Part shown: positions 1 to 64,000 of the stretch, piece by piece
Layout of the letters: each line of letters opens with the position of its first letter
How positions within the stretch are numbered: the stretch's first letter is position 1
DNA from: Chryseobacterium wanjuense
Lineage (GTDB): Bacteria; Bacteroidota; Bacteroidia; Flavobacteriales; Weeksellaceae
Assembly (NCBI RefSeq): GCF_900111495.1
Contig: NZ_FOIU01000001.1
Coordinates: forward strand, 1,116,001-1,180,000
Length of the DNA stretch: 64,000 nt
Reading direction: 5' to 3'
Notes under the pieces: generated by a model
What the model was told of the DNA's origin: nothing
The model's input: only the letters and a program-made list of their open reading frames with translations
Databases searched by the model: none
Program-made: the position numbers and the translations under genes

Positions 1-1
1 T

Positions 2-1021
2 TCAGACGTTAGAAAGTCTATCGTTGCGGCGGTTTCCATCAACGTGGAAGAACCCGTTTTCGAATCTCAGACAAAAACTAAATTAGGGTCAAACGATATC
101 GGACCCAACGGACCGACGGTAAGAACTTTTATCATTGATTTCTTAAAAAGCAAATTGGATAATTTCTTACACCAGAATCCGGAAGTTGCAGAAGCGATTC
201 AAAGAAAAATTTTAATTTCAGAAAGAGAACGAAAAGAGCTTTCCGGAATCCAGAAACTGGCGAGGGAAAGGGCAAAAAAGGTTTCTCTTCACAATAAAAA
301 ACTTCGTGACTGCAGACAGCACTACAACGATCAGAAAAACGAAAGAAAAGGGGAAACTCAGATTTTCATCACCGAGGGAGATTCTGCATCCGGATCGATC
401 ACAAAATCCAGAGATGTAGAAACACAGGCTGTATTTTCTCTGAAAGGGAAACCTTTGAACTGTTATGGTTTAACCAAAAAAGTAGTGTACGAAAATGAAG
501 AATTCAACCTTCTGCAGGCCGCTCTGAATATTGAAGAAAGTTTAGAAGATCTTAGATACAACCAGGTCATTATCGCCACCGATGCCGATGTCGACGGGAT
601 GCATATCCGTCTACTGATGATCACATTCTTTTTGCAGTTTTTCCCTGATCTGATCAAGAATGGACATCTTTATATTCTTCAAACCCCTTTGTTCAGGGTA
701 AGAAATAAAAAAGAAACAAGATACTGCTACTCTGAGCAGGAAAGAATAAAAGCATTAAACGAATTAGGAAAAAATCCGGAAATTACCCGATTCAAGGGAT
801 TAGGTGAAATTTCTCCGGACGAATTCAAACATTTCATCGGGAAAGACATTCGTCTGGAGCCGGTGGTAGTAGGAAAAGATCAGACGATCGATCAGCTTCT
901 GGAGTTTTATATGGGAAAAAATACTCCGGACAGACAGACTTTCATCCTTGAAAATCTGGTAGTTGAAGATCCTGATATCGACAAAAAGGAAATATTAAGT
1001 GAAGTCATTGATGAAAATTAA
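2..1021 (+). CDS. parE: DNA topoisomerase IV subunit B, C-terminal part (5' partial)
   Basis: This is the B subunit (ATPase plus TOPRIM) of the type IIA topoisomerase that unlinks daughter chromosomes. The reading frame is open from the first bases of the window, so the start and the GHKL ATPase domain lie outside. Visible are the TOPRIM glutamate motif EGDSASGS, the DADVDGMHI acidic motif that binds magnesium, and the C-terminal FKGLGE segment typical of GyrB/ParE. EGDSASGS instead of the gyrase EGDSAGG, together with parC just downstream, argues for ParE rather than GyrB. It is separated from parC by one small membrane-protein gene on the same strand. Confidence 0.95.
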
Positions 1022-1072
1022 TTTTTAAACTTATTTTTAAAAAACACAACACACTAACACTAATAGCACAAA

Positions 1073-1549
1073 ATGAGACTAAGTAACCGTAATAAAACCT
1101 CGGTTTACAGCTTCGTAAATACACTCCTGCTTATGTTTTTAGCAGCAGGCGTCGGAGCTTATCTGTTGGAAGAATACAGATTTAATATTTTAGGTAAGGA
1201 AAGTATATTACTGATCATTGTTCCGATCATGTTTTTAGGATTTTTTTATCTCAACGGAAGACAAATTTTTGAGTATGATAGTGACGGAGAAGCTATCCAT
1301 TTCAGAAATAGGAATATCATCCCTTTTTTGAGCAAGCCATTAAGCGATGAATTTCCAAAATACAAACTGCTGAAATTTGAGGTGATCGATCTTTTTTTTA
1401 TGAAAAGACTTTACATCACGATTTCCAGCAAAAATAGCGGATCAACCATTTTGAAATATGAGATTTCATATTTAACCAGAAAAGAAATTAATGATTTAAA
1501 ATTCTCCTTAAATAAAGTAATAAAAGCTAATAACGAGAAAAAGAGTTAA
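1073..1549 (+). CDS. Small membrane protein between parE and parC
   Basis: A 158-residue protein of unknown function. Two hydrophobic segments are visible near residues 13-30 and 43-60, followed by a soluble C-terminal half with alternating beta-like segments. That arrangement resembles bacterial PH-like membrane proteins, but this is only an impression. It begins 51 bases after parE and ends 8 bases before parC, so it probably shares their transcript. Nothing in the sequence links it to topoisomerase activity. Confidence 0.8.
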   Translation: MRLSNRNKTSVYSFVNTLLLMFLAAGVGAYLLEEYRFNILGKESILLIIVPIMFLGFFYLNGRQIFEYDSDGEAIHFRNRNIIPFLSKPLSDEFPKYKLLKFEVIDLFFMKRLYITISSKNSGSTILKYEISYLTRKEINDLKFSLNKVIKANNEKKS

Positions 1550-1557
1550 TAAAATAG

Positions 1558-4143
1558 ATGATGACAGAAGAATACTCGCATGAGGGTGAGAGCTTAAAAA
1601 AAGTTTCCGGGCTGTACAAAGACTGGTTTCTGGATTATGCCTCTTATGTTATTTTAGACAGGGCAATTCCGTCGGTATATGACGGTTTTAAGCCTGTTCA
1701 GCGAAGAATCATGCATTCCATGCGAGAGCTGGAAGACGGACGTTACAACAAAGTTGCCAATATTGTAGGAAACACCATGAAATATCACCCTCACGGTGAT
1801 GCTTCCATTACAGATGCCATGGTGGGAATCGGGCAGCGAGAGCTGTTGATCGATACTCAGGGAAACTGGGGAAATATCTATACAGGAGATTCTGCGGCGG
1901 CGGCGAGATATATTGAGGCGAGATTAACTCCTTTTGCACTGGAAGTGGTTTTCAACCCAAAAACTACAGAATGGGCAAAATCCTATGACGGCAGAAACAA
2001 CGAGCCGATCGACCTTCCCGTAAAATTCCCGTTGCTTCTGGCACAGGGTGTTGAAGGAATCGGGGTGGGACTTTCCACGAAAATTCTTCCGCATAATTTT
2101 AATGAATTAATTAATGCTTCTGTTGCTTATCTTAAAGGTAAAAAATTTGAGTTATTCCCGGATTTCCTTACAGCAGGCTATCTCGATGTTTCCGAATACA
2201 ACGACGGTCACAGAGGCGGAAAGGTAAGGGCAAGAGCAAAAATATCACCTGTTGATAAACATACGTTGATTATCACCGAGCTTCCTTTTTCTAAAAATAC
2301 CGGCGATCTTATTGATTCTATTTTAAAAGCGAATGAAAAAGGGAAGATCAAAATCAAAAAAATTGAAGATAATACTTCTGATAAGGTAGAAATCCTGATT
2401 CACCTTCCTAATGATTCGTCACCGGATAAAACGATCGATGCATTGTATGCCTTTACCGATTGTCAGGTTACGATTTCTCCGAATGCCTGTGTGATTGTCG
2501 GTGACAAACCGATGTTCCTGAATGTTTCCGAGATTTTAAGAATGAATACGGATCATACGGTTTCATTGCTTAAAAAAGAATTGGAAATCGAACTTCACGA
2601 ATTGCAGGAAAGCTGGCATTTTTCTTCATTGGAAAGGATTTTCATTGAAAACAGAATCTATCACGATATTGAAGAAGTAAAAACATGGGAAGATGTTTTA
2701 AAAACAATTGATGTAGGCTTAAAACCTCACACCGGACATCTTTTGAGAGCCGTTACGGAAGAGGATATTTTAAGACTGACGGAGATCAGAATCAAAAGGA
2801 TTTCCAGATTTGATTTAGATAAATTTAAAGAAAATATTGCCGCTCTTGAAGGTAAAATTGAGCAGGTAAAATATAATCTTGCGAATCTTGTTCAGTATGC
2901 GATTGATTATTATTTAAATATTCAGAAAAAATACGGAAAAGACAAGCAAAGAAAAACAGAACTTAGGATTTTTGATACCATTGATGCTACAAAAGTTGCG
3001 GTGGCCAATGAGAAATTCTACGCTAATTTTGAAGAAGGCTTTATCGGAACTTCTTTGCGAAAAGACCAGTATCTGTTCGACTGTTCAGACATCGATGATA
3101 TCATTACTTTCAGGAAAGACGGAAGTATGAAAGTCGTAAAAGTGGAAGCCAAAACCTTCATCGGGAAAGATATCCTCCACGTTGCTGTCTGGAAGAAAAA
3201 TGACAAAAGAACGGTCTACAACATGATCTACCGCGAAGGAAAAGAAGGTCCTTATTATATGAAGCGTTTTTCTGTAACGGGAGTTACCAGAAATACAGAT
3301 TATCCTCTGGCTTCGGATAAAAAAGGCTCGGAAGTTCTTTATTTCTCAGCAAATCCGAATGGTGAAGCTGAAACGGTAACGGTACTTTTAAAACCAAACC
3401 CAAGAATCAGAAAAAATAAAATGGATGTTGATTTCTCAGAATTAGCGATCAAAGGTCGTGATTCGAAAGGAAATCTGGTGACGAAATATGCCGTAAAAAA
3501 AGTTGATTTAAAAGAAGAGGGAGTTTCCACCTTAGCGCCGAGAAGAATCTGGTTTGATGATACGGTAAGAAGACTGAATGCAGACGGAAGAGGAACTTTA
3601 TTAGGAAGTTTTAAAGGTGATGATAAAATATTGACAATCAATACAAACGGAGAAGCGAAACTGGTTTCTTTTGATCTTGGCAACCGTTTTGATGATGAAT
3701 ATCTGGTACTGGAAAAATGGAAACCGGAGCAGCCTGTAACGTGTATTTATTTTGATGGCGAAAAAGATATCTACTTCATTAAGAGGTTCTTATTCGAAAA
3801 TACGCCGAATATACAGACGTTCATGCCTTCGGAACACCCGAAATCTTTTATCGAAAATGTAATTGTTGCCAATGGAGCAACGGCGGAGATTATTTTTGCC
3901 AAAGATAAAGGGAAAGACCGCGATCCGGAAACGGTGCATATTGATGAATTTATTACTGTAAAAGGAATTAAAGCGATTGGAAACCAGTTTACTAAGTTTA
4001 AGGTAAAAACCATTAACGTGAATATTCCTGAGCCTGAAGAAGAAGAGCCTGAAGTCTACGAAGATCCGGAACCGATGAGCGGAATGGATGAAGACGGAAT
4101 GATTGGCGACCTTTTCCAAAGTGATGAGAATACGGACAATTAA
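1558..4143 (+). CDS. parC: DNA topoisomerase IV subunit A
   Basis: The breakage-reunion subunit of topoisomerase IV, 861 residues. The catalytic tyrosine lies in AAARYIEAR at about residue 118. The quinolone-pocket region reads HPHGDASITDA, with Ala at the place of the usual Ser83 (GyrA numbering), followed by Ser. The N-terminal winged-helix/tower part covers roughly residues 1-460 and a beta-pinwheel-like C-terminal domain about 500-800. A very acidic tail rich in Glu and Asp ends the protein. Two ATG codons stand in tandem at 1558 and 1561, and either could be the start. It follows parE, as in many Bacteroidota. Confidence 0.95.
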   Translation: MMTEEYSHEGESLKKVSGLYKDWFLDYASYVILDRAIPSVYDGFKPVQRRIMHSMRELEDGRYNKVANIVGNTMKYHPHGDASITDAMVGIGQRELLIDTQGNWGNIYTGDSAAAARYIEARLTPFALEVVFNPKTTEWAKSYDGRNNEPIDLPVKFPLLLAQGVEGIGVGLSTKILPHNFNELINASVAYLKGKKFELFPDFLTAGYLDVSEYNDGHRGGKVRARAKISPVDKHTLIITELPFSKNTGDLIDSILKANEKGKIKIKKIEDNTSDKVEILIHLPNDSSPDKTIDALYAFTDCQVTISPNACVIVGDKPMFLNVSEILRMNTDHTVSLLKKELEIELHELQESWHFSSLERIFIENRIYHDIEEVKTWEDVLKTIDVGLKPHTGHLLRAVTEEDILRLTEIRIKRISRFDLDKFKENIAALEGKIEQVKYNLANLVQYAIDYYLNIQKKYGKDKQRKTELRIFDTIDATKVAVANEKFYANFEEGFIGTSLRKDQYLFDCSDIDDIITFRKDGSMKVVKVEAKTFIGKDILHVAVWKKNDKRTVYNMIYREGKEGPYYMKRFSVTGVTRNTDYPLASDKKGSEVLYFSANPNGEAETVTVLLKPNPRIRKNKMDVDFSELAIKGRDSKGNLVTKYAVKKVDLKEEGVSTLAPRRIWFDDTVRRLNADGRGTLLGSFKGDDKILTINTNGEAKLVSFDLGNRFDDEYLVLEKWKPEQPVTCIYFDGEKDIYFIKRFLFENTPNIQTFMPSEHPKSFIENVIVANGATAEIIFAKDKGKDRDPETVHIDEFITVKGIKAIGNQFTKFKVKTINVNIPEPEEEEPEVYEDPEPMSGMDEDGMIGDLFQSDENTDN

Positions 4144-4157
4144 ATGTTGAGAAAATT

Positions 4158-4811
4158 ATGAATATTTTAATATTAATCATAGCAATTACTGCAATTATCA
4201 GCTTTATTGCACCGAATGGCAGCAGTAATTTTGAAAAATACAAGTTCAGTGTGGGAGCCATCCTTAACCGGAAAGAATATATACGTTTGCTGTCGGCAGG
4301 TTTCCTACACGCGGATATTTTTCATTTGGTCTTTAATATGCTTACCTTATATTTCTTCGGACCTATTGTTATACAGGGGTTTGGGAATGTTGGATTTTTA
4401 ATCATCTATTTCGGATCGATTTTACTTGGAAATATATTTTCACTGTTTATCTATCAAAAACAGCCCTGGTATTCTGCGATTGGAGCGAGTGGAGGAGTTT
4501 CAGGGATTTTATTTGCTTCGATAGCAATGCTTCCTAATTTGGGAATTTACCTTTTCTTTATCCCGATTCCGATTCCAGGTTTTATTTTTGGGTTAATCTA
4601 TTTTGGATATTCCGTTTATATGATGCTGAATCCCAGACAACACGATAACATCGGTCATGCCGCGCATTTAGGAGGTGCGTTTTTCGGTTTGGTGTATGCT
4701 GTGGCAAATCAACCACAGGCTGCAATGGCCAATTCATTATACATCGGAATTATGGCATTACCATTACTTTATTTAAGCTATGAGATTTTTGTAAGGAAAA
4801 GAATAGGTTAA
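4158..4811 (+). CDS. Rhomboid family intramembrane serine protease
   Basis: A 217-residue polytopic membrane protein. The rhomboid catalytic serine sits in GASGGVSG and the partner histidine in GHAAHLGGAFFG on a later helix. The early HxxxN-type segment HADIFHLVFNML is also present. Rhomboids cleave substrates inside the membrane; the substrate here cannot be read from the sequence. The gene starts 14 bases after parC and may be co-transcribed with it. A strong bidirectional terminator follows. Confidence 0.92.
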   Translation: MNILILIIAITAIISFIAPNGSSNFEKYKFSVGAILNRKEYIRLLSAGFLHADIFHLVFNMLTLYFFGPIVIQGFGNVGFLIIYFGSILLGNIFSLFIYQKQPWYSAIGASGGVSGILFASIAMLPNLGIYLFFIPIPIPGFIFGLIYFGYSVYMMLNPRQHDNIGHAAHLGGAFFGLVYAVANQPQAAMANSLYIGIMALPLLYLSYEIFVRKRIG

Positions 4812-4832
4812 AATAATGAACTATAAAATAGA

Positions 4833-4860
4833 AGTCAGCAATTATTTTGCTGACTTTTTT
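4833..4860. terminator. Bidirectional terminator between convergent genes
   Basis: AGTCAGCA at 4833-4840 pairs with TGCTGACT at 4848-4855, followed by a T run. It lies between the convergent rhomboid and DUF4180 genes and can serve both. Confidence 0.85.
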
Positions 4861-4865
4861 TATTT

Positions 4866-5225
4866 TTAAATTGAAAGTTTTTCCAGGGCTTCGGCTATGT
4901 TTTCGACAAAATGAATATGCTTCGTCTTATTACTCTCGAAAATAAAATCTTTAATACTTTTACTTTCATATTTGGAAAAATCTCCTACAATTGCCAGTCT
5001 TACGCGATAATTTGAAAATTTCTGTAGAATATCGCCTGCGATTTTTGTTTTTAAATCAAAGAATTCCGGGGTCATATTTTTCTCATACATAATGATTTTA
5101 TCAAAATCCTGATAATAGATATTCCCCAAAAGATCCAGCCCATCCTGAGCCGAATTGATGATAATCCCGTCCGAAATTACTTCTGCAATTTTTGTATTGT
5201 TGAAATGGTGAGTTTTAATTTCCAT
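4866..5225 (-). CDS. DUF4180 domain-containing protein
   Basis: A 119-residue soluble protein whose whole length matches the DUF4180 pattern: an N-terminal ISDG strand, a central segment around DLLGNIYYQDFDKIIMYE, and a C-terminal segment around RLAIVGDFSKYESKSIKDF. The biochemical function of this family is unknown. It ends 5 bases from prmC, on the same strand, so it is the last gene of a leftward group. Confidence 0.8.
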   Translation of the reverse strand: MEIKTHHFNNTKIAEVISDGIIINSAQDGLDLLGNIYYQDFDKIIMYEKNMTPEFFDLKTKIAGDILQKFSNYRVRLAIVGDFSKYESKSIKDFIFESNKTKHIHFVENIAEALEKLSI

Positions 5226-5230
5226 ACTAG

Positions 5231-6082
5231 TTATTTTCGACCAAAAATAAAACGATCATTCTCCGATAAATCTTTTATTAATAGGGCTTCAGAAAAATCG
5301 TTTGTATACAACTCCAACGTTTCAGGTCCCAGTTTTTGATTAATTTCTAAGAATAAAAGTCCGTTTTTATTCAAATATTTTTTTGAATCTTCTGCAATTT
5401 TCCGGTAAAAAATCAAGGCATCGGAAGTGGGTGAAAAAAGTGCCATTTTGGGCTCAAATTCTTTCACGGAATCGGCAATTTCATGTTCTTCTTCAATCCC
5501 GATATAAGGCGGGTTTGAAATAATAATATCAAAATTCTGATTGAAGTCAAAATTGAGATAATCGTTATGAATAAAATTAATTTCCAGCTGATGAAAATCT
5601 GCGTTTTTTTTCGCGATTTCCAAAGCTTTTTCAGAAAAATCAATGGAAGTGACTTCAGCCTGTGGAAAATATTTTTTTAGAACCAAAGGGATAATTCCGC
5701 TTCCTGTTCCAATATCAAGAATTTTTAATTTGTCAATTGTCAATGCTGAATGGTGAATTTTTTTTATCGCAAATTCCAGCAATTCTTCCGTTTCAGGCCG
5801 CGGAATCAGCACATTTTCATTGACGAAAAAAGTCATTCCGTAGAAATCTGTTTCCCCTAAAATCTGTTGATAAGGTTTATTGGTTTTTAGCTCTGAAATG
5901 ATCTGCCGGAGCTGTTTTTCATCATCTATCAGCAATTCCTGATCAGCAAATCTGCGTTGCTGAAAACTGTCAAACCCGACAATTTTATGAATGAAAATTG
6001 AAGACAGAAAAGCGCTTTCCGAGTCTGTATAAAGATTCGAAAGTTCTGTTTTAAAATAATTTTTAAAGGCTGAAATTGTCAT
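5231..6082 (-). CDS. prmC: Peptide chain release factor N(5)-glutamine methyltransferase
   Basis: A 283-residue SAM-dependent methyltransferase that methylates the GGQ glutamine of release factors RF1/RF2. The SAM-binding motif I reads DIGTGSGIIPL and the family-defining catalytic motif is NPPYIG. An alpha-helical N-terminal domain of about 100 residues precedes the Rossmann fold, as usual for PrmC. Its ATG abuts the stop codon of yaaA, so the two genes are almost certainly translated from one message. Confidence 0.93.
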   Translation of the reverse strand: MTISAFKNYFKTELSNLYTDSESAFLSSIFIHKIVGFDSFQQRRFADQELLIDDEKQLRQIISELKTNKPYQQILGETDFYGMTFFVNENVLIPRPETEELLEFAIKKIHHSALTIDKLKILDIGTGSGIIPLVLKKYFPQAEVTSIDFSEKALEIAKKNADFHQLEINFIHNDYLNFDFNQNFDIIISNPPYIGIEEEHEIADSVKEFEPKMALFSPTSDALIFYRKIAEDSKKYLNKNGLLFLEINQKLGPETLELYTNDFSEALLIKDLSENDRFIFGRK

Positions 6083-6841
6083 TTATCTCGTGAAAACCAG
6101 TTTTGTATCGGTCGATTTTTCCTCGTCGATTAAGTAACCTTCATAGTTAAAGGCCTTTACATCATCCAACGTCTGAGCATTGGTTTCGGCGCAGAATCTT
6201 ACCATCAAACCTCTTGCGTGTTTGGTGTAAACGACGATGGTTTTCAGTTTTCCGTCTTTTAATTCATAAAAATCAAAATCGATCACTTTATGGTTCAGTC
6301 TTTTTCTGTCGATTACTTTTCCATATTCGCTGCTTGCCAGATGAAGGAGAATTTCGTTCTTTTTCATCTCAGAATTAAGCTGTTCTGTGATTTTTTTCCG
6401 CCAGAATTCATAAAGATTTTTATAGGTATCAAATTCGAACGGCCTTCCCATTTCCAGTCTGTAAAGCATCACTTTATCCGATGGTTTCAATAGACCGTAC
6501 AATCCGGAAAGCATTCTGTAGTTTTTCTGTAAATAATCTATGGCCGATTTTTCTAACGTTTTGGCATCCAGTCCTCTATAAACTTCTCCGGTAAACGCAA
6601 ACATTGCCGGAGCAGATTCTTTTGCGGTAGGTTTTGCCTTCCATTTTTGATTTCTCTCCCAGTTTTCGTCGGCCAGTTTTGTCGAAATTTCCATCAGCTC
6701 AGAAAGATATTTCGGAGATTTTTGTTTTAAATAAGATTGTATAAATGCTGCATCATCAATGAATTTCGGCGTAGTAGCTTTCAACAGATCGGTTGAGTTT
6801 TCTACGTTCATTAACTTGGCAGGAGATGTTACTATTTTCAT
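6083..6841 (-). CDS. yaaA: Peroxide stress protein YaaA (DUF328/UPF0246)
   Basis: A 252-residue protein of the YaaA family, whose Escherichia coli member lowers free iron and limits damage during peroxide stress. Family landmarks are the N-terminal MKIVTSPAKLM, the FTGEVYRGLDA segment, the LSGLYGLLKP segment and the LMVRF motif. Length is normal for the family. It runs directly into prmC and is preceded by the broken CPBP protease gene on the same strand. Confidence 0.92.
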   Translation of the reverse strand: MKIVTSPAKLMNVENSTDLLKATTPKFIDDAAFIQSYLKQKSPKYLSELMEISTKLADENWERNQKWKAKPTAKESAPAMFAFTGEVYRGLDAKTLEKSAIDYLQKNYRMLSGLYGLLKPSDKVMLYRLEMGRPFEFDTYKNLYEFWRKKITEQLNSEMKKNEILLHLASSEYGKVIDRKRLNHKVIDFDFYELKDGKLKTIVVYTKHARGLMVRFCAETNAQTLDDVKAFNYEGYLIDEEKSTDTKLVFTR

Positions 6842-6843
6842 AA

Positions 6844-7546
6844 TTAAAATACAGATAAATGTTTAATATCCATAAAATTCATCATCATCAGTGAAACAAA
6901 ATCATACATGAAATGGCAGATGATTAAAATTTTAATGTTCGAATAAATTTTATAAAACATCGCAAAAACGACGCCGATAAAGAAAGGCACCAAGACCTGA
7001 CCAATCGTTCCGTAAGTGCTGTGAAGAATTCCAAAAAGGATGGCGGAAATTATAATTCCAAAATACTGATTTGCATAAATTTTTTTCAACTCTGGTTTGG
7101 ATATAGCCGCGCATCAGAAGTTCCTCAACAACACCCGCCGTTAAGCATGTAAAGATAATTAATAAATAATTATTTTTAAAAAGAGAAGTCATCTGTAAAA
7201 GCTTACCACTGAATTTTTCCTGGGTTGCAATCTTAACTAAAACATTTAAAAATGCTCCTCCAAATGCACAAATGAAGTATAAAGAAATGACAGATCCGAT
7301 GTAAAATAAAAAGGAATATTTTCTCTCTTTCCATAGAAGGAAAGAATTTTTTTCAATTAAAAAACTGTACAGAAATGTAATAATCAATACAAACCAAAGA
7401 GCAACTCTGGAATAAAAAAACTTTTCCGCCGTAAGAGTTTTTGTTTCAAAAAGTGAATTTAAAAAAGGAAAAATGTACAACATCGTCATGGCGAGCAATG
7501 CAAAAGTAAGTACAATTCCTATAGAATATTTTCCGTTCAGACTCAT
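6844..7546 (-). pseudogene. CPBP family intramembrane protease, frameshifted
   Basis: Two overlapping reading frames together make one CPBP (Abi/CAAX-protease-like) membrane protein. The upstream frame supplies the N-terminal helices and motif 1, EELLMRGY. The downstream frame supplies motif 2 (FGILHS) and motif 3 (HFMYD). The frames switch at a run of seven T at 7080-7086 (A on the coding strand). With six instead of seven, the frame would read on through RVEKIYANQYF. A real mutation, a phase-variable tract or an assembly error would all look like this. Without the shift the product would be about 233 residues. Confidence 0.8.
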
Positions 7547-7597
7547 AATTAAAAACCGTCAACCATCAAATTTAACTTAAAAATCAGAACTTTAAGC

Positions 7598-8209
7598 TTA
7601 AATATTTCCTTTTCCCTGTCTGATAACCTCAGGCTCTCCCGAAGTAAGATCCACAATCGTAGACGCTACATTATCTCCATAACCGGAATCAATGACAATA
7701 TCTACCAGATGGTCGTATTTTTCTGCAATTAATTCAGGATCAGTGGAATATTCGATGATTTCATCGTCGTCTTTAATAGAAGTTGAAGCGATCGGATGTC
7801 CCAGTTTTTCAACAATAAGCTGCGGAATCGGATGGTCCGGAACACGGATACCGATGGTTTTATGGTTTTTATAGGCTAAAGGCAGGCTTTTATTGGCGTC
7901 TAAAATAAAGGTAAAAGGTCCCGGAAGATGACTTTTTAAAAACCTGAAAACAGAAGTTTCGATGGGTCTTGTAAAGTCTGAAAGATGGCTTAGATCATTA
8001 CAAATTATGGAAAATTGTGCTTTCTCCAGCTTTATTTTCTTGATCTGAGCCAGCTTTTCCATGGCTTTCAGGTCAAAAATATTACAGCCCAAGGCATAAA
8101 CCGTGTCTGAAGGATATATAATTAATCCGCCATTATTCAAAGTTTTAATTACCTCATTGATAAGATTTTCCTGTGGATTTTCCGGGTAAATTTTCAATAT
8201 TTTTGCCAT
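7598..8209 (-). CDS. L-threonylcarbamoyladenylate synthase (Sua5/YciO/YrdC family)
   Basis: A 203-residue YrdC-fold protein. Members make threonylcarbamoyl-AMP from threonine, bicarbonate and ATP, the first step of t6A modification of tRNAs reading ANN codons. Visible landmarks are the N-terminal IYPSDTVYALGC segment, LPGPFTFIL, and IGIRVPDHP. It lacks the extra C-terminal Sua5 domain. YciO-like paralogs share this architecture and their role is less certain, so the exact member is not settled. Its start lies about 100 bases from the tRNA genes, which point the other way. Confidence 0.85.
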   Translation of the reverse strand: MAKILKIYPENPQENLINEVIKTLNNGGLIIYPSDTVYALGCNIFDLKAMEKLAQIKKIKLEKAQFSIICNDLSHLSDFTRPIETSVFRFLKSHLPGPFTFILDANKSLPLAYKNHKTIGIRVPDHPIPQLIVEKLGHPIASTSIKDDDEIIEYSTDPELIAEKYDHLVDIVIDSGYGDNVASTIVDLTSGEPEVIRQGKGNI

Positions 8210-8291
8210 AGTTCAAAGATACGAATATTAAAATAGTTTTCATAAAAGTCCTTTATTTAAAAGAAAAATTAGGATTTTAAAATAATTGTCG

Positions 8292-8299
8292 TATATTTG
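8292..8299 (+). promoter_or_regulatory. Promoter -7 element of the initiator tRNA cluster
   Basis: TATATTTG fits the Bacteroidota TAnnTTTG element and ends 11 bases before the first tRNA. No good TTG -33 element is seen at the usual distance. Confidence 0.6.
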
Positions 8300-8310
8300 C
8301 AATCCAATAT

Positions 8311-8383
<73 letters not shown>

Positions 8384-8427
8384 CTAAGATTAATAAACGT
8401 CTGCGGTGACGTTTCTAAAAAATATAC

Positions 8428-8500
<73 letters not shown>

Positions 8501-8536
8501 CTAAGACAACGCTTCGGTGGCGTTCTAAAAATATAC

Positions 8537-8609
<73 letters not shown>

Positions 8610-8616
8610 CTATCTT

Positions 8617-8650
8617 AAAGAGTATTGCATTTTTTGTGATACTCTTTTTT
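8617..8650 (+). terminator. Terminator of the tRNA-fMet cluster
   Basis: AAAGAGTAT at 8617-8625 pairs with ATACTCTTT at 8639-8647, followed by T residues. Confidence 0.85.
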
Positions 8651-8802
8651 ATTTCTCCCTATCGTGAATTAAATAAATTGCTTTAAAATGGCTTGATTTA
8701 TGCAATTCATTCTTTATAAACATCAATTTAAATCAGAATATTATAGACAAGAAAATCATTTTTTATCCAATATATAATGATAAAGATTTATTCCTAATCC
8801 AA

Positions 8803-8831
8803 AAAAAAGAGAACCATTGCGGTTCTCTTTT
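8803..8831 (-). terminator. Terminator of the AhpD-like gene
   Basis: An 11-bp stem (AAAAGAGAACC at 8805-8815 with its complement at 8821-8831) and a run of A on the plus strand, which is a U tract for the leftward gene ending at 8864. Confidence 0.8.
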
Positions 8832-8863
8832 ATAGTTAAATTCACTCTAAATTTTACAGGGTC

Positions 8864-9322
8864 TTATCCAAACATTCCTACCTTATAATCTCCCGGAACC
8901 TGTTGAAAAGCGATATTGAATCTGTTCCATACATTAATCGCATTGACAGCCAAAGTAAGATCGAGGATTTCTTCTTCAGAGAATTGTTTTTTGGTATTTT
9001 CATATACTTCATCGGAAACGTGAAAAGTGTTCACGGCTTCAGCATATTCGAAAGCAGCCCTTTCTCTTTCTGTGTAATACGGAGTTTCTCTCCATGCACT
9101 CAGTCCGTAAAGACGCTGCTCTGTTTCACCCATAGCACGAAGTTCTTTGGAGTGCATATCAAGACAGTACGCGCATTGGTTGATCTGTGAGATTCTGAAA
9201 TCAATAAGTTCTATCAAATGTCTGTCGAGTGAACAATGTTTCAGGTATTGGCTGATTCCAAAGATTGGGGTAATTGCTTTTTTTCCTTTTTCGAATAAAT
9301 TGATTCTTGGTTCCATAAACAT
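8864..9322 (-). CDS. Carboxymuconolactone decarboxylase / AhpD-like protein
   Basis: A 152-residue all-helical protein of the CMD family. The AhpD-type redox motif is visible as CAYCLDMHSKE near residue 53, with the CxxC pair and the downstream His. Such proteins act as peroxidase-linked thiol reductases; the actual partner is unknown here. It is a single-gene unit with its own terminator. The ATG at 9322 is the first good start. An internal Met sits two residues later (MFMEPR), so the start may be off by two codons. Confidence 0.88.
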   Translation of the reverse strand: MFMEPRINLFEKGKKAITPIFGISQYLKHCSLDRHLIELIDFRISQINQCAYCLDMHSKELRAMGETEQRLYGLSAWRETPYYTERERAAFEYAEAVNTFHVSDEVYENTKKQFSEEEILDLTLAVNAINVWNRFNIAFQQVPGDYKVGMFG

Positions 9323-9400
9323 TTAAATTTTGATTGTTATACCTTAAAGACAATTGAATTTTTGTTTTTGGACAAGATTTAAAAAAAAATTAATAAAAAA

Positions 9401-9428
9401 AAATCCCGCTTCGGAAAAAGCGGGATTT
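9401..9428 (-). terminator. Terminator of the exported protein gene at 9454
   Basis: AAATCCCGCTT at 9401-9411 pairs with AAGCGGGATTT at 9418-9428; the A-rich plus strand on its left gives a U tract for the leftward gene. Confidence 0.8.
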
Positions 9429-9453
9429 CATATCATTTAACTAAAAAAAATAA

Positions 9454-10035
9454 TTATGGCGCCAATTGATTAAAAGGCGTTAATTTATAATCATCTGCCA
9501 TTGTCTGGCCTACGAAATCTGTTTTTTGTGCTCCCTTCATTCTTCCTGCAGCGTCGTTTGCATTGAAGTATGCTTCATTTAGCTTAGTAGCTGTTTCAGC
9601 AGGGTTAAGCTCAAATTTTGTATCACCTTCTACTCCAAGATATCCGTTCTTTCTGGTAAGATTTGTAATATAATTGTTGTAGTTGATCATTGTATCTCTA
9701 AACATGGTGTTGTGATACTCCATGCATTTTTTAGCTTTTTTAGAAGAATTGTTCAGAATACAGTTATTCATATTTCCTCTGTAAAGACGCCATTCCAGCT
9801 CTACTTTTCCGTATTCTTTCGCTAAGGCAGTTTTACCGTTGGCAAGAATATTAGGATCAGATTCCTTTTCGCTGATTTGCTGTAGATGCTTGATAACTAA
9901 TGGAACTGTATTTTCAATTTTGGTTTTAGCTTCTCTTACCGCACTGAAATCGGCAGCCGGAGAGCCCTTCTTTTGAGCTGTAGTAACGTTAAAAATGAAT
10001 AGTAATAGTACAATCAATAAATTATATCTTTTCAT
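9454..10035 (-). CDS. Exported protein of unknown function
   Basis: A 193-residue protein with a clear Sec signal peptide (hydrophobic core IVLLLFIFNV, cleavage likely after TTAQ near residue 21). The mature part is helical and contains two Cys about 14 residues apart (NNCIL and KKCMEY), which could form a disulfide. No known domain is recognised. It stands alone, facing away from the BlaI/M56 pair, with its own terminator. Confidence 0.8.
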   Translation of the reverse strand: MKRYNLLIVLLLFIFNVTTAQKKGSPAADFSAVREAKTKIENTVPLVIKHLQQISEKESDPNILANGKTALAKEYGKVELEWRLYRGNMNNCILNNSSKKAKKCMEYHNTMFRDTMINYNNYITNLTRKNGYLGVEGDTKFELNPAETATKLNEAYFNANDAAGRMKGAQKTDFVGQTMADDYKLTPFNQLAP

Positions 10036-10270
10036 GAGAAATTTTTAAAGCACTAAAATAAATATATTTTCTCAGTTTAAACAAATACATTTTAATTTTA
10101 TTTAATAAAAATTAACAAGTTTTAAGAATTTCTTTTATAAATAAAGATTTTTCTGACGATTAATGAGGCGAAAAATTACTGTCTTTAAAAATTTAACAAA
10201 TTTTAATAAAATTTATTTCGCTGATTTTCAGATATTTACGTTAATTAATTTTTTATCACTAGAAAAATAG

Positions 10271-10300
10271 TTGTTTCGAATGATTTTATTTCTACATTTG
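10271..10300 (+). promoter_or_regulatory. Promoter of the BlaI/M56 operon
   Basis: TTG at 10271-10273, a 19-base spacer, and TACATTTG at 10293-10300 match the Bacteroidota sigma-A consensus exactly. The 5' leader to the BlaI-like ATG would be about 190 bases. The rest of the 459-base gap is AT-rich with no reading frame of note. Confidence 0.8.
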
Positions 10301-10322
10301 TATAACTAATTTCTTAGTGATA
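10301..10322. promoter_or_regulatory. Candidate BlaI-family operator
   Basis: An interrupted palindrome, TATnACTAA-TTTC-TTAGTnATA, lies immediately after the -7 element and covers the expected transcription start. BlaI/MecI repressors bind such dyads over their own promoters. The assignment is by position and symmetry only. Confidence 0.55.
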
Positions 10323-10494
10323 TAGATTAAATTAAAAATTATAATTAATTCAGATTGATTTAAATATAATTGAAAAGACTTCGAGAGCCTCAGCCTGACA
10401 GTGTAAGTAAAAATGTTTAGTAGCAGAGTTGTCAATAGAGATTATCGAAGTATAAAAAAAATTAAACAAGTTTTAATATTAACAAACGGGATAT

Positions 10495-10860
10495 ATGAAG
10501 ATTCAGACTTTGACAAAAGCAGAAGAGCAAGTGATGCAGTACCTTTGGAAATTGGAAAAAGGATTTCTAAAAGATGTTCTTGATTTGTTTCCTGAGCCCA
10601 AACCGCACACCAATACGGTCTCTACTATTTTAAAAGTATTGAAAGATAAAGAATTCGTAGACTACAACGTGTACGGAAGACAGCATGAGTATTTTCCATT
10701 GATCTCGAAAGAGCAGTACAGCGGAAAAACAATGAAAAGCCTTGTAAAAAACTATTTTAAAGGTTCTTACAAAAGCGCCGTTTCTTTCCTGGTGGAGAAA
10801 AACGAAATGACGGTGGAAGACCTTGAAATGCTATTAGACGAACTCAAAAAGAAAAACTAA
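10495..10860 (+). CDS. BlaI/MecI/CopY family transcriptional repressor
   Basis: A 121-residue winged-helix repressor. The N-terminal wHTH (residues 1-75) shows the family pattern LTKAEEQVMQYLW and the recognition region TNTVSTILKVLKDKEFV. The C-terminal helices form the dimer region in this family. It stands 5 bases before the M56 gene. In the BlaI/BlaR1 paradigm the membrane protease triggers cleavage of the repressor, and a palindrome at the promoter is a plausible autoregulatory site. Its target genes beyond its own operon are unknown; no beta-lactamase gene is adjacent. Confidence 0.92.
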   Translation: MKIQTLTKAEEQVMQYLWKLEKGFLKDVLDLFPEPKPHTNTVSTILKVLKDKEFVDYNVYGRQHEYFPLISKEQYSGKTMKSLVKNYFKGSYKSAVSFLVEKNEMTVEDLEMLLDELKKKN

Positions 10861-10865
10861 GACCT

Positions 10866-12710
10866 ATGGAAACCGTACTTCTATACTTCGGAAAAGTAAT
10901 TTTATGTTCTGGTGTAATGTTTTTGTATTATCAGTTGTCTCTTAAAGACAAGACGTTCCATCACTACAACAGATTTTATCTTTTGTCGGCGATGCTGATC
11001 TCGTTGCTGCTTCCCCTGATAAAGGTTGAAGACTTCGCTATTGAAGTGAGCAATGATATCTACAGGCTTATAGATACGGTACAGAATTTTAAAACAACTA
11101 AAAACATCAATAATGACCACATTTATCTTAGAATTATTTTTTCAGCTTTGGGATTGGTTTCTTTCTATTTTTTAGGAAGGTTTATCTACGGGATTTTCAG
11201 AATCCAGCAGCTTAAAAATCAGTTTCAAAAAGAAAGTTTTGATGGTATCAACTTTTACCATACAAACCTGACGGAAGCTCCGTTTTCCTATTTTAAAAAT
11301 CTATTCTGGAAGAATTCCATCACATTGAATTCCGACGTCGGAAAGCAGATTTTAAAGCACGAAATGGTGCATATTGAGCAGAAACACTCATTCGATAAAA
11401 TTTTTATTGAGATTATCACTTCTGTTTTCTGGTTCAATCCATTCTTTCATATCATTAAAAAAGAAATTAGTTTAATTCACGAATATCTGGCTGATAAAAA
11501 AGCCGTAAAACAATCGGACACAAAAGCATTTGCGCAGATGCTTTTAGCAAGCCACTTTTCCGGAACACAGTTGCCTGCGACCAGTCCGTTCTTAAGTTCA
11601 AATCTAAAAAAACGACTCAAAATGTTACAAAAACCTCAAACCAAATTCGGATATGCGCGTAGAATTTTTGCATTGCCGGTTGTATTTTCAGTAGCGTTTG
11701 CTTATCTGGTAAATGCTAAGAATCAGGAAATCAAAGCTACGAATGTAGAAATAGAGAAAGCGGTTTCTCAAATTAAAAAAGAAAATAAGATCGAAAAGGA
11801 TACCATCACTCCTAACGCATCTAAAAATATTGTTGTAGCTCCAAAAGTATACAAAAGAGAACATGATGATAGAAAGATCGCTGATCTGAGTAAAAAAATA
11901 CAGGAAAAAAGTCAAGCTTTAAAAAATCTTAAACCTGAAAGCTCAGAATACAATAAAAATCTTGAAGAAATCGGAAAATTATCCGGTGAAATCGGAAAAA
12001 TTGCAAGCTCTGAAGACTTTTTGAAAAGAGCGATGGTCATCAGAATGGATGGGAAAGACGTCAATATCAACGAGTATTTCAAATCAAAAGAATGGAATGA
12101 TAAAGTAAAAAATCTTGAAGATTTAAATGTCGAAATTCCCGAAATTCCTGAAATGCATTTTGATTTTCCGGATGCTCCTGCACCTCCTCCTGGCGCTCCC
12201 AATGCACCAATGGCTCCCAAAGTAAAAGTATACAGCTACAGAGGAATGAACGATATGAGATGGTCTCCCGAAGCTGATATGGCTTACAAATCTGCGGGAA
12301 GAGCCCAGGAATCTGCAGCAACAGCGAAGAAAAGAGCTAAGCTTGATAAAGAAAGAGCCAGATTAGAAGAAAAAAGAGCTAAGCTGGAAGGTGAAAGAGC
12401 CAAGCTGGAAGTGGAGAGAAGAGCTTTAGACGGCAATAGAAGAGTGTATATCTACAGCAATTCTATGAACAAGCCAATGAAGGTGAACAATGTAAGGGTG
12501 ATGAAAATGGATAATAATGCGATGGGAGGTCCCGGTATGAAAAAGATTTCAGGTGACCTGAGTAATATGAAACTGTACATCGACGGAAAAGAAGTGACAA
12601 GACAGGAAATTGATGCTTTGGATCCCAATAAGATCAAAAACATGAATATTAATAAAAGAACGACCGACGGCGACAGTTCGGGAGAAATAAGAATCGAAAC
12701 TAAAAAATAA
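10866..12710 (+). CDS. M56 family (BlaR1/MecR1-like) membrane metallopeptidase
   Basis: A 614-residue sensor-protease. Transmembrane segments lie near residues 3-20, 35-50 and 85-105, and another near 270-285. The zinc motif HEMVH is at about residue 165, followed by the EYLADKKA segment where the third ligand is expected. Instead of a penicillin-binding sensor domain it has a long C-terminal tail: a Lys/Glu-rich helix, a Pro/Ala-rich patch (PDAPAPPPGAP), and a repeat of about seven residues with AKLExER-like units. The tail suggests a periplasmic stalk or peptidoglycan/protein-interaction arm. It is paired with the BlaI-like repressor. Confidence 0.88.
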   Translation: METVLLYFGKVILCSGVMFLYYQLSLKDKTFHHYNRFYLLSAMLISLLLPLIKVEDFAIEVSNDIYRLIDTVQNFKTTKNINNDHIYLRIIFSALGLVSFYFLGRFIYGIFRIQQLKNQFQKESFDGINFYHTNLTEAPFSYFKNLFWKNSITLNSDVGKQILKHEMVHIEQKHSFDKIFIEIITSVFWFNPFFHIIKKEISLIHEYLADKKAVKQSDTKAFAQMLLASHFSGTQLPATSPFLSSNLKKRLKMLQKPQTKFGYARRIFALPVVFSVAFAYLVNAKNQEIKATNVEIEKAVSQIKKENKIEKDTITPNASKNIVVAPKVYKREHDDRKIADLSKKIQEKSQALKNLKPESSEYNKNLEEIGKLSGEIGKIASSEDFLKRAMVIRMDGKDVNINEYFKSKEWNDKVKNLEDLNVEIPEIPEMHFDFPDAPAPPPGAPNAPMAPKVKVYSYRGMNDMRWSPEADMAYKSAGRAQESAATAKKRAKLDKERARLEEKRAKLEGERAKLEVERRALDGNRRVYIYSNSMNKPMKVNNVRVMKMDNNAMGGPGMKKISGDLSNMKLYIDGKEVTRQEIDALDPNKIKNMNINKRTTDGDSSGEIRIETKK

Positions 12711-12720
12711 AGTTCCAATC

Positions 12721-12796
12721 AGCTCTGTCAATAAATTGAAAGGGTAAGACTCGAAACCCGAAACTCGAAACCAATTTATTAACAGAGCTTTTTTTA
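12721..12796 (+). terminator. Long terminator with repeat-bearing loop
   Basis: A 17-base arm at 12721-12737 pairs with 12773-12789 with one mismatch, followed by seven T. The unusually large loop (12738-12772) contains a heptad-like AAACTCG repeat, as if a repeat had been inserted into the hairpin loop. Confidence 0.75.
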
Positions 12797-12804
12797 ATTT
12801 AATT

Positions 12805-13710
12805 ATGAAAAATAATATTCTACTTTTTTTGCTTTTAAGTGTATGTACCAATGCACAGATTAATCGATTCTTCTATGAATACAAATTCATTCCGGATTCC
12901 AACGACAAAGCCGATGTGAAAAAGGAAATGATGCTGTTGGATATTGACAAAAATGGTTCAAATTATTATAGCCGTGACAAATTTGTTGCAGATTCTACCT
13001 CAATGGCAGAAGTACAGAAACAGATCAAGGGTGGGTCGGGAAACATCAATATCAGCAGAAGAGACAGTCCGGGACAGGTGAATTACAAAGTCACCAAATC
13101 TTATCCTGATTTTAAAACCTATCTGTTTACGAGGGTTTCGATGGATCAGTATAAAGTAAAAGAAGACCAGAAACCGGAATGGAAAATTCTTCCCGAAAAG
13201 CAGAAAGTTGGCGAATACAACGCCCAGAAAGCAACGACAACTTACGGTGGAAGAGAATGGATCGCATGGTTCAGTACAGATATTCCGTTTCAGGATGGGC
13301 CTTACAAATTTTATGGACTTCCGGGATTGATTGTAAAACTGGAAGATACCACAGGTTCTCATATCATGACATTGGTGGGAAACAAAAAAATCCAGACAGA
13401 AGTTTCTATTGGTGAAGTTGATATGCCTGGAAATGTAAGGTTAATGGGAATCGGAGGAAAAGAGATCGAAGTGACGAAAGATCAGTACAAAAAACTTTGG
13501 AAAGATTATGTAAATGATCCTTCTAAAAATATGAGAGAAATGATGATGCGAAATGGCGGCGGAGACAATACAAGAGTAGCTTTCAAAATGAGAACCCAAG
13601 ACGGAAAGGAAATCTCTGACTCAAACCAGGTGTTCAGGGAAATGGAAAAAAGAACAAAGGAAACATTAGCTAAAAATAATAATCCGATCGAACCGGATTT
13701 AACAAAATAA
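12805..13710 (+). CDS. GLPGLI family protein, copy 1
   Basis: A 301-residue exported protein with a signal peptide ending near NAQ (residue 18) and the diagnostic YGLPGLIVKLED segment near residue 175. Upstream of it is the conserved WIAWFSTDIPFQDGPYKF stretch. The role of this Bacteroidota family is unknown; it is found in the envelope. A paralog follows at 13798, so the two are a tandem duplication. They may be read together with the BlaI/M56 operon, although a terminator intervenes. Confidence 0.92.
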   Translation: MKNNILLFLLLSVCTNAQINRFFYEYKFIPDSNDKADVKKEMMLLDIDKNGSNYYSRDKFVADSTSMAEVQKQIKGGSGNINISRRDSPGQVNYKVTKSYPDFKTYLFTRVSMDQYKVKEDQKPEWKILPEKQKVGEYNAQKATTTYGGREWIAWFSTDIPFQDGPYKFYGLPGLIVKLEDTTGSHIMTLVGNKKIQTEVSIGEVDMPGNVRLMGIGGKEIEVTKDQYKKLWKDYVNDPSKNMREMMMRNGGGDNTRVAFKMRTQDGKEISDSNQVFREMEKRTKETLAKNNNPIEPDLTK

Positions 13711-13738
13711 GTAAAGACGTAACTTTTTTAATTTTTTT

Positions 13739-13770
13739 AACAGGATAAAAGCAATTTTATCCTGTTTTCT
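13739..13770 (+). terminator. Terminator after GLPGLI copy 1
   Basis: AACAGGATAAAA at 13739-13750 pairs with TTTTATCCTGTT at 13755-13766 around a GCAA loop, then a T-rich run. Confidence 0.85.
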
Positions 13771-13797
13771 TTTTATCTTGAAATATCAAAAAACAAT

Positions 13798-14643
13798 ATG
13801 AAAAAACTAGTAATTTTTTTGGCTTTCTTTTTAGGAATGGCGATCAATGCCCAGAATCAACGGTTTGTATATGAGTATAAATTTGTTTCAGATTCTACAA
13901 AAAAAGACGAATCCAAAACGGAATTAATGTTTCTGGATGTTGCGAAAAAAGGGTCAAAATTTTTTAGTAGGAATCTATTTGTTTCCGACTCATTACTTCA
14001 GGTACAGAATAAAGGCGGAAACAGAGATTTTTCCAAAATAAAATTCGGTATGATCGGTTTTAAAGTTGAAAAATCTTATCCTGATTATAAGGTTATATTT
14101 TTCAATCGTTTAGATATGGATGAATATAAAGTTTATGATGAGAGAAAATTGAACTGGAAAATTTTACCGGATAAAGAAAAAATAGGTGAATTTAATGCAC
14201 AGAAAGCAATAGCAGATTTTGCGGGAAGAAAATGGATAGCCTGGTTTGTTTCCGATATTCCTATTCAGGACGGGCCTTACAAATTTCACGGTTTGCCGGG
14301 ACTGATTGTGAAAATAGAAGATGAAACAAAATCGCATTCTTTTGTTTTAAAAGAGATTAAAAATTTAAAGCAAAATGAAGAATGGATAAGTGAAGAAAAG
14401 AAACAGAGACTCGGAACTTTGATTACTTTGAGTCAGGAAAAATACAAGAAACAATTTTTAGACAATAGAAATAATCCGACAAAAGGGATTCGTCAGTTAA
14501 TGGCAAGCGGAAGAAAAGTAATGATGACCGATGAAAACGGCAAACAGATGGATGTGGAAGAAATGCTTAGAAATCAGGAACGAAAAGTAAAGGAAGAAAA
14601 TGCAAAAAACAATAATCTTCTTGAACTGGATTTACTAAAATAA
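13798..14643 (+). CDS. GLPGLI family protein, copy 2
   Basis: A 281-residue paralog of the preceding gene with a signal peptide (cleavage near INAQ, residue 19) and HGLPGLIVKIED. The WIAW-SDIPIQDGPYKF stretch is shared, while the C-terminal third has diverged and copy 1 carries extra Gly/Met-rich sequence there. Function unknown. It ends at a strong GC-rich terminator. Confidence 0.92.
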   Translation: MKKLVIFLAFFLGMAINAQNQRFVYEYKFVSDSTKKDESKTELMFLDVAKKGSKFFSRNLFVSDSLLQVQNKGGNRDFSKIKFGMIGFKVEKSYPDYKVIFFNRLDMDEYKVYDERKLNWKILPDKEKIGEFNAQKAIADFAGRKWIAWFVSDIPIQDGPYKFHGLPGLIVKIEDETKSHSFVLKEIKNLKQNEEWISEEKKQRLGTLITLSQEKYKKQFLDNRNNPTKGIRQLMASGRKVMMTDENGKQMDVEEMLRNQERKVKEENAKNNNLLELDLLK

Positions 14644-14685
14644 ATTTCGGGGCGGAAGCTTTGCTTCCGCCCCGAATTATATTTT
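14643..14685. terminator. Strong terminator after GLPGLI copy 2
   Basis: A 16-bp GC-rich stem with a TTT loop (14643-14659 with 14663-14678) between convergent genes. Confidence 0.85.
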
Positions 14686-14701
14686 AAATTGCAATCGGTT
14701 A

Positions 14702-15355
14702 TTAAGACAATTTCTGAGAATCTGCAATAAACTGAGCCAATCCGCTGTCTGTTAATGGATGTTTTAGCAAACTCAAGATCGGAGGAAGTGGAGATGTGAT
14801 CACATCAGCACCGATTTTAGCACAGTCGATAATGTGCATTGAGTGACGGATAGAAGCTGCCAAAATCTCAGTTTCATACATATAATTATCGAAAATCAAT
14901 CTGATTTCCTGGATTAGGTTTAATCCGTCAGTTGAAATATCGTCCAATCTTCCCAGGAATGGCGAAACATACGTTGCTCCGGCTTTAGCAGCCAAAAGTG
15001 CCTGTCCTGCAGAGAAAATCAAAGTACAATTGGTTTTGATTCCTTTATCGGAAAAATATTTTAACGCTTTGATTCCGTCTTTGATCATCGGGATTTTTAC
15101 CACGATATTCGGGTGGATTGCTGCCAATTCTTCACCTTCTTTGATCATTTCCTCGTAAGTTGTAGAAAGAACTTCTGCAGAAATATCTCCATCTACGATT
15201 TCGCAAATTGCTTTGTAGTGATTTTTGATCGCTTCAGCTCCCTGAATTCCTTCTTTTGCCATCAATGAAGGGTTTGTCGTTACTCCATCAAGGATTCCAA
15301 GATCTTTAGCTTCTCTGATTTGCTCTAGATTAGCAGTGTCAATAAAAAATTTCAT
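14702..15355 (-). CDS. fsa: Fructose-6-phosphate aldolase / transaldolase-like protein
   Basis: A 217-residue TIM-barrel enzyme of the short transaldolase (TalC/FSA) family. It starts with [13 protein letters not shown] and carries [13 protein letters not shown]. The Schiff-base lysine region is [19 protein letters not shown], preceded by VVKIPM, whose Lys is the catalytic residue in this family. The frame can be extended 9 codons upstream, but the FFIDTAN start is the family norm, so the ATG at 15353-15355 is preferred. Whether it acts as transaldolase or aldolase cannot be told from sequence. Confidence 0.9.
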
Positions 15356-15416
15356 TTGTTTTACAGATTTATTTTCGTACAAAGATAATCATTCCATTTT
15401 GAGTGTGAAATTTTAA

Positions 15417-15600
15417 TTGAGGTTCGGGGGGCGAGTTTCGGGTTTTAAGTTTTGAGATGCGAGTTGCGGGTTTAAAGTTTGTTTCGAGTGTTGGTCATAT
15501 ATGATAAGAGTTTCAAGGCATATTTGTCATTCTGACGAAGGAAGAATCTATTATCCTCAATCATGTAAACTTCCATCTCCCATCATCCATCTTCCTTTCT
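15417..15600. repeat. Intergenic repeat patch (heptad-like, GTCATTCTGA and CTTCCATC types)
   Basis: The 315-base gap between two genes holds three kinds of low-complexity repeat in a row: GAGTTTCGGGTTTT-like heptads (15417-15485), a GTCATTCTGACGAAGGAAG unit (about 15526-15550) and a CTTCCATCTCCCATCATCC stretch (about 15568-15600). All three kinds recur elsewhere in the window, always between host genes. Confidence 0.7.
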
Positions 15601-15697
15601 TTTTGGGTTAGTTTTTTTATTTTCATTTAAAATTTTCTCTATTAAGTCTCATTAATAAAGGAAACCAACATTTTTGTTAATCATATGTTTAGCTTGA

Positions 15698-16063
15698 TTA
15701 TGACTTGCTTTGTACTTTATCAAAAGTAGCCGGATACCTATATGGTGCTGGAGATTGTAAAGTTAATCTAGTTTCGGAAATGGTGGTGATTTTATAGCTC
15801 CTAAATATGCCTTCTAAATTGATTTCTAAATCATAGTCATGAGGTCCGGGATCTTGAAATTCACGCTGGATAAAAGATCCACTCTTATAAAGAGTTCCTG
15901 CCCTAAACATATCCACTTTTCCTACCGCAGGATTTGATGGATTAACATTATACTGAAAATGCCATCTATCGCCAATTTGAACATCAAAAAAGGCAGGCTC
16001 ATATCCAGTAATAAATTCCCAAATACCTTGTAGATTCTTTTGAGGTAACACTGTTTTTTCCAT
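15698..16063 (-). CDS. Small protein of unknown function (paralog of 31527 gene)
   Basis: A 121-residue, probably cytoplasmic or leaderless-secreted protein without a signal peptide. It starts MEKTVLPQKNLQGIWEF and has WHFQYNVNPS in the middle and PYRYPATFDKVQ at the end. The beta-rich pattern and the QGIWE start recall small lipocalin-like folds, but no family is recognised. A clear paralog lies inside the integrated element at 31527-31889, with the same N and C termini and related upstream DNA. Confidence 0.75.
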   Translation of the reverse strand: MEKTVLPQKNLQGIWEFITGYEPAFFDVQIGDRWHFQYNVNPSNPAVGKVDMFRAGTLYKSGSFIQREFQDPGPHDYDLEINLEGIFRSYKITTISETRLTLQSPAPYRYPATFDKVQSKS

Positions 16064-16235
16064 AGTTGTAAGTTTTAAATTAAAATTATAAAGTCTTTAA
16101 ATATATTGACTATAAATAAATCAATCATATGAGAAATATAAATGTAAGAATTTTTTTTTATTTCAAAAAAGTTTTTTTTAATGATCTAAAAAGCCTGGGA
16201 TACCTACGGAACGACATCGCGAAATCCTTAATTTA

Positions 16236-16308
16236 TAAAAACTAAACTCAAAACTCAAAACTCAAAACTCAAAACCCGAAACTCGCACCCCGCAACTCTC
16301 ACCCCAAA
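16236..16308. repeat. AAACTC heptad-like repeat
   Basis: About ten degenerate units of AAACTCA/AAACTCG, partly CCCGCAACTC, directly upstream of the promoter for the DUF1905/YdeI gene. Confidence 0.75.
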
Positions 16309-16312
16309 TTCC

Positions 16313-16320
16313 TAACTTTG
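16313..16320 (+). promoter_or_regulatory. Promoter -7 element very close to a start codon
   Basis: TAACTTTG ends 4 bases before the ATG at 16325. If used, the transcript would begin at or next to the start codon (leaderless). Confidence 0.45.
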
Positions 16321-16324
16321 CACC

Positions 16325-16810
16325 ATGAACCACCATTTCACAGCCCAGCTAGAAATCATTGGAATCAATCCATTTGTTTTCATTCCTGAAGAAATTTTGA
16401 ATCATATTTTCGAACAATCGGGAAGGAATAAAAGCCCCATTCCGGTAAAAGGAACCGTAAACGGGAAAGAATTTCAGCAAAACCTAATGAAATATTTAGG
16501 AGAATGGCGTCTGTATATTAATTTAACCATGCTAAAAGATTCCCCGAAAAGAATTGGTGAACAAATTGAAGTTTTTGTTGAGTACGACGATTCAGACAGA
16601 ACAATTCCTATTCATCCGCAATTGGAGAAAGCGATTAATGAAAGCTCGGTTGCTTTGCAAAATTTTGAAAGTTTAATTCCCTCAAGGAGATTGGAATTAA
16701 TTCGTTACATCAATAATCTTAAAACCGAAGAAAGCATCCAAAGGAATATCGAGAAAATCATCAGACATTTGCACGGCGAAACCGACTTTTTCGGGAAGAA
16801 AATTAATTAA
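16325..16810 (+). CDS. DUF1905 / YdeI-OmpD-associated domain protein
   Basis: A 161-residue protein. The N-terminal 90 residues fit DUF1905 (beta-barrel-like, with VKGTVNGKEFQQNLM and WRLYINLTML). The C-terminal part fits the YdeI/OmpD-associated helical domain, with LIPSRRLELIRYINNLKTEES and an alternating RNIEKIIRHL end. Function is not established; YdeI relatives are linked to stress and cationic-peptide tolerance. No ribosome binding site is visible because the -7 promoter element nearly touches the ATG. Confidence 0.82.
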   Translation: MNHHFTAQLEIIGINPFVFIPEEILNHIFEQSGRNKSPIPVKGTVNGKEFQQNLMKYLGEWRLYINLTMLKDSPKRIGEQIEVFVEYDDSDRTIPIHPQLEKAINESSVALQNFESLIPSRRLELIRYINNLKTEESIQRNIEKIIRHLHGETDFFGKKIN

Positions 16811-16833
16811 AAAAAAATTTTGGATTTAAAAAA

Positions 16834-16866
16834 CAAACCTTCAAGATTTTCCATACCTCGAAGGTT
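16834..16866 (+). terminator. Terminator after the DUF1905 gene
   Basis: AAACCTTC pairs with GAAGGTTT across a 17-base loop, following an A-rich stretch. Confidence 0.55.
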
Positions 16867-16893
16867 TAATATCTGTAAAATTTTCTAAAAAAG

Positions 16894-16927
16894 ATAAGAT
16901 CCAAAGAAAAATTTCCTTGGATCTTAT
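16894..16927 (-). terminator. Terminator of the TPR gene
   Basis: A 16-base arm starting ATAAGATCCAA at 16894 pairs with 16912-16927 with one mismatch. It lies 4 bases from the stop codon of the leftward gene. Confidence 0.8.
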
Positions 16928-16931
16928 TTCA

Positions 16932-17495
16932 CTATGAATTTAAAACTTTGCTGAGTTTGATAGCATCCTGATTGGTAGGGTCATACTGTAATGATTTTGC
17001 AATATGTTCCTTCGCTTTGTCAGGATTACTTTGCTGTTCTGCAAAAGCAATATAGAAATAGGCGTAAGCCAGATTCTTTTTATTCTGTTCCACTTCTTCA
17101 GGTTTTACAGTTGCTACGTATTTTTCGTATGCTAGCTTTGCATTGGCATCATCTTTAGCAGATTGATAGGCGTAGGCCTGACTGTAATATGATGGAGCCC
17201 AGTCTGGTAACAGGACAGATATCTTTTTCCAGGTATCAATAGCGTTCGTCCAGTCTGAAGCTTCCTGATAAGCTGTAGCCAGTTTTGCTAATGCATCCGT
17301 ATCCTTTGGATTGGCCTCAATTTGCTTTTTTAGCCCGTCAATAGTAGGATTACCGGTTGCCTGCGTTGTGGCTGCTGTTGTCGTCGTATTTTTTGCACTA
17401 TCTGTTGGAGTGGTTTGCGCATTGATCGCACTTGCCCCTCCTATAAATATCAAACCTAAAAACAGGCTTTTGATACTAATTTTAATCATTTTCAT
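16932..17495 (-). CDS. Exported tetratricopeptide repeat protein
   Basis: A 187-residue periplasmic or envelope protein. A signal peptide (core SLFLGLIFIGGASA, cleavage near NAQ at residue 27) is followed by a Thr/Ala-rich linker and about three TPR units (around NPKDTDALAKLATAYQEA, APSYYSQAYAYQSAKDDANA and KNLAYAYFYIAFAEQQ, then a last helix pair). TPRs mediate protein contacts. No partner gene is next to it. Confidence 0.85.
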   Translation of the reverse strand: MKMIKISIKSLFLGLIFIGGASAINAQTTPTDSAKNTTTTAATTQATGNPTIDGLKKQIEANPKDTDALAKLATAYQEASDWTNAIDTWKKISVLLPDWAPSYYSQAYAYQSAKDDANAKLAYEKYVATVKPEEVEQNKKNLAYAYFYIAFAEQQSNPDKAKEHIAKSLQYDPTNQDAIKLSKVLNS

Positions 17496-17623
17496 ATTCT
17501 TACATTTAAAATTATAACTGATTTTCTAAAATTCAAGAATAATTCCATAAAAATTTAAATTTTAGAACCGTTAAGTTTTTTTAGAAAATATTAACGAATA
17601 GAATGTTTTTTTTATCTTAATTT

Positions 17624-17652
17624 TTGATTCGTGGGTGTTTGAGTTATCTTTG
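17624..17652 (+). promoter_or_regulatory. Promoter of pepE
   Basis: TTG at 17624-17626, an 18-base spacer and TATCTTTG at 17645-17652, 33 bases before the ATG. Confidence 0.7.
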
Positions 17653-17685
17653 TCATTCAACTAACTTTTAATTAATACCATTTGT

Positions 17686-18378
17686 ATGAATATCATATTG
17701 GCCTCAACTTCCACACTTTTTGGAGGAGAATATTTAGAATATTTAAGAGAAGAATTAATTAAGCTTTATGACGGAATCGACGAAATTATTTTCGTTCCGT
17801 TCGCCAGACCGGGCGGAATTTCTCATGATGATTATACCTCAAAGGCACGTTCTTTCTTTGAAACCATCAATATAAAGGTAAAAGGACTTCACGAATTTGA
17901 AAATAAAATCGAAGCTTTACATCATGCTAAGGGCTTTTTTACAGGCGGCGGAAATACCTTCCTGTTGGTGAAAACATTGCATGAAGAAGGTTTAATGTCA
18001 GCTTTAAAACAAAATGTTGAAACTGGAAAACCTTACCTCGGATGCAGCGCAGGGAGCAATATCGGCGGGCAAAACATGAAAACCACGAACGATATGCCGA
18101 TCGTTTATCCACCGAGTTTCGATTGTATGGGATTGGTTCCTTTTAATATCAATCCGCATTACCTCGATCCGAATCCGGAGTTGAAGCATAATGGCGAAAC
18201 CAGAGAAACAAGAATTAAAGAATTTTTAACGCAAAATGATCTGAAAGTTGTCGGTTTACGCGAAGGAAACTGGATCAGAAGAATCGGAGATAGGATTACT
18301 GTCGAAGGAAGTGAACTGACAAGGATTTTTGAGAAAAGCAAAGAACCTTATGAGATAGAAGCCGGCTCGGAACTGTGA
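17686..18378 (+). CDS. pepE: Dipeptidase E (peptidase family S51)
   Basis: A 230-residue cytoplasmic serine peptidase that hydrolyses Asp-X dipeptides in characterised members. The nucleophile serine lies in GCSAGSNIGG at residue 121, which matches the position in Salmonella PepE. The catalytic His is in INPHYLDPNP and the acidic residue in GLREGNWIRR. Length is normal. It has its own promoter and is followed by a long palindromic repeat. Confidence 0.92.
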   Translation: MNIILASTSTLFGGEYLEYLREELIKLYDGIDEIIFVPFARPGGISHDDYTSKARSFFETINIKVKGLHEFENKIEALHHAKGFFTGGGNTFLLVKTLHEEGLMSALKQNVETGKPYLGCSAGSNIGGQNMKTTNDMPIVYPPSFDCMGLVPFNINPHYLDPNPELKHNGETRETRIKEFLTQNDLKVVGLREGNWIRRIGDRITVEGSELTRIFEKSKEPYEIEAGSEL

Positions 18379-18414
18379 ATTTTATTTTAATTATATTTGA
18401 ATAAAGGTTTATAA

Positions 18415-18499
18415 AGATGCTTCGACTTCGCTCAGCATGACACCGCTACAAATGACGGTTAGTATTAGGACTGTCATGCTGAGCGAAGTCGAAGCATCT
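18415..18499. repeat. Perfect 28-bp palindromic repeat (REP-like)
   Basis: Arms at 18415-18442 and 18472-18499 are perfectly complementary over 28 bases, starting AGATGCTTCGACTTCGCTCA, with a 29-base loop. Related sequences occur at about 39995-40205. It lies between pepE and dacB and can act as a bidirectional terminator. Confidence 0.85.
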
Positions 18500-18532
18500 C
18501 TAAAAAAATAATTTACAAGAGATTAAAACGCA

Positions 18533-19903
18533 ATGAAAAAAGCATTTGCCATTCTTACTTTATCCACACAAATTTTTTTTGCACAGAATATTTCTCAGAA
18601 ATTGGATGCCGCAACCAAAAATCTGATGGATTCTTCGGGAGCAATTTCTTCCAGTTTGTCTTTCTATGTTTCCGATGAAAACGGAAATTTTATTTACGAA
18701 TATCAGGGAAATAAAGGACTTTCTACAGCTTCTACGCAAAAGATATTTACCGCAGCAGCTGCTTTGGAAACGTTAGGGAAAAATTATACCTATACAACCA
18801 CTTCCAGCTATTCCGGGACTGTTTCAGGAGGAGTTTTAAAAGGAAATCTTTTCATCAGTTCAAACGGTGATCCTACATTGGGAAGCTGGAGATATGATGC
18901 TTATAAGCCTGAAAATTTTAGACAAAAATTAATTGAAGCCATAAAAAAATCCGGAATTACAAAAATTTCGGGTGATGTTATTATAGATGACTCTTATTTT
19001 GATCATCAGACGATTCCCGGAGGCTGGCCTTGGGATGATCTGGGAAACTATTATGGAGCAGGAGTTTGGGGCATCAACTGGAGAGAAAATCAGTTTGATA
19101 TTAATATTAACGGGAAGGATTTTAAAGGATTTTCCTATCCTTTGGAAGGCGTCAATTGGCTGAATGATTTGAAAGTGGGCGGAAGTTCAGACCAAAGTTT
19201 GATTTTCACGGCACCACATTCCAATGTCGCGTTAATTAATGGGACTTTACCTTCAAAAACGGTCACCGTTTCAGGTTCTACACCGAATCCGCCACTGCAG
19301 TTGGGTGTTGAAGTCAAACAATGGTTAAAAGAATCAGGAATTGATTTTTCAGGAAAAGTGGTCACGAATTCCCAGCTTGAAATCGAAGGAAAAAAAGTGT
19401 TGGAAGCTCCAAAAGAAAATGTAATTTTTACGTATCAGTCGCCGACTTTGGATAAAATTATTTACTGGTTTTTAAGAAAAAGCATCAATCTTTACGGTGA
19501 AACGTTAATTAAAACATTAGGAAAAGAGAAAAAAGGAAACCCAAGTTTTAAAAGTGGAGTCGCTTTTCTGAAAGAATTCTGGAAGTCGAAAGGAATCAAT
19601 ACGAATATGATCAATTTTGCCGACGGGAGCGGGCTTTCACCACAGAATTATGTTTCGTCAAAAGCAGAAGTTCAGGCTTTATTATATGCCAAAAAACAGC
19701 CTTGGTTTGAGTCTTATTACGATGGTTTCCCGACCCAGGACAACGGCATGAAAATGAAAAGCGGAACAATGAGGGATACAAAATCTTTTGCAGGCTACCA
19801 CACCTCGAAAGATGGAAAAAAATATGTATTTTCAATCATTATTAACAATTATCAGGGAAGCGGAAGTTCGGAGCTGCAGAAAATTCTGAATGTTTTAAAA
19901 TAA
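18533..19903 (+). CDS. dacB: D-alanyl-D-alanine carboxypeptidase/endopeptidase (PBP4 type)
   Basis: A 456-residue periplasmic penicillin-binding protein of peptidase family S13. A signal peptide ends near FFAQ (residue 18). The SxxK motif is STQKIF near residue 65, the second motif is in DGSGLSPQN, and the KTG-type motif is KSGTM. A large insertion between the first two motifs is normal for PBP4. It trims or cleaves peptide crosslinks in peptidoglycan. The histidine kinase gene begins 6 bases downstream, so the two share an operon. Confidence 0.92.
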   Translation: MKKAFAILTLSTQIFFAQNISQKLDAATKNLMDSSGAISSSLSFYVSDENGNFIYEYQGNKGLSTASTQKIFTAAAALETLGKNYTYTTTSSYSGTVSGGVLKGNLFISSNGDPTLGSWRYDAYKPENFRQKLIEAIKKSGITKISGDVIIDDSYFDHQTIPGGWPWDDLGNYYGAGVWGINWRENQFDININGKDFKGFSYPLEGVNWLNDLKVGGSSDQSLIFTAPHSNVALINGTLPSKTVTVSGSTPNPPLQLGVEVKQWLKESGIDFSGKVVTNSQLEIEGKKVLEAPKENVIFTYQSPTLDKIIYWFLRKSINLYGETLIKTLGKEKKGNPSFKSGVAFLKEFWKSKGINTNMINFADGSGLSPQNYVSSKAEVQALLYAKKQPWFESYYDGFPTQDNGMKMKSGTMRDTKSFAGYHTSKDGKKYVFSIIINNYQGSGSSELQKILNVLK

Positions 19904-19909
19904 ATTACT

Positions 19910-21064
19910 TTGAGAAAGTCAATATTTGCAAGACTTAATAACTGGATTATTTTTACTTTAATGACAATTGTTGTCCTCACGATTGTCATCGCTTCGACTG
20001 TTATTGTCAGTTTTCTTCGTAAAGAAGAGGTAAAAAGGGTGGATATTTTGGTAAGTGCCCTGAAATTTCAGCAGGAAGTGACAAACCCCAATCTGGAAGT
20101 TCAGGCATTGCTTCTTCAGATTTATAGCTCAAATACAACGATTCCCCTGATCATTTTAGATCAGGACGATCAGATTATAGAACATAAAAATCTTCCCCAG
20201 GATATAGGGAATGATCCCATAAAAATAAAGGCTTTGGCAAAAAAAATGGCCAAAAGCTATGCTCCCATCGAAATTGAAATTGTAAAAGGAAATAAACAGA
20301 TTGTTTACTATGATAACTCTCCGTTGCTTAATAATCTTCAGTATTCACCTTATATTTTAGGATTTTTTATTCTTTCTTATTTTGGATTTTCTTTCTGGTT
20401 TTTCAGGACGATCAAGAAAACGGATGAAGGATATCTCTGGGCTGGATTGGCCAAAGAAACAGCCCATCAAATCGGAACTCCTTTATCTTCTATGATTGGC
20501 TGGATGGAGATTATGAAGCTCGATACACCTGATTCTGAAGGGGTTCGTGAGATTGAAAAAGATATTGAACGATTAAGAACTATTTCTGAAAGATTTTCAA
20601 AAATTGGTTCTGTTCCAGAGCTTAATGACAAAAATTTTAATGCCACGATCCGGGAGAATTACGATTATTTAAAAACAAGAATTTCAAGGAAAATAAACTT
20701 TGGACTGCATCTTCCGAATTACGAAATTTCAGTTCCTCACAACAAAATCCTGATGAGCTGGGTAATTGAAAATCTGGTGAAAAATGCTGTAGATGCGATG
20801 AAAGGCGAAGGTTCAATCTCCATTTCCGTTTTTGAAAGAAACAAAAATATTTTGGTTGAAGTGCAGGATAACGGAAGCGGAATGACCAAGCAACAGGCCA
20901 GAAATGCCTTCAAACCTGGATATTCTACAAAAAAAAGAGGTTGGGGATTGGGGTTGTCTTTAGCAAAAAGAGTTATTCAGGAATATCATAACGGGGACAT
21001 TAAAATCGTACAGACGGAAATAGGAAAGGGAACGACTTTTAGAATTATGATTAAGAAAGCTTGA
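19910..21064 (+). CDS. Membrane sensor histidine kinase (TTG start)
   Basis: A 384-residue histidine kinase. Two membrane segments (about residues 12-35 and 145-165) flank a periplasmic sensor region of about 110 residues. The dimerisation/phospho-acceptor helix reads AKETAHQIGTPLSSM, with the active His in AHQIG. The N box is ENLVKNAVDAM, G1 is DNGSGM and G2 is GWGLGLSL. The start is TTG at 19910, only 6 bases after dacB; this keeps the basic N terminus before the first helix, whereas the first ATG would cut into that helix. No response-regulator gene is adjacent. Coupling to dacB suggests sensing of the envelope (inference). Confidence 0.85.
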   Translation: MRKSIFARLNNWIIFTLMTIVVLTIVIASTVIVSFLRKEEVKRVDILVSALKFQQEVTNPNLEVQALLLQIYSSNTTIPLIILDQDDQIIEHKNLPQDIGNDPIKIKALAKKMAKSYAPIEIEIVKGNKQIVYYDNSPLLNNLQYSPYILGFFILSYFGFSFWFFRTIKKTDEGYLWAGLAKETAHQIGTPLSSMIGWMEIMKLDTPDSEGVREIEKDIERLRTISERFSKIGSVPELNDKNFNATIRENYDYLKTRISRKINFGLHLPNYEISVPHNKILMSWVIENLVKNAVDAMKGEGSISISVFERNKNILVEVQDNGSGMTKQQARNAFKPGYSTKKRGWGLGLSLAKRVIQEYHNGDIKIVQTEIGKGTTFRIMIKKA

Positions 21065-21072
21065 TATATTTA

Positions 21073-21172
21073 AACACGAATAACATTAATTTTTTCACCA
21101 ATTACCACTAATTTTTAGATACTAAAATTAATGATTGTGTTTATTTGTGAAAAAATTAATGTTATTCGTGTT
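21073..21172. repeat. 26-bp perfect inverted repeat between convergent genes
   Basis: Arms 21073-21098 and 21147-21172 match over all 26 bases, beginning AACACGAATAACATTAATT. The inner part contains a second, imperfect copy of the unit CACTAATTTTTAG with its complement, so the whole 100-base stretch can fold as one long hairpin. Confidence 0.85.
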
Positions 21173-21190
21173 AAAAGAAAAAATTAAAAA

Positions 21191-23056
21191 TTATTTTTTC
21201 CCGGTTAGCCACTGATCCTGCAATTTTTGTTCTGCCGGAGTCGGATTTGGTTTAAACTGAAGCGTTTCCACGGTCATTTTATCCAAAACAGCTTTTCCTT
21301 TAAGGTCGATTCTGTCTGTTTTATCACCGTTCTTTCTTAGAACAGTTACCGTTACATTTTGTCCTTCTTTAATAGTTTTAGCATAGCCAATAAATTCCTG
21401 AATGTTCTGGATGTTGATTGTTTTCCCGTCCAAAGCAACGATTTTGTCTGTAATTTTGAAGCCGATACTTTTTGAGAAAGGAGATAACGCTGAGCTTTCA
21501 TCAAACACAAATGCATTGTCCTTATCGTCGTATCCTGTCTGTTGTGGATCTTTAATGAACCAGAAAATAGGCGGCGTTTCTTGTGATTTCAGTTCTACAC
21601 CTACCATACTCAGGTATTGTGCGTAAGGCGTCGGCTGATCTCCTGCAATATATTTGTTGTAGAAATCTTTTACCTGCGGATAGCCTGTAACTGCCACTAA
21701 TTCATCAACTAGCTTATCATCTTTGAAAGGTTTGTTTTCACCAAATCTCTGAGATAATTTTCTGATCATATCGCGGTAGCCCATTTCCCCGTTGGAAAGT
21801 TTTCTTAATTCAATATCAAGACACATCGCCAGAAGAGCTCCTTTTTCGTAAACGTTTCTGTACTGATCTTTGTATTCATCTTTAAGAACGTTTTTACTCA
21901 TCACCGTAAAAGGCATCGTGTCGTTGTAGTTCTTAGAGTTGGTGATTTTTTCGTTCATTCTTTGAAGGAATTCATCTTTGGTGATCAAACCTTCCTGAAT
22001 CTGGAACAAATTGGCAAAATATTCCGTTCCGCCTTCATACATCCAAAGATGCTGAGACATTTTAGGATCTGCATAATCGAAGTAATGGATCTCTTCCGAA
22101 TGTGTTTTCAAAGGATTCACCGTATGGAAAAACTCGTGAGAAACAACATCTGTGATGGTTTTGTCAATCGCTTCTTTTGGCATCATTTCAGGCAAAACAA
22201 CACTTGTCGATTCGTGGTGTTCCAATGCTCCGAAACCTTTTATCTGCGGGCCTTCACCTCCTGAAAGGTAAAGCATGATCGCATATTTTTTATTGGTATT
22301 CATATCCCCCAAAAATTTCTTCTGAGCGATTACCATTTTTTCTAAATTTTCTTTAAAATCTGCCGCTTTATATTTCCCTGTCGGAGAATAAACGCCCAAT
22401 ACAAGATCCATTCCTCCTGCATTGAAAGTGATATAATCCGGCTTGGTGTACATGAGCGGAGAATCGGTAACTTTTGCATAGTTGGCTAAAGTATAAGTAT
22501 CCGTAGATTCAGATTTGTCCTGATCTACCAAAGCTGTTGTTCCGTAGAAATCATTCGGTTTCTGAATCACGAGCTGATAAGGAACATCCTGCATATTGTC
22601 GATATACCCAATGAAACCGTGGGTGTTGATTAAATAGATTTTCCCGGCTTCAATATCTGTTCCTGAAGGTGAAAATACCGCTTTATGTTTTGAATTATCC
22701 AACTCATCATCGAAACTGTCGTTTACCAGATAAGTAACTTTGCTTAGATTCTGAGCGTTTTTTAATGAATATGTATTGTCATTTACTTTAGTGAAAGCGA
22801 TTTCTTTTCCTTTGTTATCCAAAAATTTGATTCCTTCTACGAATCTTCCGTAGTCATCTACAGAATAGGTTCCGGGAACGGTTTTTGGAAAATGAAATTT
22901 TACATCACCGGATTTCATTTTTGGAAATTCCATCGTCACGGCAACTTTATCGTCTTTTACATTCACCAGATCGATTGTCGTTTTAATTGACTGGGCATTC
23001 ACCATAAAGGCAGTCAATACACCCAAGCTTAGTGCTATTTTTTTCATTGAGTTCAA
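21191..23056 (-). CDS. M61 family metallopeptidase with PDZ domain
   Basis: A 621-residue exported peptidase related to glycyl aminopeptidase. A signal peptide ends near VNAQ. An N-terminal beta domain covers about residues 25-180. The zinc motif is HEFFH near residue 306, with the downstream ligand region MYEGGTEYFANL. A PDZ-like domain sits near the C terminus (around LSPFSKSIGFKITDKIVALDGK). The start may be the first Met or the third residue onward (MKK). It is a single gene; the M1 gene upstream on the same strand is separated by about 160 bases with a terminator. Confidence 0.9.
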   Translation of the reverse strand: MNSMKKIALSLGVLTAFMVNAQSIKTTIDLVNVKDDKVAVTMEFPKMKSGDVKFHFPKTVPGTYSVDDYGRFVEGIKFLDNKGKEIAFTKVNDNTYSLKNAQNLSKVTYLVNDSFDDELDNSKHKAVFSPSGTDIEAGKIYLINTHGFIGYIDNMQDVPYQLVIQKPNDFYGTTALVDQDKSESTDTYTLANYAKVTDSPLMYTKPDYITFNAGGMDLVLGVYSPTGKYKAADFKENLEKMVIAQKKFLGDMNTNKKYAIMLYLSGGEGPQIKGFGALEHHESTSVVLPEMMPKEAIDKTITDVVSHEFFHTVNPLKTHSEEIHYFDYADPKMSQHLWMYEGGTEYFANLFQIQEGLITKDEFLQRMNEKITNSKNYNDTMPFTVMSKNVLKDEYKDQYRNVYEKGALLAMCLDIELRKLSNGEMGYRDMIRKLSQRFGENKPFKDDKLVDELVAVTGYPQVKDFYNKYIAGDQPTPYAQYLSMVGVELKSQETPPIFWFIKDPQQTGYDDKDNAFVFDESSALSPFSKSIGFKITDKIVALDGKTINIQNIQEFIGYAKTIKEGQNVTVTVLRKNGDKTDRIDLKGKAVLDKMTVETLQFKPNPTPAEQKLQDQWLTGKK

Positions 23057-23176
23057 ATTATAACTAAGTAGTTGACGAAAAATTAATTTTGTTACAAAGG
23101 AAATATTAAACTTATCTTAAATCTGATCAAAATATCATACGAAAAGCTTTAAATATTTATAAATTATAAAAGAAAA

Positions 23177-23210
23177 AGGGCAATATTAATGTCTCAATAT
23201 TGCCCTTCTT
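23177..23210 (-). terminator. Terminator of the M1 peptidase gene
   Basis: AGGGCAATATT at 23177-23187 pairs with AATATTGCCCT at 23196-23206; the A-rich left flank is the U tract for the leftward gene. Confidence 0.85.
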
Positions 23211-23213
23211 AAT

Positions 23214-24845
23214 TTACTGTACTTTTTTATAATGAATAAAATAGTTCTTGTTAAACTGTACCGGAGTTCCTTTTTTCAGTTTTACGGTCTGCCATTGTTC
23301 GGTTGGGGTAATGGTTTGTTCGCCGTCAATTCTCACAGGAAGCTTAAGGTTTTTTACAATATCGGTATATCGGAATTTCAGCTCTTCTCCTTTTTGAGAA
23401 TACTCCAAAGTAGGAACTTTTGTTGATCTTAAATATTGATTGAAAACGCTCGAAAAATCAATTCCCGATTTCTTTGAAATATAATCTTCAACCTGCTGTG
23501 TCGTTACGGTCTGATGATAAAAATCTTTATTTAAACCTCTTAAAATTTGTCTAAATTTTTCATCATTATTAATGACCTGACGAATGGTATGAAGCATACT
23601 TGCTCCTTTTGGATACATATCGCCGCTTCCTTCATTTCTCACCCCATATTTTCCGATAATAGGAATATCGTTGTCGACTGTTTTGTGGATTCCCTGCATA
23701 TAGGTATCTGCAGATTTTTTATCCATAAATTTTTCTGTGAAAAGAACTTCAGAATACATGGTAAATCCTTCGTGAACCCACATATCTGCCTGATCTTTTG
23801 CCGTAATATTATTTGCAAACCATTCGTGGCCGCTTTCATGAACGATGATATAGTCCCAGTTTAATCCGACTCCCGTTCCTGAAAGATCATTTCCTAAATA
23901 GCCGTTCTGGTAGCCGTTTCCGTACGCAACATTACTCTGATGCTCCATTCCCAGATAAGGTGAATCTACCAATTTATAAGAATCTTCGTAGAAAGGATAT
24001 GGGCCAAACCAATATTCAAACGCTGAAAGCATCGGTTTTACCTGCTGGAATTGTTTTTTTGCTTTATCTAAATTATAATCCAACACCCAGTAATCGAGAT
24101 CCAAATTGCCTTTTTCACCCTTATATTTATCTTTAAAATTCACATATTTTCCAATATTCGGGATAATGGAGTAGGCGTTGATCGGGTTTTTCACTTCCCA
24201 GGTATAAGCCATTTTATCGCCCTCGGCTTTTTTATCGATTAATCTTCCGTTTCCGACCCCAACTAAGTCTTTTGGGGTAATGATTTTCATGATAACTCCA
24301 TTATCCGGTTCATCGCTCCAGATATCTTTTGTAGGAAGCCAGATGGAAGCTCCGATGCCTTCATCTGCAACACTCATCCAGGGATTTCCTTTCTCATCCG
24401 TTGTGAAAACCCAGCCTCCATCCCAAGGCGCACGTTTGGCGATCGTAGGATTTCCGGAATAGGTAATATTGATGGTATATTTTTCTCCTTTTTTGAAGTT
24501 TTTATTGGTTTTAATCCAAATAAAATCACCGTCCTGCTGATAGTTTGCAATCGGGAAACTGGCCTCAACTTTATCAGCTTTCATGGGCTGCTGAAGATCA
24601 ATCTGAAACGTAGGATTCGTAACGTCTTTTATGATTTCAAAACTGATGGTATTGTTCCCTTTAATGCTTTTCTGTGCAAAATCGGGCTCAACGGACAAAT
24701 CATATTTTTTCACATCCCAAAAATTTCGGAATTCTGTGTTGGAACCTTTTAAAGTATCTTGTTTTGTATAAACTTTATCTTTTTCAAAGAATTGCCCGAA
24801 AACCAATCCTGATGCAAATAAAAGTGTGTACGACAGCTTTTTCAT
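23214..24845 (-). CDS. M1 family metallopeptidase
   Basis: A 543-residue exported aminopeptidase-like protein with a signal peptide ending near VFGQ. The zinc motif HESGHEWFANN is at about residue 337, with the third ligand in HEGFTMYSE further on. The exopeptidase motif reads GMEHQ rather than the classical GAMEN, common in this Bacteroidota subfamily. The N-terminal beta saddle (about residues 45-200) is intact, and the long C-terminal helical domain of large M1 enzymes is missing. It lies next to the M61 gene, suggesting peptide scavenging at the cell surface (inference). Confidence 0.9.
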   Translation of the reverse strand: MKKLSYTLLFASGLVFGQFFEKDKVYTKQDTLKGSNTEFRNFWDVKKYDLSVEPDFAQKSIKGNNTISFEIIKDVTNPTFQIDLQQPMKADKVEASFPIANYQQDGDFIWIKTNKNFKKGEKYTINITYSGNPTIAKRAPWDGGWVFTTDEKGNPWMSVADEGIGASIWLPTKDIWSDEPDNGVIMKIITPKDLVGVGNGRLIDKKAEGDKMAYTWEVKNPINAYSIIPNIGKYVNFKDKYKGEKGNLDLDYWVLDYNLDKAKKQFQQVKPMLSAFEYWFGPYPFYEDSYKLVDSPYLGMEHQSNVAYGNGYQNGYLGNDLSGTGVGLNWDYIIVHESGHEWFANNITAKDQADMWVHEGFTMYSEVLFTEKFMDKKSADTYMQGIHKTVDNDIPIIGKYGVRNEGSGDMYPKGASMLHTIRQVINNDEKFRQILRGLNKDFYHQTVTTQQVEDYISKKSGIDFSSVFNQYLRSTKVPTLEYSQKGEELKFRYTDIVKNLKLPVRIDGEQTITPTEQWQTVKLKKGTPVQFNKNYFIHYKKVQ

Positions 24846-24967
24846 TCGAATTAAATTAATCTTTCCAAAAATAGAAAATTAATCAATAGTAAGGTCTTGA
24901 AATTGAAAAATTGTTGAATTGCTTTCTTGTTTATTAATTTTTTAAACCGGATGATGCTTTATTAACC

Positions 24968-25060
24968 GATGTCATTCTGAATGACGTGAAGCATAGTGAA
25001 GGAGAATCTATTTCCATCACACCAAATTTAAGATTCTTTAAGGATGACAAAAATTGTGGT
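24968..25060. repeat. Imperfect palindromic repeat (GTCATTCTGA type)
   Basis: GTCATTCTGAATGACGTGAA at about 24970 and the reverse-type AGATTCTTTAAGGATGACA near 25030 form a degenerate hairpin of the same family as those at 15526 and 43792. The rest of the 432-base gap holds the left att site and integrase arm-like repeats. Confidence 0.6.
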
Positions 25061-25091
25061 TTTCTGAATGTTGAAATGAAAGACGAAGACG

Positions 25092-25106
25092 CTAGCCCCG
25101 ATTGGA
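25092..25106. repeat. Left attachment site (attL core)
   Basis: CTAGCCCCGATTGGA, identical to the right copy. On this side the core lies within CGCTAG-11 bases-CTAGCG, an inverted repeat typical of recombinase core-binding sites. Confidence 0.7.
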
Positions 25107-25216
25107 CTAGCGGTTGAATTTACATGAATCTTAACGCATTATAAATCCCTGTAAATATGGGGATTTATATCTAATTGAATACAACTGAATATAATTGAAT
25201 TTAACTATATATCAAG

Positions 25217-25233
25217 TTAATTCGGGAGTAAAT
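25217..25233 (+). repeat. Candidate integrase arm site, left
   Basis: TTAATTCGGGAGTAAAT is repeated with one change at 38811-38827 near the right end, in the same orientation. It overlaps the region where the -33 element of the integrase promoter would be. Three ATTGAAT-like units at about 11-base spacing lie just before it. Confidence 0.5.
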
Positions 25234-25246
25234 CGGAAATATTAAT

Positions 25247-25254
25247 TATCTTTG
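25247..25254 (+). promoter_or_regulatory. Promoter -7 element of the integrase gene
   Basis: TATCTTTG ends 23 bases before the ATG at 25278; no clear -33 TTG. Confidence 0.5.
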
Positions 25255-25277
25255 AGTACACCTAAAATAAGCATTTT

Positions 25278-26591
25278 ATGGCAAATATAGAATTTGGAGT
25301 TTATAGTAAAAAAGTTCCTGTGAATCTGAATATACGATTTTATCACAACAAAATCGATATTAATGCAAAAACGAACATCTTTATTTTTGATTCGGATTTT
25401 AAATTCAAGAAAATATCAAAAGGAAAAAAGAGTTCCAGAAGTGTTGATATTGTCAATGCAGATGTCAGAGAAAAAACGGATAAGCTCAAAAGAAACGTTT
25501 TTGACCGATTTATCGAAGATTTTCCTAAAGGCAATAAGATTGATTCTGATTGGCTAATCAAAATCATTAACGACTTCCATGAAAGACCAGAAGGAGAAGA
25601 CGACCCGAGATATTATTTTTATCCGTTTGCCAAACAGTTTATCAAAGAATCAGAAACTAAAATCAATCCTAGAACAGGTACTTTGCTAGACCACAAAACC
25701 ATCACGAGACATTATTATACGCTCGGACTTATCAATGATTTTCAGGACTATTTAGGTCAAAAACTGAGAATCACAGATATTGGTTTAGATTTTCATAACA
25801 AGTTTATCTATTATATGAAAGAAGTATGTACTTCTTATAGCAATACTACGATTGATAAGCAGTTGACAACCGTCAAACAGTATATCAGAGAAGCTGAGCA
25901 GAAAGGATACAAAATTAATCCTGAAATCAAAAGCAGAAACTTTACCATAAAAAAAGATGAAACGATTGATACTTACCTGAATGAAGAAGAAATAGACCTT
26001 ATTTTTAACTATGACCTTTCGGGCAATGAGGAATTGAACGAAGTTAGAGATTTATTTATTACAGGGCTGTGGACGGGACTCAGAATCTCGGATTTGAAGC
26101 GAATTAACAGTTTTGATATTTCCAATAACAGAATTAAGATTGTGGAAACGGAGAAAACAGGCAGTTTTGTCGAAATTCCGATACATCCGCATTTAAAGCA
26201 GATTATCGAGAAAAGAGAGGGTGTTTTGCCGAAAGTTACTCAACACAAGTTTAATGAAGATGTAAAGGTACTGTGCGAATTAGTGGGAATTACGGAAGTT
26301 ATTTTGGGTGGTTTAAAGAATCCTGAAACCAACCGAAAAGAAAAAGGATATTATCCAAAATTCAAACTCATCTCTTCTCACACCTGCCGTAGGTCTTTTG
26401 TATCGAATCATTATGGAAAACTGGACGATAAAACGGTTATGGCGATTACAGGACACAAATCGCATAGTACATTCTTAGATTATGTCAAAACGTCCAAAAG
26501 AGAACACGCTGAAAAGCTCGAAAAGTATTGGACGGAACAGGAAGAAACCAAAAAAGCAAAAAGAACTCAGGTAAAACCGAAGAAAAAATAA
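25278..26591 (+). CDS. Tyrosine recombinase (integrase) of the island
   Basis: A 437-residue tyrosine recombinase with the Bacteroidota layout: an arm-binding beta domain (residues about 1-100), a SAM-like core-binding domain (about 115-220) and a catalytic domain. Catalytic residues are visible as the Arg in TGLRISDL near 269, HTCRR, GHKSHST and the Tyr in FLDYVKT. It sits 170 bases inside the left att core, pointing into the element, and should catalyse integration and excision at the 15-bp core. The C terminus is Lys-rich. Confidence 0.93.
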   Translation: MANIEFGVYSKKVPVNLNIRFYHNKIDINAKTNIFIFDSDFKFKKISKGKKSSRSVDIVNADVREKTDKLKRNVFDRFIEDFPKGNKIDSDWLIKIINDFHERPEGEDDPRYYFYPFAKQFIKESETKINPRTGTLLDHKTITRHYYTLGLINDFQDYLGQKLRITDIGLDFHNKFIYYMKEVCTSYSNTTIDKQLTTVKQYIREAEQKGYKINPEIKSRNFTIKKDETIDTYLNEEEIDLIFNYDLSGNEELNEVRDLFITGLWTGLRISDLKRINSFDISNNRIKIVETEKTGSFVEIPIHPHLKQIIEKREGVLPKVTQHKFNEDVKVLCELVGITEVILGGLKNPETNRKEKGYYPKFKLISSHTCRRSFVSNHYGKLDDKTVMAITGHKSHSTFLDYVKTSKREHAEKLEKYWTEQEETKKAKRTQVKPKKK

Positions 26592-27214
26592 CATTTGGCA
26601 CAGTATTTGAATTCGATTTGAGAGTTTTAAATCTGAAAAATAAAATATATCACTTAGTAGTGATTAATGTGTAAGTAAGAGGAGAAACGAGCGAAAAAGT
26701 TCTTTAAGGTTATTTCAAGTATGTGATATTAGAAACACTAATTATCAAAACAAGTCCAACTCATGGAACGACCACGCCAACGCTTTAAAACCGTAAACAG
26801 TGGGGGGATGGCAGAAACATTTTGTTTCATGTGGGATAATTATGTCTTGTAATGTCAAAAAGTCGGTAAATTGAGGATTAGGCTTTCCTTGCAGAAAAAA
26901 GCACCGCAACGAATATTTTTCAATGCGGATAATCCCGACCGAACTAAATCATACTTACAAAAAGTCCTCATTGGTGCGACCCTACCGAGCAGATGCTAAA
27001 TATTGGGAGGGGCAGGAATTTATTCAGGGGGATAATTATGTCTAATCAGGAAATAATCAACATTTTTAATATAAAAAATCTTAAAGGCTTCGGCTTGGGG
27101 ATGCACCCGTATAAAACGTATTCAGTAGGAAACTGAAAAATATCTATTTTCAAACTCAGGAGGATAAATATATCCGAATAACAAAATTTTAATAATTATT
27201 ATAACTAACATATA
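26592..27214 (+). other. Long non-coding stretch with repeats and clustered hairpins
   Basis: This 623-base stretch has no convincing gene. It contains a 15-bp direct repeat, GGGATAATTATGTCT, at 26833-26847 and 27029-27043. Each copy falls at the end of a tiny reading frame (26763-26852, 29 codons; 26923-27045, 40 codons), so both end in DNYV-like residues. No strong ribosome binding site precedes either. A GAAAC-ATTTT-GTTTC hairpin lies near 26815. The last 130 bases hold a cluster of hairpins described separately. Confidence 0.5.
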
Positions 27215-27245
27215 GACTCAACCTTAACGGTTGGGTCTTTTTTTA
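27090..27245 (+). ncRNA. Candidate structured RNA ending at tandem terminators
   Basis: Within 90 bases there are four short hairpins: GGG/CCC (27098-27108), CGT/ACG (27108-27118), CAGT/ACTG (27123-27135) and GGATA/TATCC (27162-27175). A rho-independent terminator follows at 27215-27245. No reading frame covers it. The promoter and the true 5' end are not identified, so the RNA could be much longer. Confidence 0.4.
27215..27245 (+). terminator. First of two tandem terminators upstream of the HTH gene
   Basis: GACTCAACC at 27215-27223 pairs with GGTTGGGTC at 27229-27237 (one G:U), followed by seven or more T. Confidence 0.85.
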
Positions 27246-27263
27246 TATCTAAACATCAACGAG

Positions 27264-27290
27264 ACTGTCCAAAAAGGGCAGTTTTTTTTT
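27264..27290 (+). terminator. Second tandem terminator upstream of the HTH gene
   Basis: ACTGTCC at 27264-27270 pairs with GGGCAGT at 27276-27282, followed by eight T. Confidence 0.8.
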
Positions 27291-27347
27291 ATGTCTGTAT
27301 GTCAGGTAATTGAACAGATAAATTAACAATATAACAAACAATAAATT

Positions 27348-27650
27348 ATGAGTAATAACAGTAACAACGGTAGTAATAGCACATTACTAGTCCAAATGAC
27401 AAAAGAAGAACTAATCCGAGATTTTGAGCAGGTAGTTCGTAAAGTAGTCAATCAAATGCAGGTTGAACAGCAAGCATTGAAGAATGAGAAACTGACTTAT
27501 ACCCGTGATGAAACTGCTGAAATTTTAAATGTTAGCTTAACAACGCTTCATAACTGGAATAAGCAGGGAGTTTTTAAGCCTTCTGCAAAGGTCGGTAAAA
27601 AAGTGTACTATTCTAAAAATGATATTCAAGCAAAACTAAAGATTAATTAA
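27348..27650 (+). CDS. Excisionase-like helix-turn-helix protein
   Basis: A 100-residue DNA-binding protein. After a Asn/Ser-rich start and a short helix, the C-terminal half is a MerR-like winged HTH of the excisionase type: YTRDETAEILNVSLTTLHNW followed by the wing KVGKKVYYSKNDIQ. Such proteins direct excision of integrated elements or regulate them. It lies after two terminators and before the polymerase-like gene, consistent with a replication/excision module. Confidence 0.85.
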   Translation: MSNNSNNGSNSTLLVQMTKEELIRDFEQVVRKVVNQMQVEQQALKNEKLTYTRDETAEILNVSLTTLHNWNKQGVFKPSAKVGKKVYYSKNDIQAKLKIN

Positions 27651-27871
27651 AATAATTTTATCATTTTGGGGTTGGCTTAAATCTTTTTACTCTCACAAAC
27701 TGGAGAGCAGAATCTTTTTACTACTACATCGCATCTCTCTGCGTACGCATACTTTAAAAGCCTATAAACGCCCGAAAAATCAACTAAAACAATTCGTATA
27801 ACAAAATCCTGAATGCATTGCAAAAAAGCCATGTACAGCCCTTGCTATGCCTTTTTTTAAACAACATTATT

Positions 27872-29260
27872 ATGAACAAATATTATATCTTAGTACCAAA
27901 AAGCCTGAATCTTGAACAAAGATTGTCTAAATTTCCTCCTGATTTTGAACTGAGCCGAGATTATTGTCATTATTTTATCTCTGAATTGATAAAGCAGGTT
28001 TCTAATCAAAATAATTCTGACGAATTTAAAGATTTCAAAACTGCAATATCTCATTTTATCTCAAGATGCGCAGGAATTAATCAATCTATTTATAGAAATT
28101 CAAAACTGCACATAGATTATCTTTATCAGAACTTCGGAGGTGAAGGGAGGGTGTTGTGGAAAAATAATTACAAACCTGGCAGCTGTTATTCGTACTATTT
28201 GCCCAGACACTTTTGGGGAGATGGTGAGCTGGAACTGATTTGTATAAGTGAAAAAACTTTGGTTGATAAGGTTAAAAGGCTTAACAAACCTCAGATTGAT
28301 AATACTGTCAGAAAACATCTTAACTTTACATTGCAGTACTTTGATACTAATCGTATCGAATTAGATGCAGAATCAGCTTTAAATGAACTGTATCAAGACT
28401 ATGGGCGGACAGGAGATTATGCGAAATACTTGAAAAATGCAGTCATGATAATGAATCTTAAAAATGAGGGATATAACTTTCATTACAATCCTGAAACGGA
28501 CGGGAGGTTACATACAGCATTATCACAGTTTCCTAAGATAGGTCGAAAATATCTAAAATATGACGGGGAACACATAGCCGAAGTCGATTTATCATCTTCA
28601 GTACCTTTTTTCCTGTCTTATTTACTTTCACTACCTACATCTAGTAAATCCGCCACACTATCCGTACAGTTACCATACAGTGAAAACATATTATACCATT
28701 ATATGCTAGTAGAATCTTTGGTAAGTCCCTCTGTCAGGGAGATAGCGGATTTCAGGCAACTTGTCCTAAATAACAAACTTTATGGGGAGTTTATGATAAG
28801 TTTTACAGGCTTACAAAACTTTGATTTTGGTTTTAAAAATATGTTTGGAAGAGCATTTGACGGTGATGAGGAAGAGTTAAGAAAGTATACTAAAAAAAGA
28901 TTCTTATCGATGCTCTTTGCTAGTCCTGGCGAATACATGCAGGAACAAGCTGTATTTTATCGTAAATTCCCGACGATACACCAACTTATCAAAAAATTTA
29001 AACAGTCGAAATTTCGGGGTGTTCCAAGGTCTGAAAGGCACAAAAGGTTTTCACATTTATTGTTTCAGTTAGAATCTCATTTTATGCTGAATATTATTGC
29101 ACGGGAAATAAACAACAGATTTAGAAGAACGATACCATTTTTTACACTTCATGATTGTTTAATGGTCAGAGAATCTGATTTAGAACAAGTTTATGAATTG
29201 ATGCATGAAATATTTGTCCGTGAGATTGGGTATGCTCCAAATATGATTAAAAAGGTTTGA
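27872..29260 (+). CDS. Divergent family-A polymerase-like protein
   Basis: A 462-residue protein of no named family. The C-terminal half carries motifs in the order and spacing of family-A (Pol I/T7-like) polymerases. A motif A-like AEVDLSSSVPFFLSYLL has Asp239. A motif B-like KKRFLSMLFASPG near 341 is followed by FYRKFPTIHQLIKKF. QLESHFMLNIIAREI and a motif C-like TLHDCLMV (His427-Asp428) complete the series. No 3'-5' exonuclease is seen; the N-terminal 200 residues are unassigned. The frame could start 18 codons earlier at 27818, but the ATG at 27872 fits better (MNKYYILVPK). Replication of the element is the likeliest role (inference). Confidence 0.6.
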   Translation: MNKYYILVPKSLNLEQRLSKFPPDFELSRDYCHYFISELIKQVSNQNNSDEFKDFKTAISHFISRCAGINQSIYRNSKLHIDYLYQNFGGEGRVLWKNNYKPGSCYSYYLPRHFWGDGELELICISEKTLVDKVKRLNKPQIDNTVRKHLNFTLQYFDTNRIELDAESALNELYQDYGRTGDYAKYLKNAVMIMNLKNEGYNFHYNPETDGRLHTALSQFPKIGRKYLKYDGEHIAEVDLSSSVPFFLSYLLSLPTSSKSATLSVQLPYSENILYHYMLVESLVSPSVREIADFRQLVLNNKLYGEFMISFTGLQNFDFGFKNMFGRAFDGDEEELRKYTKKRFLSMLFASPGEYMQEQAVFYRKFPTIHQLIKKFKQSKFRGVPRSERHKRFSHLLFQLESHFMLNIIAREINNRFRRTIPFFTLHDCLMVRESDLEQVYELMHEIFVREIGYAPNMIKKV

Positions 29261-29382
29261 AGATAAGGATTGTATCTAAGATAATCCTGTAACTGGCTAC
29301 ATAGGTTTAGATATTGTTAAAAATAATTATTATTATTTTAATATACTCTAAATATTATGATAATTTTTATTAGTATTCGCAA

Positions 29383-29410
29383 TTGTATTATTTTTTTTTT
29401 GTTAACTTTG
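29383..29410 (+). promoter_or_regulatory. Promoter of the S74 surface protein gene
   Basis: TTG at 29383-29385, 17 bases, TAACTTTG at 29403-29410. The leader to the ATG at 29569 is about 150 bases and AT-rich. The rest of this 308-base gap shows nothing else. Confidence 0.6.
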
Positions 29411-29568
29411 ATATGAAAATTAAAAAAGCCAAACATGAAAACATTCTTCTTTTCTTTATTAGACTAAAAGTACATTTCCTATGAAAATTCACTCAATTTT
29501 AGATATCCCTCTAACTACTATAAGTAAGATGATTATAAACACACAAAAGAACAAAAAAAATCAAAAAA

Positions 29569-30768
29569 ATGAAAAACACACTTTTTACATTAGTAGCTAT
29601 CACTTTTTCAAGTTTAGCTTATTCACAAATCGGTATTAATACCCCAAATCCGCAAGGGGTTTTTCATATTGACGGAGCCAAGGATAATCCTGTAACAGGA
29701 GTTCCCAGTGCAACCCAACAAGCGAATGACATTACGGTGCTTAATTCAGGTTTTGTGGGTATAGGTACTACATTACCTAAACAAAAATTACACATTACTG
29801 AACTCAATACTACGAGTGGAATACTTAATAGTTTTGTTTCAGGAATAGCATTAACAGGAATTGGGTATGGTTTTGACGGTAGCGGACCAGGTTTTTATCT
29901 TGAGAATACGAATGCCCCAGTCGGACAAAGATTATTAAAACTTAATTATTCTCTAAATTCAACTGAACCTGTTTTAAATTTTCAAGGAGTAAGTGATGAT
30001 GCTGGAAGTGTTGGAGCTCAAATGTTGTCTATAACACGTTCTGGAAAATTGGGGATAAATTCCGTAAATAACCCCCAAAATAATCTTACCGTAAATGGTA
30101 ATGCTTCAGTAGGTAATGCTTATACCAATGTTGTTGCACCTATAAATGGGGCAGTTATACAGGGAAATGTAGGAATAGGAACAGCCGCCCCCAACAGCAA
30201 GCTTGATTTGGGAACTTCTTTAGGAACTAACGAGACTGATTTTGCAGGAAAAAAACTTGCAGTTTATAATAATGCTGGAGGCACCGATTTTTATGGATTA
30301 GGAATCAGTTCAGGACTTCTTCAGTTTCACGCAGCTTCTACTGCTGCGGAAGCGCCGAGTATGGTTCTTACAAGTGGCGGAAATGTCGGCATAGGTACAA
30401 ACTCCCCGTCACAAAAGCTACATGTAATTGGAAATATTCTTGCATCAGGTACAATTACTCCTTCCGATATAAGGATTAAAAAAGATATTACTGATAATGT
30501 CTATGGTTTAAAACAAATTCTAACCCTAAGAACTATTAATTATAAATATAAAAATGAAGAATTGGGTAAAGATAAAAAAATAGGATTTATTGCTCAAGAA
30601 GTAAAAGCTACAATGCCTGAACTCATAATTACTGCAAATGATGAGATGAACACACTCGGAGTTAATTATGCTGAAATTACAGTAGTCCTTACAAAAGCTA
30701 TACAGGAACAGCAAAAAGAAATAGAATTTTTAAAAAAAGAGATAGAAATTTTAAAAAAAGCTAAATAA
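29569..30768 (+). CDS. Exported fibre-like protein with S74 chaperone end
   Basis: A 399-residue secreted protein with a signal peptide ending near AYSQ. Its N-terminal block reads IGINTPNPQGVFHIDGAKD, followed by several GNVGIGT-type beta repeats as in tail-fibre-like stalks. The C terminus is an intramolecular chaperone domain of peptidase family S74: SDIRIKKDIT with the catalytic Ser, then IGFIAQEVKATMPEL and a coiled coil. S74 domains trimerise fibres and cut themselves off. A paralog with the same start but a different end is at 32747. Confidence 0.85.
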   Translation: MKNTLFTLVAITFSSLAYSQIGINTPNPQGVFHIDGAKDNPVTGVPSATQQANDITVLNSGFVGIGTTLPKQKLHITELNTTSGILNSFVSGIALTGIGYGFDGSGPGFYLENTNAPVGQRLLKLNYSLNSTEPVLNFQGVSDDAGSVGAQMLSITRSGKLGINSVNNPQNNLTVNGNASVGNAYTNVVAPINGAVIQGNVGIGTAAPNSKLDLGTSLGTNETDFAGKKLAVYNNAGGTDFYGLGISSGLLQFHAASTAAEAPSMVLTSGGNVGIGTNSPSQKLHVIGNILASGTITPSDIRIKKDITDNVYGLKQILTLRTINYKYKNEELGKDKKIGFIAQEVKATMPELIITANDEMNTLGVNYAEITVVLTKAIQEQQKEIEFLKKEIEILKKAK

Positions 30769-31526
30769 AAATACTAAATAGCTCACAATACTGTTAATTT
30801 TGACACTATCCCACTAATGTGTAAGTTAAAAGGTTAGGCTTGGATTTTATAATCTGAGTCTTTTTTCAAAAATAAGAATAATTGGTTTAAAACAATTCCC
30901 CATTTTTGAATAGACATTGTCCATTTTTAGAAGCTTCTTTAGGTTATTAAAAACTGAAAAAATATTAATAAAAACTGTTGGAAATTTATTTTTAGTTAAC
31001 TTTATCAAACCCGATTAAATAAGATAATATCTTCATTATTGTTACAATTTATTTGTGGTAATATTGTTTTAAAGATGGAGGTTGTTGAAAAAGGTAGGGA
31101 AATCAAGTCTTACTGTCTTATTTACTCGTTATACCCTCAAATACGTATACGTCAGCTAAAGAGTGTTGCACTATGCAGATAGCTAGCACAGACCCAGGAT
31201 AATCAAGTGTGAAATTTTATAGTAAATGCTGAATTAGTATTATTTTTTATTTAAATAGTGAAATTCATGTGTTTTTCTGGCAAAATCTGAAAAATTGGTA
31301 AATTGATTTGAATAATAAGTTACATATTTTCAAAAAGAATTTAATTTTTTTATTACTTTGTGTTTAGAAGGTCCTCCCTTTTTGAAAACTTTTTTATAAT
31401 CAAGACCAATGCAATTGCATTGGTCTTGTTACTTTCAACTCAAAATCTGGGACTTTGCAGAATATTTACTCATAATTCTTAAAAAGAAGTAATTCTATAA
31501 AAAGATTAATAAAATCAAAGACTTAC
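30769..31526. other. Gene-free stretch inside the island
   Basis: 758 bases without a credible reading frame. It contains AATGTGTAAGTTAAAAGG at about 30817, similar to AATGTGTAAGTAAGAGG at about 26666, and a perfect palindrome near its right end (listed as a terminator). No promoter or RNA fold stands out otherwise. Confidence 0.5.
31402..31427. terminator. Perfect 26-base palindrome, terminator-like
   Basis: AAGACCAATGCAA and its exact complement meet without a spacer. T runs on both sides are short. It could end transcripts in either direction. Confidence 0.55.
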
Positions 31527-31889
31527 TTATTGTTGTACTTTTTTAAAATTACCTGGGTATCTATATGGAGAGACTGATTGTAAAAATAATGATGATTCGG
31601 AAATATTTTGAATCGTATAACTGGCTCCAAGATTTTCCATATAAATCTCTAATTCATAGCCACTAGGTCCAGGGTTTTGAATTTCATATTGCTTAAAAAC
31701 TCCACTATTATATAGAGCCCCATCTGCTCTAAACATTTCCAATTTTCCTTCGGCAGGGAATGATGGATTAATGTTATATTGAAAATGCCAGGTGTCGCCA
31801 ACTTGAACATTAAAATAAGCAGGTTCATATCCAGTGACAAATTCCCAAATACCTTGTAAATTCTTTTGAGGTAGAATTATTTTTTCCAT
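31527..31889 (-). CDS. Small protein of unknown function (paralog of 15698 gene)
   Basis: A 120-residue protein closely similar to the chromosomal gene at 15698-16063: MEKIILPQKNLQGIWEF at the start, WHFQYNINPS in the middle, PYRYPGNFKKVQQ at the end. No signal peptide. Upstream DNA also resembles that of the paralog (a shared AAAAAGCCTG stretch about 110 bases before the start). It is the only gene on the minus strand in this part of the island. Function unknown. Confidence 0.75.
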   Translation of the reverse strand: MEKIILPQKNLQGIWEFVTGYEPAYFNVQVGDTWHFQYNINPSFPAEGKLEMFRADGALYNSGVFKQYEIQNPGPSGYELEIYMENLGASYTIQNISESSLFLQSVSPYRYPGNFKKVQQ

Positions 31890-32190
31890 AGTTTGTAGAT
31901 TTAAAGATTTTTTTAAAACTCATTATTGAGTGATATAAATATATAACATTTTCTTATTTCAGAAAGATTTTTCTTTGGTAAGTCTTAAAAAGCCTGATAA
32001 AACTAGTTATGTTCTTATTTAAAAAATGAAAAAAAGGGAAGAAATGATTTAAGCAAAACGCCTTACGAAATTTGATAACGAATTTATTATCTTCTAAAAT
32101 ATTAAAAAAAGTATAATAATTAATTAAAAATATTCGTAATTTTATATAATATTAACATACACATGAAACAACTGAAAATAATTTATTGCC
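31890..32190. other. Divergent intergenic region
   Basis: 301 AT-rich bases between divergent genes. Apart from the part shared with the region upstream of the 15698 paralog, nothing stands out. Confidence 0.4.
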
Positions 32191-32586
32191 ATGAAACATT
32201 TACTTTTACTAACCATTTTAGGGCTGACTGCCCTTACAGTAACAGCATGTAAACAGCCTGGTAAGGTGAAAGCCTTTACAGCTGAAAACTCAGTGAATAC
32301 CGATAATATTGTTAAAAGTGTTTATACTGATGATGAATTTGGAGAAAGTGATATGGAAGTTACGATTAATCACAGTAAAAATACAGCAACTATACATCTG
32401 GAAGGACAAACATATCAACTCAAAAAAAGTAATGATTTGCCTAATTACACAGCTGAAAATGACGAATATAGATATACAGATATCAATGGTGAGATAACTC
32501 TTTTGAGAAAAGATTTTGATATGGTTGTTTTTCATCATGAAAGAGAGCCTGATGGACAAAAAACAAGTAAAATGAGTTTGTATTAA
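32191..32586 (+). CDS. Small lipoprotein, possibly MliC-like
   Basis: A 131-residue lipoprotein: the lipobox LTVTAC puts the lipidated Cys at about residue 20. The mature part is beta-rich, with MEVTINHSKNTATIHLEGQT and YQLKKSNDLPNYTAENDEYR, which recalls the C-type lysozyme inhibitor fold (MliC). The usual MliC cysteines are absent, so this is a weak suggestion. It stands between the two fibre-like genes. Confidence 0.6.
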   Translation: MKHLLLLTILGLTALTVTACKQPGKVKAFTAENSVNTDNIVKSVYTDDEFGESDMEVTINHSKNTATIHLEGQTYQLKKSNDLPNYTAENDEYRYTDINGEITLLRKDFDMVVFHHEREPDGQKTSKMSLY

Positions 32587-32746
32587 ATTTATTTTTTTTC
32601 TCATCTATAATGATTTTTGTTTTTTTTACTACTGTATTACTACTTATTATTTAAATTAACAATATGGCTCTAAGCTACTTAAATGATTCAGTAGAATTGA
32701 AGTAATAATTAAAATTTACGATTCTAACTAACACACACTTAAGACA

Positions 32747-33754
32747 ATGAAAAAATATTTTATTACACTATTAGCAATGCTTTTATCAAACACTGCTTTT
32801 TCTCAAGTGGGAATTTATACACCTAATCCGCAAGGTATTTTGCACATAGATGGGGCAAAAGATAATCCTATAATGGCTATTCCTAATGGAATACAAGCTG
32901 CAAATGATGTTGTGATTACTAGTACGGGGAATGTAGGAATTGGAACAATAAATCCAAATGGAGCTTTACAATTTAGGAATAATGAAAATAGCCGCAAAAT
33001 AGTTTTATATCAAAACGCTGTTAATAATGACCATCAGTTTTACGGTTTTGGTGTTAATTCAGGGATATTACGATATCAAGTAAATAGCATTGCAAGCAGT
33101 CATGTTTTCTATGCTGGTGCAAATGATACTACCTCTAATGAATTAATGCGGATAAAAGGTAATGGTAATGTAGGAATTGGAACTGACACTCCTAATTCAA
33201 AATTAGAATTAAATTCAGGAACAAGTAATGTTTCTGGACTTACCTTTACTAATCTAACCTCAGCAAGCCCTGTTTCTAATGGGGCAACACTCGGGGTGAA
33301 TGCAGAAGGAGAAGTAGTTACAGTTCAAGGTTCTTCTTTTACCCCTGCATTTGGGAGGCTTGTTTTATCTGGAGGAACTATAGCGATTCCTCTCACTGCT
33401 CCTAATTATAATATATTAAGTGTTGAAATAACTGAACCAGGTACTTATCAAATTAATTATACTGTGAGAGGTCAAATGTTAAACACAGGGGGAAATACTA
33501 GTGGGCAAGGATTTGCGACTGCGTTTCTTAGTACTGCTCCAACAGCAGGCACTATAATTTCAAATACAGAAATTTTAATATACAATGTTAGTACAGTACA
33601 AGATGGTGGGTCAGCTACAGGAATGTTTATTACAACTATAAATACTCCTACGACTTATTATCTAGGTGTTAGAGCTGGTGGTATTGGGGATGCACAAATA
33701 ATAAATAACAGTAATGGAAGGACTTCTATTTCTTATATTAAGCTTTCGCCTTAA
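32747..33754 (+). CDS. Exported protein with fibre-like start and C1q-like end
   Basis: A 335-residue secreted protein with a signal peptide ending near AFSQ. The N-terminal block [19 protein letters not shown] and the GNVGIGT repeats are shared with the gene at 29569. From about residue 200 it is replaced by a beta-sandwich-like domain ([40 protein letters not shown]) similar in pattern to C1q/BclA-type trimerising heads. The exchange of ends over a shared stalk suggests modular surface fibres. Confidence 0.75.
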
Positions 33755-33946
33755 TAATAATTTGATTGCCATTTCATTCAGAAAAAAAAGCAAAATTTTA
33801 TAAATGAAGTAAATCCTATTAATTGAATAATTTTTTCAAAAAATAGTTACAAGTTTGTATAATAGATTATTAATAATTGTACTATTATTTAATTTTATTG
33901 CTAGCTTTTTTATCTGAGTATATAAATATGAGCATGTGATTTATTA

Positions 33947-34258
33947 ATGAGTTTAAAGAATAGGTTAGAATTGATGTTTAACTTCTTGTTAGAGTGTTTC
34001 GACGAGGTAAATATTATAGATAGTCTCGCCACTCAGGAAATCCGCGGGGAAGAAAAAACAGATATTGAGCTAGGCAAAAGTCCCCATTATTGGCGGGAAA
34101 TAAAAAACAGTAAATCATCTAGCTATTATTATGACCTAAGAAAAAGTTATAACAACCTACTAAGAAAGTATAACCTAGATACCATAAAATTGGAGTTACG
34201 GGATTTACTTGTGGCTAAGTTTCAAAGTTTGATAGGGGGTAGTAGAGATGTGGAGTGA
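33947..34258 (+). CDS. Small soluble protein of unknown function
   Basis: A 103-residue charged, helical protein (for example RLELMFNFLLECFDEVNIID and RKSYNNLLRKYNLDTIKLEL). No signal peptide or known domain. It is a single gene in the island, read toward a bidirectional terminator. Its size and charge are compatible with a regulator or an adaptor, but nothing more can be said. Confidence 0.55.
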   Translation: MSLKNRLELMFNFLLECFDEVNIIDSLATQEIRGEEKTDIELGKSPHYWREIKNSKSSSYYYDLRKSYNNLLRKYNLDTIKLELRDLLVAKFQSLIGGSRDVE

Positions 34259-34322
34259 TTGAGGGTGAAAAAGGACAAAATCGGTCTATATATTAAGAGT
34301 AATTTGTACTGTAAATAAAAAA

Positions 34323-34358
34323 GATTGGCTTTACCTTGATGTTGTGATAAAGCCAATC
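34323..34358. terminator. Bidirectional terminator
   Basis: GATTGGCTTTA at 34323-34333 and its perfect complement at 34348-34358, between convergent genes. Confidence 0.85.
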
Positions 34359-34363
34359 GTTTA

Positions 34364-34648
34364 TTAATTTGATTTTTTACTTTTAAACAAAATGTAAATA
34401 AGTAAAACTATCCAAATGCAAAATATTGAATAATGCAAATAATTTGCAGATTCAAGAACGTTAATATTATATTTAAAAATAAAAAATATTAATACTAACA
34501 AGGATAGTATTACAATACTAACAAGGATAATTTTAAAATTTGAACTTATACCACTATCATTATTTTTTTTCTTTTTCCACTGCTTATACAATATGAAAAA
34601 AGTAATTAACGATAAAATTGTTTGTATGTAAATTATACCTGACTCCAT
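34364..34648 (-). CDS. Three-TM small membrane protein (immunity-like)
   Basis: A 94-residue protein with three hydrophobic helices (about residues 5-22, 38-60, 70-88) separated by Lys-rich loops. It begins 7 bases after the stop codon of the lipoprotein gene at 34656, so the two are co-transcribed. Small multi-TM proteins directly after a bacteriocin-like gene are often immunity proteins; here that is inference from position and shape only. Confidence 0.6.
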   Translation of the reverse strand: MESGIIYIQTILSLITFFILYKQWKKKKNNDSGISSNFKIILVSIVILSLLVLIFFIFKYNINVLESANYLHYSIFCIWIVLLIYILFKSKKSN

Positions 34649-34655
34649 TATTTTA

Positions 34656-35318
34656 TTATTTATGACATCTAACTGCTTGAGCTACAGTTGAAGCATAATA
34701 ACCTGCTGTACTAACGGCCCCAATTGCTGCACCAACACCTGTTGGAGAAAATATTGCTGTTGCGGCTGCTGAAAGACCAGTATCTAAAACTCCTGCTGCA
34801 ACACCCCATCCGCAACCTTTTGGATTAATAATTGAAACTAAAGCCCCAAATATCAATTTACTTCCAGATGATGCAGTTGAATTATAAATTTCTGCTTCAT
34901 TTGCAATTGCTTCTTGGAGTACTTCTCTATCGGTTTTTGAAATCAATTCTCTATTTTCAATAAATACGTTTAAAAAATCTACTGTAGCATTTTTATCAAT
35001 ACCAAAATAATTTTGAAAAACTTCGCCCATTTCTTCAGGTGTTACGTGTTCAGATTTGAAAACAATTCCTTTCTCGAGGTCATCTTTAAATCTTTGTTCA
35101 TTTGTTTCAATTATATAATCATCAAGCATAATTTTTGAAGATGCTATAACAATTTTTTTTGCAAGATTTTCAACTTCTAAGTTATAAGATTTGTTTGAAG
35201 AGTTTAGATTATTGTTTTCTAAATTGGTTTTTTGTACTAAATCTTCTTCATTGTTAGCATTTGTACATGAGTTCATTGTAATTGAAATAACACAAATGCT
35301 TAATAAAATCTTTCTCAT
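34656..35318 (-). CDS. Lipoprotein with Gly/Ala-rich bacteriocin-like tail
   Basis: A 220-residue protein. The lipobox ITMNSC gives a lipidated Cys at about residue 18. A polar, helical middle follows, with EEMGEVFQNYFG and TVDFLNVF. The last 55 residues are unlike the rest: NPKGCGWGVAAGVLDTG, then SPTGVGAAIGAVSTAGYYAS and an end RCHK. GxxxG-like spacing, amphipathic/hydrophobic character and two framing Cys recall membrane-active peptides. It heads a two-gene unit with a three-TM protein. Function is unproven. Confidence 0.6.
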   Translation of the reverse strand: MRKILLSICVISITMNSCTNANNEEDLVQKTNLENNNLNSSNKSYNLEVENLAKKIVIASSKIMLDDYIIETNEQRFKDDLEKGIVFKSEHVTPEEMGEVFQNYFGIDKNATVDFLNVFIENRELISKTDREVLQEAIANEAEIYNSTASSGSKLIFGALVSIINPKGCGWGVAAGVLDTGLSAAATAIFSPTGVGAAIGAVSTAGYYASTVAQAVRCHK

Positions 35319-35544
35319 TTTTAAATAATTTTTAATTTGTTTTTTATAATGTTTAAATAATTGTGATTGGTTTGTTTAAATTTTGCAAATAATTACCAAA
35401 CCTTAAATTACTTGCTTGAATGCCCTAAGACTCTCATTATTTCACGAATTTAAAAAATTTATAATATAAATCAAAATATTTCTTTGATTATTGAATTATT
35501 TGATATTGCGAAGATATAGGTTCAAAGCGACAAAACTTGACGTA

Positions 35545-36000
35545 TTATATTTTCATTTTTACCAAGTCAAACCATGTTCCGTTACTGTTATCTTTCCACT
35601 GAATCTGAGTTGCTGAAACTTTCCTGAACTCAAAACTTTGTGTTGTGGTTGTGATGTTGTATTTTACGGTAAAGTTATATTGTGTACCACTGTTAACGGT
35701 TTCATCAACACTTCCACCGTTAGGAGTTGATTTGATTGTTCCCGTCATGCTTTGTTCGCTTACACCTGTTACTAGTAATATAAAATCATCTGCTGTAAAC
35801 TTATACAGCTTGTTTGAAGTTGTCCCATTGGTTACGCCCCATATTCCCTGAATCCATATTGGTGGGTGAAAATATTGAGTTGTTGCAGGTTGTTGATTGT
35901 TTGGTGTAGTGTTGTCTTCATCACTGCTATTTGAACAACTTATGATTGTAAATGTTAGTGATAGTGCTACCATTGTAGCTTTGAAAGAAAGTTTTTTCAT
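35545..36000 (-). CDS. Lipocalin-like lipoprotein
   Basis: A 151-residue lipoprotein with lipobox FTIISC (Cys at about 22), followed by a Ser/Asn/Pro-rich linker. The mature part starts with WIQGIWGVTNG and has repeated beta strands, ending WKDNSNGTWFDLVKMKI, a small-lipocalin-like pattern. The QGIW start is also found in the 121-residue paralog pair. Third gene of a three-gene leftward run spaced by 7 and 10 bases. Confidence 0.7.
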   Translation of the reverse strand: MKKLSFKATMVALSLTFTIISCSNSSDEDNTTPNNQQPATTQYFHPPIWIQGIWGVTNGTTSNKLYKFTADDFILLVTGVSEQSMTGTIKSTPNGGSVDETVNSGTQYNFTVKYNITTTTQSFEFRKVSATQIQWKDNSNGTWFDLVKMKI

Positions 36001-36007
36001 AATAATG

Positions 36008-36367
36008 TTATGGTTTTATGTTAATATATCTTGTTCCATCTCCTGTGAGATTCATAATCTCTAACCTGTTTTTGTTATAGGAAAAAAAGTTGAGTTTATT
36101 TTGTTTGTCTCTTATCATACAATTGATAGACGGTGTGGTAATATCGCAATAGCTATCAATCTTGAAGACATACGGAGTGGGAAATTCAGAATCTATTACG
36201 CTGATTGTGTTTTTAGATTTGTTAATGACAATCTTTGTTTTTCGTGTAGCGAGTTCTGTTACATTCATATTCTTGGTAATCTGAACCATATTGTAACTAA
36301 ATGTTTTTGTCTGCGCGGATAGCTGTAATGTCATGCTTACTGTCAGACCTAATAAAATCTTTTTCAT
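36008..36367 (-). CDS. Small exported protein of unknown function
   Basis: A 119-residue protein with a short signal peptide (LLGLTVSMTLQLSAQ). The mature part is beta-rich (KTKIVINKSKNTISVIDSEF) and has two Cys in YCDITTPSINCM. It lies between two lipoprotein genes in a compact operon. No known domain is recognised. Confidence 0.65.
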   Translation of the reverse strand: MKKILLGLTVSMTLQLSAQTKTFSYNMVQITKNMNVTELATRKTKIVINKSKNTISVIDSEFPTPYVFKIDSYCDITTPSINCMIRDKQNKLNFFSYNKNRLEIMNLTGDGTRYINIKP

Positions 36368-36377
36368 ACTATGCTCA

Positions 36378-36821
36378 TTATTCGGTGATTAAAAATGTGT
36401 TTCTTTTTTCGCTTGCTTCTGCATAACTGCCAAATACAAACATTTCTTTCTTTTTGACCCTGCCATTACGGATTTGCGCATCGGGTGAACTGAGATAGTT
36501 TGAAATTATCAGGTCTTCCATCTGTGCTTTTTCATCCTCGCTCAAATCGTGGGTTATATCTTGGATTCCTGAGACAAAGTTGGCTCGTCTTGTATCCATT
36601 CCATAATCTTCCTCAACAAGCAACCGAACGAATATGTATTGTTTTTGAGCTTTAGCGTGTGCTTCTAGCTTACGGTCAATCTCTTCAAACTGAATCCTTT
36701 CATTGGCTTTCATACGTGCCTGAATAGAATCTATGTACGGGTCGGGTTCTCTGGTGGGTTTGGATTTTTCACATGACAGTAATACTGTGAATAGCAGTGA
36801 AGAAAGCAGAATCTTTTTCAT
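36378..36821 (-). CDS. Lipoprotein of unknown function
   Basis: A 147-residue lipoprotein (lipobox TVLLSC, Cys at about 17) with a helical, charged mature part (IQARMKANERIQFEEIDRKL) and a C-terminal beta segment (KKKEMFVFGSYAEASEKRN). It is the first gene of a three-gene operon. Directly upstream lies a nested hairpin structure (36907-37021) that would fall in its 5' leader. Confidence 0.65.
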   Translation of the reverse strand: MKKILLSSLLFTVLLSCEKSKPTREPDPYIDSIQARMKANERIQFEEIDRKLEAHAKAQKQYIFVRLLVEEDYGMDTRRANFVSGIQDITHDLSEDEKAQMEDLIISNYLSSPDAQIRNGRVKKKEMFVFGSYAEASEKRNTFLITE

Positions 36822-36906
36822 AGGCGGATGTTTTTTTATTCACCCGCCCTCCTAAAGTGATGTTGTTATTAAATGCAAAAAGCGTGAAGGACTAAACTCA
36901 ATTTGC

Positions 36907-37021
36907 TATAGGAGGTTCTGGTAAACCATACATCACAAACAAGTTTTTGCCCAACACGCCATAAGCGAGGGCATCAACTGTTTATTCTGTGATGTATTTG
37001 AAATGTACCAGATTTCCTATA
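36907..37021 (-). promoter_or_regulatory. Nested long hairpin upstream of the lipoprotein operon
   Basis: Five stems pair concentrically: TATAGGA (36907-36913) with TCCTATA (37015-37021), TCTGGTA with TACCAGA, TACATCACA (36929-36937) with TGTGATGTA (36988-36996), TGCCC with GGGCA, and CGC with GCG. The element starts 86 bases upstream of the ATG at 36821. It could be a leader RNA of the operon or a DNA recombination/transfer structure. Confidence 0.5.
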
Positions 37022-37129
37022 ACAGAATAAAAGCTAACGCTTTATATTTTTTCGATAAAATTTGAGGTGCTAAGATAAGAATTTTTCCTTTTAGCTGGAT
37101 TTAAAATGTTAGTACCATGGTCGGGCAGT

Positions 37130-37198
37130 AAAATTACCCCACTATAATACTATTATAAAGTACTATTTTATAGGGTATGATTATATTGGGGTAATTTT
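37130..37198. repeat. Palindrome with 12-bp perfect arms
   Basis: AAAATTACCCCA at 37130-37141 and its complement at 37187-37198. The enclosed AT-rich part continues the pairing (TATAATAC with GTATgATTATA), giving a cruciform-like element of about 70 bases. Confidence 0.6.
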
Positions 37199-38032
37199 GC
37201 CTTACCTGAAACACCTCCCTACAAACGCATAAAGCACTCAAATTTCGATTGTCTTTATTTTGTAGTGTAGTGTTTGAAAATACAAAAACAAGTTAAAAAA
37301 GCCTTATTTTAGTTTTTGTATAATAGCAAAGCAGCAAGCAGGCTCGTACGACGCCATAAGATAGTCAAATTTTGACTTTCTTCCTGTTTTGGTGTTATCC
37401 CTTCGTAAGGCATAATAACGGTTTAAATGAACTTTGTTTAACGTTTGGATTTAAATCTGAGTAACAGTTTGTGTATGATGTTTCGATATGCGCGTTTTAA
37501 ATAGCCAAATATCGACTTTCTTTCTGTTTTAGTATGTTGTAGGTTGTTTTGTGGATAAAATGCTCAAATTAACCTTATTTGAGGTTTTGTTATTATGTCT
37601 AGTTTTTTTTTGCGCGAAATCCGCTATCGCCCTGATACAAGATGTTTACAAAGATTCTACTAACATATAATGATATATAATAATACGGTATGTTGGTACG
37701 TTATCTTCCTTTGTACTCCCTGATAAGCTGGTAGTTAGTGAGATTAGAGAGTGTTTTTCGGGTTGGTGTGGGCAGAGCGCAGAATCTTTTTTCTGTGAGG
37801 CAGCTGTTAAAGATAACTACACTGCGATGTGTGGGTCTCTTTGGTTGGTTCGGGGCGTAGAAAAAATAGATTTTTAGCAGACATGATTTTTGTCAATATA
37901 TATATCTACCTATTTACCCCAAAATGAAAAAGTCTTCCAATGAAGGAAGACCGTAAAAACACAAATGATGAAAAAAAAAATTATTTTTCGTTAAGACAAA
38001 TATATCACAAATTTTCGACTTTTCAAAATATG
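37199..38032. other. Gene-free stretch near the right end of the island
   Basis: No credible gene. Two similar segments, with GACTTTCTTCCTGTTTTGGT near 37373 and GACTTTCTTTCTGTTTTAGT near 37514, lie about 140 bases apart. A minus-strand terminator hairpin is at 37932-37951. Other reading frames here are short and cross hairpins. Confidence 0.5.
37932..37951 (-). terminator. Minus-strand terminator in non-coding DNA
   Basis: GTCTTCC at 37932-37938 pairs with GGAAGAC at 37945-37951; the A-rich left flank gives a U tract for leftward transcripts. Confidence 0.65.
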
Positions 38033-38160
38033 TAAACAAAAACCATGCTGTACAGTTACAGCATGGCAAATATGAATAGTGAAAAGTGATTTCAGTAAAA
38101 GACCCCATTCTTTCTCATCATTACATTTTAAAAATAAGTGGGAACTGTCATTTGGGGTCT
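38033..38160 (-). ncRNA. Candidate small RNA, minus strand
   Basis: AGACCCCA at 38100-38107 pairs with TGGGGTCT at 38153-38160, enclosing 45 bases. The stretch is followed on the minus strand by a perfect 10-bp hairpin (CCATGCTGTA at 38043-38052 with 38057-38066) and a T-rich tract. This is the layout of a small RNA with its own terminator. No matching promoter was found with confidence. Confidence 0.35.
38043..38066 (-). terminator. Minus-strand terminator of the candidate small RNA
   Basis: Perfect 10-bp stem with a CAGT loop; the minus strand continues TTTTTGTTT. Confidence 0.7.
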
Positions 38161-38781
38161 GTAATTAGGAATTTCAAACTTGTTTATTTCCCAACTTGTT
38201 CATATATATAGAGTGTTATTAGTGGATAGTGTAAATGTAATAAATCATTTTTATTAAACAATATTAATTTTATGTTATTGTATATTTAATTAAATGCGTA
38301 GCATAACGATTTTAATATAGTAAATTATCAATATGTTTAATAATGTGAAAAACAAAGGTAAACAGTTTGGAGAATTTGAATAGATTAATGTTTTTGCCTA
38401 TGGATTTTGAATGCAGCTATATAATACTTGGGTCACTATTTACACCACCCGTCAAATTTGATGTAAAAAGTACACCCCCTATACCAAATCTCAAAATTTT
38501 CATATAGGCATCCCGACAATCCCTACTATACAAAGAGTGGATATAGGTCGATACGTTTTTTTCCAACCGCCCCTACCAACGATTTTAGGTTTTTTGACGG
38601 CTGTTTTTGATTTCCTGCGCTCCGAGTGGTTAAAAAAGTTTTTAATAGTTGATATTTTGGTTAAAAACTGCTGTGAATACTTGTATTTATGGGCTTTTTG
38701 TTGTATATTACACTACAGTGCTGACAGTGACAGCATGGATATTATTTCCCTGCATAGATTCTCTTTGATTAAAGTAAGTTC

Positions 38782-38859
38782 AAATAGATTAAAATATTTA
38801 GAGTCGGGAATTAATTCGGGAGCAAATATTTTTAATCAACTATAAATAAATAGATTAAA
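38782..38859 (+). repeat. Candidate integrase arm sites, right
   Basis: AAATAGATTAAA occurs twice (38782-38793 and 38848-38859). Between them, TTAATTCGGGAGCAAAT at 38811-38827 repeats the left-end site with one change. They end 11 bases before the right core, as expected for recombinase arm-type sites. Confidence 0.5.
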
Positions 38860-38869
38860 TAATATTATA

Positions 38870-38884
38870 CTAGCCCCGATTGGA
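38870..38884. repeat. Right attachment site (attR core)
   Basis: CTAGCCCCGATTGGA, identical to the left copy. It is also the first part of the structured RNA that follows, suggesting that the RNA gene is the integration target. Confidence 0.7.
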
Positions 38885-38964
38885 ACGACATCCTTTTGGG
38901 TTGCGGTCGGAGTGAAGCGGAGACCGTAACCCAAAAGATACAGTGGAAAGCGGGAAAAAGCTCC
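38871..38964 (+). ncRNA. Flavo-1-like structured RNA
   Basis: The stretch starts TAGCCCCGATTGGAACGACA, continues ATCCTTTT, and ends GCGGGAAAAAGCTCC. Between them a 16-bp stem (CTTTTGGGTTGCGGTC with GACCGTAACCCAAAAG, one G:U) closes a GGAGTGAAGCG-type loop. Start, end and the long variable stem agree with what I recall of the Flavo-1 motif of flavobacteria. The name is from memory and unverified. The strand is given by the motif; no promoter is visible because the island cuts the upstream side. Confidence 0.5.
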
Positions 38965-38970
38965 AAAAAA

Positions 38971-38998
38971 AATCCCGCAGAATCAATCTACGGGAATA
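38971..38998 (-). terminator. Terminator of tatC
   Basis: TCCCGCAGA at 38973-38981 pairs with TCTACGGGA at 38987-38995 (one mismatch), with an A-rich left flank giving the U tract for the leftward gene. Confidence 0.75.
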
Positions 38999-39031
38999 TA
39001 TTTTAAATTTTAAAAAGTTTTTAACCGAAAA

Positions 39032-39859
39032 TTATTTCTGTACAGCCGGTAAATTCCCCGCCGCTTTCTGAACTTTTTTATACGTGTAAGAACACATCAA
39101 AATACTGAATTCATACAATAAAAGCAACGGAAAAGCCGCCATCATCATACTCAAAACATCGGCAGGAGTGATGATTGCAGCTACAACCATGATTAAAACA
39201 ATCGCATGACGACGGTATGTTCTCATAAACATTGGCGTCAAAATCCCGATTGTTGTCAGGAAATAAATAAGGATCGGAAAAAGGAAAATGACTCCCATAC
39301 CCAAAACGACCTGTAAAAATAATGTTGTATAATCGCTCAAATCGTAAAGCGGAATGATAATGTCTGAAATTTTAAAAATAACTCCAAAATTAACGGCAAA
39401 AGGAAGGATTAAAAAATATCCGCATAAAACTCCTGTCATGAATAAAATCCAAACAGAATTGATAATAAAGATTGAATTTTTTCTTTCTTTTGGATGCAAA
39501 GCCGGGCTGATAAATCTCCACAATTCCCAAACAAGATAAGGAAAAGCAGCTACAATACCACCGAAAATGGAAACCGCCATCATCACATTAAACTGCTGAT
39601 ACAGTTTACTCGCCCTTACCGGAAAATCCTTCGGAAGATGAATGCTGTTTTCTCCCAAAACCATTCTGGAAAAGTGATTGACAAGCTCGAAAGTCGGAAA
39701 ATCGTTTCTCGTGGGACCAAAAAAAATATGATCCATAATCCAGTTGATATTAAAACCAATAGCAACAGCCGCAATTATAATAGCAATAATCGAGCGGATG
39801 AGGTGACCTCTTAATTCCCCAATATGTCCCCAAAAAGACATGTCTTTACCTTCACTCAC
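39032..39859 (-). CDS. tatC: Sec-independent protein translocase TatC
   Basis: A 275-residue membrane protein with six expected helices, the substrate-receptor subunit of the Tat pathway for folded proteins. The start MSFWGHIGELRGHLIRSI contains the conserved HLxELR-like element, and FRFISPALHPKER-type sequence (FISPALHPKERKN) and the periplasmic region agree with the family. The frame opens six residues earlier with MSEGKDMSFW. No tatA/B gene is in the window. Confidence 0.93.
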   Translation of the reverse strand: MSEGKDMSFWGHIGELRGHLIRSIIAIIIAAVAIGFNINWIMDHIFFGPTRNDFPTFELVNHFSRMVLGENSIHLPKDFPVRASKLYQQFNVMMAVSIFGGIVAAFPYLVWELWRFISPALHPKERKNSIFIINSVWILFMTGVLCGYFLILPFAVNFGVIFKISDIIIPLYDLSDYTTLFLQVVLGMGVIFLFPILIYFLTTIGILTPMFMRTYRRHAIVLIMVVAAIITPADVLSMMMAAFPLLLLYEFSILMCSYTYKKVQKAAGNLPAVQK

Positions 39860-39904
39860 AGGATGAAATTTTTAAGGCTCAAATTTATGAAAAAAGTTTC
39901 AGTA

Positions 39905-40205
39905 AAGTGGTTTAAAGTTTTTTTGGTTTTGGGTTTAAAGTTTTGAGTTTAGGGTTTTGAGTTTGAAGTTTAGAGTTTAAGTTATAATTAAACAGATGCT
40001 TCGACGGAGCTCAGCATGACATCTCTAATACTAACTGTTTTATTTTAACAGCCAGTGTCATGCTAGGGTTCTCGAAACATTTATATATATTATTAAAGAA
40101 CTTTCAGCCTCACAGTGAAATTTATCAGTACAACATATCTACTAACTGTTTTATTTTAACAGCCAATTTGTAGCGGTGTCATGCTGAGCTCCGTCGAAGC
40201 ATTTA
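39905..40205. repeat. Composite intergenic repeat region
   Basis: A GTTTTGAGTTTAGGG-like heptad stretch (39905-39985) is followed by nested palindromes. GATGCTTCGACGGAGCTCAG at 39995 pairs with its counterpart ending near 40202. Inside, CTAACTGTTTTATTTTAACA occurs twice (about 40030 and 40141). The units are relatives of the 18415-18499 palindrome. This fills most of the 392-base gap between kdsD and tatC. Confidence 0.75.
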
Positions 40206-40251
40206 TACATAATTATTAAAAACCTCCAGCTCCCAGCTTCATCCTTCCAGC

Positions 40252-41211
40252 CTAATTTATCCCCTCATCCAACAACTTATGCAGGTCGATAATTCCGAAA
40301 TATTTTCCGTCTTCCGTTACGACAAGCTGTCCGATGTTATTTTCTTTTAAAATTTTCATGGCTTCTTTTGCCAGAGCGGTTCTTTCAATCGTTTTCGGAC
40401 GTGCAGACATGATGTCTTTTGCCAGTACTTTTGATATATCATCGCCTTTCATCAGCATTCTTCTTAAATCTCCGTCGGTGATAACGCCGATAATTTCATC
40501 TTCATTCGTCACGACCGTGATTCCGTGTCTTGAACCGCTGATGGAGATAATTACGTCTTTAACGGTGTCATTTTCAGTTACCTGAGGCTTTTGAGAAGAA
40601 AGGAAGTCGTCAACTTTAGAAATTAAATTTTTGCCCAAGCTTCCACCCGGATGGAATTTCGCAAAATCATTGGCTTTAAAATCATTCATTTCCATCAGAG
40701 TTACCGCCAAAGCATCTCCCAGAGCCATCTGTAAGGTTGTTGAGCTTGTAGGAGCGAGTTTGTTCGGGCACGCTTCCATATCGACATGAGTATCTAAAAT
40801 AACTTCTGAAAATTCGGCAAGTTTGCTGTTTTTATTTCCGGTCATTCCGATCAAAGCTGAAGAATAATCTTTCAGATAAGGAACGAGGTTTACAATTTCC
40901 GGCGAGTTTCCCGAATTTGAAATGCACAGCACTACATCCTGTCTCTGGATCACCCCCAAATCTCCGTGAATGGCTTCTGAAGCGTGAAGGAATTGAGATG
41001 GCGTACCTGTTGAGTTCAACGTTGCTACGATTTTATTAGCGACATGAGCAGATTTTCCGATTCCTACAACAATTAATTTTCCTTTTGCGGAATGTATAAT
41101 TTCTACAGCCTTTACAAATTGGTCGTCAAGTCTGTTTTTTAGCTTTTCAAGTTCTGAAATCTCTATTTCTAAGGTAGTTTTCGCGATTGAAATGATGTTG
41201 GCTCTTTCCAT
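40252..41211 (-). CDS. kdsD: Arabinose-5-phosphate isomerase (KpsF/GutQ/KdsD family)
   Basis: A 319-residue enzyme that converts ribulose 5-phosphate into arabinose 5-phosphate, the precursor of KDO in lipopolysaccharide. The N-terminal SIS domain (residues 35-180) has VVGIGKSAHVANKI and the segment LCISNSGNSPEIVNLV. HASEAIHGDLG and the GHxG-like FHPGGSLGKNL segment follow. Two CBS domains occupy about 200-319. Normal length. It is divergent from recQ and probably has its own promoter. Confidence 0.92.
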   Translation of the reverse strand: MERANIISIAKTTLEIEISELEKLKNRLDDQFVKAVEIIHSAKGKLIVVGIGKSAHVANKIVATLNSTGTPSQFLHASEAIHGDLGVIQRQDVVLCISNSGNSPEIVNLVPYLKDYSSALIGMTGNKNSKLAEFSEVILDTHVDMEACPNKLAPTSSTTLQMALGDALAVTLMEMNDFKANDFAKFHPGGSLGKNLISKVDDFLSSQKPQVTENDTVKDVIISISGSRHGITVVTNEDEIIGVITDGDLRRMLMKGDDISKVLAKDIMSARPKTIERTALAKEAMKILKENNIGQLVVTEDGKYFGIIDLHKLLDEGIN

Positions 41212-41329
41212 TTTACTTTTATAGGCTATACAAAAAATCTCTTAAATAATGTTATATTTTAAAAAGAATATTTAATATAAATTTTATTTTTAATAAATTC
41301 GTTCGCTTTTATTATAAGCAAAAATTTTA

Positions 41330-41337
41330 TAACTTTG
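41330..41337 (+). promoter_or_regulatory. Promoter -7 element of recQ
   Basis: TAACTTTG, 32 bases before the ATG at 41370. No clear -33 TTG. Confidence 0.5.
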
Positions 41338-41369
41338 GATAAGATGCAAATTTAGCAATAGAAAATTAG

Positions 41370-43574
41370 ATGAGCGCAAAAAAAGCCAATTTATCAGGCG
41401 AATTGAAAAAATATTTCGGGTTTTCTACTTTCAAGGGTCAGCAAGAGCAAATCATAGAAAACCTGTTAGAAGGAAAGGATATATTTGTCTTGATGCCGAC
41501 TGGAGGAGGTAAATCCCTATGCTATCAGCTTCCGGCACTTATATCCGAAGGGACAGCAATCGTAGTTTCGCCTTTAATAGCGTTAATGAAGAATCAGGTA
41601 GATGCGGTAAACGGTCTTTCATCTGATGACGGGGTGGCACACGTTTTAAATTCATCATTAAATAAAACACAGACAAAACAGGTTTTCGACGACATCAAAA
41701 GCGGGAAAACAAAGCTTCTCTATGTAGCTCCGGAATCATTGATTAAGGATGATTATTTAGAGTTTTTAAAGGAAGTGAAAATTTCTTTCTTTGCGATTGA
41801 CGAGGCACACTGTATTTCAGAATGGGGTCACGATTTCCGGCCGGAATACAGGAATCTGAAATTAATTATTGATAAAATTGCCGATGTTCCGGTGATTGCC
41901 TTAACGGCTACCGCGACTCCTAAAGTTCAGGATGATATCCAGAAAACTCTGGGGATGGCCAATGCTTTGGTTTTTAAAGAAAGTTTCAACAGACCGAATC
42001 TCTATTATGAGGTACGTCCGAAAGTGAATGTAGATAAGGAGATTGTTAAATTTATCAATCAACATAAAACTAAATCAGGAATTGTTTACTGTTTAAGCCG
42101 AAGAAAGGTTGAAGAATTTGCTCAGCTTTTACAGGTGAACGGAATTAATGCTTTACCTTATCACGCAGGTCTTGACCAAAAAGTAAGGATCACAAACCAG
42201 GACAAATTTCTAATGGAGGAAGTGGATGTCATTGTAGCAACCATCGCCTTCGGAATGGGAATTGACAAACCGGATGTCCGTTTTGTGATTCACTACGATT
42301 TCCCGAAATCTCTGGAAAGTTATTACCAGGAAACAGGTCGTGCAGGCCGTGATGGCGGAGAAGGGCATTGTCTGGCTTTCTACGATCCGAAAGATATTGA
42401 AAAATTAGAAAAATTCCTGGCTCAAAAACCTGTTTCCGAAAGAGAAATCGGGTTGCAGCTTTTAAATGAAGTGGTAGGATATGCCGAAACTTCGATGAGC
42501 AGAAGGCAGTATATTTTGTATTATTTCGGTGAAAATTTTGACCCGGTCAATGGAGATGGAGCGAAGATGTGCGACAATTCTTCGAATCCTCCAAAACTGA
42601 AAGATGCCACCGATGATCTTAAAAAAGTGTTGGAGCTGATTAAAGATACAGGAGAAAAATTCAAGTCTAAAGATCTGATTTCGGTGATTGCGGGAAAAGA
42701 AAACGCAGTGACGAAGTCTTATAAACTCGAACAAAGCTCTTATTTCGGTTTCGGAAAAGAGGAAAAAGATAACCACTGGAAAACGATCTTAAGACAGGCA
42801 ACCGTGCAGAATTTCTTACAAAAAGATATTGAAACATATGGTGTTTTAAAGATCGCTGAAAAGGGTAAATTGGTATTGGATGGTAAGCTTGAACATTCGT
42901 TTTTAATTGCTGAAGACAGAGAATTTGACCTGACTCAGACCAAAGCCGAAAGTGATCAGATTCAGATGCAGTCGGCGGGCGGTTTAGACCAGAATTTATT
43001 TACTTTATTAAAGGATTTACGTAAAAAAGTTGCCAAAAAACACGGCATTCCTCCTTACACGGTCTTTATGGATCCGAGTTTGGAAGATATGACGGTTCAG
43101 TATCCCATTACGGTAGATGAAATCACAAAAATCTATGGCGTTGGAGAAGGAAAAGCAAAAAAATACGGTAAAGAATTCGCCGATTTTATCCATAAATATG
43201 TAGAAGATAACAATATCGAACGTACTCAGGATATGGTTTTGAAGCAGGTAGCGAACAAATCCAGTCATAAAGTTTTCATCATTCAGAGTACCGATAAAAA
43301 AATTGATCTTGAAGACATTGCAAGAGCCAAAAATCTTTCGATGGATGAATTGTTGAAGGAAATGGAAAGTATTGTTTATCAAGGAACTAAATTGAATATT
43401 GATTATTATATTGAAGATAATTTCGACGAAGACATCGTTGATGGTTTCATGGAATTCATGACAGAATCTGAAAGCGACAGCATGAAAGTATTGCTGGATG
43501 AATTCGGTGACGAACTTTCGGATGAAGAAGTAAGAATGTTGAGAATAAAATTCATTAGTGACGTTGCAAACTAA
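41370..43574 (+). CDS. recQ: ATP-dependent DNA helicase RecQ
   Basis: A 734-residue superfamily 2 helicase that unwinds 3'-tailed DNA in repair and fork restart. Walker A is in MPTGGGKSLCYQLPAL and the DEAH box in DEAHCISEWGHDFRPEY. Motif VI is in ETGRAGRDGG. The zinc-binding region is degenerate: of the four RecQ cysteines only one seems to remain (RRQYILYYFGENFD, then MCDNSSNPP). A winged-helix and an HRDC-like domain (LFTLLKDLRKKVAKKHG) follow. The last 120 residues are an extra domain found in Bacteroidota RecQ. Confidence 0.93.
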   Translation: MSAKKANLSGELKKYFGFSTFKGQQEQIIENLLEGKDIFVLMPTGGGKSLCYQLPALISEGTAIVVSPLIALMKNQVDAVNGLSSDDGVAHVLNSSLNKTQTKQVFDDIKSGKTKLLYVAPESLIKDDYLEFLKEVKISFFAIDEAHCISEWGHDFRPEYRNLKLIIDKIADVPVIALTATATPKVQDDIQKTLGMANALVFKESFNRPNLYYEVRPKVNVDKEIVKFINQHKTKSGIVYCLSRRKVEEFAQLLQVNGINALPYHAGLDQKVRITNQDKFLMEEVDVIVATIAFGMGIDKPDVRFVIHYDFPKSLESYYQETGRAGRDGGEGHCLAFYDPKDIEKLEKFLAQKPVSEREIGLQLLNEVVGYAETSMSRRQYILYYFGENFDPVNGDGAKMCDNSSNPPKLKDATDDLKKVLELIKDTGEKFKSKDLISVIAGKENAVTKSYKLEQSSYFGFGKEEKDNHWKTILRQATVQNFLQKDIETYGVLKIAEKGKLVLDGKLEHSFLIAEDREFDLTQTKAESDQIQMQSAGGLDQNLFTLLKDLRKKVAKKHGIPPYTVFMDPSLEDMTVQYPITVDEITKIYGVGEGKAKKYGKEFADFIHKYVEDNNIERTQDMVLKQVANKSSHKVFIIQSTDKKIDLEDIARAKNLSMDELLKEMESIVYQGTKLNIDYYIEDNFDEDIVDGFMEFMTESESDSMKVLLDEFGDELSDEEVRMLRIKFISDVAN

Positions 43575-43577
43575 GAG

Positions 43578-43694
43578 ATGAAAAAATATTTGAAGTATAC
43601 ATTTTATACTGCTTTATTCTTTATAGGATGTTACGTTATGATATTTTATGTTTTTAATTTTTTAGTTCAATGGTTTGTACAAGGACGGAAATAA
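43578..43694 (+). CDS. 38-residue single-pass membrane protein after recQ
   Basis: A short reading frame from the ATG 3 bases after the recQ stop codon: MKKYLKYTFYTALFFIGCY at the start, a hydrophobic core rich in Phe, and a basic end QGRK. The gap is so small that translation would be coupled to recQ. It is followed by a terminator at 43704. Small single-TM proteins are easily missed; function unknown. Confidence 0.5.
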   Translation: MKKYLKYTFYTALFFIGCYVMIFYVFNFLVQWFVQGRK

Positions 43695-43703
43695 AATAAC
43701 TTT

Positions 43704-43737
43704 AAAAGAAATTCTTCCTAAGAGAGTTTCTTTTTTT
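43704..43737 (+). terminator. Terminator after recQ and the 38-residue frame
   Basis: AAAGAAAtTCT pairs with AGAgTTTCTTT, followed by a run of T. Confidence 0.7.
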
Positions 43738-43791
43738 ATTAATTAATTTAACTCTAAGTAATTCTTAATTTAAAAAATAACCATAAAGTTT

Positions 43792-43858
43792 GTCATGCTG
43801 AAAGCATCCCAACCCAACATTTCAGGTATGTTTAGATCCTTCCAGGATGACAAACATA
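43792..43858. repeat. Imperfect palindromic repeat (GTCATGCTGA type)
   Basis: TTGTCATGCTGAAAGCATCC and the reverse-type GATCCTTCCAGGATGACAAA form a degenerate hairpin of the family seen at 15526 and 24970. Confidence 0.6.
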
Positions 43859-43986
43859 GTGTTAATAATAAAGTGTTCGATTTTTAATTTAAATGAAAAT
43901 TTTGATCATATTTAATTGTAAGTTAAAAATCATTAATTGTAAATAGAGATTAAAGGTTAATAAAACTTTTTACTAACTTTACAGTG

Positions 43987-45069
43987 ATGAAAAAGATTTC
44001 TGTAATTTTTATTCTGCCGGATTTGGAAACCGGAGGCGCAGAAAGGATTGTAACTACGATTGCGAATCACCTCTCCCGAGATCGATTTGAACCTAAGATT
44101 TTGCTTTTACGGAAGAAAGGAGGCTATCTCAATTTCCTTAAAAAAGATGTTGAAATTATTGACATCAATACGGAAAGAATCAGGCACTCTTTGAAGCCTA
44201 TTTTAGGTGAAATCTATCGCCGGAAACCCGATATTGTCTTTTCCGGGTTTGGTGAAGTGAATGCATATTTGTCCTTATTTATCAAGCTTTTCCCAAGAAC
44301 GAAATTTATTGCCCGCGAAACCAATGTCGTTTCCCAGCATGTCACACGAAAGGAAATCAAATTTTTCTATAATTTTTACAATAATTACGATAAAATCATT
44401 GCTCAGAGTGATGATATGATGCGTGATCTGACGAGAAATTTTAAGATTAAATCAGATAAAATTATCAAAATCAATAATCCAGTAGATTTCGATTTTATTG
44501 AAGAAAAAATGGCATTTTCCCCTAAGCCCGAATGTTTTAAATATAATTATAAAAATGTAGTAGCCATCGGAAACTTATCGGCCAGAAAAGGGTTTGATAA
44601 TTTGTTGAAAGTTTTTGCAAGGCTTAAAAATGAAAATATTTTACTCCATATTTTAGGAGACGGAAAAGATCGTGAGGTACTGCATCAGATGAAAGATTTT
44701 TTAGGGTTAAAAAATATCGTTTTTCATGGAAGGCAGGAAAATCCGTATCAGTTTTTGAAGTACGCCGATTTATTCATTCTTTCTTCGAGGTATGAAGGGT
44801 TTCCGAACGTTTTACTGGAAGCCGGAGCCTGCGGAACATATTCGTTAGCCAACAATTGTCCGGGCGGAATCAATGAAATCATTCAGAATAATATCAACGG
44901 CGAGATTTCGGATATCGATAATCCCGAAGATTTTTCCCAGAAAATTATGAGAATTCTTCATGGAAGTTATGATAAAGATTCAATAAAAAATTCTATTAAA
45001 TCACGATTTTCAAAGAATATTATTTTGGATAGATATGAGAAGGTTTTGTTGGATTTAATGAAAAAATAA
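43987..45069 (+). CDS. Glycosyltransferase family 4 protein
   Basis: A 360-residue GT-B glycosyltransferase. The N terminus carries the donor-site loop LPDLETGGAERIV, and the C-terminal half carries the GT4 signature SSRYEGFPNVLLEAGACG (the EX7E-type acidic pair). It likely adds a sugar to a polysaccharide or glycoconjugate; acceptor and donor are not predictable. GTG at 43984 precedes the ATG at 43987; the ATG is preferred. It stands alone, not in a polysaccharide cluster. Confidence 0.9.
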   Translation: MKKISVIFILPDLETGGAERIVTTIANHLSRDRFEPKILLLRKKGGYLNFLKKDVEIIDINTERIRHSLKPILGEIYRRKPDIVFSGFGEVNAYLSLFIKLFPRTKFIARETNVVSQHVTRKEIKFFYNFYNNYDKIIAQSDDMMRDLTRNFKIKSDKIIKINNPVDFDFIEEKMAFSPKPECFKYNYKNVVAIGNLSARKGFDNLLKVFARLKNENILLHILGDGKDREVLHQMKDFLGLKNIVFHGRQENPYQFLKYADLFILSSRYEGFPNVLLEAGACGTYSLANNCPGGINEIIQNNINGEISDIDNPEDFSQKIMRILHGSYDKDSIKNSIKSRFSKNIILDRYEKVLLDLMKK

Positions 45070-45078
45070 TGACTGAAT

Positions 45079-45110
45079 TTGCGTTATGGACTCTTATTTT
45101 TTTACATTTG
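45079..45110 (+). promoter_or_regulatory. Promoter of the Cys-rich small protein gene
   Basis: TTG at 45079-45081, 21 bases, TACATTTG at 45103-45110. The leader to the GTG at 45147 is about 30 bases. Confidence 0.55.
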
Positions 45111-45146
45111 ACCTTCATTAATTTTATTTAAAATCAATATTTATCA

Positions 45147-45497
45147 GTGAAGAAAATTCCTCAAATCGGATGTGCCTGCGAAAAGCCTTCCTCGCACTAT
45201 ACTGAATATAGAAGTTCTGAATTGGGCATAGATCATACCAATGGAAGATATGCGGAAGTAACTATTCAGCAATGCAAGCTTTGCCAAAGAATTTGGATTC
45301 ATTATTTTGTTGAGTTTGAAAGTTTTTCCAAATCCGGAAGATGGTACAAAGGAATCGTTTCTAAAAAAGACCGTCCTAACATAACTCCTGAAAATGCTGT
45401 AGAATATTTGGAAGGCCTTGAATGGTATGTTTACGGTGGTTCTTATTTTGAAAGTACGGGAACTATTGGGCAGGGTAAAGTGAATGTTGATTTATAA
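45147..45497 (+). CDS. Small protein with possible zinc site (GTG start)
   Basis: A 116-residue protein with CAC near residue 9 and CKLC near 43, a pattern compatible with one zinc ion. Aromatic segments RIWIHYFVEFE and EGLEWYVYGGSYFES follow. The start is GTG at 45147; no ATG occurs in the early part of the frame and a fitting promoter lies just upstream. Function unknown. Confidence 0.7.
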   Translation: MKKIPQIGCACEKPSSHYTEYRSSELGIDHTNGRYAEVTIQQCKLCQRIWIHYFVEFESFSKSGRWYKGIVSKKDRPNITPENAVEYLEGLEWYVYGGSYFESTGTIGQGKVNVDL

Positions 45498-45498
45498 A

Positions 45499-45630
45499 TT
45501 GGCTGGAAGTCTGAAGCTGGAGGTTGGAAGATAATGTATGAATAATTAGACTTAGTGTAAATTTTTAAATTAAAATCAAAATATTCGCAATACTTTAAAC
45601 TTCCATCACCCATCATCTGTCTTCCATCTC
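45499..45630. repeat. CTTCCATC/GGTTGGAAG heptad-like repeats
   Basis: GGCTGGAAGTCTGAAGCTGG near 45500 and CTTCCATCACCCATCATCTG near 45601 recall the stretches at 15568 and 40226. They fill most of the gap before lpdA. Confidence 0.6.
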
Positions 45631-45724
45631 AAAAATTTGACAAATCTCACTTTCTCACGTGGTAATTAATCGTTAAATTTGTAAGAATAAAGAAAGTTAA
45701 TAATAAACAAATTCATAAAATAAC

Positions 45725-47128
45725 ATGAGTCAATTCGATGTTACCGTAATCGGTTCTGGTCCTGGTGGTTATGTTGCTGCAATCCGTGCTGCACAATTAG
45801 GTTTCACAACAGCAATTATTGAAAAATATCCAACTTTGGGAGGAACTTGTCTTAACGTGGGATGTATTCCGTCAAAAGCGCTTTTGGACAGCTCTGAACA
45901 TTTTGAAAACGCAAAACACAATTTTGCAGGTCACGGAATCATTATCAATGAGCCGCAAGCTGACATCGCAAGAATGATTGAGCGTAAAAACGAAGTGGTA
46001 AAACAAAATACAGATGGTATCAATTACCTGATGAACAAAAACAAAATCACTGTTTTTGAAGGAGTTGGAAGCTTCGAATCTGCTACTCAGATAAAAGTTA
46101 CTAAAAACGACGGTTCTACGGAAACGATCGAATCAAAATATACCATCATCGCTACAGGTTCTAAGCCATCTTCTTTACCTTTCATCACATTGGATAAAGA
46201 AAGAGTGATCACTTCTACGGAAGCTTTGAATCTTAAAGAAATCCCTAAACATTTGGTAGTAATCGGAGGTGGAGTTATCGGTCTGGAATTAGGTTCTGTT
46301 TACCTAAGACTAGGCGCTCAGGTAACTGTTGTTGAGTTTATGGATAAAATCATTCCTACTATGGACGGAGCTTTAAGTAAAGAATTAACTAAAGTTTTGA
46401 AAAAACAAGGAATGAAATTCATGCTTTCTACGGCTGTTTCTGCAGTGGAACGAAATGGAGATTCTGTAAAAATCACAGCTAAAGATAAAAAAGGTGAAGA
46501 GGTAGTTGTAGAAGGAGATTACTGTTTGGTTTCTGTAGGGAGAAGACCTTACACAGACGGTCTTGGACTGGAAAAAGCTGGTGTAGAGCTTGATGAAAGA
46601 GGAAGAGTAAAAACAAACGATCACTTACAGACCAACGTTGCCAATATCTACGCGATCGGAGACGTGATCAAAGGTGCGATGCTGGCTCACAAAGCGGAGG
46701 AAGAAGGCGTTTTCGTTGCTGAAACTTTGGCTGGTCAAAAACCTCACATCAACTATAACTTGATTCCTGGTGTTGTGTACACTTGGCCTGAAGTTGCGGG
46801 AGTTGGTAAAACTGAAGAACAATTGAAAGAGGAAGGAGTAGCTTACAAAGTAGGTTCTTTCCCGATGAGAGCTTTGGGAAGAAGCCGTGCAAGTGGTGAT
46901 GTAGATGGTTTGGTTAAAATCATTGCAGACGAAAAAACAGATGAAGTTTTAGGAATGCATATCGTAGGAGCAAGAGCTGCCGACCTTATCGCAGAAGGAG
47001 TTATCGCTATGGAATTCCGTGCAAGTGCGGAAGATATCGCAAGAAGTTCTCACGCACACCCAACGTATGCAGAAGCGATCAAAGAAGCGGCATTGGATGC
47101 TACGGCGAAAAGACCGATTCATATGTAA
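45725..47128 (+). CDS. lpdA: Dihydrolipoyl dehydrogenase
   Basis: A 467-residue FAD/NAD flavoenzyme, the E3 subunit of 2-oxo acid dehydrogenase complexes. The FAD motif GSGPGGYVAAIRAAQLG is at the N terminus, the redox disulfide in GGTCLNVGCIPSK and the NAD motif in GGGVIGLELGSVYLRLG. The active-site His-Glu pair is in HAHPTYAEA near the C terminus. Length is normal. No E1/E2 genes are adjacent. Confidence 0.95.
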   Translation: MSQFDVTVIGSGPGGYVAAIRAAQLGFTTAIIEKYPTLGGTCLNVGCIPSKALLDSSEHFENAKHNFAGHGIIINEPQADIARMIERKNEVVKQNTDGINYLMNKNKITVFEGVGSFESATQIKVTKNDGSTETIESKYTIIATGSKPSSLPFITLDKERVITSTEALNLKEIPKHLVVIGGGVIGLELGSVYLRLGAQVTVVEFMDKIIPTMDGALSKELTKVLKKQGMKFMLSTAVSAVERNGDSVKITAKDKKGEEVVVEGDYCLVSVGRRPYTDGLGLEKAGVELDERGRVKTNDHLQTNVANIYAIGDVIKGAMLAHKAEEEGVFVAETLAGQKPHINYNLIPGVVYTWPEVAGVGKTEEQLKEEGVAYKVGSFPMRALGRSRASGDVDGLVKIIADEKTDEVLGMHIVGARAADLIAEGVIAMEFRASAEDIARSSHAHPTYAEAIKEAALDATAKRPIHM

Positions 47129-47154
47129 TATTTGATTAAATATTTTAATTATAT

Positions 47155-47188
47155 AAAAGGAAATCATTTTTGATTTCCTTTTTTTTGG
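47155..47188 (+). terminator. Terminator of lpdA
   Basis: AAAAGGAAATCA at 47155-47166 and its complement at 47171-47182, then T residues. Confidence 0.85.
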
Positions 47189-47222
47189 CATAAAAATGGG
47201 AAGCGTAATGATAAATTGTATT

Positions 47223-48071
47223 ATGAAGAATATTTTTATCAGTTTGTTCTTTTTTGTAGGAATAAATTCGTTTGCTCAAGAAGCGGGAAGTGTAGGTGAA
47301 CTTTTGAAAAACGAAGCCTCAAAAACGGAAATGCAATCTCCGAAATCTGGCAATAACAGAAATAATAATTCTAATAATTCTGGTTTTAGAAATCCTAACA
47401 AGCAACCGGATATGGGAAGAAACCCCAATTATCAATGGAATCAAAGAAATGGCTATGCTGAAGTTTTTCTGAGAATCCCCGAATATGGCTTTTTTACTGT
47501 AGAGCTGGGAGATCAATCTATTTCAAACAGTTCTGGTAAATATAGGTTTTTTGATTTACAGTCAGGAAGAATTCCCATCGCTATTTACAATGATGGATTT
47601 TTAGTTTACAGAACAACTCTGATGGTTCAAAATAATAACAGATTGGTTTTAGATTTCTTTACCAATAAAGGGTTGTTTCTGCTGGATTCCTATCCGGTAA
47701 AGAATCAATCTTACGGATTTAATGATTGGGATGATGTCTGGAATAATTTTTATGGAAACCCATCTGGAAATTATTTCAATGTGATGGATGATAATACTTT
47801 CCGTCAGTTTTTTGAAATGTTGAACAAAAATGCAAAATTTGATGATAATAGACTTTCATTAATCAACCAACAGATGCGCAGTTCAATGTTTACTTCTAAA
47901 CAAGTATATGAATTGGTAAAATTGATGAGTTTTGATAAAAACAAACTGCAGTTGGCAAAATCTATGTATTCCAGATGTGTAGATAAAGATAGGTATTTTA
48001 TCGTGTATGATGCCTTTGATTTTGAATCCAGCAGAAGAGATCTTTCAGAATTTATCACAAAAACAAGATAA
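47223..48071 (+). CDS. Exported DUF4476 domain protein
   Basis: A 282-residue protein. The signal peptide starts MKNIFISLFFFVGINSFAQ; the frame extends 9 codons upstream, but this Met fits the signal peptide better. An Asn-rich linker follows. Around residues 85-150 is a short beta region (FFTVELGDQSISNSSGKYR). The C-terminal 100 residues fit DUF4476 (FRQFFEMLNKNAKFDDNRL, LVKLMSFDKNKLQLAKSMY). Function of this envelope family is unknown. Confidence 0.85.
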   Translation: MKNIFISLFFFVGINSFAQEAGSVGELLKNEASKTEMQSPKSGNNRNNNSNNSGFRNPNKQPDMGRNPNYQWNQRNGYAEVFLRIPEYGFFTVELGDQSISNSSGKYRFFDLQSGRIPIAIYNDGFLVYRTTLMVQNNNRLVLDFFTNKGLFLLDSYPVKNQSYGFNDWDDVWNNFYGNPSGNYFNVMDDNTFRQFFEMLNKNAKFDDNRLSLINQQMRSSMFTSKQVYELVKLMSFDKNKLQLAKSMYSRCVDKDRYFIVYDAFDFESSRRDLSEFITKTR

Positions 48072-48078
48072 TAAAATT

Positions 48079-48104
48079 AGAGGCATTTTTGCCTCTTTTT
48101 TTTG
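48079..48104 (+). terminator. Terminator of the DUF4476 gene
   Basis: AGAGGCA at 48079-48085 pairs with TGCCTCT at 48090-48096, followed by T residues. Confidence 0.85.
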
Positions 48105-48315
48105 ATTATAATACATTAGTTTGAATCTTAGAAAGCCTACAAAAGGTTAAAATCAAAGATTTTTTTAAACTTATGTATTCTTACTTTGCGGTGTAATAAT
48201 GAACTTAAATACTCATGTACTAATCTTTTGTATCTTTTGTGGTTAAAATAAAAAGTTTAAACAGACTTTTAAATAAATCTTGCGTTTAAACATTTATAAA
48301 CCAGCTTTTTTATTA

Positions 48316-48356
48316 CTCAAACTCTAAAACTCTCAAACCCACTCACCCAAAAACTT
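48316..48356. repeat. AAACTC heptad-like repeat
   Basis: Units such as CAAACTCTAAAACTCTCAAA directly upstream of the promoter of the next gene, as at 16236. The rest of the 327-base gap is AT-rich and shows nothing else. Confidence 0.65.
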
Positions 48357-48371
48357 GCAATTATTTTCCGT

Positions 48372-48379
48372 ACCTTTGT
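48372..48379 (+). promoter_or_regulatory. Promoter -7 element of the S1-domain gene
   Basis: TACCTTTG, 19 bases before the ATG at 48399; a short leader would result. Confidence 0.5.
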
Positions 48380-48398
48380 CAGCTAATTCTATCATTAC

Positions 48399-49223
48399 AT
48401 GCTACTCGGAAAAACTCAGACTTTAAAAATTTCAGAAAAAAACAGTTCAGGATGGATCTTGACGGATGAATCAGGTGAAAAAGCATTTTTACCTAAAATT
48501 TTTGCTCAGGATGAAAAAGAAATTGGTGATGAAATTGAAGTTTTCGTGTATCAGGATGATAATAAATTGAAGGCAACAACAGAAATTCCCTTGGCGGAAG
48601 TTGGCGAATTTGCGGTGATGAGTTGTGTTCAGAGTCTTCCAAGCGGGGCTTTTATGGATTGGGGAATTATTAAAGATTTATTCATTCCTTACAAACAGCA
48701 GAAAACCAAGATCATTGAAGGCAAAAGATACCTCGTTCATATTTATATAGACGACGAACTGGAATTGATCACCGGAACCACAAAATTCAAAAGAAACCCC
48801 CAATATCAGGATTTACCCTTCAAAAAAGGAGATAAAGTAGATCTGATTATGATGAATGAAAGCGAATTGGGCTGGAATGTCGTGATTAATAAAAAATACA
48901 TCGGATTAATTTACACTTCTGATGTTTTCAAAAAATTATATCCTTTATCTGAAGAATCAGGCTATATCAAAGCGATCCGTGAAGATGGAAAAATCGACGT
49001 TTCCCTTCAGCCGGAAGGTTTTGAAAATATTGATGAATTCAAACAGAAGATTCTCGATAAACTGGAAGAAAACTACGGTTTGCTTTATCTTTCAGACAAA
49101 TCTTCCCCCGAAGAAATCAAGGATGAAGTTCAGATGAGTAAGAAAAACTTCAAAAAAGCGATCGGCGGACTTTATAAAGATAAGATCATCGATATTTCAG
49201 AAGATAAAATCAAATTATTATAA
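48399..49223 (+). CDS. S1-like RNA-binding protein (CvfB/YitL family)
   Basis: A 274-residue protein with three S1-like OB folds and a C-terminal winged helix (EEIKDEVQMSKKNFKKAIGG). Landmarks are the N-terminal LLGKTQTLKISEKNSSGWIL and GAFMDWGIIKDLFIPYKQQ, typical of CvfB. Relatives bind RNA and affect virulence-factor expression in Staphylococcus; the role here is unknown. It is a single gene with a terminator shared with the convergent T9SS substrate. Confidence 0.88.
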   Translation: MLLGKTQTLKISEKNSSGWILTDESGEKAFLPKIFAQDEKEIGDEIEVFVYQDDNKLKATTEIPLAEVGEFAVMSCVQSLPSGAFMDWGIIKDLFIPYKQQKTKIIEGKRYLVHIYIDDELELITGTTKFKRNPQYQDLPFKKGDKVDLIMMNESELGWNVVINKKYIGLIYTSDVFKKLYPLSEESGYIKAIREDGKIDVSLQPEGFENIDEFKQKILDKLEENYGLLYLSDKSSPEEIKDEVQMSKKNFKKAIGGLYKDKIIDISEDKIKLL

Positions 49224-49230
49224 AAATAAA

Positions 49231-49258
49231 AAGGAGCAGAATTTTCTGCTCCTTTTTT
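49231..49258. terminator. Bidirectional terminator
   Basis: AAGGAGCAGA at 49231-49240 pairs with TCTGCTCCTT at 49245-49254, with T on the right and A on the left. Confidence 0.85.
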
Positions 49259-49259
49259 G

Positions 49260-52200
49260 TTACTCTCTATTTTTTATCAGTAACCAACCGGTATAAACCC
49301 TGCCGTCGGAAACTTTTATCGTGTACCAATAATTACCGGTAGGAATTGGAGTTCCATTTAATTTTCCATCCCATTCCATTGGTTTTTTAGATATGATTTG
49401 TTTGAAAACCGGAAGACCTCTTCTGTCGTACACATTCACTTCAGTTCCGGGATAATTTTCAAGACCTGCAATCTTCCATTTATCATTAAATCCGTCTCCG
49501 TTTGGCGTAATGGCATTCGGAATATTAAAGATGGAAAACGGCTTCTGACCGATGATGCAGCCTCCTTTTGTTCTTACATAAACGATGTATTCTCCGATAT
49601 TTAAATTAGTGAAAATATTAGAATCCTGCCACGTAAAATTATCCAGTGAATATTCGAAATTTCCTGTTCCCGAAAGAATAACCGTAGCAGAATTATTATT
49701 AATATGTACAGCAACAATCTCGGGCAAAACAGTATAGCTTACCTCTGTATTATCTGTATTTTGACATCCAAAACTATTCGTGACGGTCACAGAATAATTC
49801 CCCGGTGTTGAAATTGTGATCGACTGCGTTGTCTCCCCTGTACTCCATACATATGATGAATAACCACTTCCAGCATCCAAAGTTACTGTTTTACCTTTAC
49901 AGAAATCAATTTTTTCAGGAAGGCTGAATTCCGGTTTCGGATTTAATGTTAAACTTAATCTTATTATTTTAAAACATCCGTCCGGCGTTAAAACTTTTAC
50001 ATGAATCACCGTTGATCCCACATTCAAAGTATAGTTCGAAGGATTGGGAATCGGGTTTCCAAGATCGTCTGTGTAAACGAATGTATAACTTCCGGGATTG
50101 GCAATGATATTACTTTGATAGGATGTTAAATTTACGATCATTGAACCTCCTGTTGTGGCATTACATAATGTTGTAGAATAATCATTGGCAGGAACATTAT
50201 TTGTAGAAAGTGTGACAGCAATAGCCAGTTTTTCTGACTCACAATTATTTAAAGTCTGAGTAACAAAATATGTCACTCCATGAACCAGAGGAGTTGTTAA
50301 TGGCAGAACATTACCTGCAGCATCATAAAATATTAATGATGTTCCCGTAACAACCAGGTTAGCTAAAGTCGGGCTTGAAGATGCACAAAAATCCTGAGCC
50401 GAATTTCCTGTTGGTTTAGGTGTTTCGTTAATGGTTACCTGAATGGCTGTTTTATTACTTTCACAACCATTAATTGTTTGTGAAGCATAGTAAGTCTGTC
50501 CGTTTACAAGCGCTGTTGTCGGCGCCAGGATATTTCCCGCTGCGTCGTACCATTTTATATTTTGCCCTGTGATTTGGATATTTGAAACGGTTGGGTGATT
50601 GCTTGCGCAGAAGATTTGCTGCGGGTTTGCTGTAGTTGGCAAAGCTGGAGCTGTTACAATTACATTTTGGTTTTGTGTCGAAACATTTCCGTTTCCATCA
50701 TTGTATGTCCAGTGAATGACATAAGTTCCCGGAAGAGAGTAGGAAAGAGGATCGGTGGTTGTCGCTGTAATCGTTCCTGCGCAATTGTCTGTAGCTGTAG
50801 GAATCGTTGAAACAACCGTGTGACAATCTCCAGTAATGTCAGCAAGTGTGGCTATATTAGGGACTGGTGCAACATTGTCACCTACGACTACGTTTACAGT
50901 GAAAGTACCATCACAAGCACCAGAACCAGCAACCTGGCAAGCATATGTTCCGGCATTGGCAGCTGTTGCATTCGGGATTGTTGGATTTTGCTGTGTTGAG
51001 GTAAATCCGTTTGGTCCTGTCCAATTATAAGTTGCCCCTCCTGTAGCATTAAGTTGAATCGTTGAATTAATACAAACCGGAGAATTTGATGAAACTACAG
51101 CAGAAGAAGTACAATCTTGAAATTTTGCAATAAATATATCATTTGATGGATGACCTCCTTGTTGCTGAAAGGTTCCGGGAGTAGCAATTCCTGTAGTATT
51201 GTTACTGGACATACCTGTAAAATATATATAACCTTCGTTGTCTTTTGTCACATATCCTAGCTGTGTACCTCCGTTTCCTCCATAAAAAGTTCCCCACTGT
51301 TTTACAATATTAGAATCATACTTTATCATGAAGGTCTTTAGATACGGTCCCGTATCTTCCATGTAAGCATTAGGTGTTGCAATATCTGTCTGATGAAGAT
51401 GATGACATAATCCGGCAAAAAATACATTACCTGTGCTGTCAATATGCGCCGTTAATTGAACCTGATATTGAAAAGGCAAATTAGTTTTAGTCACAGCATT
51501 GGTATTTAAATCTATTTTCCATATTCCGGCAGGTCCATAGACAGGTCCCGTGAGATCAGGGAATTCCCCTGCAAGTATTAAGGTGTTGTTTATGATCCTT
51601 GCTTCCCACACATAATCCTGAATAGAATTTCCAAAATAACTTGATCTGAGCAAAGTACCAGTAGTTTTTGAAAATTTTAAATACAATCCATCGGTTACTC
51701 CAGCAAAAGTAGACTGAAAAGGATTTACCATCGGAATATTGGGAGATCGTGTTGCACCAATAACTTCCAGATCACCTGTTGAAGAGAAAATATTAAAAAT
51801 TGAAGTTGAATGATCTGCTACTCCAAAAAATGTGGATCGCAATGTATTGCCAGTTAAAGCGTCTACTGTCGTAATAAATCCATCTGTATACCCATTCGGA
51901 CTAAGTTTCGCAGGTTGTGGAGCATTCAAACTTGGAAAATCCGCACTCATTGTTTGTCCACCAAGAAAAACCTGATTGTTGTTATATGAAATTGTATAGA
52001 AATCTTCCGGAGAGTTTCCTATAAAATCTTTTTGATAAAGAAGTACGCCGTTGGTATCAAATTTTACCAGTACAACATCTTGGTTGCTTGCTTGTCTTAA
52101 AATCTCACCTCCTGCATAAATATTAAAATTTTCGTCAAATGCAACATCATTAAATGAATCATCTTTTATTGTTCCAAAATAAGTACTCCATAGCTTTTGT

Positions 52201-53180
52201 CCATTTTTTGTAATTTTCATTAAAAAAGCATCAAAACCGCCAGTAAGATTTTGCTGATAAGCTCCGGAAGTAGAAATATTTGTTGGACTTGCTGTAGCAC
52301 CAAAAATATATCCTGTACTTTGAGAATCCGTTTTTATTTTTCCATAATCTTCTCCAAAACCTCCTGCATAACTTCCCCAAACTCTCGTGGGAACGGGATC
52401 GATTACAATAGTTTTATTAGAAGAATTGATAGGAGCATTAAAACCAAAAGTCTGATCACCTAAATCTCTAAAAGAAACATCAATATTTTCCTTTTTACTT
52501 CCCAAAATCCAGCTGTTTGGGATGTTTTCATACATTTCCCCAAAACGGACTTTCATTAAAAGTTTGTTATCTTTTATAGAAGTTGCAGCTCCGTTAAATT
52601 TCATTTTAATATCAGAAATTCTTCCGCCGGGATTGATGATGAAGTTATATTCAATGGGTTTTAAAGTATCTTTTGGTTTAAAAAAAACTAAATCAATATT
52701 CGGATAAATATTTTTATATAAAACTTTTTGAAAGCGATGAACATTGGTAATCCCTTTTGATTTGTTCGGAATATTATAATAGTTATCGTAATCTGAGGAT
52801 TTTCCCTCTGCAATAATTGACACATTTTTATTTGAATTTAATAATTCAATATCAATTCGATGAAACTGATTTTCATATAAAAATTCATCTTTAAAGTATG
52901 TTTTTGCATTAAGAGATTGATCTTTTTTAAATTTTGAAGAATTCGGATTTACAGTTTTTTTTATTTCATAAACATCATATGAAAATCCATTTTTCTTCAG
53001 CTGGACATTCAATCCTGCAGAGTGAAAAAGATACTTTACATCAAGGTTTTCCTTTCCGTCCTGATCTATGATCTGTCCTTTGTTTTCGTAGAAAAAATAC
53101 TCATTGTTTTGAGAAAGCTTTTTCTGAGAAAAGAAAAATCCACAGCACAATACTGTGAAAAGGAAGAATATTTTTCGCAT
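49260..53180 (-). CDS. Large T9SS substrate with type B sorting domain
   Basis: A 1306-residue cell-surface protein. A signal peptide (cleavage near FFSQ) is followed by an N-terminal DUF7948-like region (ENKGQIIDQDGKE). A beta-propeller-like region of SBBP-type repeats comes next (WSTYFGTIKDDSFNDVAFDE). Then come Ig-like modules (CQVAGSGACDGTFTV), a HYR-like module and several PKPTGNSAQDFC-type repeats. The end is the gliding-motility C-terminal domain (ITPNGDGFNDKWKIAGLENY, GNYWYTIKVSDGR), a type B signal for type IX secretion. It is probably an adhesin or surface structure. Confidence 0.9.
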   Translation of the reverse strand: MRKIFFLFTVLCCGFFFSQKKLSQNNEYFFYENKGQIIDQDGKENLDVKYLFHSAGLNVQLKKNGFSYDVYEIKKTVNPNSSKFKKDQSLNAKTYFKDEFLYENQFHRIDIELLNSNKNVSIIAEGKSSDYDNYYNIPNKSKGITNVHRFQKVLYKNIYPNIDLVFFKPKDTLKPIEYNFIINPGGRISDIKMKFNGAATSIKDNKLLMKVRFGEMYENIPNSWILGSKKENIDVSFRDLGDQTFGFNAPINSSNKTIVIDPVPTRVWGSYAGGFGEDYGKIKTDSQSTGYIFGATASPTNISTSGAYQQNLTGGFDAFLMKITKNGQKLWSTYFGTIKDDSFNDVAFDENFNIYAGGEILRQASNQDVVLVKFDTNGVLLYQKDFIGNSPEDFYTISYNNNQVFLGGQTMSADFPSLNAPQPAKLSPNGYTDGFITTVDALTGNTLRSTFFGVADHSTSIFNIFSSTGDLEVIGATRSPNIPMVNPFQSTFAGVTDGLYLKFSKTTGTLLRSSYFGNSIQDYVWEARIINNTLILAGEFPDLTGPVYGPAGIWKIDLNTNAVTKTNLPFQYQVQLTAHIDSTGNVFFAGLCHHLHQTDIATPNAYMEDTGPYLKTFMIKYDSNIVKQWGTFYGGNGGTQLGYVTKDNEGYIYFTGMSSNNTTGIATPGTFQQQGGHPSNDIFIAKFQDCTSSAVVSSNSPVCINSTIQLNATGGATYNWTGPNGFTSTQQNPTIPNATAANAGTYACQVAGSGACDGTFTVNVVVGDNVAPVPNIATLADITGDCHTVVSTIPTATDNCAGTITATTTDPLSYSLPGTYVIHWTYNDGNGNVSTQNQNVIVTAPALPTTANPQQIFCASNHPTVSNIQITGQNIKWYDAAGNILAPTTALVNGQTYYASQTINGCESNKTAIQVTINETPKPTGNSAQDFCASSSPTLANLVVTGTSLIFYDAAGNVLPLTTPLVHGVTYFVTQTLNNCESEKLAIAVTLSTNNVPANDYSTTLCNATTGGSMIVNLTSYQSNIIANPGSYTFVYTDDLGNPIPNPSNYTLNVGSTVIHVKVLTPDGCFKIIRLSLTLNPKPEFSLPEKIDFCKGKTVTLDAGSGYSSYVWSTGETTQSITISTPGNYSVTVTNSFGCQNTDNTEVSYTVLPEIVAVHINNNSATVILSGTGNFEYSLDNFTWQDSNIFTNLNIGEYIVYVRTKGGCIIGQKPFSIFNIPNAITPNGDGFNDKWKIAGLENYPGTEVNVYDRRGLPVFKQIISKKPMEWDGKLNGTPIPTGNYWYTIKVSDGRVYTGWLLIKNRE

Positions 53181-53298
53181 TGGTTACCAATTTTCCGGCA
53201 AAGATATAAAAACACCTTATTCTATTGAGATTAAGAAATATTAATGTCCTGGTTAAATTCAAAAAACTGATGCAAATCATAATAATTCTATTAATTAT

Positions 53299-53372
53299 TT
53301 TGTTTAACAATTTTGTCAAAACAGATGATTGATTTATATTTGCACAAATTTGTTTAACAAAAATGTCAAATC
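53299..53372. promoter_or_regulatory. Twin operator repeats around the tetR promoter
   Basis: TTTGTTTAACAA-N3-TGTCAAA occurs at 53299-53320 and again at 53349-53370, exactly 50 bases apart. Each contains the palindrome TTGTT-T-AACAA. The first overlaps the -33 element and the second the start codon of the TetR-type gene. They are good candidates for TetR binding sites. Confidence 0.6.
53313..53342 (+). promoter_or_regulatory. Promoter of the tetR-efflux operon
   Basis: TTG at 53313-53315, 19 bases, TATATTTG at 53335-53342, a full match to the Bacteroidota consensus, 20 bases before the ATG. Confidence 0.8.
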
Positions 53373-53956
53373 AAGCAAAAAAAGACCAAACACAAGAATT
53401 GATCAAGGAGACAGCAAAGAATTTGTTCTTTGTGAAAGGTAAGTTTGACGCTACTACCCAAGAGATTGCAGATGCAGCAGGAGTCAACAGAACACTTATA
53501 AACTACTACTTCCGCTCGAGAGATAATCTCATCCAGATTATTTTTGACGAAGCCCAGAAAGTAGAACACGAAAAATCTGAAATCATTATGAATTCGGATC
53601 TGCCTTTTAAGGAAAAAATAGGACAGTTCATAGAAGGAAGTTTGTCTACAAGTCTGCAGTATCCGTATCTGGAAACCTACATCGTTTCGCAGATCAACAA
53701 AGGAAACTGCCACAAAAAAGATATTGAAGAAGGTGAATTAAAAAAACTTTACACCGATATAGAAGCAGAAATGGAATTGGGAAAAATTGAAAAAATGAAA
53801 CCCATCCAGTTTGTTCTGAATATGGTTTCTCTTTTGGTTTTCCCAAGTGCGGTAAGGCCTTTATTGATGGAGAATCTTATGATCAATGAAGAGGAATTTG
53901 ATAAGATTATTTCCGAGAGGAAAGACATCATTCTGAACATGTTGTTTAAAAATTAA
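53363..53956 (+). CDS. TetR/AcrR family regulator
   Basis: A 197-residue repressor. The N-terminal HTH has ATTQEIADAAGVNRTLINYYFRS, the classic TetR DNA-binding helix. The C-terminal part is a ligand-binding helical domain with DUF-like variability. It precedes the TolC-adaptor-RND genes on the same strand, so it most likely represses the efflux operon and itself through the twin repeats. Confidence 0.9.
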   Translation: MSNQAKKDQTQELIKETAKNLFFVKGKFDATTQEIADAAGVNRTLINYYFRSRDNLIQIIFDEAQKVEHEKSEIIMNSDLPFKEKIGQFIEGSLSTSLQYPYLETYIVSQINKGNCHKKDIEEGELKKLYTDIEAEMELGKIEKMKPIQFVLNMVSLLVFPSAVRPLLMENLMINEEEFDKIISERKDIILNMLFKN

Positions 53957-54052
53957 ATAAAATGTTAAAGTATTTTAAGAAATGATTCGTCCTTTAGAAA
54001 TAAAAACATTCAAGACAGAGATTAAATTAAAAAAATAAACGAAGTATAAATT

Positions 54053-55402
54053 ATGGAAAGACAACGTATAACTGCAAAGCTGAAAATTGGGATAGCTGCC
54101 GCATTTATGATTTCCGGCTTTTTACAGGCTCAGCAAAGCTTTACAGTGGAGCAGAGTTTAGACTATGCTATTAATAACAATGTCGATGTAAAAAAGGCCA
54201 GAATAGATCAGATAAAAGCATCCCAAAAAGTGAAGGAGACTACCGGGATCGGGCTTCCTCAGATCAGTGCACAAGGTACTTACAACTATTATTTGAAAAT
54301 TCCTGTACAACTTTTGCCAGCAGAAATTGCAGGAGGAACTCCCGGAACTTACATTCCTGTACAATTTGGATTAAAGCAAACGGTAGGAGCAGGAATTACC
54401 TTAAAACAATTGCTTTTTAATGGCTCCTATTTAGTTGGATTGCAATCTGCAAAAGCTTATAAAGAAACTTCAGCATTAGCGGAAGAAAAAACGGAAATAA
54501 GCATAAAAGAAGGCATTATGGTGTCCTATGCAGCGATAATCTCCACAGATGAGAACATCAAAACACTGGAAGATAATATGCGAATTGCCGAAAAAACCCT
54601 GAATGATACAAAAGAAACGTATAAAGTTGGTTTAACGGAAGAGCAGAATGTAGAACAATTGGAATACAGCTACAAAAACCTGCAAACCAATAAAGAAAAC
54701 CTTAAGAGGACAAGAACAAAGCTTCTGATGGCTCTTAAATATTTAATGGGTTACCCTTTAGATCAGGAAATGGAGCTTTCTACAACACTTGATGAAATGG
54801 TTCAGAAAAATCAGGTTTTGGTTGATCAGAATAAAGATATTGACATCAGCAACCATATCGATTTGAGGTTGAAAAATAACGCATTAAAAGTTTCTGAATT
54901 ACAATTGAAATATCAGAAATCGTTGTCTTTACCGTCATTATCAGGTTTTGCAAGTACAAATTACAACGGAAACAGCAATAGCTTTACTTTTTTTGATAAA
55001 GATCAGCAATGGTTTAATACTTCTATCGTAGGTCTGCAGTTGGATATTCCTATTTTCAGTGGGTTGCAGAGACATTGGCAGACACAGCAGGCCAAACTTG
55101 ATGTAACGAAAGCACAATTGGATAAAGAAAATACAGAAAGAAGCCTGAAAAATGAGTATTATGGAAAATCCGTAGACTACAACAACGCCTTTGAAAGCTA
55201 CAAAACCGCGCAGGATCAGATAAAATTGTCTTCAAGCATCTATCGTAAAGAACAGATAAAATTCAAAGAAGGTCTGGGAAGCAGTTTTGATCTTCAAAAT
55301 AGTGAAACACAACTTTATAATTCTCAATCACAGCTTTATGAATCTGCCATTAATTTGATTCAGGCTAAAGTAGCTTTGGATAAAGCCAAAGGAGAATTAT
55401 AA
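54053..55402 (+). CDS. TolC-like outer membrane efflux protein
   Basis: A 449-residue outer-membrane channel with signal peptide (cleavage near LQAQ). Two OEP repeats are visible, with the coiled-coil helices typical of TolC (IKEGIMVSYAAIISTDENIK, LKNEYYGKSVDYNNAFESYK). It forms the outer exit duct of the pump encoded by the next two genes, following the tetR gene by about 100 bases. Confidence 0.92.
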   Translation: MERQRITAKLKIGIAAAFMISGFLQAQQSFTVEQSLDYAINNNVDVKKARIDQIKASQKVKETTGIGLPQISAQGTYNYYLKIPVQLLPAEIAGGTPGTYIPVQFGLKQTVGAGITLKQLLFNGSYLVGLQSAKAYKETSALAEEKTEISIKEGIMVSYAAIISTDENIKTLEDNMRIAEKTLNDTKETYKVGLTEEQNVEQLEYSYKNLQTNKENLKRTRTKLLMALKYLMGYPLDQEMELSTTLDEMVQKNQVLVDQNKDIDISNHIDLRLKNNALKVSELQLKYQKSLSLPSLSGFASTNYNGNSNSFTFFDKDQQWFNTSIVGLQLDIPIFSGLQRHWQTQQAKLDVTKAQLDKENTERSLKNEYYGKSVDYNNAFESYKTAQDQIKLSSSIYRKEQIKFKEGLGSSFDLQNSETQLYNSQSQLYESAINLIQAKVALDKAKGEL

Positions 55403-55445
55403 TTTCCCAATCTTTTAATCATTCAAATAAAAAATAATATTCCAC

Positions 55446-56699
55446 ATGAAAAAAATATTTCTTCCACTAGCATTATTACTTACCCTTGCTGCCTGCAAGA
55501 AGGAAGGTGCTACACAAGATAAAACTTTAGAAGCTCTTATCAAAACCAAAGATGTAAAAGGGCTGCAAGCATATAAAGACCGTCAGAAAGCAAAAATGGA
55601 CAGTCTGAACAATATCATGTCCGAGGTTGATAAAAACCTTACGGCATTAGGAGTAAGCCAGACTTTAGGATATGTTTCCGTACAGAAACTGGAGCTTACC
55701 TCATTTTCGCACAATGTTGAGATACAAGGAAATGTGACTACAGATCAGGATGTAAATGTACAGTCTCAGTTCAACGGGACATTAACGCTTTATGTAAAAG
55801 AAGGACAAAGAGTAAACAAAGGACAGGTGATAGGTAGAATTGCAGATGGAGGTCTTAACGATCAGCATAAGCAGGCTTTAATCCAGGTTTCTGCAGCCAA
55901 CTCACAGCTTCAGCAGGTAAAATCTCAGGCTAATTTGTCGAGAATTACTTATGAAAAGCAAAGTGCCCTTTGGAAACAAAAAATCGGTTCAGAATACCAA
56001 TATCTTCAGGCAAAAACCAATTACGAATCTGCTCAGAAACAGATTGCCGCTGCTCAAAGTCAGGTTGCTGCTACACAAAAAGCTGCTGATGCGATAAGAG
56101 CAAACTTGGTGAAAACTACGATCGTTGCTCCGTTTAGTGGGGTGATTGATAAAGTAATTACTCAGAACGGACAGGCTGTATCTGCTGCTCCGGCTACAGA
56201 TATCGTAAAATTGATCAGCCTTGGAATCATGCGTGTAGAAGCCAAAGTTCCTGAAACTTATCTGGCAAACGTAAAACCGGGTACGAGCGTAGATATCAAT
56301 TTCCCTGCACTTAACAAATCTGTTAAATCTAGTGTAAGATTGGTTGGAAACTATATTGATCCGGCAACAAGAACTTTCCTTATCCAGATTCCAGTTTCAA
56401 ACGACGGAGGTTATATCAAACCAAATTTATTGGCTCAGATAAAGATTCAGGATTATGTAAACCCTTCTGCATTACAGATTCCGGCTCAGTATATTTATGA
56501 AGATGCAGCGCATAAAAGCTATGTTTTCATTGCTACCAACGTGAATGGTGAAAATGCAATTGCCAGAAAAGTATACATAGAAACAGGGCAGAAGTCTGAA
56601 AACAGTGTAGAAATTACAAAAGGTCTGAAAGCTGGAGATACCGTGATTACCGATGGTTCTAAAAATCTTACAGAAGGACAGAAAATTAAAATTTCTTAA
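55446..56699 (+). CDS. RND efflux periplasmic adaptor lipoprotein
   Basis: A 417-residue membrane fusion protein. The lipobox LTLAAC (Cys at about 17) anchors it in the inner membrane. A coiled-coil precedes the lipoyl-like domain (QFNGTLTLYVKEGQRVNKG), whose second half is IVAPFSGVIDKVITQNGQ. A beta-barrel and a membrane-proximal domain end the protein. It bridges the permease and TolC. It sits 43 bases after the TolC gene and 30 bases before the permease. Confidence 0.93.
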   Translation: MKKIFLPLALLLTLAACKKEGATQDKTLEALIKTKDVKGLQAYKDRQKAKMDSLNNIMSEVDKNLTALGVSQTLGYVSVQKLELTSFSHNVEIQGNVTTDQDVNVQSQFNGTLTLYVKEGQRVNKGQVIGRIADGGLNDQHKQALIQVSAANSQLQQVKSQANLSRITYEKQSALWKQKIGSEYQYLQAKTNYESAQKQIAAAQSQVAATQKAADAIRANLVKTTIVAPFSGVIDKVITQNGQAVSAAPATDIVKLISLGIMRVEAKVPETYLANVKPGTSVDINFPALNKSVKSSVRLVGNYIDPATRTFLIQIPVSNDGGYIKPNLLAQIKIQDYVNPSALQIPAQYIYEDAAHKSYVFIATNVNGENAIARKVYIETGQKSENSVEITKGLKAGDTVITDGSKNLTEGQKIKIS

Positions 56700-56729
56700 A
56701 AATAAACTCATTGAAATAAATAAATAATT

Positions 56730-59700
56730 ATGGGCGAAAATAAACACCACGAAAAAGAATCTTTCTTTTCAAGTTGGGCGGTAGACAATAGAACCACAGT
56801 ATATGTACTTACATTTATCATTGTAATTCTGGGGATCTTTGCTTACACGTCTATGCCAAGAGAAAGCTTTCCGGAAGTGGTAGAAAATAAGATATATATT
56901 TCTTCTATATATCCGGGAAACTCGGCGGAAGATGTTGAAAAGCTTATCACCAAGGAGCTTGAAGATAAATTTAAGAACGTTTCGGGAGTAGATAAGGTAA
57001 CCTCAAATTCATTTCAGGATTACTGTCTGATTACCGTAGAATTTGACGAAAAAGTACCTTTACCGGAAGCAAAGCAAAGAATTAAAGATAAAGTAGACGA
57101 AGCAAAAGGAGATCAGGATTGGCCTACGGTGGACTCCGGTTCGAAAGTGGAGCCAAGCGTTTTTGATCTTAATATTTCTGAGGAAATTCCAATTCTGAAT
57201 ATTAATTTAAAAGGAAATTATCCAAAATTTACGCTAAGACAATTTGCGGATGATATCAAAGATGACCTTGAAGACATTCCTGAAGTAAAGGAAGCTACCG
57301 TTTTAGGGGTTGATGATAATGAAGTGGAAGTTGCGCTGGATATCTTCAAGATGAATGCAGCGGGAGTAAGTTTTGATCAGGTGATTAATGCCATCAGAAA
57401 CGAAAATATTACCATTTCCGGGGGTAATCTGATCACCGAAGGAAACCGTGAAAACGTCAGAATCAAAGGACAGATTTCCAATCCTAGCGACGTTAATAAC
57501 TTCGTAGTAAAACCAGGTGTAAAGATCATGGATATTGCGAAAGTAGAGTTTAAAGAAAAAGAAAAAACTACCTACGCAAGAGAATCCGGAAAAGATGTGG
57601 TGATGATCAACCTTAAGAAAAGATCAGGAACCAACATGATTGCGGCGATCGAGCAGGCAAAAGAAAAAATCAAAAAAGCTCAGGAAACATACCTTCCGAA
57701 AGATCTTGATATTTCTTTGACATCCGACCAGTCTACAGACGTTGAGCATCAGGTAAACGAATTGGCAAACCATATTCTTATTGGTATCCTTTTGGTAATG
57801 TGTGTGTTGAGTTTTTCAATGGGACTTAAAAATGCATTATTCGTTGGAACCGCGATTCCGCTTTCGATGTTGATTGCCTTTGCGGTATTGAGCGCTTTTG
57901 GAGTTACCTTAAACACCATGGTACTTTTCGCGATGGTAATGGGACTCGGGATGCTGGTAGATGACGGGATTGTGGTGGTAGACAACGTGTACGCCAATAT
58001 GGAGAAAGGGTACAAAAGGAGAGAAGCATCAAAATACGGTATCGGTGAGATCGCTTTCCCGGTAATTACTTCTACATTGACGACCGTTTGTGCCTTTTTA
58101 CCAATGTTGATGTGGCCGGGAATTATGGGAGAGTTTATGAAATATTTCCCAATCACAATTAGTGTTACCCTTTTAGCATCACTTTTTGTAGCATTGGTTA
58201 TTAATGCTTCCATGACAGGTGGGGGAATGACATTAGACAATAAAAACATTACGCCTTCACAAGCTAAGAAATACACCATTATTTTTGCCATTTTGGCGGT
58301 AGTTTTTGGAGTTTTAAGATTGGTAACGGGTATTGAGTTCTTCCTGGCAATCGTAACACTGTCTGTATTGGCAATTGCTGCGATATGGCTGTATAAAGGA
58401 TTTTTCCATGATAGAATTGAGCATTTCCAGTATACTTTCTTCCCGAATCTGGCTAAAAAGTATCAGAAATTCTTAAGAAATTTATTACAGGGTAAAAAAC
58501 CTAGATATTGGTTCCTGGGAGTGATCGGGGTTCTTATTTTCTCATTCTTCCTTTATGGAGTGATGATGGGAATCGGACGTTCCAAAGTTCTTTTCTTCCC
58601 GGAAAATATTCCTAAGCAGGTAATTGTTTATATGGAATATCCTCAGGGAACAGATATTGCCAAGACAAATACGGCTACAAAACAGGTAGAAGCGAGAATT
58701 TTAAATGTTTTAAAACAATATAAAGATAAGAAAACCGGAGAGAACTTCCTGGTAGAATCTATGGTGACCCAAGTCGGAAAAGGAGCTATCAATCCACAGG
58801 TTGATGCCGGTTCTGAAGCGGATACGCCATTTAAATCAAAAACGACGATCACTTTCGTAGAATTTGCGAAACGTCACGGTGTAGATACCGGTGAGGTGAT
58901 GGAACAGATCAGAAAAGCGATTCCTAATATTCCGGGATTCACCTTTACGGTAGAAAAAGATGCAAACGGCCCGCCGGTTGGTTATCCGGTTTCTATCGAG
59001 CTTAAAGGAGACGACTACGATCAGTTGCTGACGGAAGCCAAGAATATGATCACTTATGTTAATAAACAGGGAATTTCGGGAATCGAAAAACTTCAGTCTG
59101 ATATTAATAAAGAAAGTCCGGAGCTTATCATCGATATCGACAGAGAAGCGGCAGGAAATATGGGTGTAACGACGGCTTATACAGGAATTACGCTTCGTAG
59201 AGCTTTGTTCGGGCAGGATATTTCTACCTTTAAAGATGTTAAAGATGATTATGATATTTCGGTAAGATTGCAGCAGGATCAGAGAAGAAATACGAGTTTG
59301 CTGTTTAACCAGCCGATTACGCTTCAGGGGCAGACTGGTCCGATTCTGGTTCCGATGTCCACTTTCTCGACTATGAAAGAAGAAAATACTTTCAACAAAA
59401 TCAAGAGAAAGGATAATACCAGAACGATCATGGTTTATTCAAACGTATTGAAAGGATATAATGCGAATGAAATCGTTCAGAAAATTCAGGCATCATTGAA
59501 AAACTATAAAACTCCGGAAGGAATTACCTATAGTTTCGGCGGTGAGCAGGAAGAGCAGGGCAAAAACATGAATTTCCTATTGTTTGCATTGTTCCTGGCA
59601 ATGGCGTTGGTAACATCGATTATTGTATTCCAGTTCAACTCGCTTTCAAAAACTTTGATTATCATGACTACGATTTTCTTAAGTTTTGCCGGAGTATTCT

Positions 59701-60302
59701 TAGGATTGGCGATTTTCGGAATGGATTTCGTAATTCTGATGACCATGATGGGGATCATCTCATTGGCAGGGGTTGTAGTGAAGAACGGTATCGTATTGAT
59801 GGACTTCTTCGTTCTTAAGCTCGACGAGATGGTTCATAAAAAAGGGGTGGAAACCCACGACGACCTTGAATTGGAAGAAGTGAAGGAAATCATCATCGAA
59901 TCAGGAAAAGAGCGTTTAAGACCGGTATTATTGACGGCTACAACGGCTATCTTAGGTTTGATTCCGTTGGCTGTAGGTCTAAACTTTGACGTATTTTCTT
60001 TCCTTACAACATTGAATCCGCACTTCTCGGTAGGAGGGGACAACGTAATGTTCTGGGGACCATTGGCATGGACGATCATTTTCGGACTATCATTTGCTAC
60101 CTTCCTTACATTGATCATCGTTCCGGTAATGTTCTACATTATCTCTAAACGTAAGATCAACAGCAGAAGAAAGTATGTTGCAAAACATGCTCACGATGCA
60201 GAAAGAGAAGCAGAAGAACAGGAAAGACTGAAAAAGCTGTATCCTCAGGAATTTGAAGAATACCACAAGAAAAAAGAAGATGATCTAGGTTTAGAATCAT
60301 AA
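56730..60302 (+). CDS. RND efflux transporter permease
   Basis: A 1190-residue inner-membrane proton/drug antiporter. Helix 4 carries a DD motif (GMLVDDGIVVVDNVY), which relays protons in this family. Two large periplasmic loops (about 40-340 and 600-880) and twelve helices are as expected. An extra segment between helices 6 and 7 (KNITPSQAKKYTIIF) and a charged C-terminal tail (EREAEEQERLKKLYPQEF) make it longer than AcrB. The presence of 'SMTGGGMTL' style loops is common in Bacteroidota HAE pumps. Third gene of the efflux operon. Confidence 0.93.
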   Translation: MGENKHHEKESFFSSWAVDNRTTVYVLTFIIVILGIFAYTSMPRESFPEVVENKIYISSIYPGNSAEDVEKLITKELEDKFKNVSGVDKVTSNSFQDYCLITVEFDEKVPLPEAKQRIKDKVDEAKGDQDWPTVDSGSKVEPSVFDLNISEEIPILNINLKGNYPKFTLRQFADDIKDDLEDIPEVKEATVLGVDDNEVEVALDIFKMNAAGVSFDQVINAIRNENITISGGNLITEGNRENVRIKGQISNPSDVNNFVVKPGVKIMDIAKVEFKEKEKTTYARESGKDVVMINLKKRSGTNMIAAIEQAKEKIKKAQETYLPKDLDISLTSDQSTDVEHQVNELANHILIGILLVMCVLSFSMGLKNALFVGTAIPLSMLIAFAVLSAFGVTLNTMVLFAMVMGLGMLVDDGIVVVDNVYANMEKGYKRREASKYGIGEIAFPVITSTLTTVCAFLPMLMWPGIMGEFMKYFPITISVTLLASLFVALVINASMTGGGMTLDNKNITPSQAKKYTIIFAILAVVFGVLRLVTGIEFFLAIVTLSVLAIAAIWLYKGFFHDRIEHFQYTFFPNLAKKYQKFLRNLLQGKKPRYWFLGVIGVLIFSFFLYGVMMGIGRSKVLFFPENIPKQVIVYMEYPQGTDIAKTNTATKQVEARILNVLKQYKDKKTGENFLVESMVTQVGKGAINPQVDAGSEADTPFKSKTTITFVEFAKRHGVDTGEVMEQIRKAIPNIPGFTFTVEKDANGPPVGYPVSIELKGDDYDQLLTEAKNMITYVNKQGISGIEKLQSDINKESPELIIDIDREAAGNMGVTTAYTGITLRRALFGQDISTFKDVKDDYDISVRLQQDQRRNTSLLFNQPITLQGQTGPILVPMSTFSTMKEENTFNKIKRKDNTRTIMVYSNVLKGYNANEIVQKIQASLKNYKTPEGITYSFGGEQEEQGKNMNFLLFALFLAMALVTSIIVFQFNSLSKTLIIMTTIFLSFAGVFLGLAIFGMDFVILMTMMGIISLAGVVVKNGIVLMDFFVLKLDEMVHKKGVETHDDLELEEVKEIIIESGKERLRPVLLTATTAILGLIPLAVGLNFDVFSFLTTLNPHFSVGGDNVMFWGPLAWTIIFGLSFATFLTLIIVPVMFYIISKRKINSRRKYVAKHAHDAEREAEEQERLKKLYPQEFEEYHKKKEDDLGLES

Positions 60303-60325
60303 ATATAACAACCTTTAATTAACCG

Positions 60326-60357
60326 AAAAGCGTGTCAGAAATGATGCGCTTTTTTTA
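60326..60357 (+). terminator. Terminator of the efflux operon
   Basis: AAAAGCG at 60326-60332 pairs with CGCTTTT at 60347-60353, followed by T residues. Confidence 0.7.
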
Positions 60358-60397
60358 TTAATCACAAAGACGTAAAGTTTTTACTCTAACCATTTCT

Positions 60398-60505
60398 AAG
60401 GCGCAAGAAAACTAATTTTTCAGCAAGTTGTGCGGTCTTAAATTTTATCACAGATAAAATCTTTGCGCCTTAATACAATACTTTAATTTTAAATTTTGCG
60501 CCTTT
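60398..60505. repeat. GGCGCAA inverted intergenic repeats
   Basis: TAAGGCGCAAGA near 60399 pairs with TCTTTGCGCCTTA near 60461, and a further TTTGCGCCTTTGC copy follows near 60497. Such GGCGCAA palindromes are common between genes in this group (recollection). Confidence 0.6.
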
Positions 60506-60590
60506 GCATTTCACCAACAAAATCAACAAAAAACAAAAAAAGACTTCCAGAATTACCTGAAAGCCTTCATTTATTTTAATAGGGAAAATT

Positions 60591-61037
60591 TTATTCCGCC
60601 ATCACCTCCCCGGCTTTTCTGTAGACAAAACTTCCATAGATATGTCTTCTTGCAAAACGGCTCGGAGAATCTGCATTCACCATTTTGATATAGGTGTTTC
60701 TTGGAACTCCGATGTATTCGTATATATTTCCGTTCAAATGCTGAACCGTAAGAACCGATTTCTCCAGATAAAAATCCTGAATATTAGATTTTGTAACGGT
60801 TTCGGTATATTCTTCCTTATATTTTTCCTGCGTTTCAGGATTAATGCTTACCAAAAAATGATAGGCTTCAATGACAGATTTGCTCTTTTCTTCCGCTTCC
60901 AGTTTTCCGGCTTCATCATTGATAAATTTATCAGGATGCGTATCTTTCATCGTATTCCTGTAAATGGTTTTCAGCTCCTTTAGAGTCACGGTTTTATCAA
61001 CTTCAAGAAGCTTTCTGTATTCGCCTAATTTTTTCAT
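60591..61037 (-). CDS. J-domain and KTSC-domain protein
   Basis: A 148-residue fusion. The N-terminal 65 residues are a DnaJ-like J domain with the HPD motif in THPDKF, which would stimulate a DnaK/Hsp70 ATPase. The C-terminal 60 residues fit a KTSC domain (LNGNIYEYIGVPRNTYIKMV, DSPSRFARRHIYG), usually linked to lysyl-tRNA synthetase or found alone. The role of the fusion is unknown. It is a single-gene unit. Confidence 0.85.
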   Translation of the reverse strand: MKKLGEYRKLLEVDKTVTLKELKTIYRNTMKDTHPDKFINDEAGKLEAEEKSKSVIEAYHFLVSINPETQEKYKEEYTETVTKSNIQDFYLEKSVLTVQHLNGNIYEYIGVPRNTYIKMVNADSPSRFARRHIYGSFVYRKAGEVMAE

Positions 61038-61152
61038 AATGGATAATCCTTATTTCGGGGTGCAAAATTAAGGTTTTTAATTGAGAATGTGTAAGTTTTT
61101 GATTGTTAATTTATTTTGATAGTCAATAGTATGAAATATTACTGTCTAAAAA

Positions 61153-63150
61153 TTATTTTTCTGATAATAAATGTAATTTACTATTCGCTACTTTTATAAT
61201 ACTTTCAATAATTTCATCACTAAACTTTTCTGGCATTAAATCTTCAACCCCAATTTTTGTTAAACCGAAAGATCCACATAAAAATCCATGTTGTCTTGAA
61301 ATTTCTCTGAATAAAATCATTTTATATTCGATAATTGTTTGAGATAATATATTAATCTTTTCTTCTTTACTAAAAGTAGGGTGAGATAAAGGAATTAAAA
61401 TATTAATAAGATTAATACTTTTTAGTAGTTCTTTATGAAGAATTTTGATAACATTTTTATTTTCAGAATTCTCGTTATTTAAAATATAATCTAATGCTTC
61501 ACAATATGAAAAAGCAAATGTTAATTCCAATAAAGGTAAAAAAGATTCATTAATTTTAAATTGATCATAATCTAAATGTTCATAATAACTAAAAATAGAA
61601 CATTTACTTCTATATTCTTGATAGTAGGAATAATATTTTAAAAAAGATAAATTTTCTTTTAAAGATATTTTACTGTCTTCAAGATTATCAAGGGTAATAA
61701 ACCTAAAGATGTAAATATATTTTTGAAGCAATTGTAAGATTTGGTTGTCAGAATAATTATTAATAAGAGTAATATAGTATATTGCCCTTATATCCTCAAA
61801 TCTTAGTAGTAATTCGAAAAATTTGTTTAAATATGACTCTTCAATTATTTTTTCATTTATTTTAGAATCAATTATGTCAAGTTTTAAATTGATTAAATAT
61901 CCATCGTTCGGTATTGCATCAAGTCCTTTATCAATAAATTTTAAAGCTTCGGAAATATTATTAAGCCTGTAATTAACTAAACTTAAAGCATAATACCCTC
62001 TAGGGAAGTTTTTTATTAATGATTCTTCTCCTGACTCTATTGATTTATACATTAACTCCTTTGCTGAGGTGTAATCTTTAAAAATATTTAATAATGTTAC
62101 ACCTTTACTAAACAAAGCTTCGACTAAATTTGGGTTTATTTCCAGAGCTTTGTCGTAGCAAACAAGTTCTTCTTCATGATTTCCTAAATAATAATATGCT
62201 GTACCAAGATTTTTCCAAGCTTCAGCATAATTAGGATTTAATTTTAAAGATAATTTATAATGCTTGATAGCTTCTTCAAATTCTTGTAAGTTTGAAAGAG
62301 TGTTAGCATAATTATAGTGATAAGTAAATTTATTATTAGTATTTAAAATATTTCTGAAAATTTCTTTAGCATCAAGTAATTTATGTTGATTTGAAGTTGA
62401 AATACCTTGTTCCGCAAGTATGCAGGCTTTTGTTAAAAATAAGTTTTCAGATTCCTCAATTTCTAAACATTGATTAATATACAGAAGTGCTTCTTCATAA
62501 TTATACATACTATAAAGGCTTTGTGATAATGCGTGTAAAATAGAAGCCTTATCTTGTAAATTTTCTATCTTTAATGCTTTTTTGAAATAAAATATTGCAT
62601 CAGAGAAATTTTGCGTAAGATAATTTTTCCAAGCAATAATCTCAATTTTATCTAATGATTCATATTCAAGTTTAGTGAATGATTCAAATAAACTTTTTAT
62701 ACCAAAATGTTTTTGAACTTTAGATATTATATCATTCCAATTGATTTCTGTCAGTTTATTTTCTTTTGAAACTTTTAAGTAAATATTTTCCTTATTTTCT
62801 AAATCCTCATGATTAAATTCAATATCTTCAAACCATTGCCAATATGCTTCAATGTCTTGTTTTACGTAGACTATTATCATTACGGGCTCAAGCCTTGCTC
62901 TAAAAAAATTTAATGTAGATGTTTTAAATTGAATATTAACAGTATTTTTATTAGTGTCAATTTCTTTTGATTTTAGTTGTACTGAAAAATTTAATCCTGT
63001 AACTTCATTATTGACTACTATATTAGTAATATAGTCAATTCCATAGTCATTTTCTGGCTTATCAATAAACCAGTCTTCAGGAAGAGAGTTGTTGAAAAAT
63101 TTGTTAGATAAATTTTCGAGAATATGGTTATTATGTCTTAAAGGTTTCAA
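61153..63150 (-). CDS. DUF4365-TPR protein
   Basis: A 665-residue protein. The N-terminal 140 residues fit DUF4365, a nuclease-like fold with DYGIDY and the catalytic-type VQLKSKE (D-QxK, PD-(D/E)XK-like). TPR repeats run from about 200 to 420 (NYANTLSNLQEFEEAIKHYK, AWKNLGTAYYYLGNHEEEL). The last 240 residues are helical and unassigned. It is much more AT-rich than its neighbours and has Ile/Asn/Lys-heavy codons, which suggests recent acquisition. DUF4365 genes occur in defence contexts; a single-gene defence role is inference. Confidence 0.75.
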   Translation of the reverse strand: MKPLRHNNHILENLSNKFFNNSLPEDWFIDKPENDYGIDYITNIVVNNEVTGLNFSVQLKSKEIDTNKNTVNIQFKTSTLNFFRARLEPVMIIVYVKQDIEAYWQWFEDIEFNHEDLENKENIYLKVSKENKLTEINWNDIISKVQKHFGIKSLFESFTKLEYESLDKIEIIAWKNYLTQNFSDAIFYFKKALKIENLQDKASILHALSQSLYSMYNYEEALLYINQCLEIEESENLFLTKACILAEQGISTSNQHKLLDAKEIFRNILNTNNKFTYHYNYANTLSNLQEFEEAIKHYKLSLKLNPNYAEAWKNLGTAYYYLGNHEEELVCYDKALEINPNLVEALFSKGVTLLNIFKDYTSAKELMYKSIESGEESLIKNFPRGYYALSLVNYRLNNISEALKFIDKGLDAIPNDGYLINLKLDIIDSKINEKIIEESYLNKFFELLLRFEDIRAIYYITLINNYSDNQILQLLQKYIYIFRFITLDNLEDSKISLKENLSFLKYYSYYQEYRSKCSIFSYYEHLDYDQFKINESFLPLLELTFAFSYCEALDYILNNENSENKNVIKILHKELLKSINLINILIPLSHPTFSKEEKINILSQTIIEYKMILFREISRQHGFLCGSFGLTKIGVEDLMPEKFSDEIIESIIKVANSKLHLLSEK

Positions 63151-63245
63151 ATTATAGAATTAGATTATTCGTGATTTTATTAATTGTAATAAAGTTACTA
63201 AATTTTTTGTCAAATGGAAGGAGATAAATTTTTATAAACAAAACA

Positions 63246-63261
63246 GGAGCCTCTCGGCTCC
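63246..63261 (-). terminator. Terminator of metE
   Basis: GGAGCC at 63246-63251 pairs with GGCTCC at 63256-63261; the minus strand continues TGTTTTGTTT. Confidence 0.75.
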
Positions 63262-63267
63262 CATCAT

Positions 63268-63999
63268 CTAATATTTCAATTTTTCTTTCTTCAAAAACTC
63301 CTCACTCGCTTCCCTCGAAGCCTCCACCATCGCAATCAGTGCCTTTTCCGTTTCATCCCAATGACGAGTTTTCAAGCCACAGTCAGGGTTTACCCAAAGT
63401 TGCTGTGCAGGAATTACGGCTTGCGCTTTTTTCAGCAATTCCACCATTTCCTCTTTCGACGGAACTCTCGGCGAGTGAATATCGTAAACTCCCGGTCCAA
63501 TCTCGTTCGGATATTTGAAATCTGCAAAAGCATTCAACAGTTCCATCTGGCTTCTGGAGCATTCAATCGTAATTACGTCGGCATCCATATCGGCGATGTT
63601 TTGGATGATGTCATTAAATTCAGAATAACACATGTGCGTATGAATCTGCGTCGCATCTTCCACACCGCTTGCCGAAATTCTAAAGGCTTCAACCGCCCAT
63701 TTCAGATAATTCTGCCAGTCAGATTTTCTCAACGGAAGACCTTCACGAATCGCAGGTTCATCAATCTGGATGATTCTGATTCCCACTTTTTCCAAATCAT
63801 TCACCTCATCACGAATCGCTAGTGCAATTTGTTTACAAGTCAATGAACGAGGTTGATCATCCCGCACAAAAGACCATTGAAGAATCGTTACAGGTCCCGT
63901 CAACATTCCTTTTACCCATTTTTGAGTTAAAGATTGCGCATATTTCGACCAATACACCGTCATCGGATTCGGTCTGTGAACATCTCCGAAAATCACAGG
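63268..63999 (-). CDS. metE: Cobalamin-independent methionine synthase, C-terminal part (5' partial)
   Basis: The 3' end of a MetE gene that continues past the right edge. MetE transfers the methyl group of methyltetrahydrofolate to homocysteine. The visible C-terminal barrel holds all four zinc ligands: the His and Cys of THMCYSEF, the Glu of ITIECSRS and the Cys of [23 protein letters not shown] at the left end of the protein fragment is also typical. The start codon and the N-terminal barrel are outside the window. Confidence 0.95.
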
Positions 64000-64000
64000 A

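Follow-up and report, generated by a model that had tools for sequence, protein, structure and literature searches.

The window analysed in the present study is a stretch of 64,000 nucleotides from Chryseobacterium wanjuense, and the gene at positions 27872-29260 of its forward strand was found to encode a family-A-polymerase-like protein of 462 aa. Herein, we propose that a small element with a tyrosine integrase probably relies on this polymerase as its replication initiator and as the enzyme that makes its primers. The open reading frame, the invariant motifs, the purifying selection, the linkage to integrases, the patchy distribution and the element ends in four relatives are established, and the fold and the N-terminal domain of the polymerase are predictions. 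The proposal supplies a likely function for a gene at the core of Bacteroidota genomic islands that is mostly labelled 'hypothetical protein' (as in most of the named NCBI records of relatives looked at), and such islands would thereby become recognisable and delimitable.

The reading frame runs from ATG at 27872 to a stop codon ending at 29260, as given in the preliminary description of this DNA. An extra in-frame TTG lies upstream at 27818, and the ATG is the supported start because a conserved non-coding block (27732-27874, +) reaches up to it in ten close elements. Approximately 140 nt 5' of the start codon are kept in these 10 elements, even where the preceding gene differs, with 48 invariant columns in the 10-sequence alignment; no such block was seen by eye in two relatives of 53% identity. 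This block could be a candidate origin, leader or operator. A weak RNA fold in the block (a 6-pair helix with one compensated pair, z -0.79) was considered and set aside as unsupported, and the matches to Rfam were far below the gathering scores only. No match to the window polymerase was obtained in Pfam, NCBIfam or the PDB sequences (E up to 1, 1 and 10, respectively), and phrog_4756, a group of unknown function, matched with E 5.5e-4. The dN/dS ratios of 0.15-0.21 in six pairs, with dS saturated in a seventh pair, reveal purifying selection, and this selection and the invariant residues described below suggest that the protein is likely catalytically active.

As a prediction, the polymerase fold of the product is nearly certain. 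The model of the 462-aa protein contains a family-A palm and fingers and no exonuclease, so that the stripped-down family-A palm inferred in the preliminary description is supported, and all 50 matches listed in the structure search with this model were DNA polymerases; RNA polymerases, reverse transcriptases and AEP primases were absent from these 50. Two helices at residues 166-180 and 183-197 of the model (166-197; 28367-28462, +) occupy the thumb position and may serve as the thumb. The N-terminal domain, residues 1-143 (27872-28300, +), is likely a winged-helix DNA-binding domain in the model; its likeness to initiators is weak, and the best among the weak matches are double-strand-binding winged-helix proteins.

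The conservation of the motifs was examined in two alignments. The first (A1, 18 sequences) holds the window protein and 17 relatives from genome-search matches, excluding close duplicates and fragments, and no motif pattern was used in its collection; the second (A4) holds 54 sequences, and its columns at H427-D428 and their neighbours are biased, as the collecting scan used the pattern [IV]P[LFI]FT[LI]HD[SC]. In A1, P9, R212, D239, P245, Y304, K341, F366, P367, K377, E401, P422, H427 and D428 are invariant, and R212, D239, Y304, K341, E401, H427 and D428 are again invariant in the 54 sequences, the last two subject to the collection bias. The motifs therefore exceed chance, because seven residues are invariant across the A1 relatives. 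The aspartates Asp239 and Asp428, whose conservation across homologs had been proposed as a check, were invariant in both alignments. These residues comprise the beta-hairpin arginine R212 of GRLHT (28505-28507, +), the motif A aspartate D239 (28586-28588, +), the fingers O-helix motif R337-x-x-x-K341 (28880-28894, +) and H427-D428 of motif C (29150-29155, +); within the O-helix motif of the 54 sequences, K341 does not vary and position 337 is R in 46 and K in 7. The motif positions agree with those noted previously, namely D239 in DLSSSVPFFL, K341 as the first Lys of KKRFL, QLE at 399-401 and H427-D428. Two readings required correction: motif C has the expected HD with C as the third letter here and S in most relatives (HDC and HDS), in place of HDE, and the motif at the PolA QG position was correctly located and reads Q-x-E here. 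In a search with residues 195-462, 38 proteins were listed, and all five sequences inspected retain the motif-A Asp and the motif-C HD.

When the 54 members were co-aligned with 20 cellular PolA proteins, the same correspondences resulted in all four MAFFT modes: D239 with the motif-A Asp, the pair R337/K341 with the O-helix RxxxK (columns 112 and 116 hold the R and K of one PolA sequence, L135), F366-P367 with the conserved FP, and H427-D428 with the HD of VHDE. PolA residues at such motif positions bear names such as R754, K758 and H881. R212 falls on GRVHT of PolA, not on GRLSS. The profile comparisons did not reproduce this relation. The hhalign comparison of A4, whole or restricted to residues 195-462, with 20 Bacteroidota PolA gave Prob 0.07-0.5 and no link, PF00476 matched neither the window protein nor any of the 54 members, and an hmmsearch of PolA with the A4 profile returned E>0.9 only. 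The relation to PolA rests on the predicted structure and the order of the motifs, because the HMM-HMM comparison with the 20 PolA was negative.

The position five residues past the motif-A Asp is altered in the whole family. At this position, PolA has a Glu that excludes ribonucleotides, E658 in a Bacillus enzyme (PMC7200780), with Glu710 as the counterpart in E. coli Pol I (PMC13228545). The window protein has V244 (28601-28603, +), aligned to the E of DYSQIELR, and among the 54 members this column holds Gln (44), Val (5) or Ile (5) and never Glu. Ribonucleotide use is predicted because the steric-gate Glu is absent in 54 of 54; judged from this column, the polymerase probably tolerates ribonucleotides, and its primer may be RNA or mixed. 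The same loss would suit a single-subunit RNA polymerase of the T7-like kind, devoted to transcription of the element's genes and without a role in replication, as would the HDS/HDC form of motif C, the name DNA-directed RNA polymerase given to one relative in UniRef, and the match of one of the 54 members to PF00940 (E 0.0067, below significance for 54 scans, with none at E<=1 for the window protein). We regard this explanation as very unlikely: the 50 structure matches listed are DNA polymerases, no N-terminal domain of the T7 RNAP promoter-binding type was seen, and another relative is named a family-A DNA polymerase in UniRef. In addition, 462 aa is small for the T7-like single-subunit class.

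The gene lies in an integrative element. A tyrosine integrase of 437 aa (25278-26591, +; PF00589 and PF13102 above cut-off, phrog_1 integrase E 5.6e-28) and a 100-aa HTH_17/excisionase-like protein (27348-27650, +; PF12728 E 5.8e-10, phrog_66 excisionase E 7.8e-8) precede it, the neighbours that the preliminary description had named, and the polymerase gene begins 221 nt past the latter and 1.3 kb past the former. Between the two lies a long, partly conserved non-coding stretch (26592-27347, +), pieces of which are 75-86% identical by blastn in two pairs of related loci (L050/L021 and L048/L022). The integrase, the HTH protein and the polymerase are the only core genes seen in the element. An exact 15-bp direct repeat, CTAGCCCCGATTGGA, supplies the candidate left (25092-25106, +) and right (38870-38884, +) attachment cores; at up to one mismatch the 15-mer occurs in these two places only in the window, and none was expected in shuffles. 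Another repeat, TTAATTCGGGAG[TC]AAAT (25217-25233 and 38811-38827), was set aside as attachment core for the exact 15-mer and may belong to a further junction of a composite island. A distance of 14,186 bp separates the flanking genes, M1 aminopeptidase and tatC, in the window; across the genus, the two lie 150-1410 bp from each other at 22 of 30 loci, and at the remaining ones no aminopeptidase gene so arranged was present in the 1.5 kb examined. The right copy of the 15-bp repeat is contained in a Flavo-1 RNA (RF01705, 65.8 bits) at 38868-38961, and integration may be directed at this repeat-like RNA. A 46-residue piece on the reverse strand (37610-37747, -), close to the island's right end, is 50% identical to polymerase residues 251-296, and the longer match around it contains one TAA. 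The piece may be a relic of another such element, and therefore the insertion site may have served repeatedly. The island also carries two surface-type proteins with similar starts (29569-30768 and 32747-33754), the former bearing a Peptidase_S74 chaperone domain (E 8.9e-13), adjoining small proteins without a Pfam match.

Relatives of the polymerase are also found beside integrases. Sixty-two loci were collected, some of them near copies or at contig ends, and 60 have a readable frame (L045 and L104 have none; L046 and L103 are truncated). Within 5 kb of the polymerase, a tyrosine integrase is encoded in 45 of these 60 loci, HTH_17 in 18, DUF3871 in 18 and AAA_24 in 14, so that the proposed search for homologs beside tyrosine recombinases gave a positive answer. 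The genome of origin has 9 integrase matches in 4.67 Mb, and by our estimate a chance integrase would occur in approximately 2% of such stretches. The integrases of the window and of L050 were checked with Pfam, and the rest of the integrase cluster was assigned through BLAST linkage. In 26 loci, integrase and polymerase share a strand and the integrase comes first, and an exact direct repeat of at least 14 bp surrounds the pair in five of them, 14 bp long in one and 32-98 bp long in four, where it overlaps a predicted tRNA gene; the other 21 have no such repeat within the stretches examined. The four tRNA-overlapping pairs bound elements of 6.0, 7.0, 8.1 and 11.2 kb. Thus, an integrase with end direct repeats of 32-98 bp is seen in four relatives, and the window has the 15-bp repeat only. 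In two species groups (L059, L061, L064 and L066, cluster c8-c11; L060, L063, L076 and L098, cluster c12), the elements lie next to shared host genes, an indication of fixed insertion sites in the chromosome. The integrases nearest to that of the window (43% in L097, 40% in L056) sit in elements whose polymerases are distant from that of the window, and the polymerases closest to it accompany other integrases; therefore, integrase and polymerase have been exchanged independently.

The distribution of the family is patchy. Whole-protein searches gave matches in 17 of 99 related genomes and, genus-wide with a threshold of E<=1e-10, in 45 of 173 genomes, a single genome yielding as many as four match rows, and a profile search gave 14 of 395 genomes sampled from the phylum. 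A pattern-based scan of named genomes found 58 loci, assigned by their titles: 55 in Bacteroidota, two in one Rickettsiales MAG and one in Laterigemmans, which we take to be a Planctomycete from its name. Viral contigs gave no match with the single window protein, four loci with the A1 profile and one locus with the A2 profile, already among those collected. One identical record among 72,556 plasmids was found by four queries; among 50,697 phage records, the window protein matched five at E<=1, four of them at E<=5e-4, and the relative L095 as query matched two. A Hymenobacter plasmid encodes a family member (profile E 1.9e-102 among 214 ORFs) near a 'nucleotide-binding protein', and gives no proof of polymerase-driven plasmid replication because an annotated replication initiation protein is also present. 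A strong relative (L042:2524-3717; profile E 1.5e-52 among 214 ORFs) occurs in the 735-kb uncultured phage record LR756501, and therefore the family reaches huge phages. The genome of origin carries a second, distant family polymerase (L026:5692-11500; G000:C1 near 505443-506873), followed by a ParB-like-looking protein and a serine recombinase, as judged by eye. One A4 member matches NUMOD4 and HNH_3 (E 2.7e-10 and 7e-10), and a homing endonuclease is probably inserted in, or fused to, its polymerase gene.

The polymerase might instead be cargo, a defence or repair enzyme that travels with the islands and is dispensable for their replication. Defence genes do occur among the neighbours, e.g. 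a type I methyltransferase in 2 of 93 scanned neighbour proteins, and some polymerases act in phage defence, as is reported for AbiA (PMC11077055). We give this reading very little weight, as the polymerase belongs to the integrase-proximal core, the elements are as small as 6.0 kb, and the polymerase is kept while the integrase type changes. The neighbour scans took in 93 of the 186 candidates, and the families listed are 25 of 170 and 25 of 77 matched ones. In the neighbour clusters of the polymerase loci, no conserved partner gene of SSB size or with an OB fold was seen, as judged by sequence clusters. In other lineages, the polymerase adjoins AAA_24 with DUF3871, a ParB-like-looking protein or a protein that matches DEAD weakly (E 0.0026, below cut-off).

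We return to the proposal of an initiator and primer-making polymerase, for which the following course is envisaged. First, the integrase and the HTH/excisionase-like protein would excise the element between the short repeats. Second, the N-terminal domain would attach to the circle at a binding site for which the conserved block just 5' of the polymerase gene is the most likely candidate. Third, the polymerase domain would begin a strand de novo at the bound site and may extend it; with the steric-gate Glu gone, ribonucleotides are probably tolerated and the primer is possibly RNA or mixed. The host helicase and replisome would complete the copying, in other lineages perhaps assisted by the adjacent AAA_24 ATPase with DUF3871, ParB-like or weakly DEAD-like protein, and the element would then reintegrate. 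In its strongest form, which we hold tentatively and at less than even chance, the protein is a one-protein replicon, in which an initiator-like winged helix and a gate-less family-A palm find the origin, prime with RNA or a mixed primer, and extend. If true, this replicon would represent a primase class outside DnaG and AEP, with neither an SSB partner nor a helicase of its own, and would be found on many small elements with a tyrosine integrase throughout Bacteroidota. A compact family with no evident partner or helicase and without the Glu would make the switch from primer-dependent polymerase to primase directly testable.

Minimal family-A polymerases of transposons and viruses, the TV-Pols, were described in 2008 by Iyer, Abhiman and Aravind, with Bacteroidetes members and a predicted primase-polymerase function (PMC2579912). 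The 'new family' of the preliminary description is thus only partly sustained: distinguishing features were found, and minimal polymerases of mobile elements were already on record. The likeness is broad and comprises the lack of a nuclease, mobile elements with a lambda-type integrase or resolvase, and Bacteroidetes among the hosts (PMC2579912), together with the hairpin Arg (R212), the two palm Asp (D239, D428), the fingers RxxxK (R337/K341) and the two-helix thumb (166-180, 183-197 in the model). The differences are that the TV-Pol N-domain is all-helical as described, whereas here it is mixed helix-strand and likely a winged helix; that a D5-type helicase, fused or nearby, is one described TV-Pol context, whereas D5_N (PF08706) was found in one of 12 genomes that encode a close polymerase, at a distant position; and that TV-Pols have a conserved fingers Asp, whereas no invariant acidic residue lies in 246-340 here, the best acidic fingers columns in the 54 sequences being 305 (Glu 42) and 290 (D 20, E 17). 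Phage Ma-LMM01 is reported to carry a TV-Pol element; the A4 profile matched none of its ORFs (best E 0.8), among which the TV-Pol ORF was not pinpointed. The protein might be an ordinary primase-polymerase of this type, whose N-domain only grips the single-stranded template, the task of the SSB partner in CcPol-MP, and with origin choice and unwinding supplied by the host or other element genes and hence no initiator. Such an account would explain the agreement of the core with published features (PMC2579912), the weak likeness of the N-domain to initiators and the AAA_24, DUF3871 or ParB-like genes of some lineages. We consider it unlikely, as the core of the window element shows only three genes, D5_N is not near the polymerase in the 12 genomes, and the best weak matches of the N-domain bind double strands.

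The initiator and primer-making polymerase proposed here may also be set beside other known systems. Nearly all known primases are of the DnaG or AEP type. PolA-SSB pairs were surveyed in Bacillota, and CcPol, a proven family-A primase, needs a separate partner protein and is paired with a helicase (PMC10061031); primase activity was shown for the CcPol-MP that SCC elements encode (PMC7581432). These systems share with ours a family-A catalytic domain on an integrative element, proposed to start its replication (PMC7581432, PMC10061031), and the exonuclease of CcPol does not work, the window protein likewise having none. CcPol retains the E710 and F762 equivalents (PMC7581432), whereas the Glu is absent in the window family, and has an OB-fold partner and a helicase (PMC7581432, PMC10061031), neither of which is evident here. 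The SCC type, as described there, has mostly large serine recombinases and occurs in Bacillota, in contrast to the tyrosine integrase and Bacteroidota in the present study. Among winged-helix plasmid initiators (RepE54, RepA_N type), no Rep family matched the polymerase family in sequence, and the likely winged helix is here joined to a polymerase. The pipolin polymerase is much larger than the window polymerase. Pipolins are likewise integrative elements with their own polymerase, reported to prime (PMC7385651, PMC9710591), and piPolB is of family B, whereas the window protein is of family A. No description of a family-A polymerase with an attached winged helix on elements of Bacteroidota was found among the literature titles and abstracts searched. 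Thus, the family differs from the known kind in its N-terminal domain, the absence of a D5 helicase, the apparent lack of an SSB partner and the lost steric gate, and, compared with the TV-Pols by published features, is predicted to work as they do and to share their core by structure.
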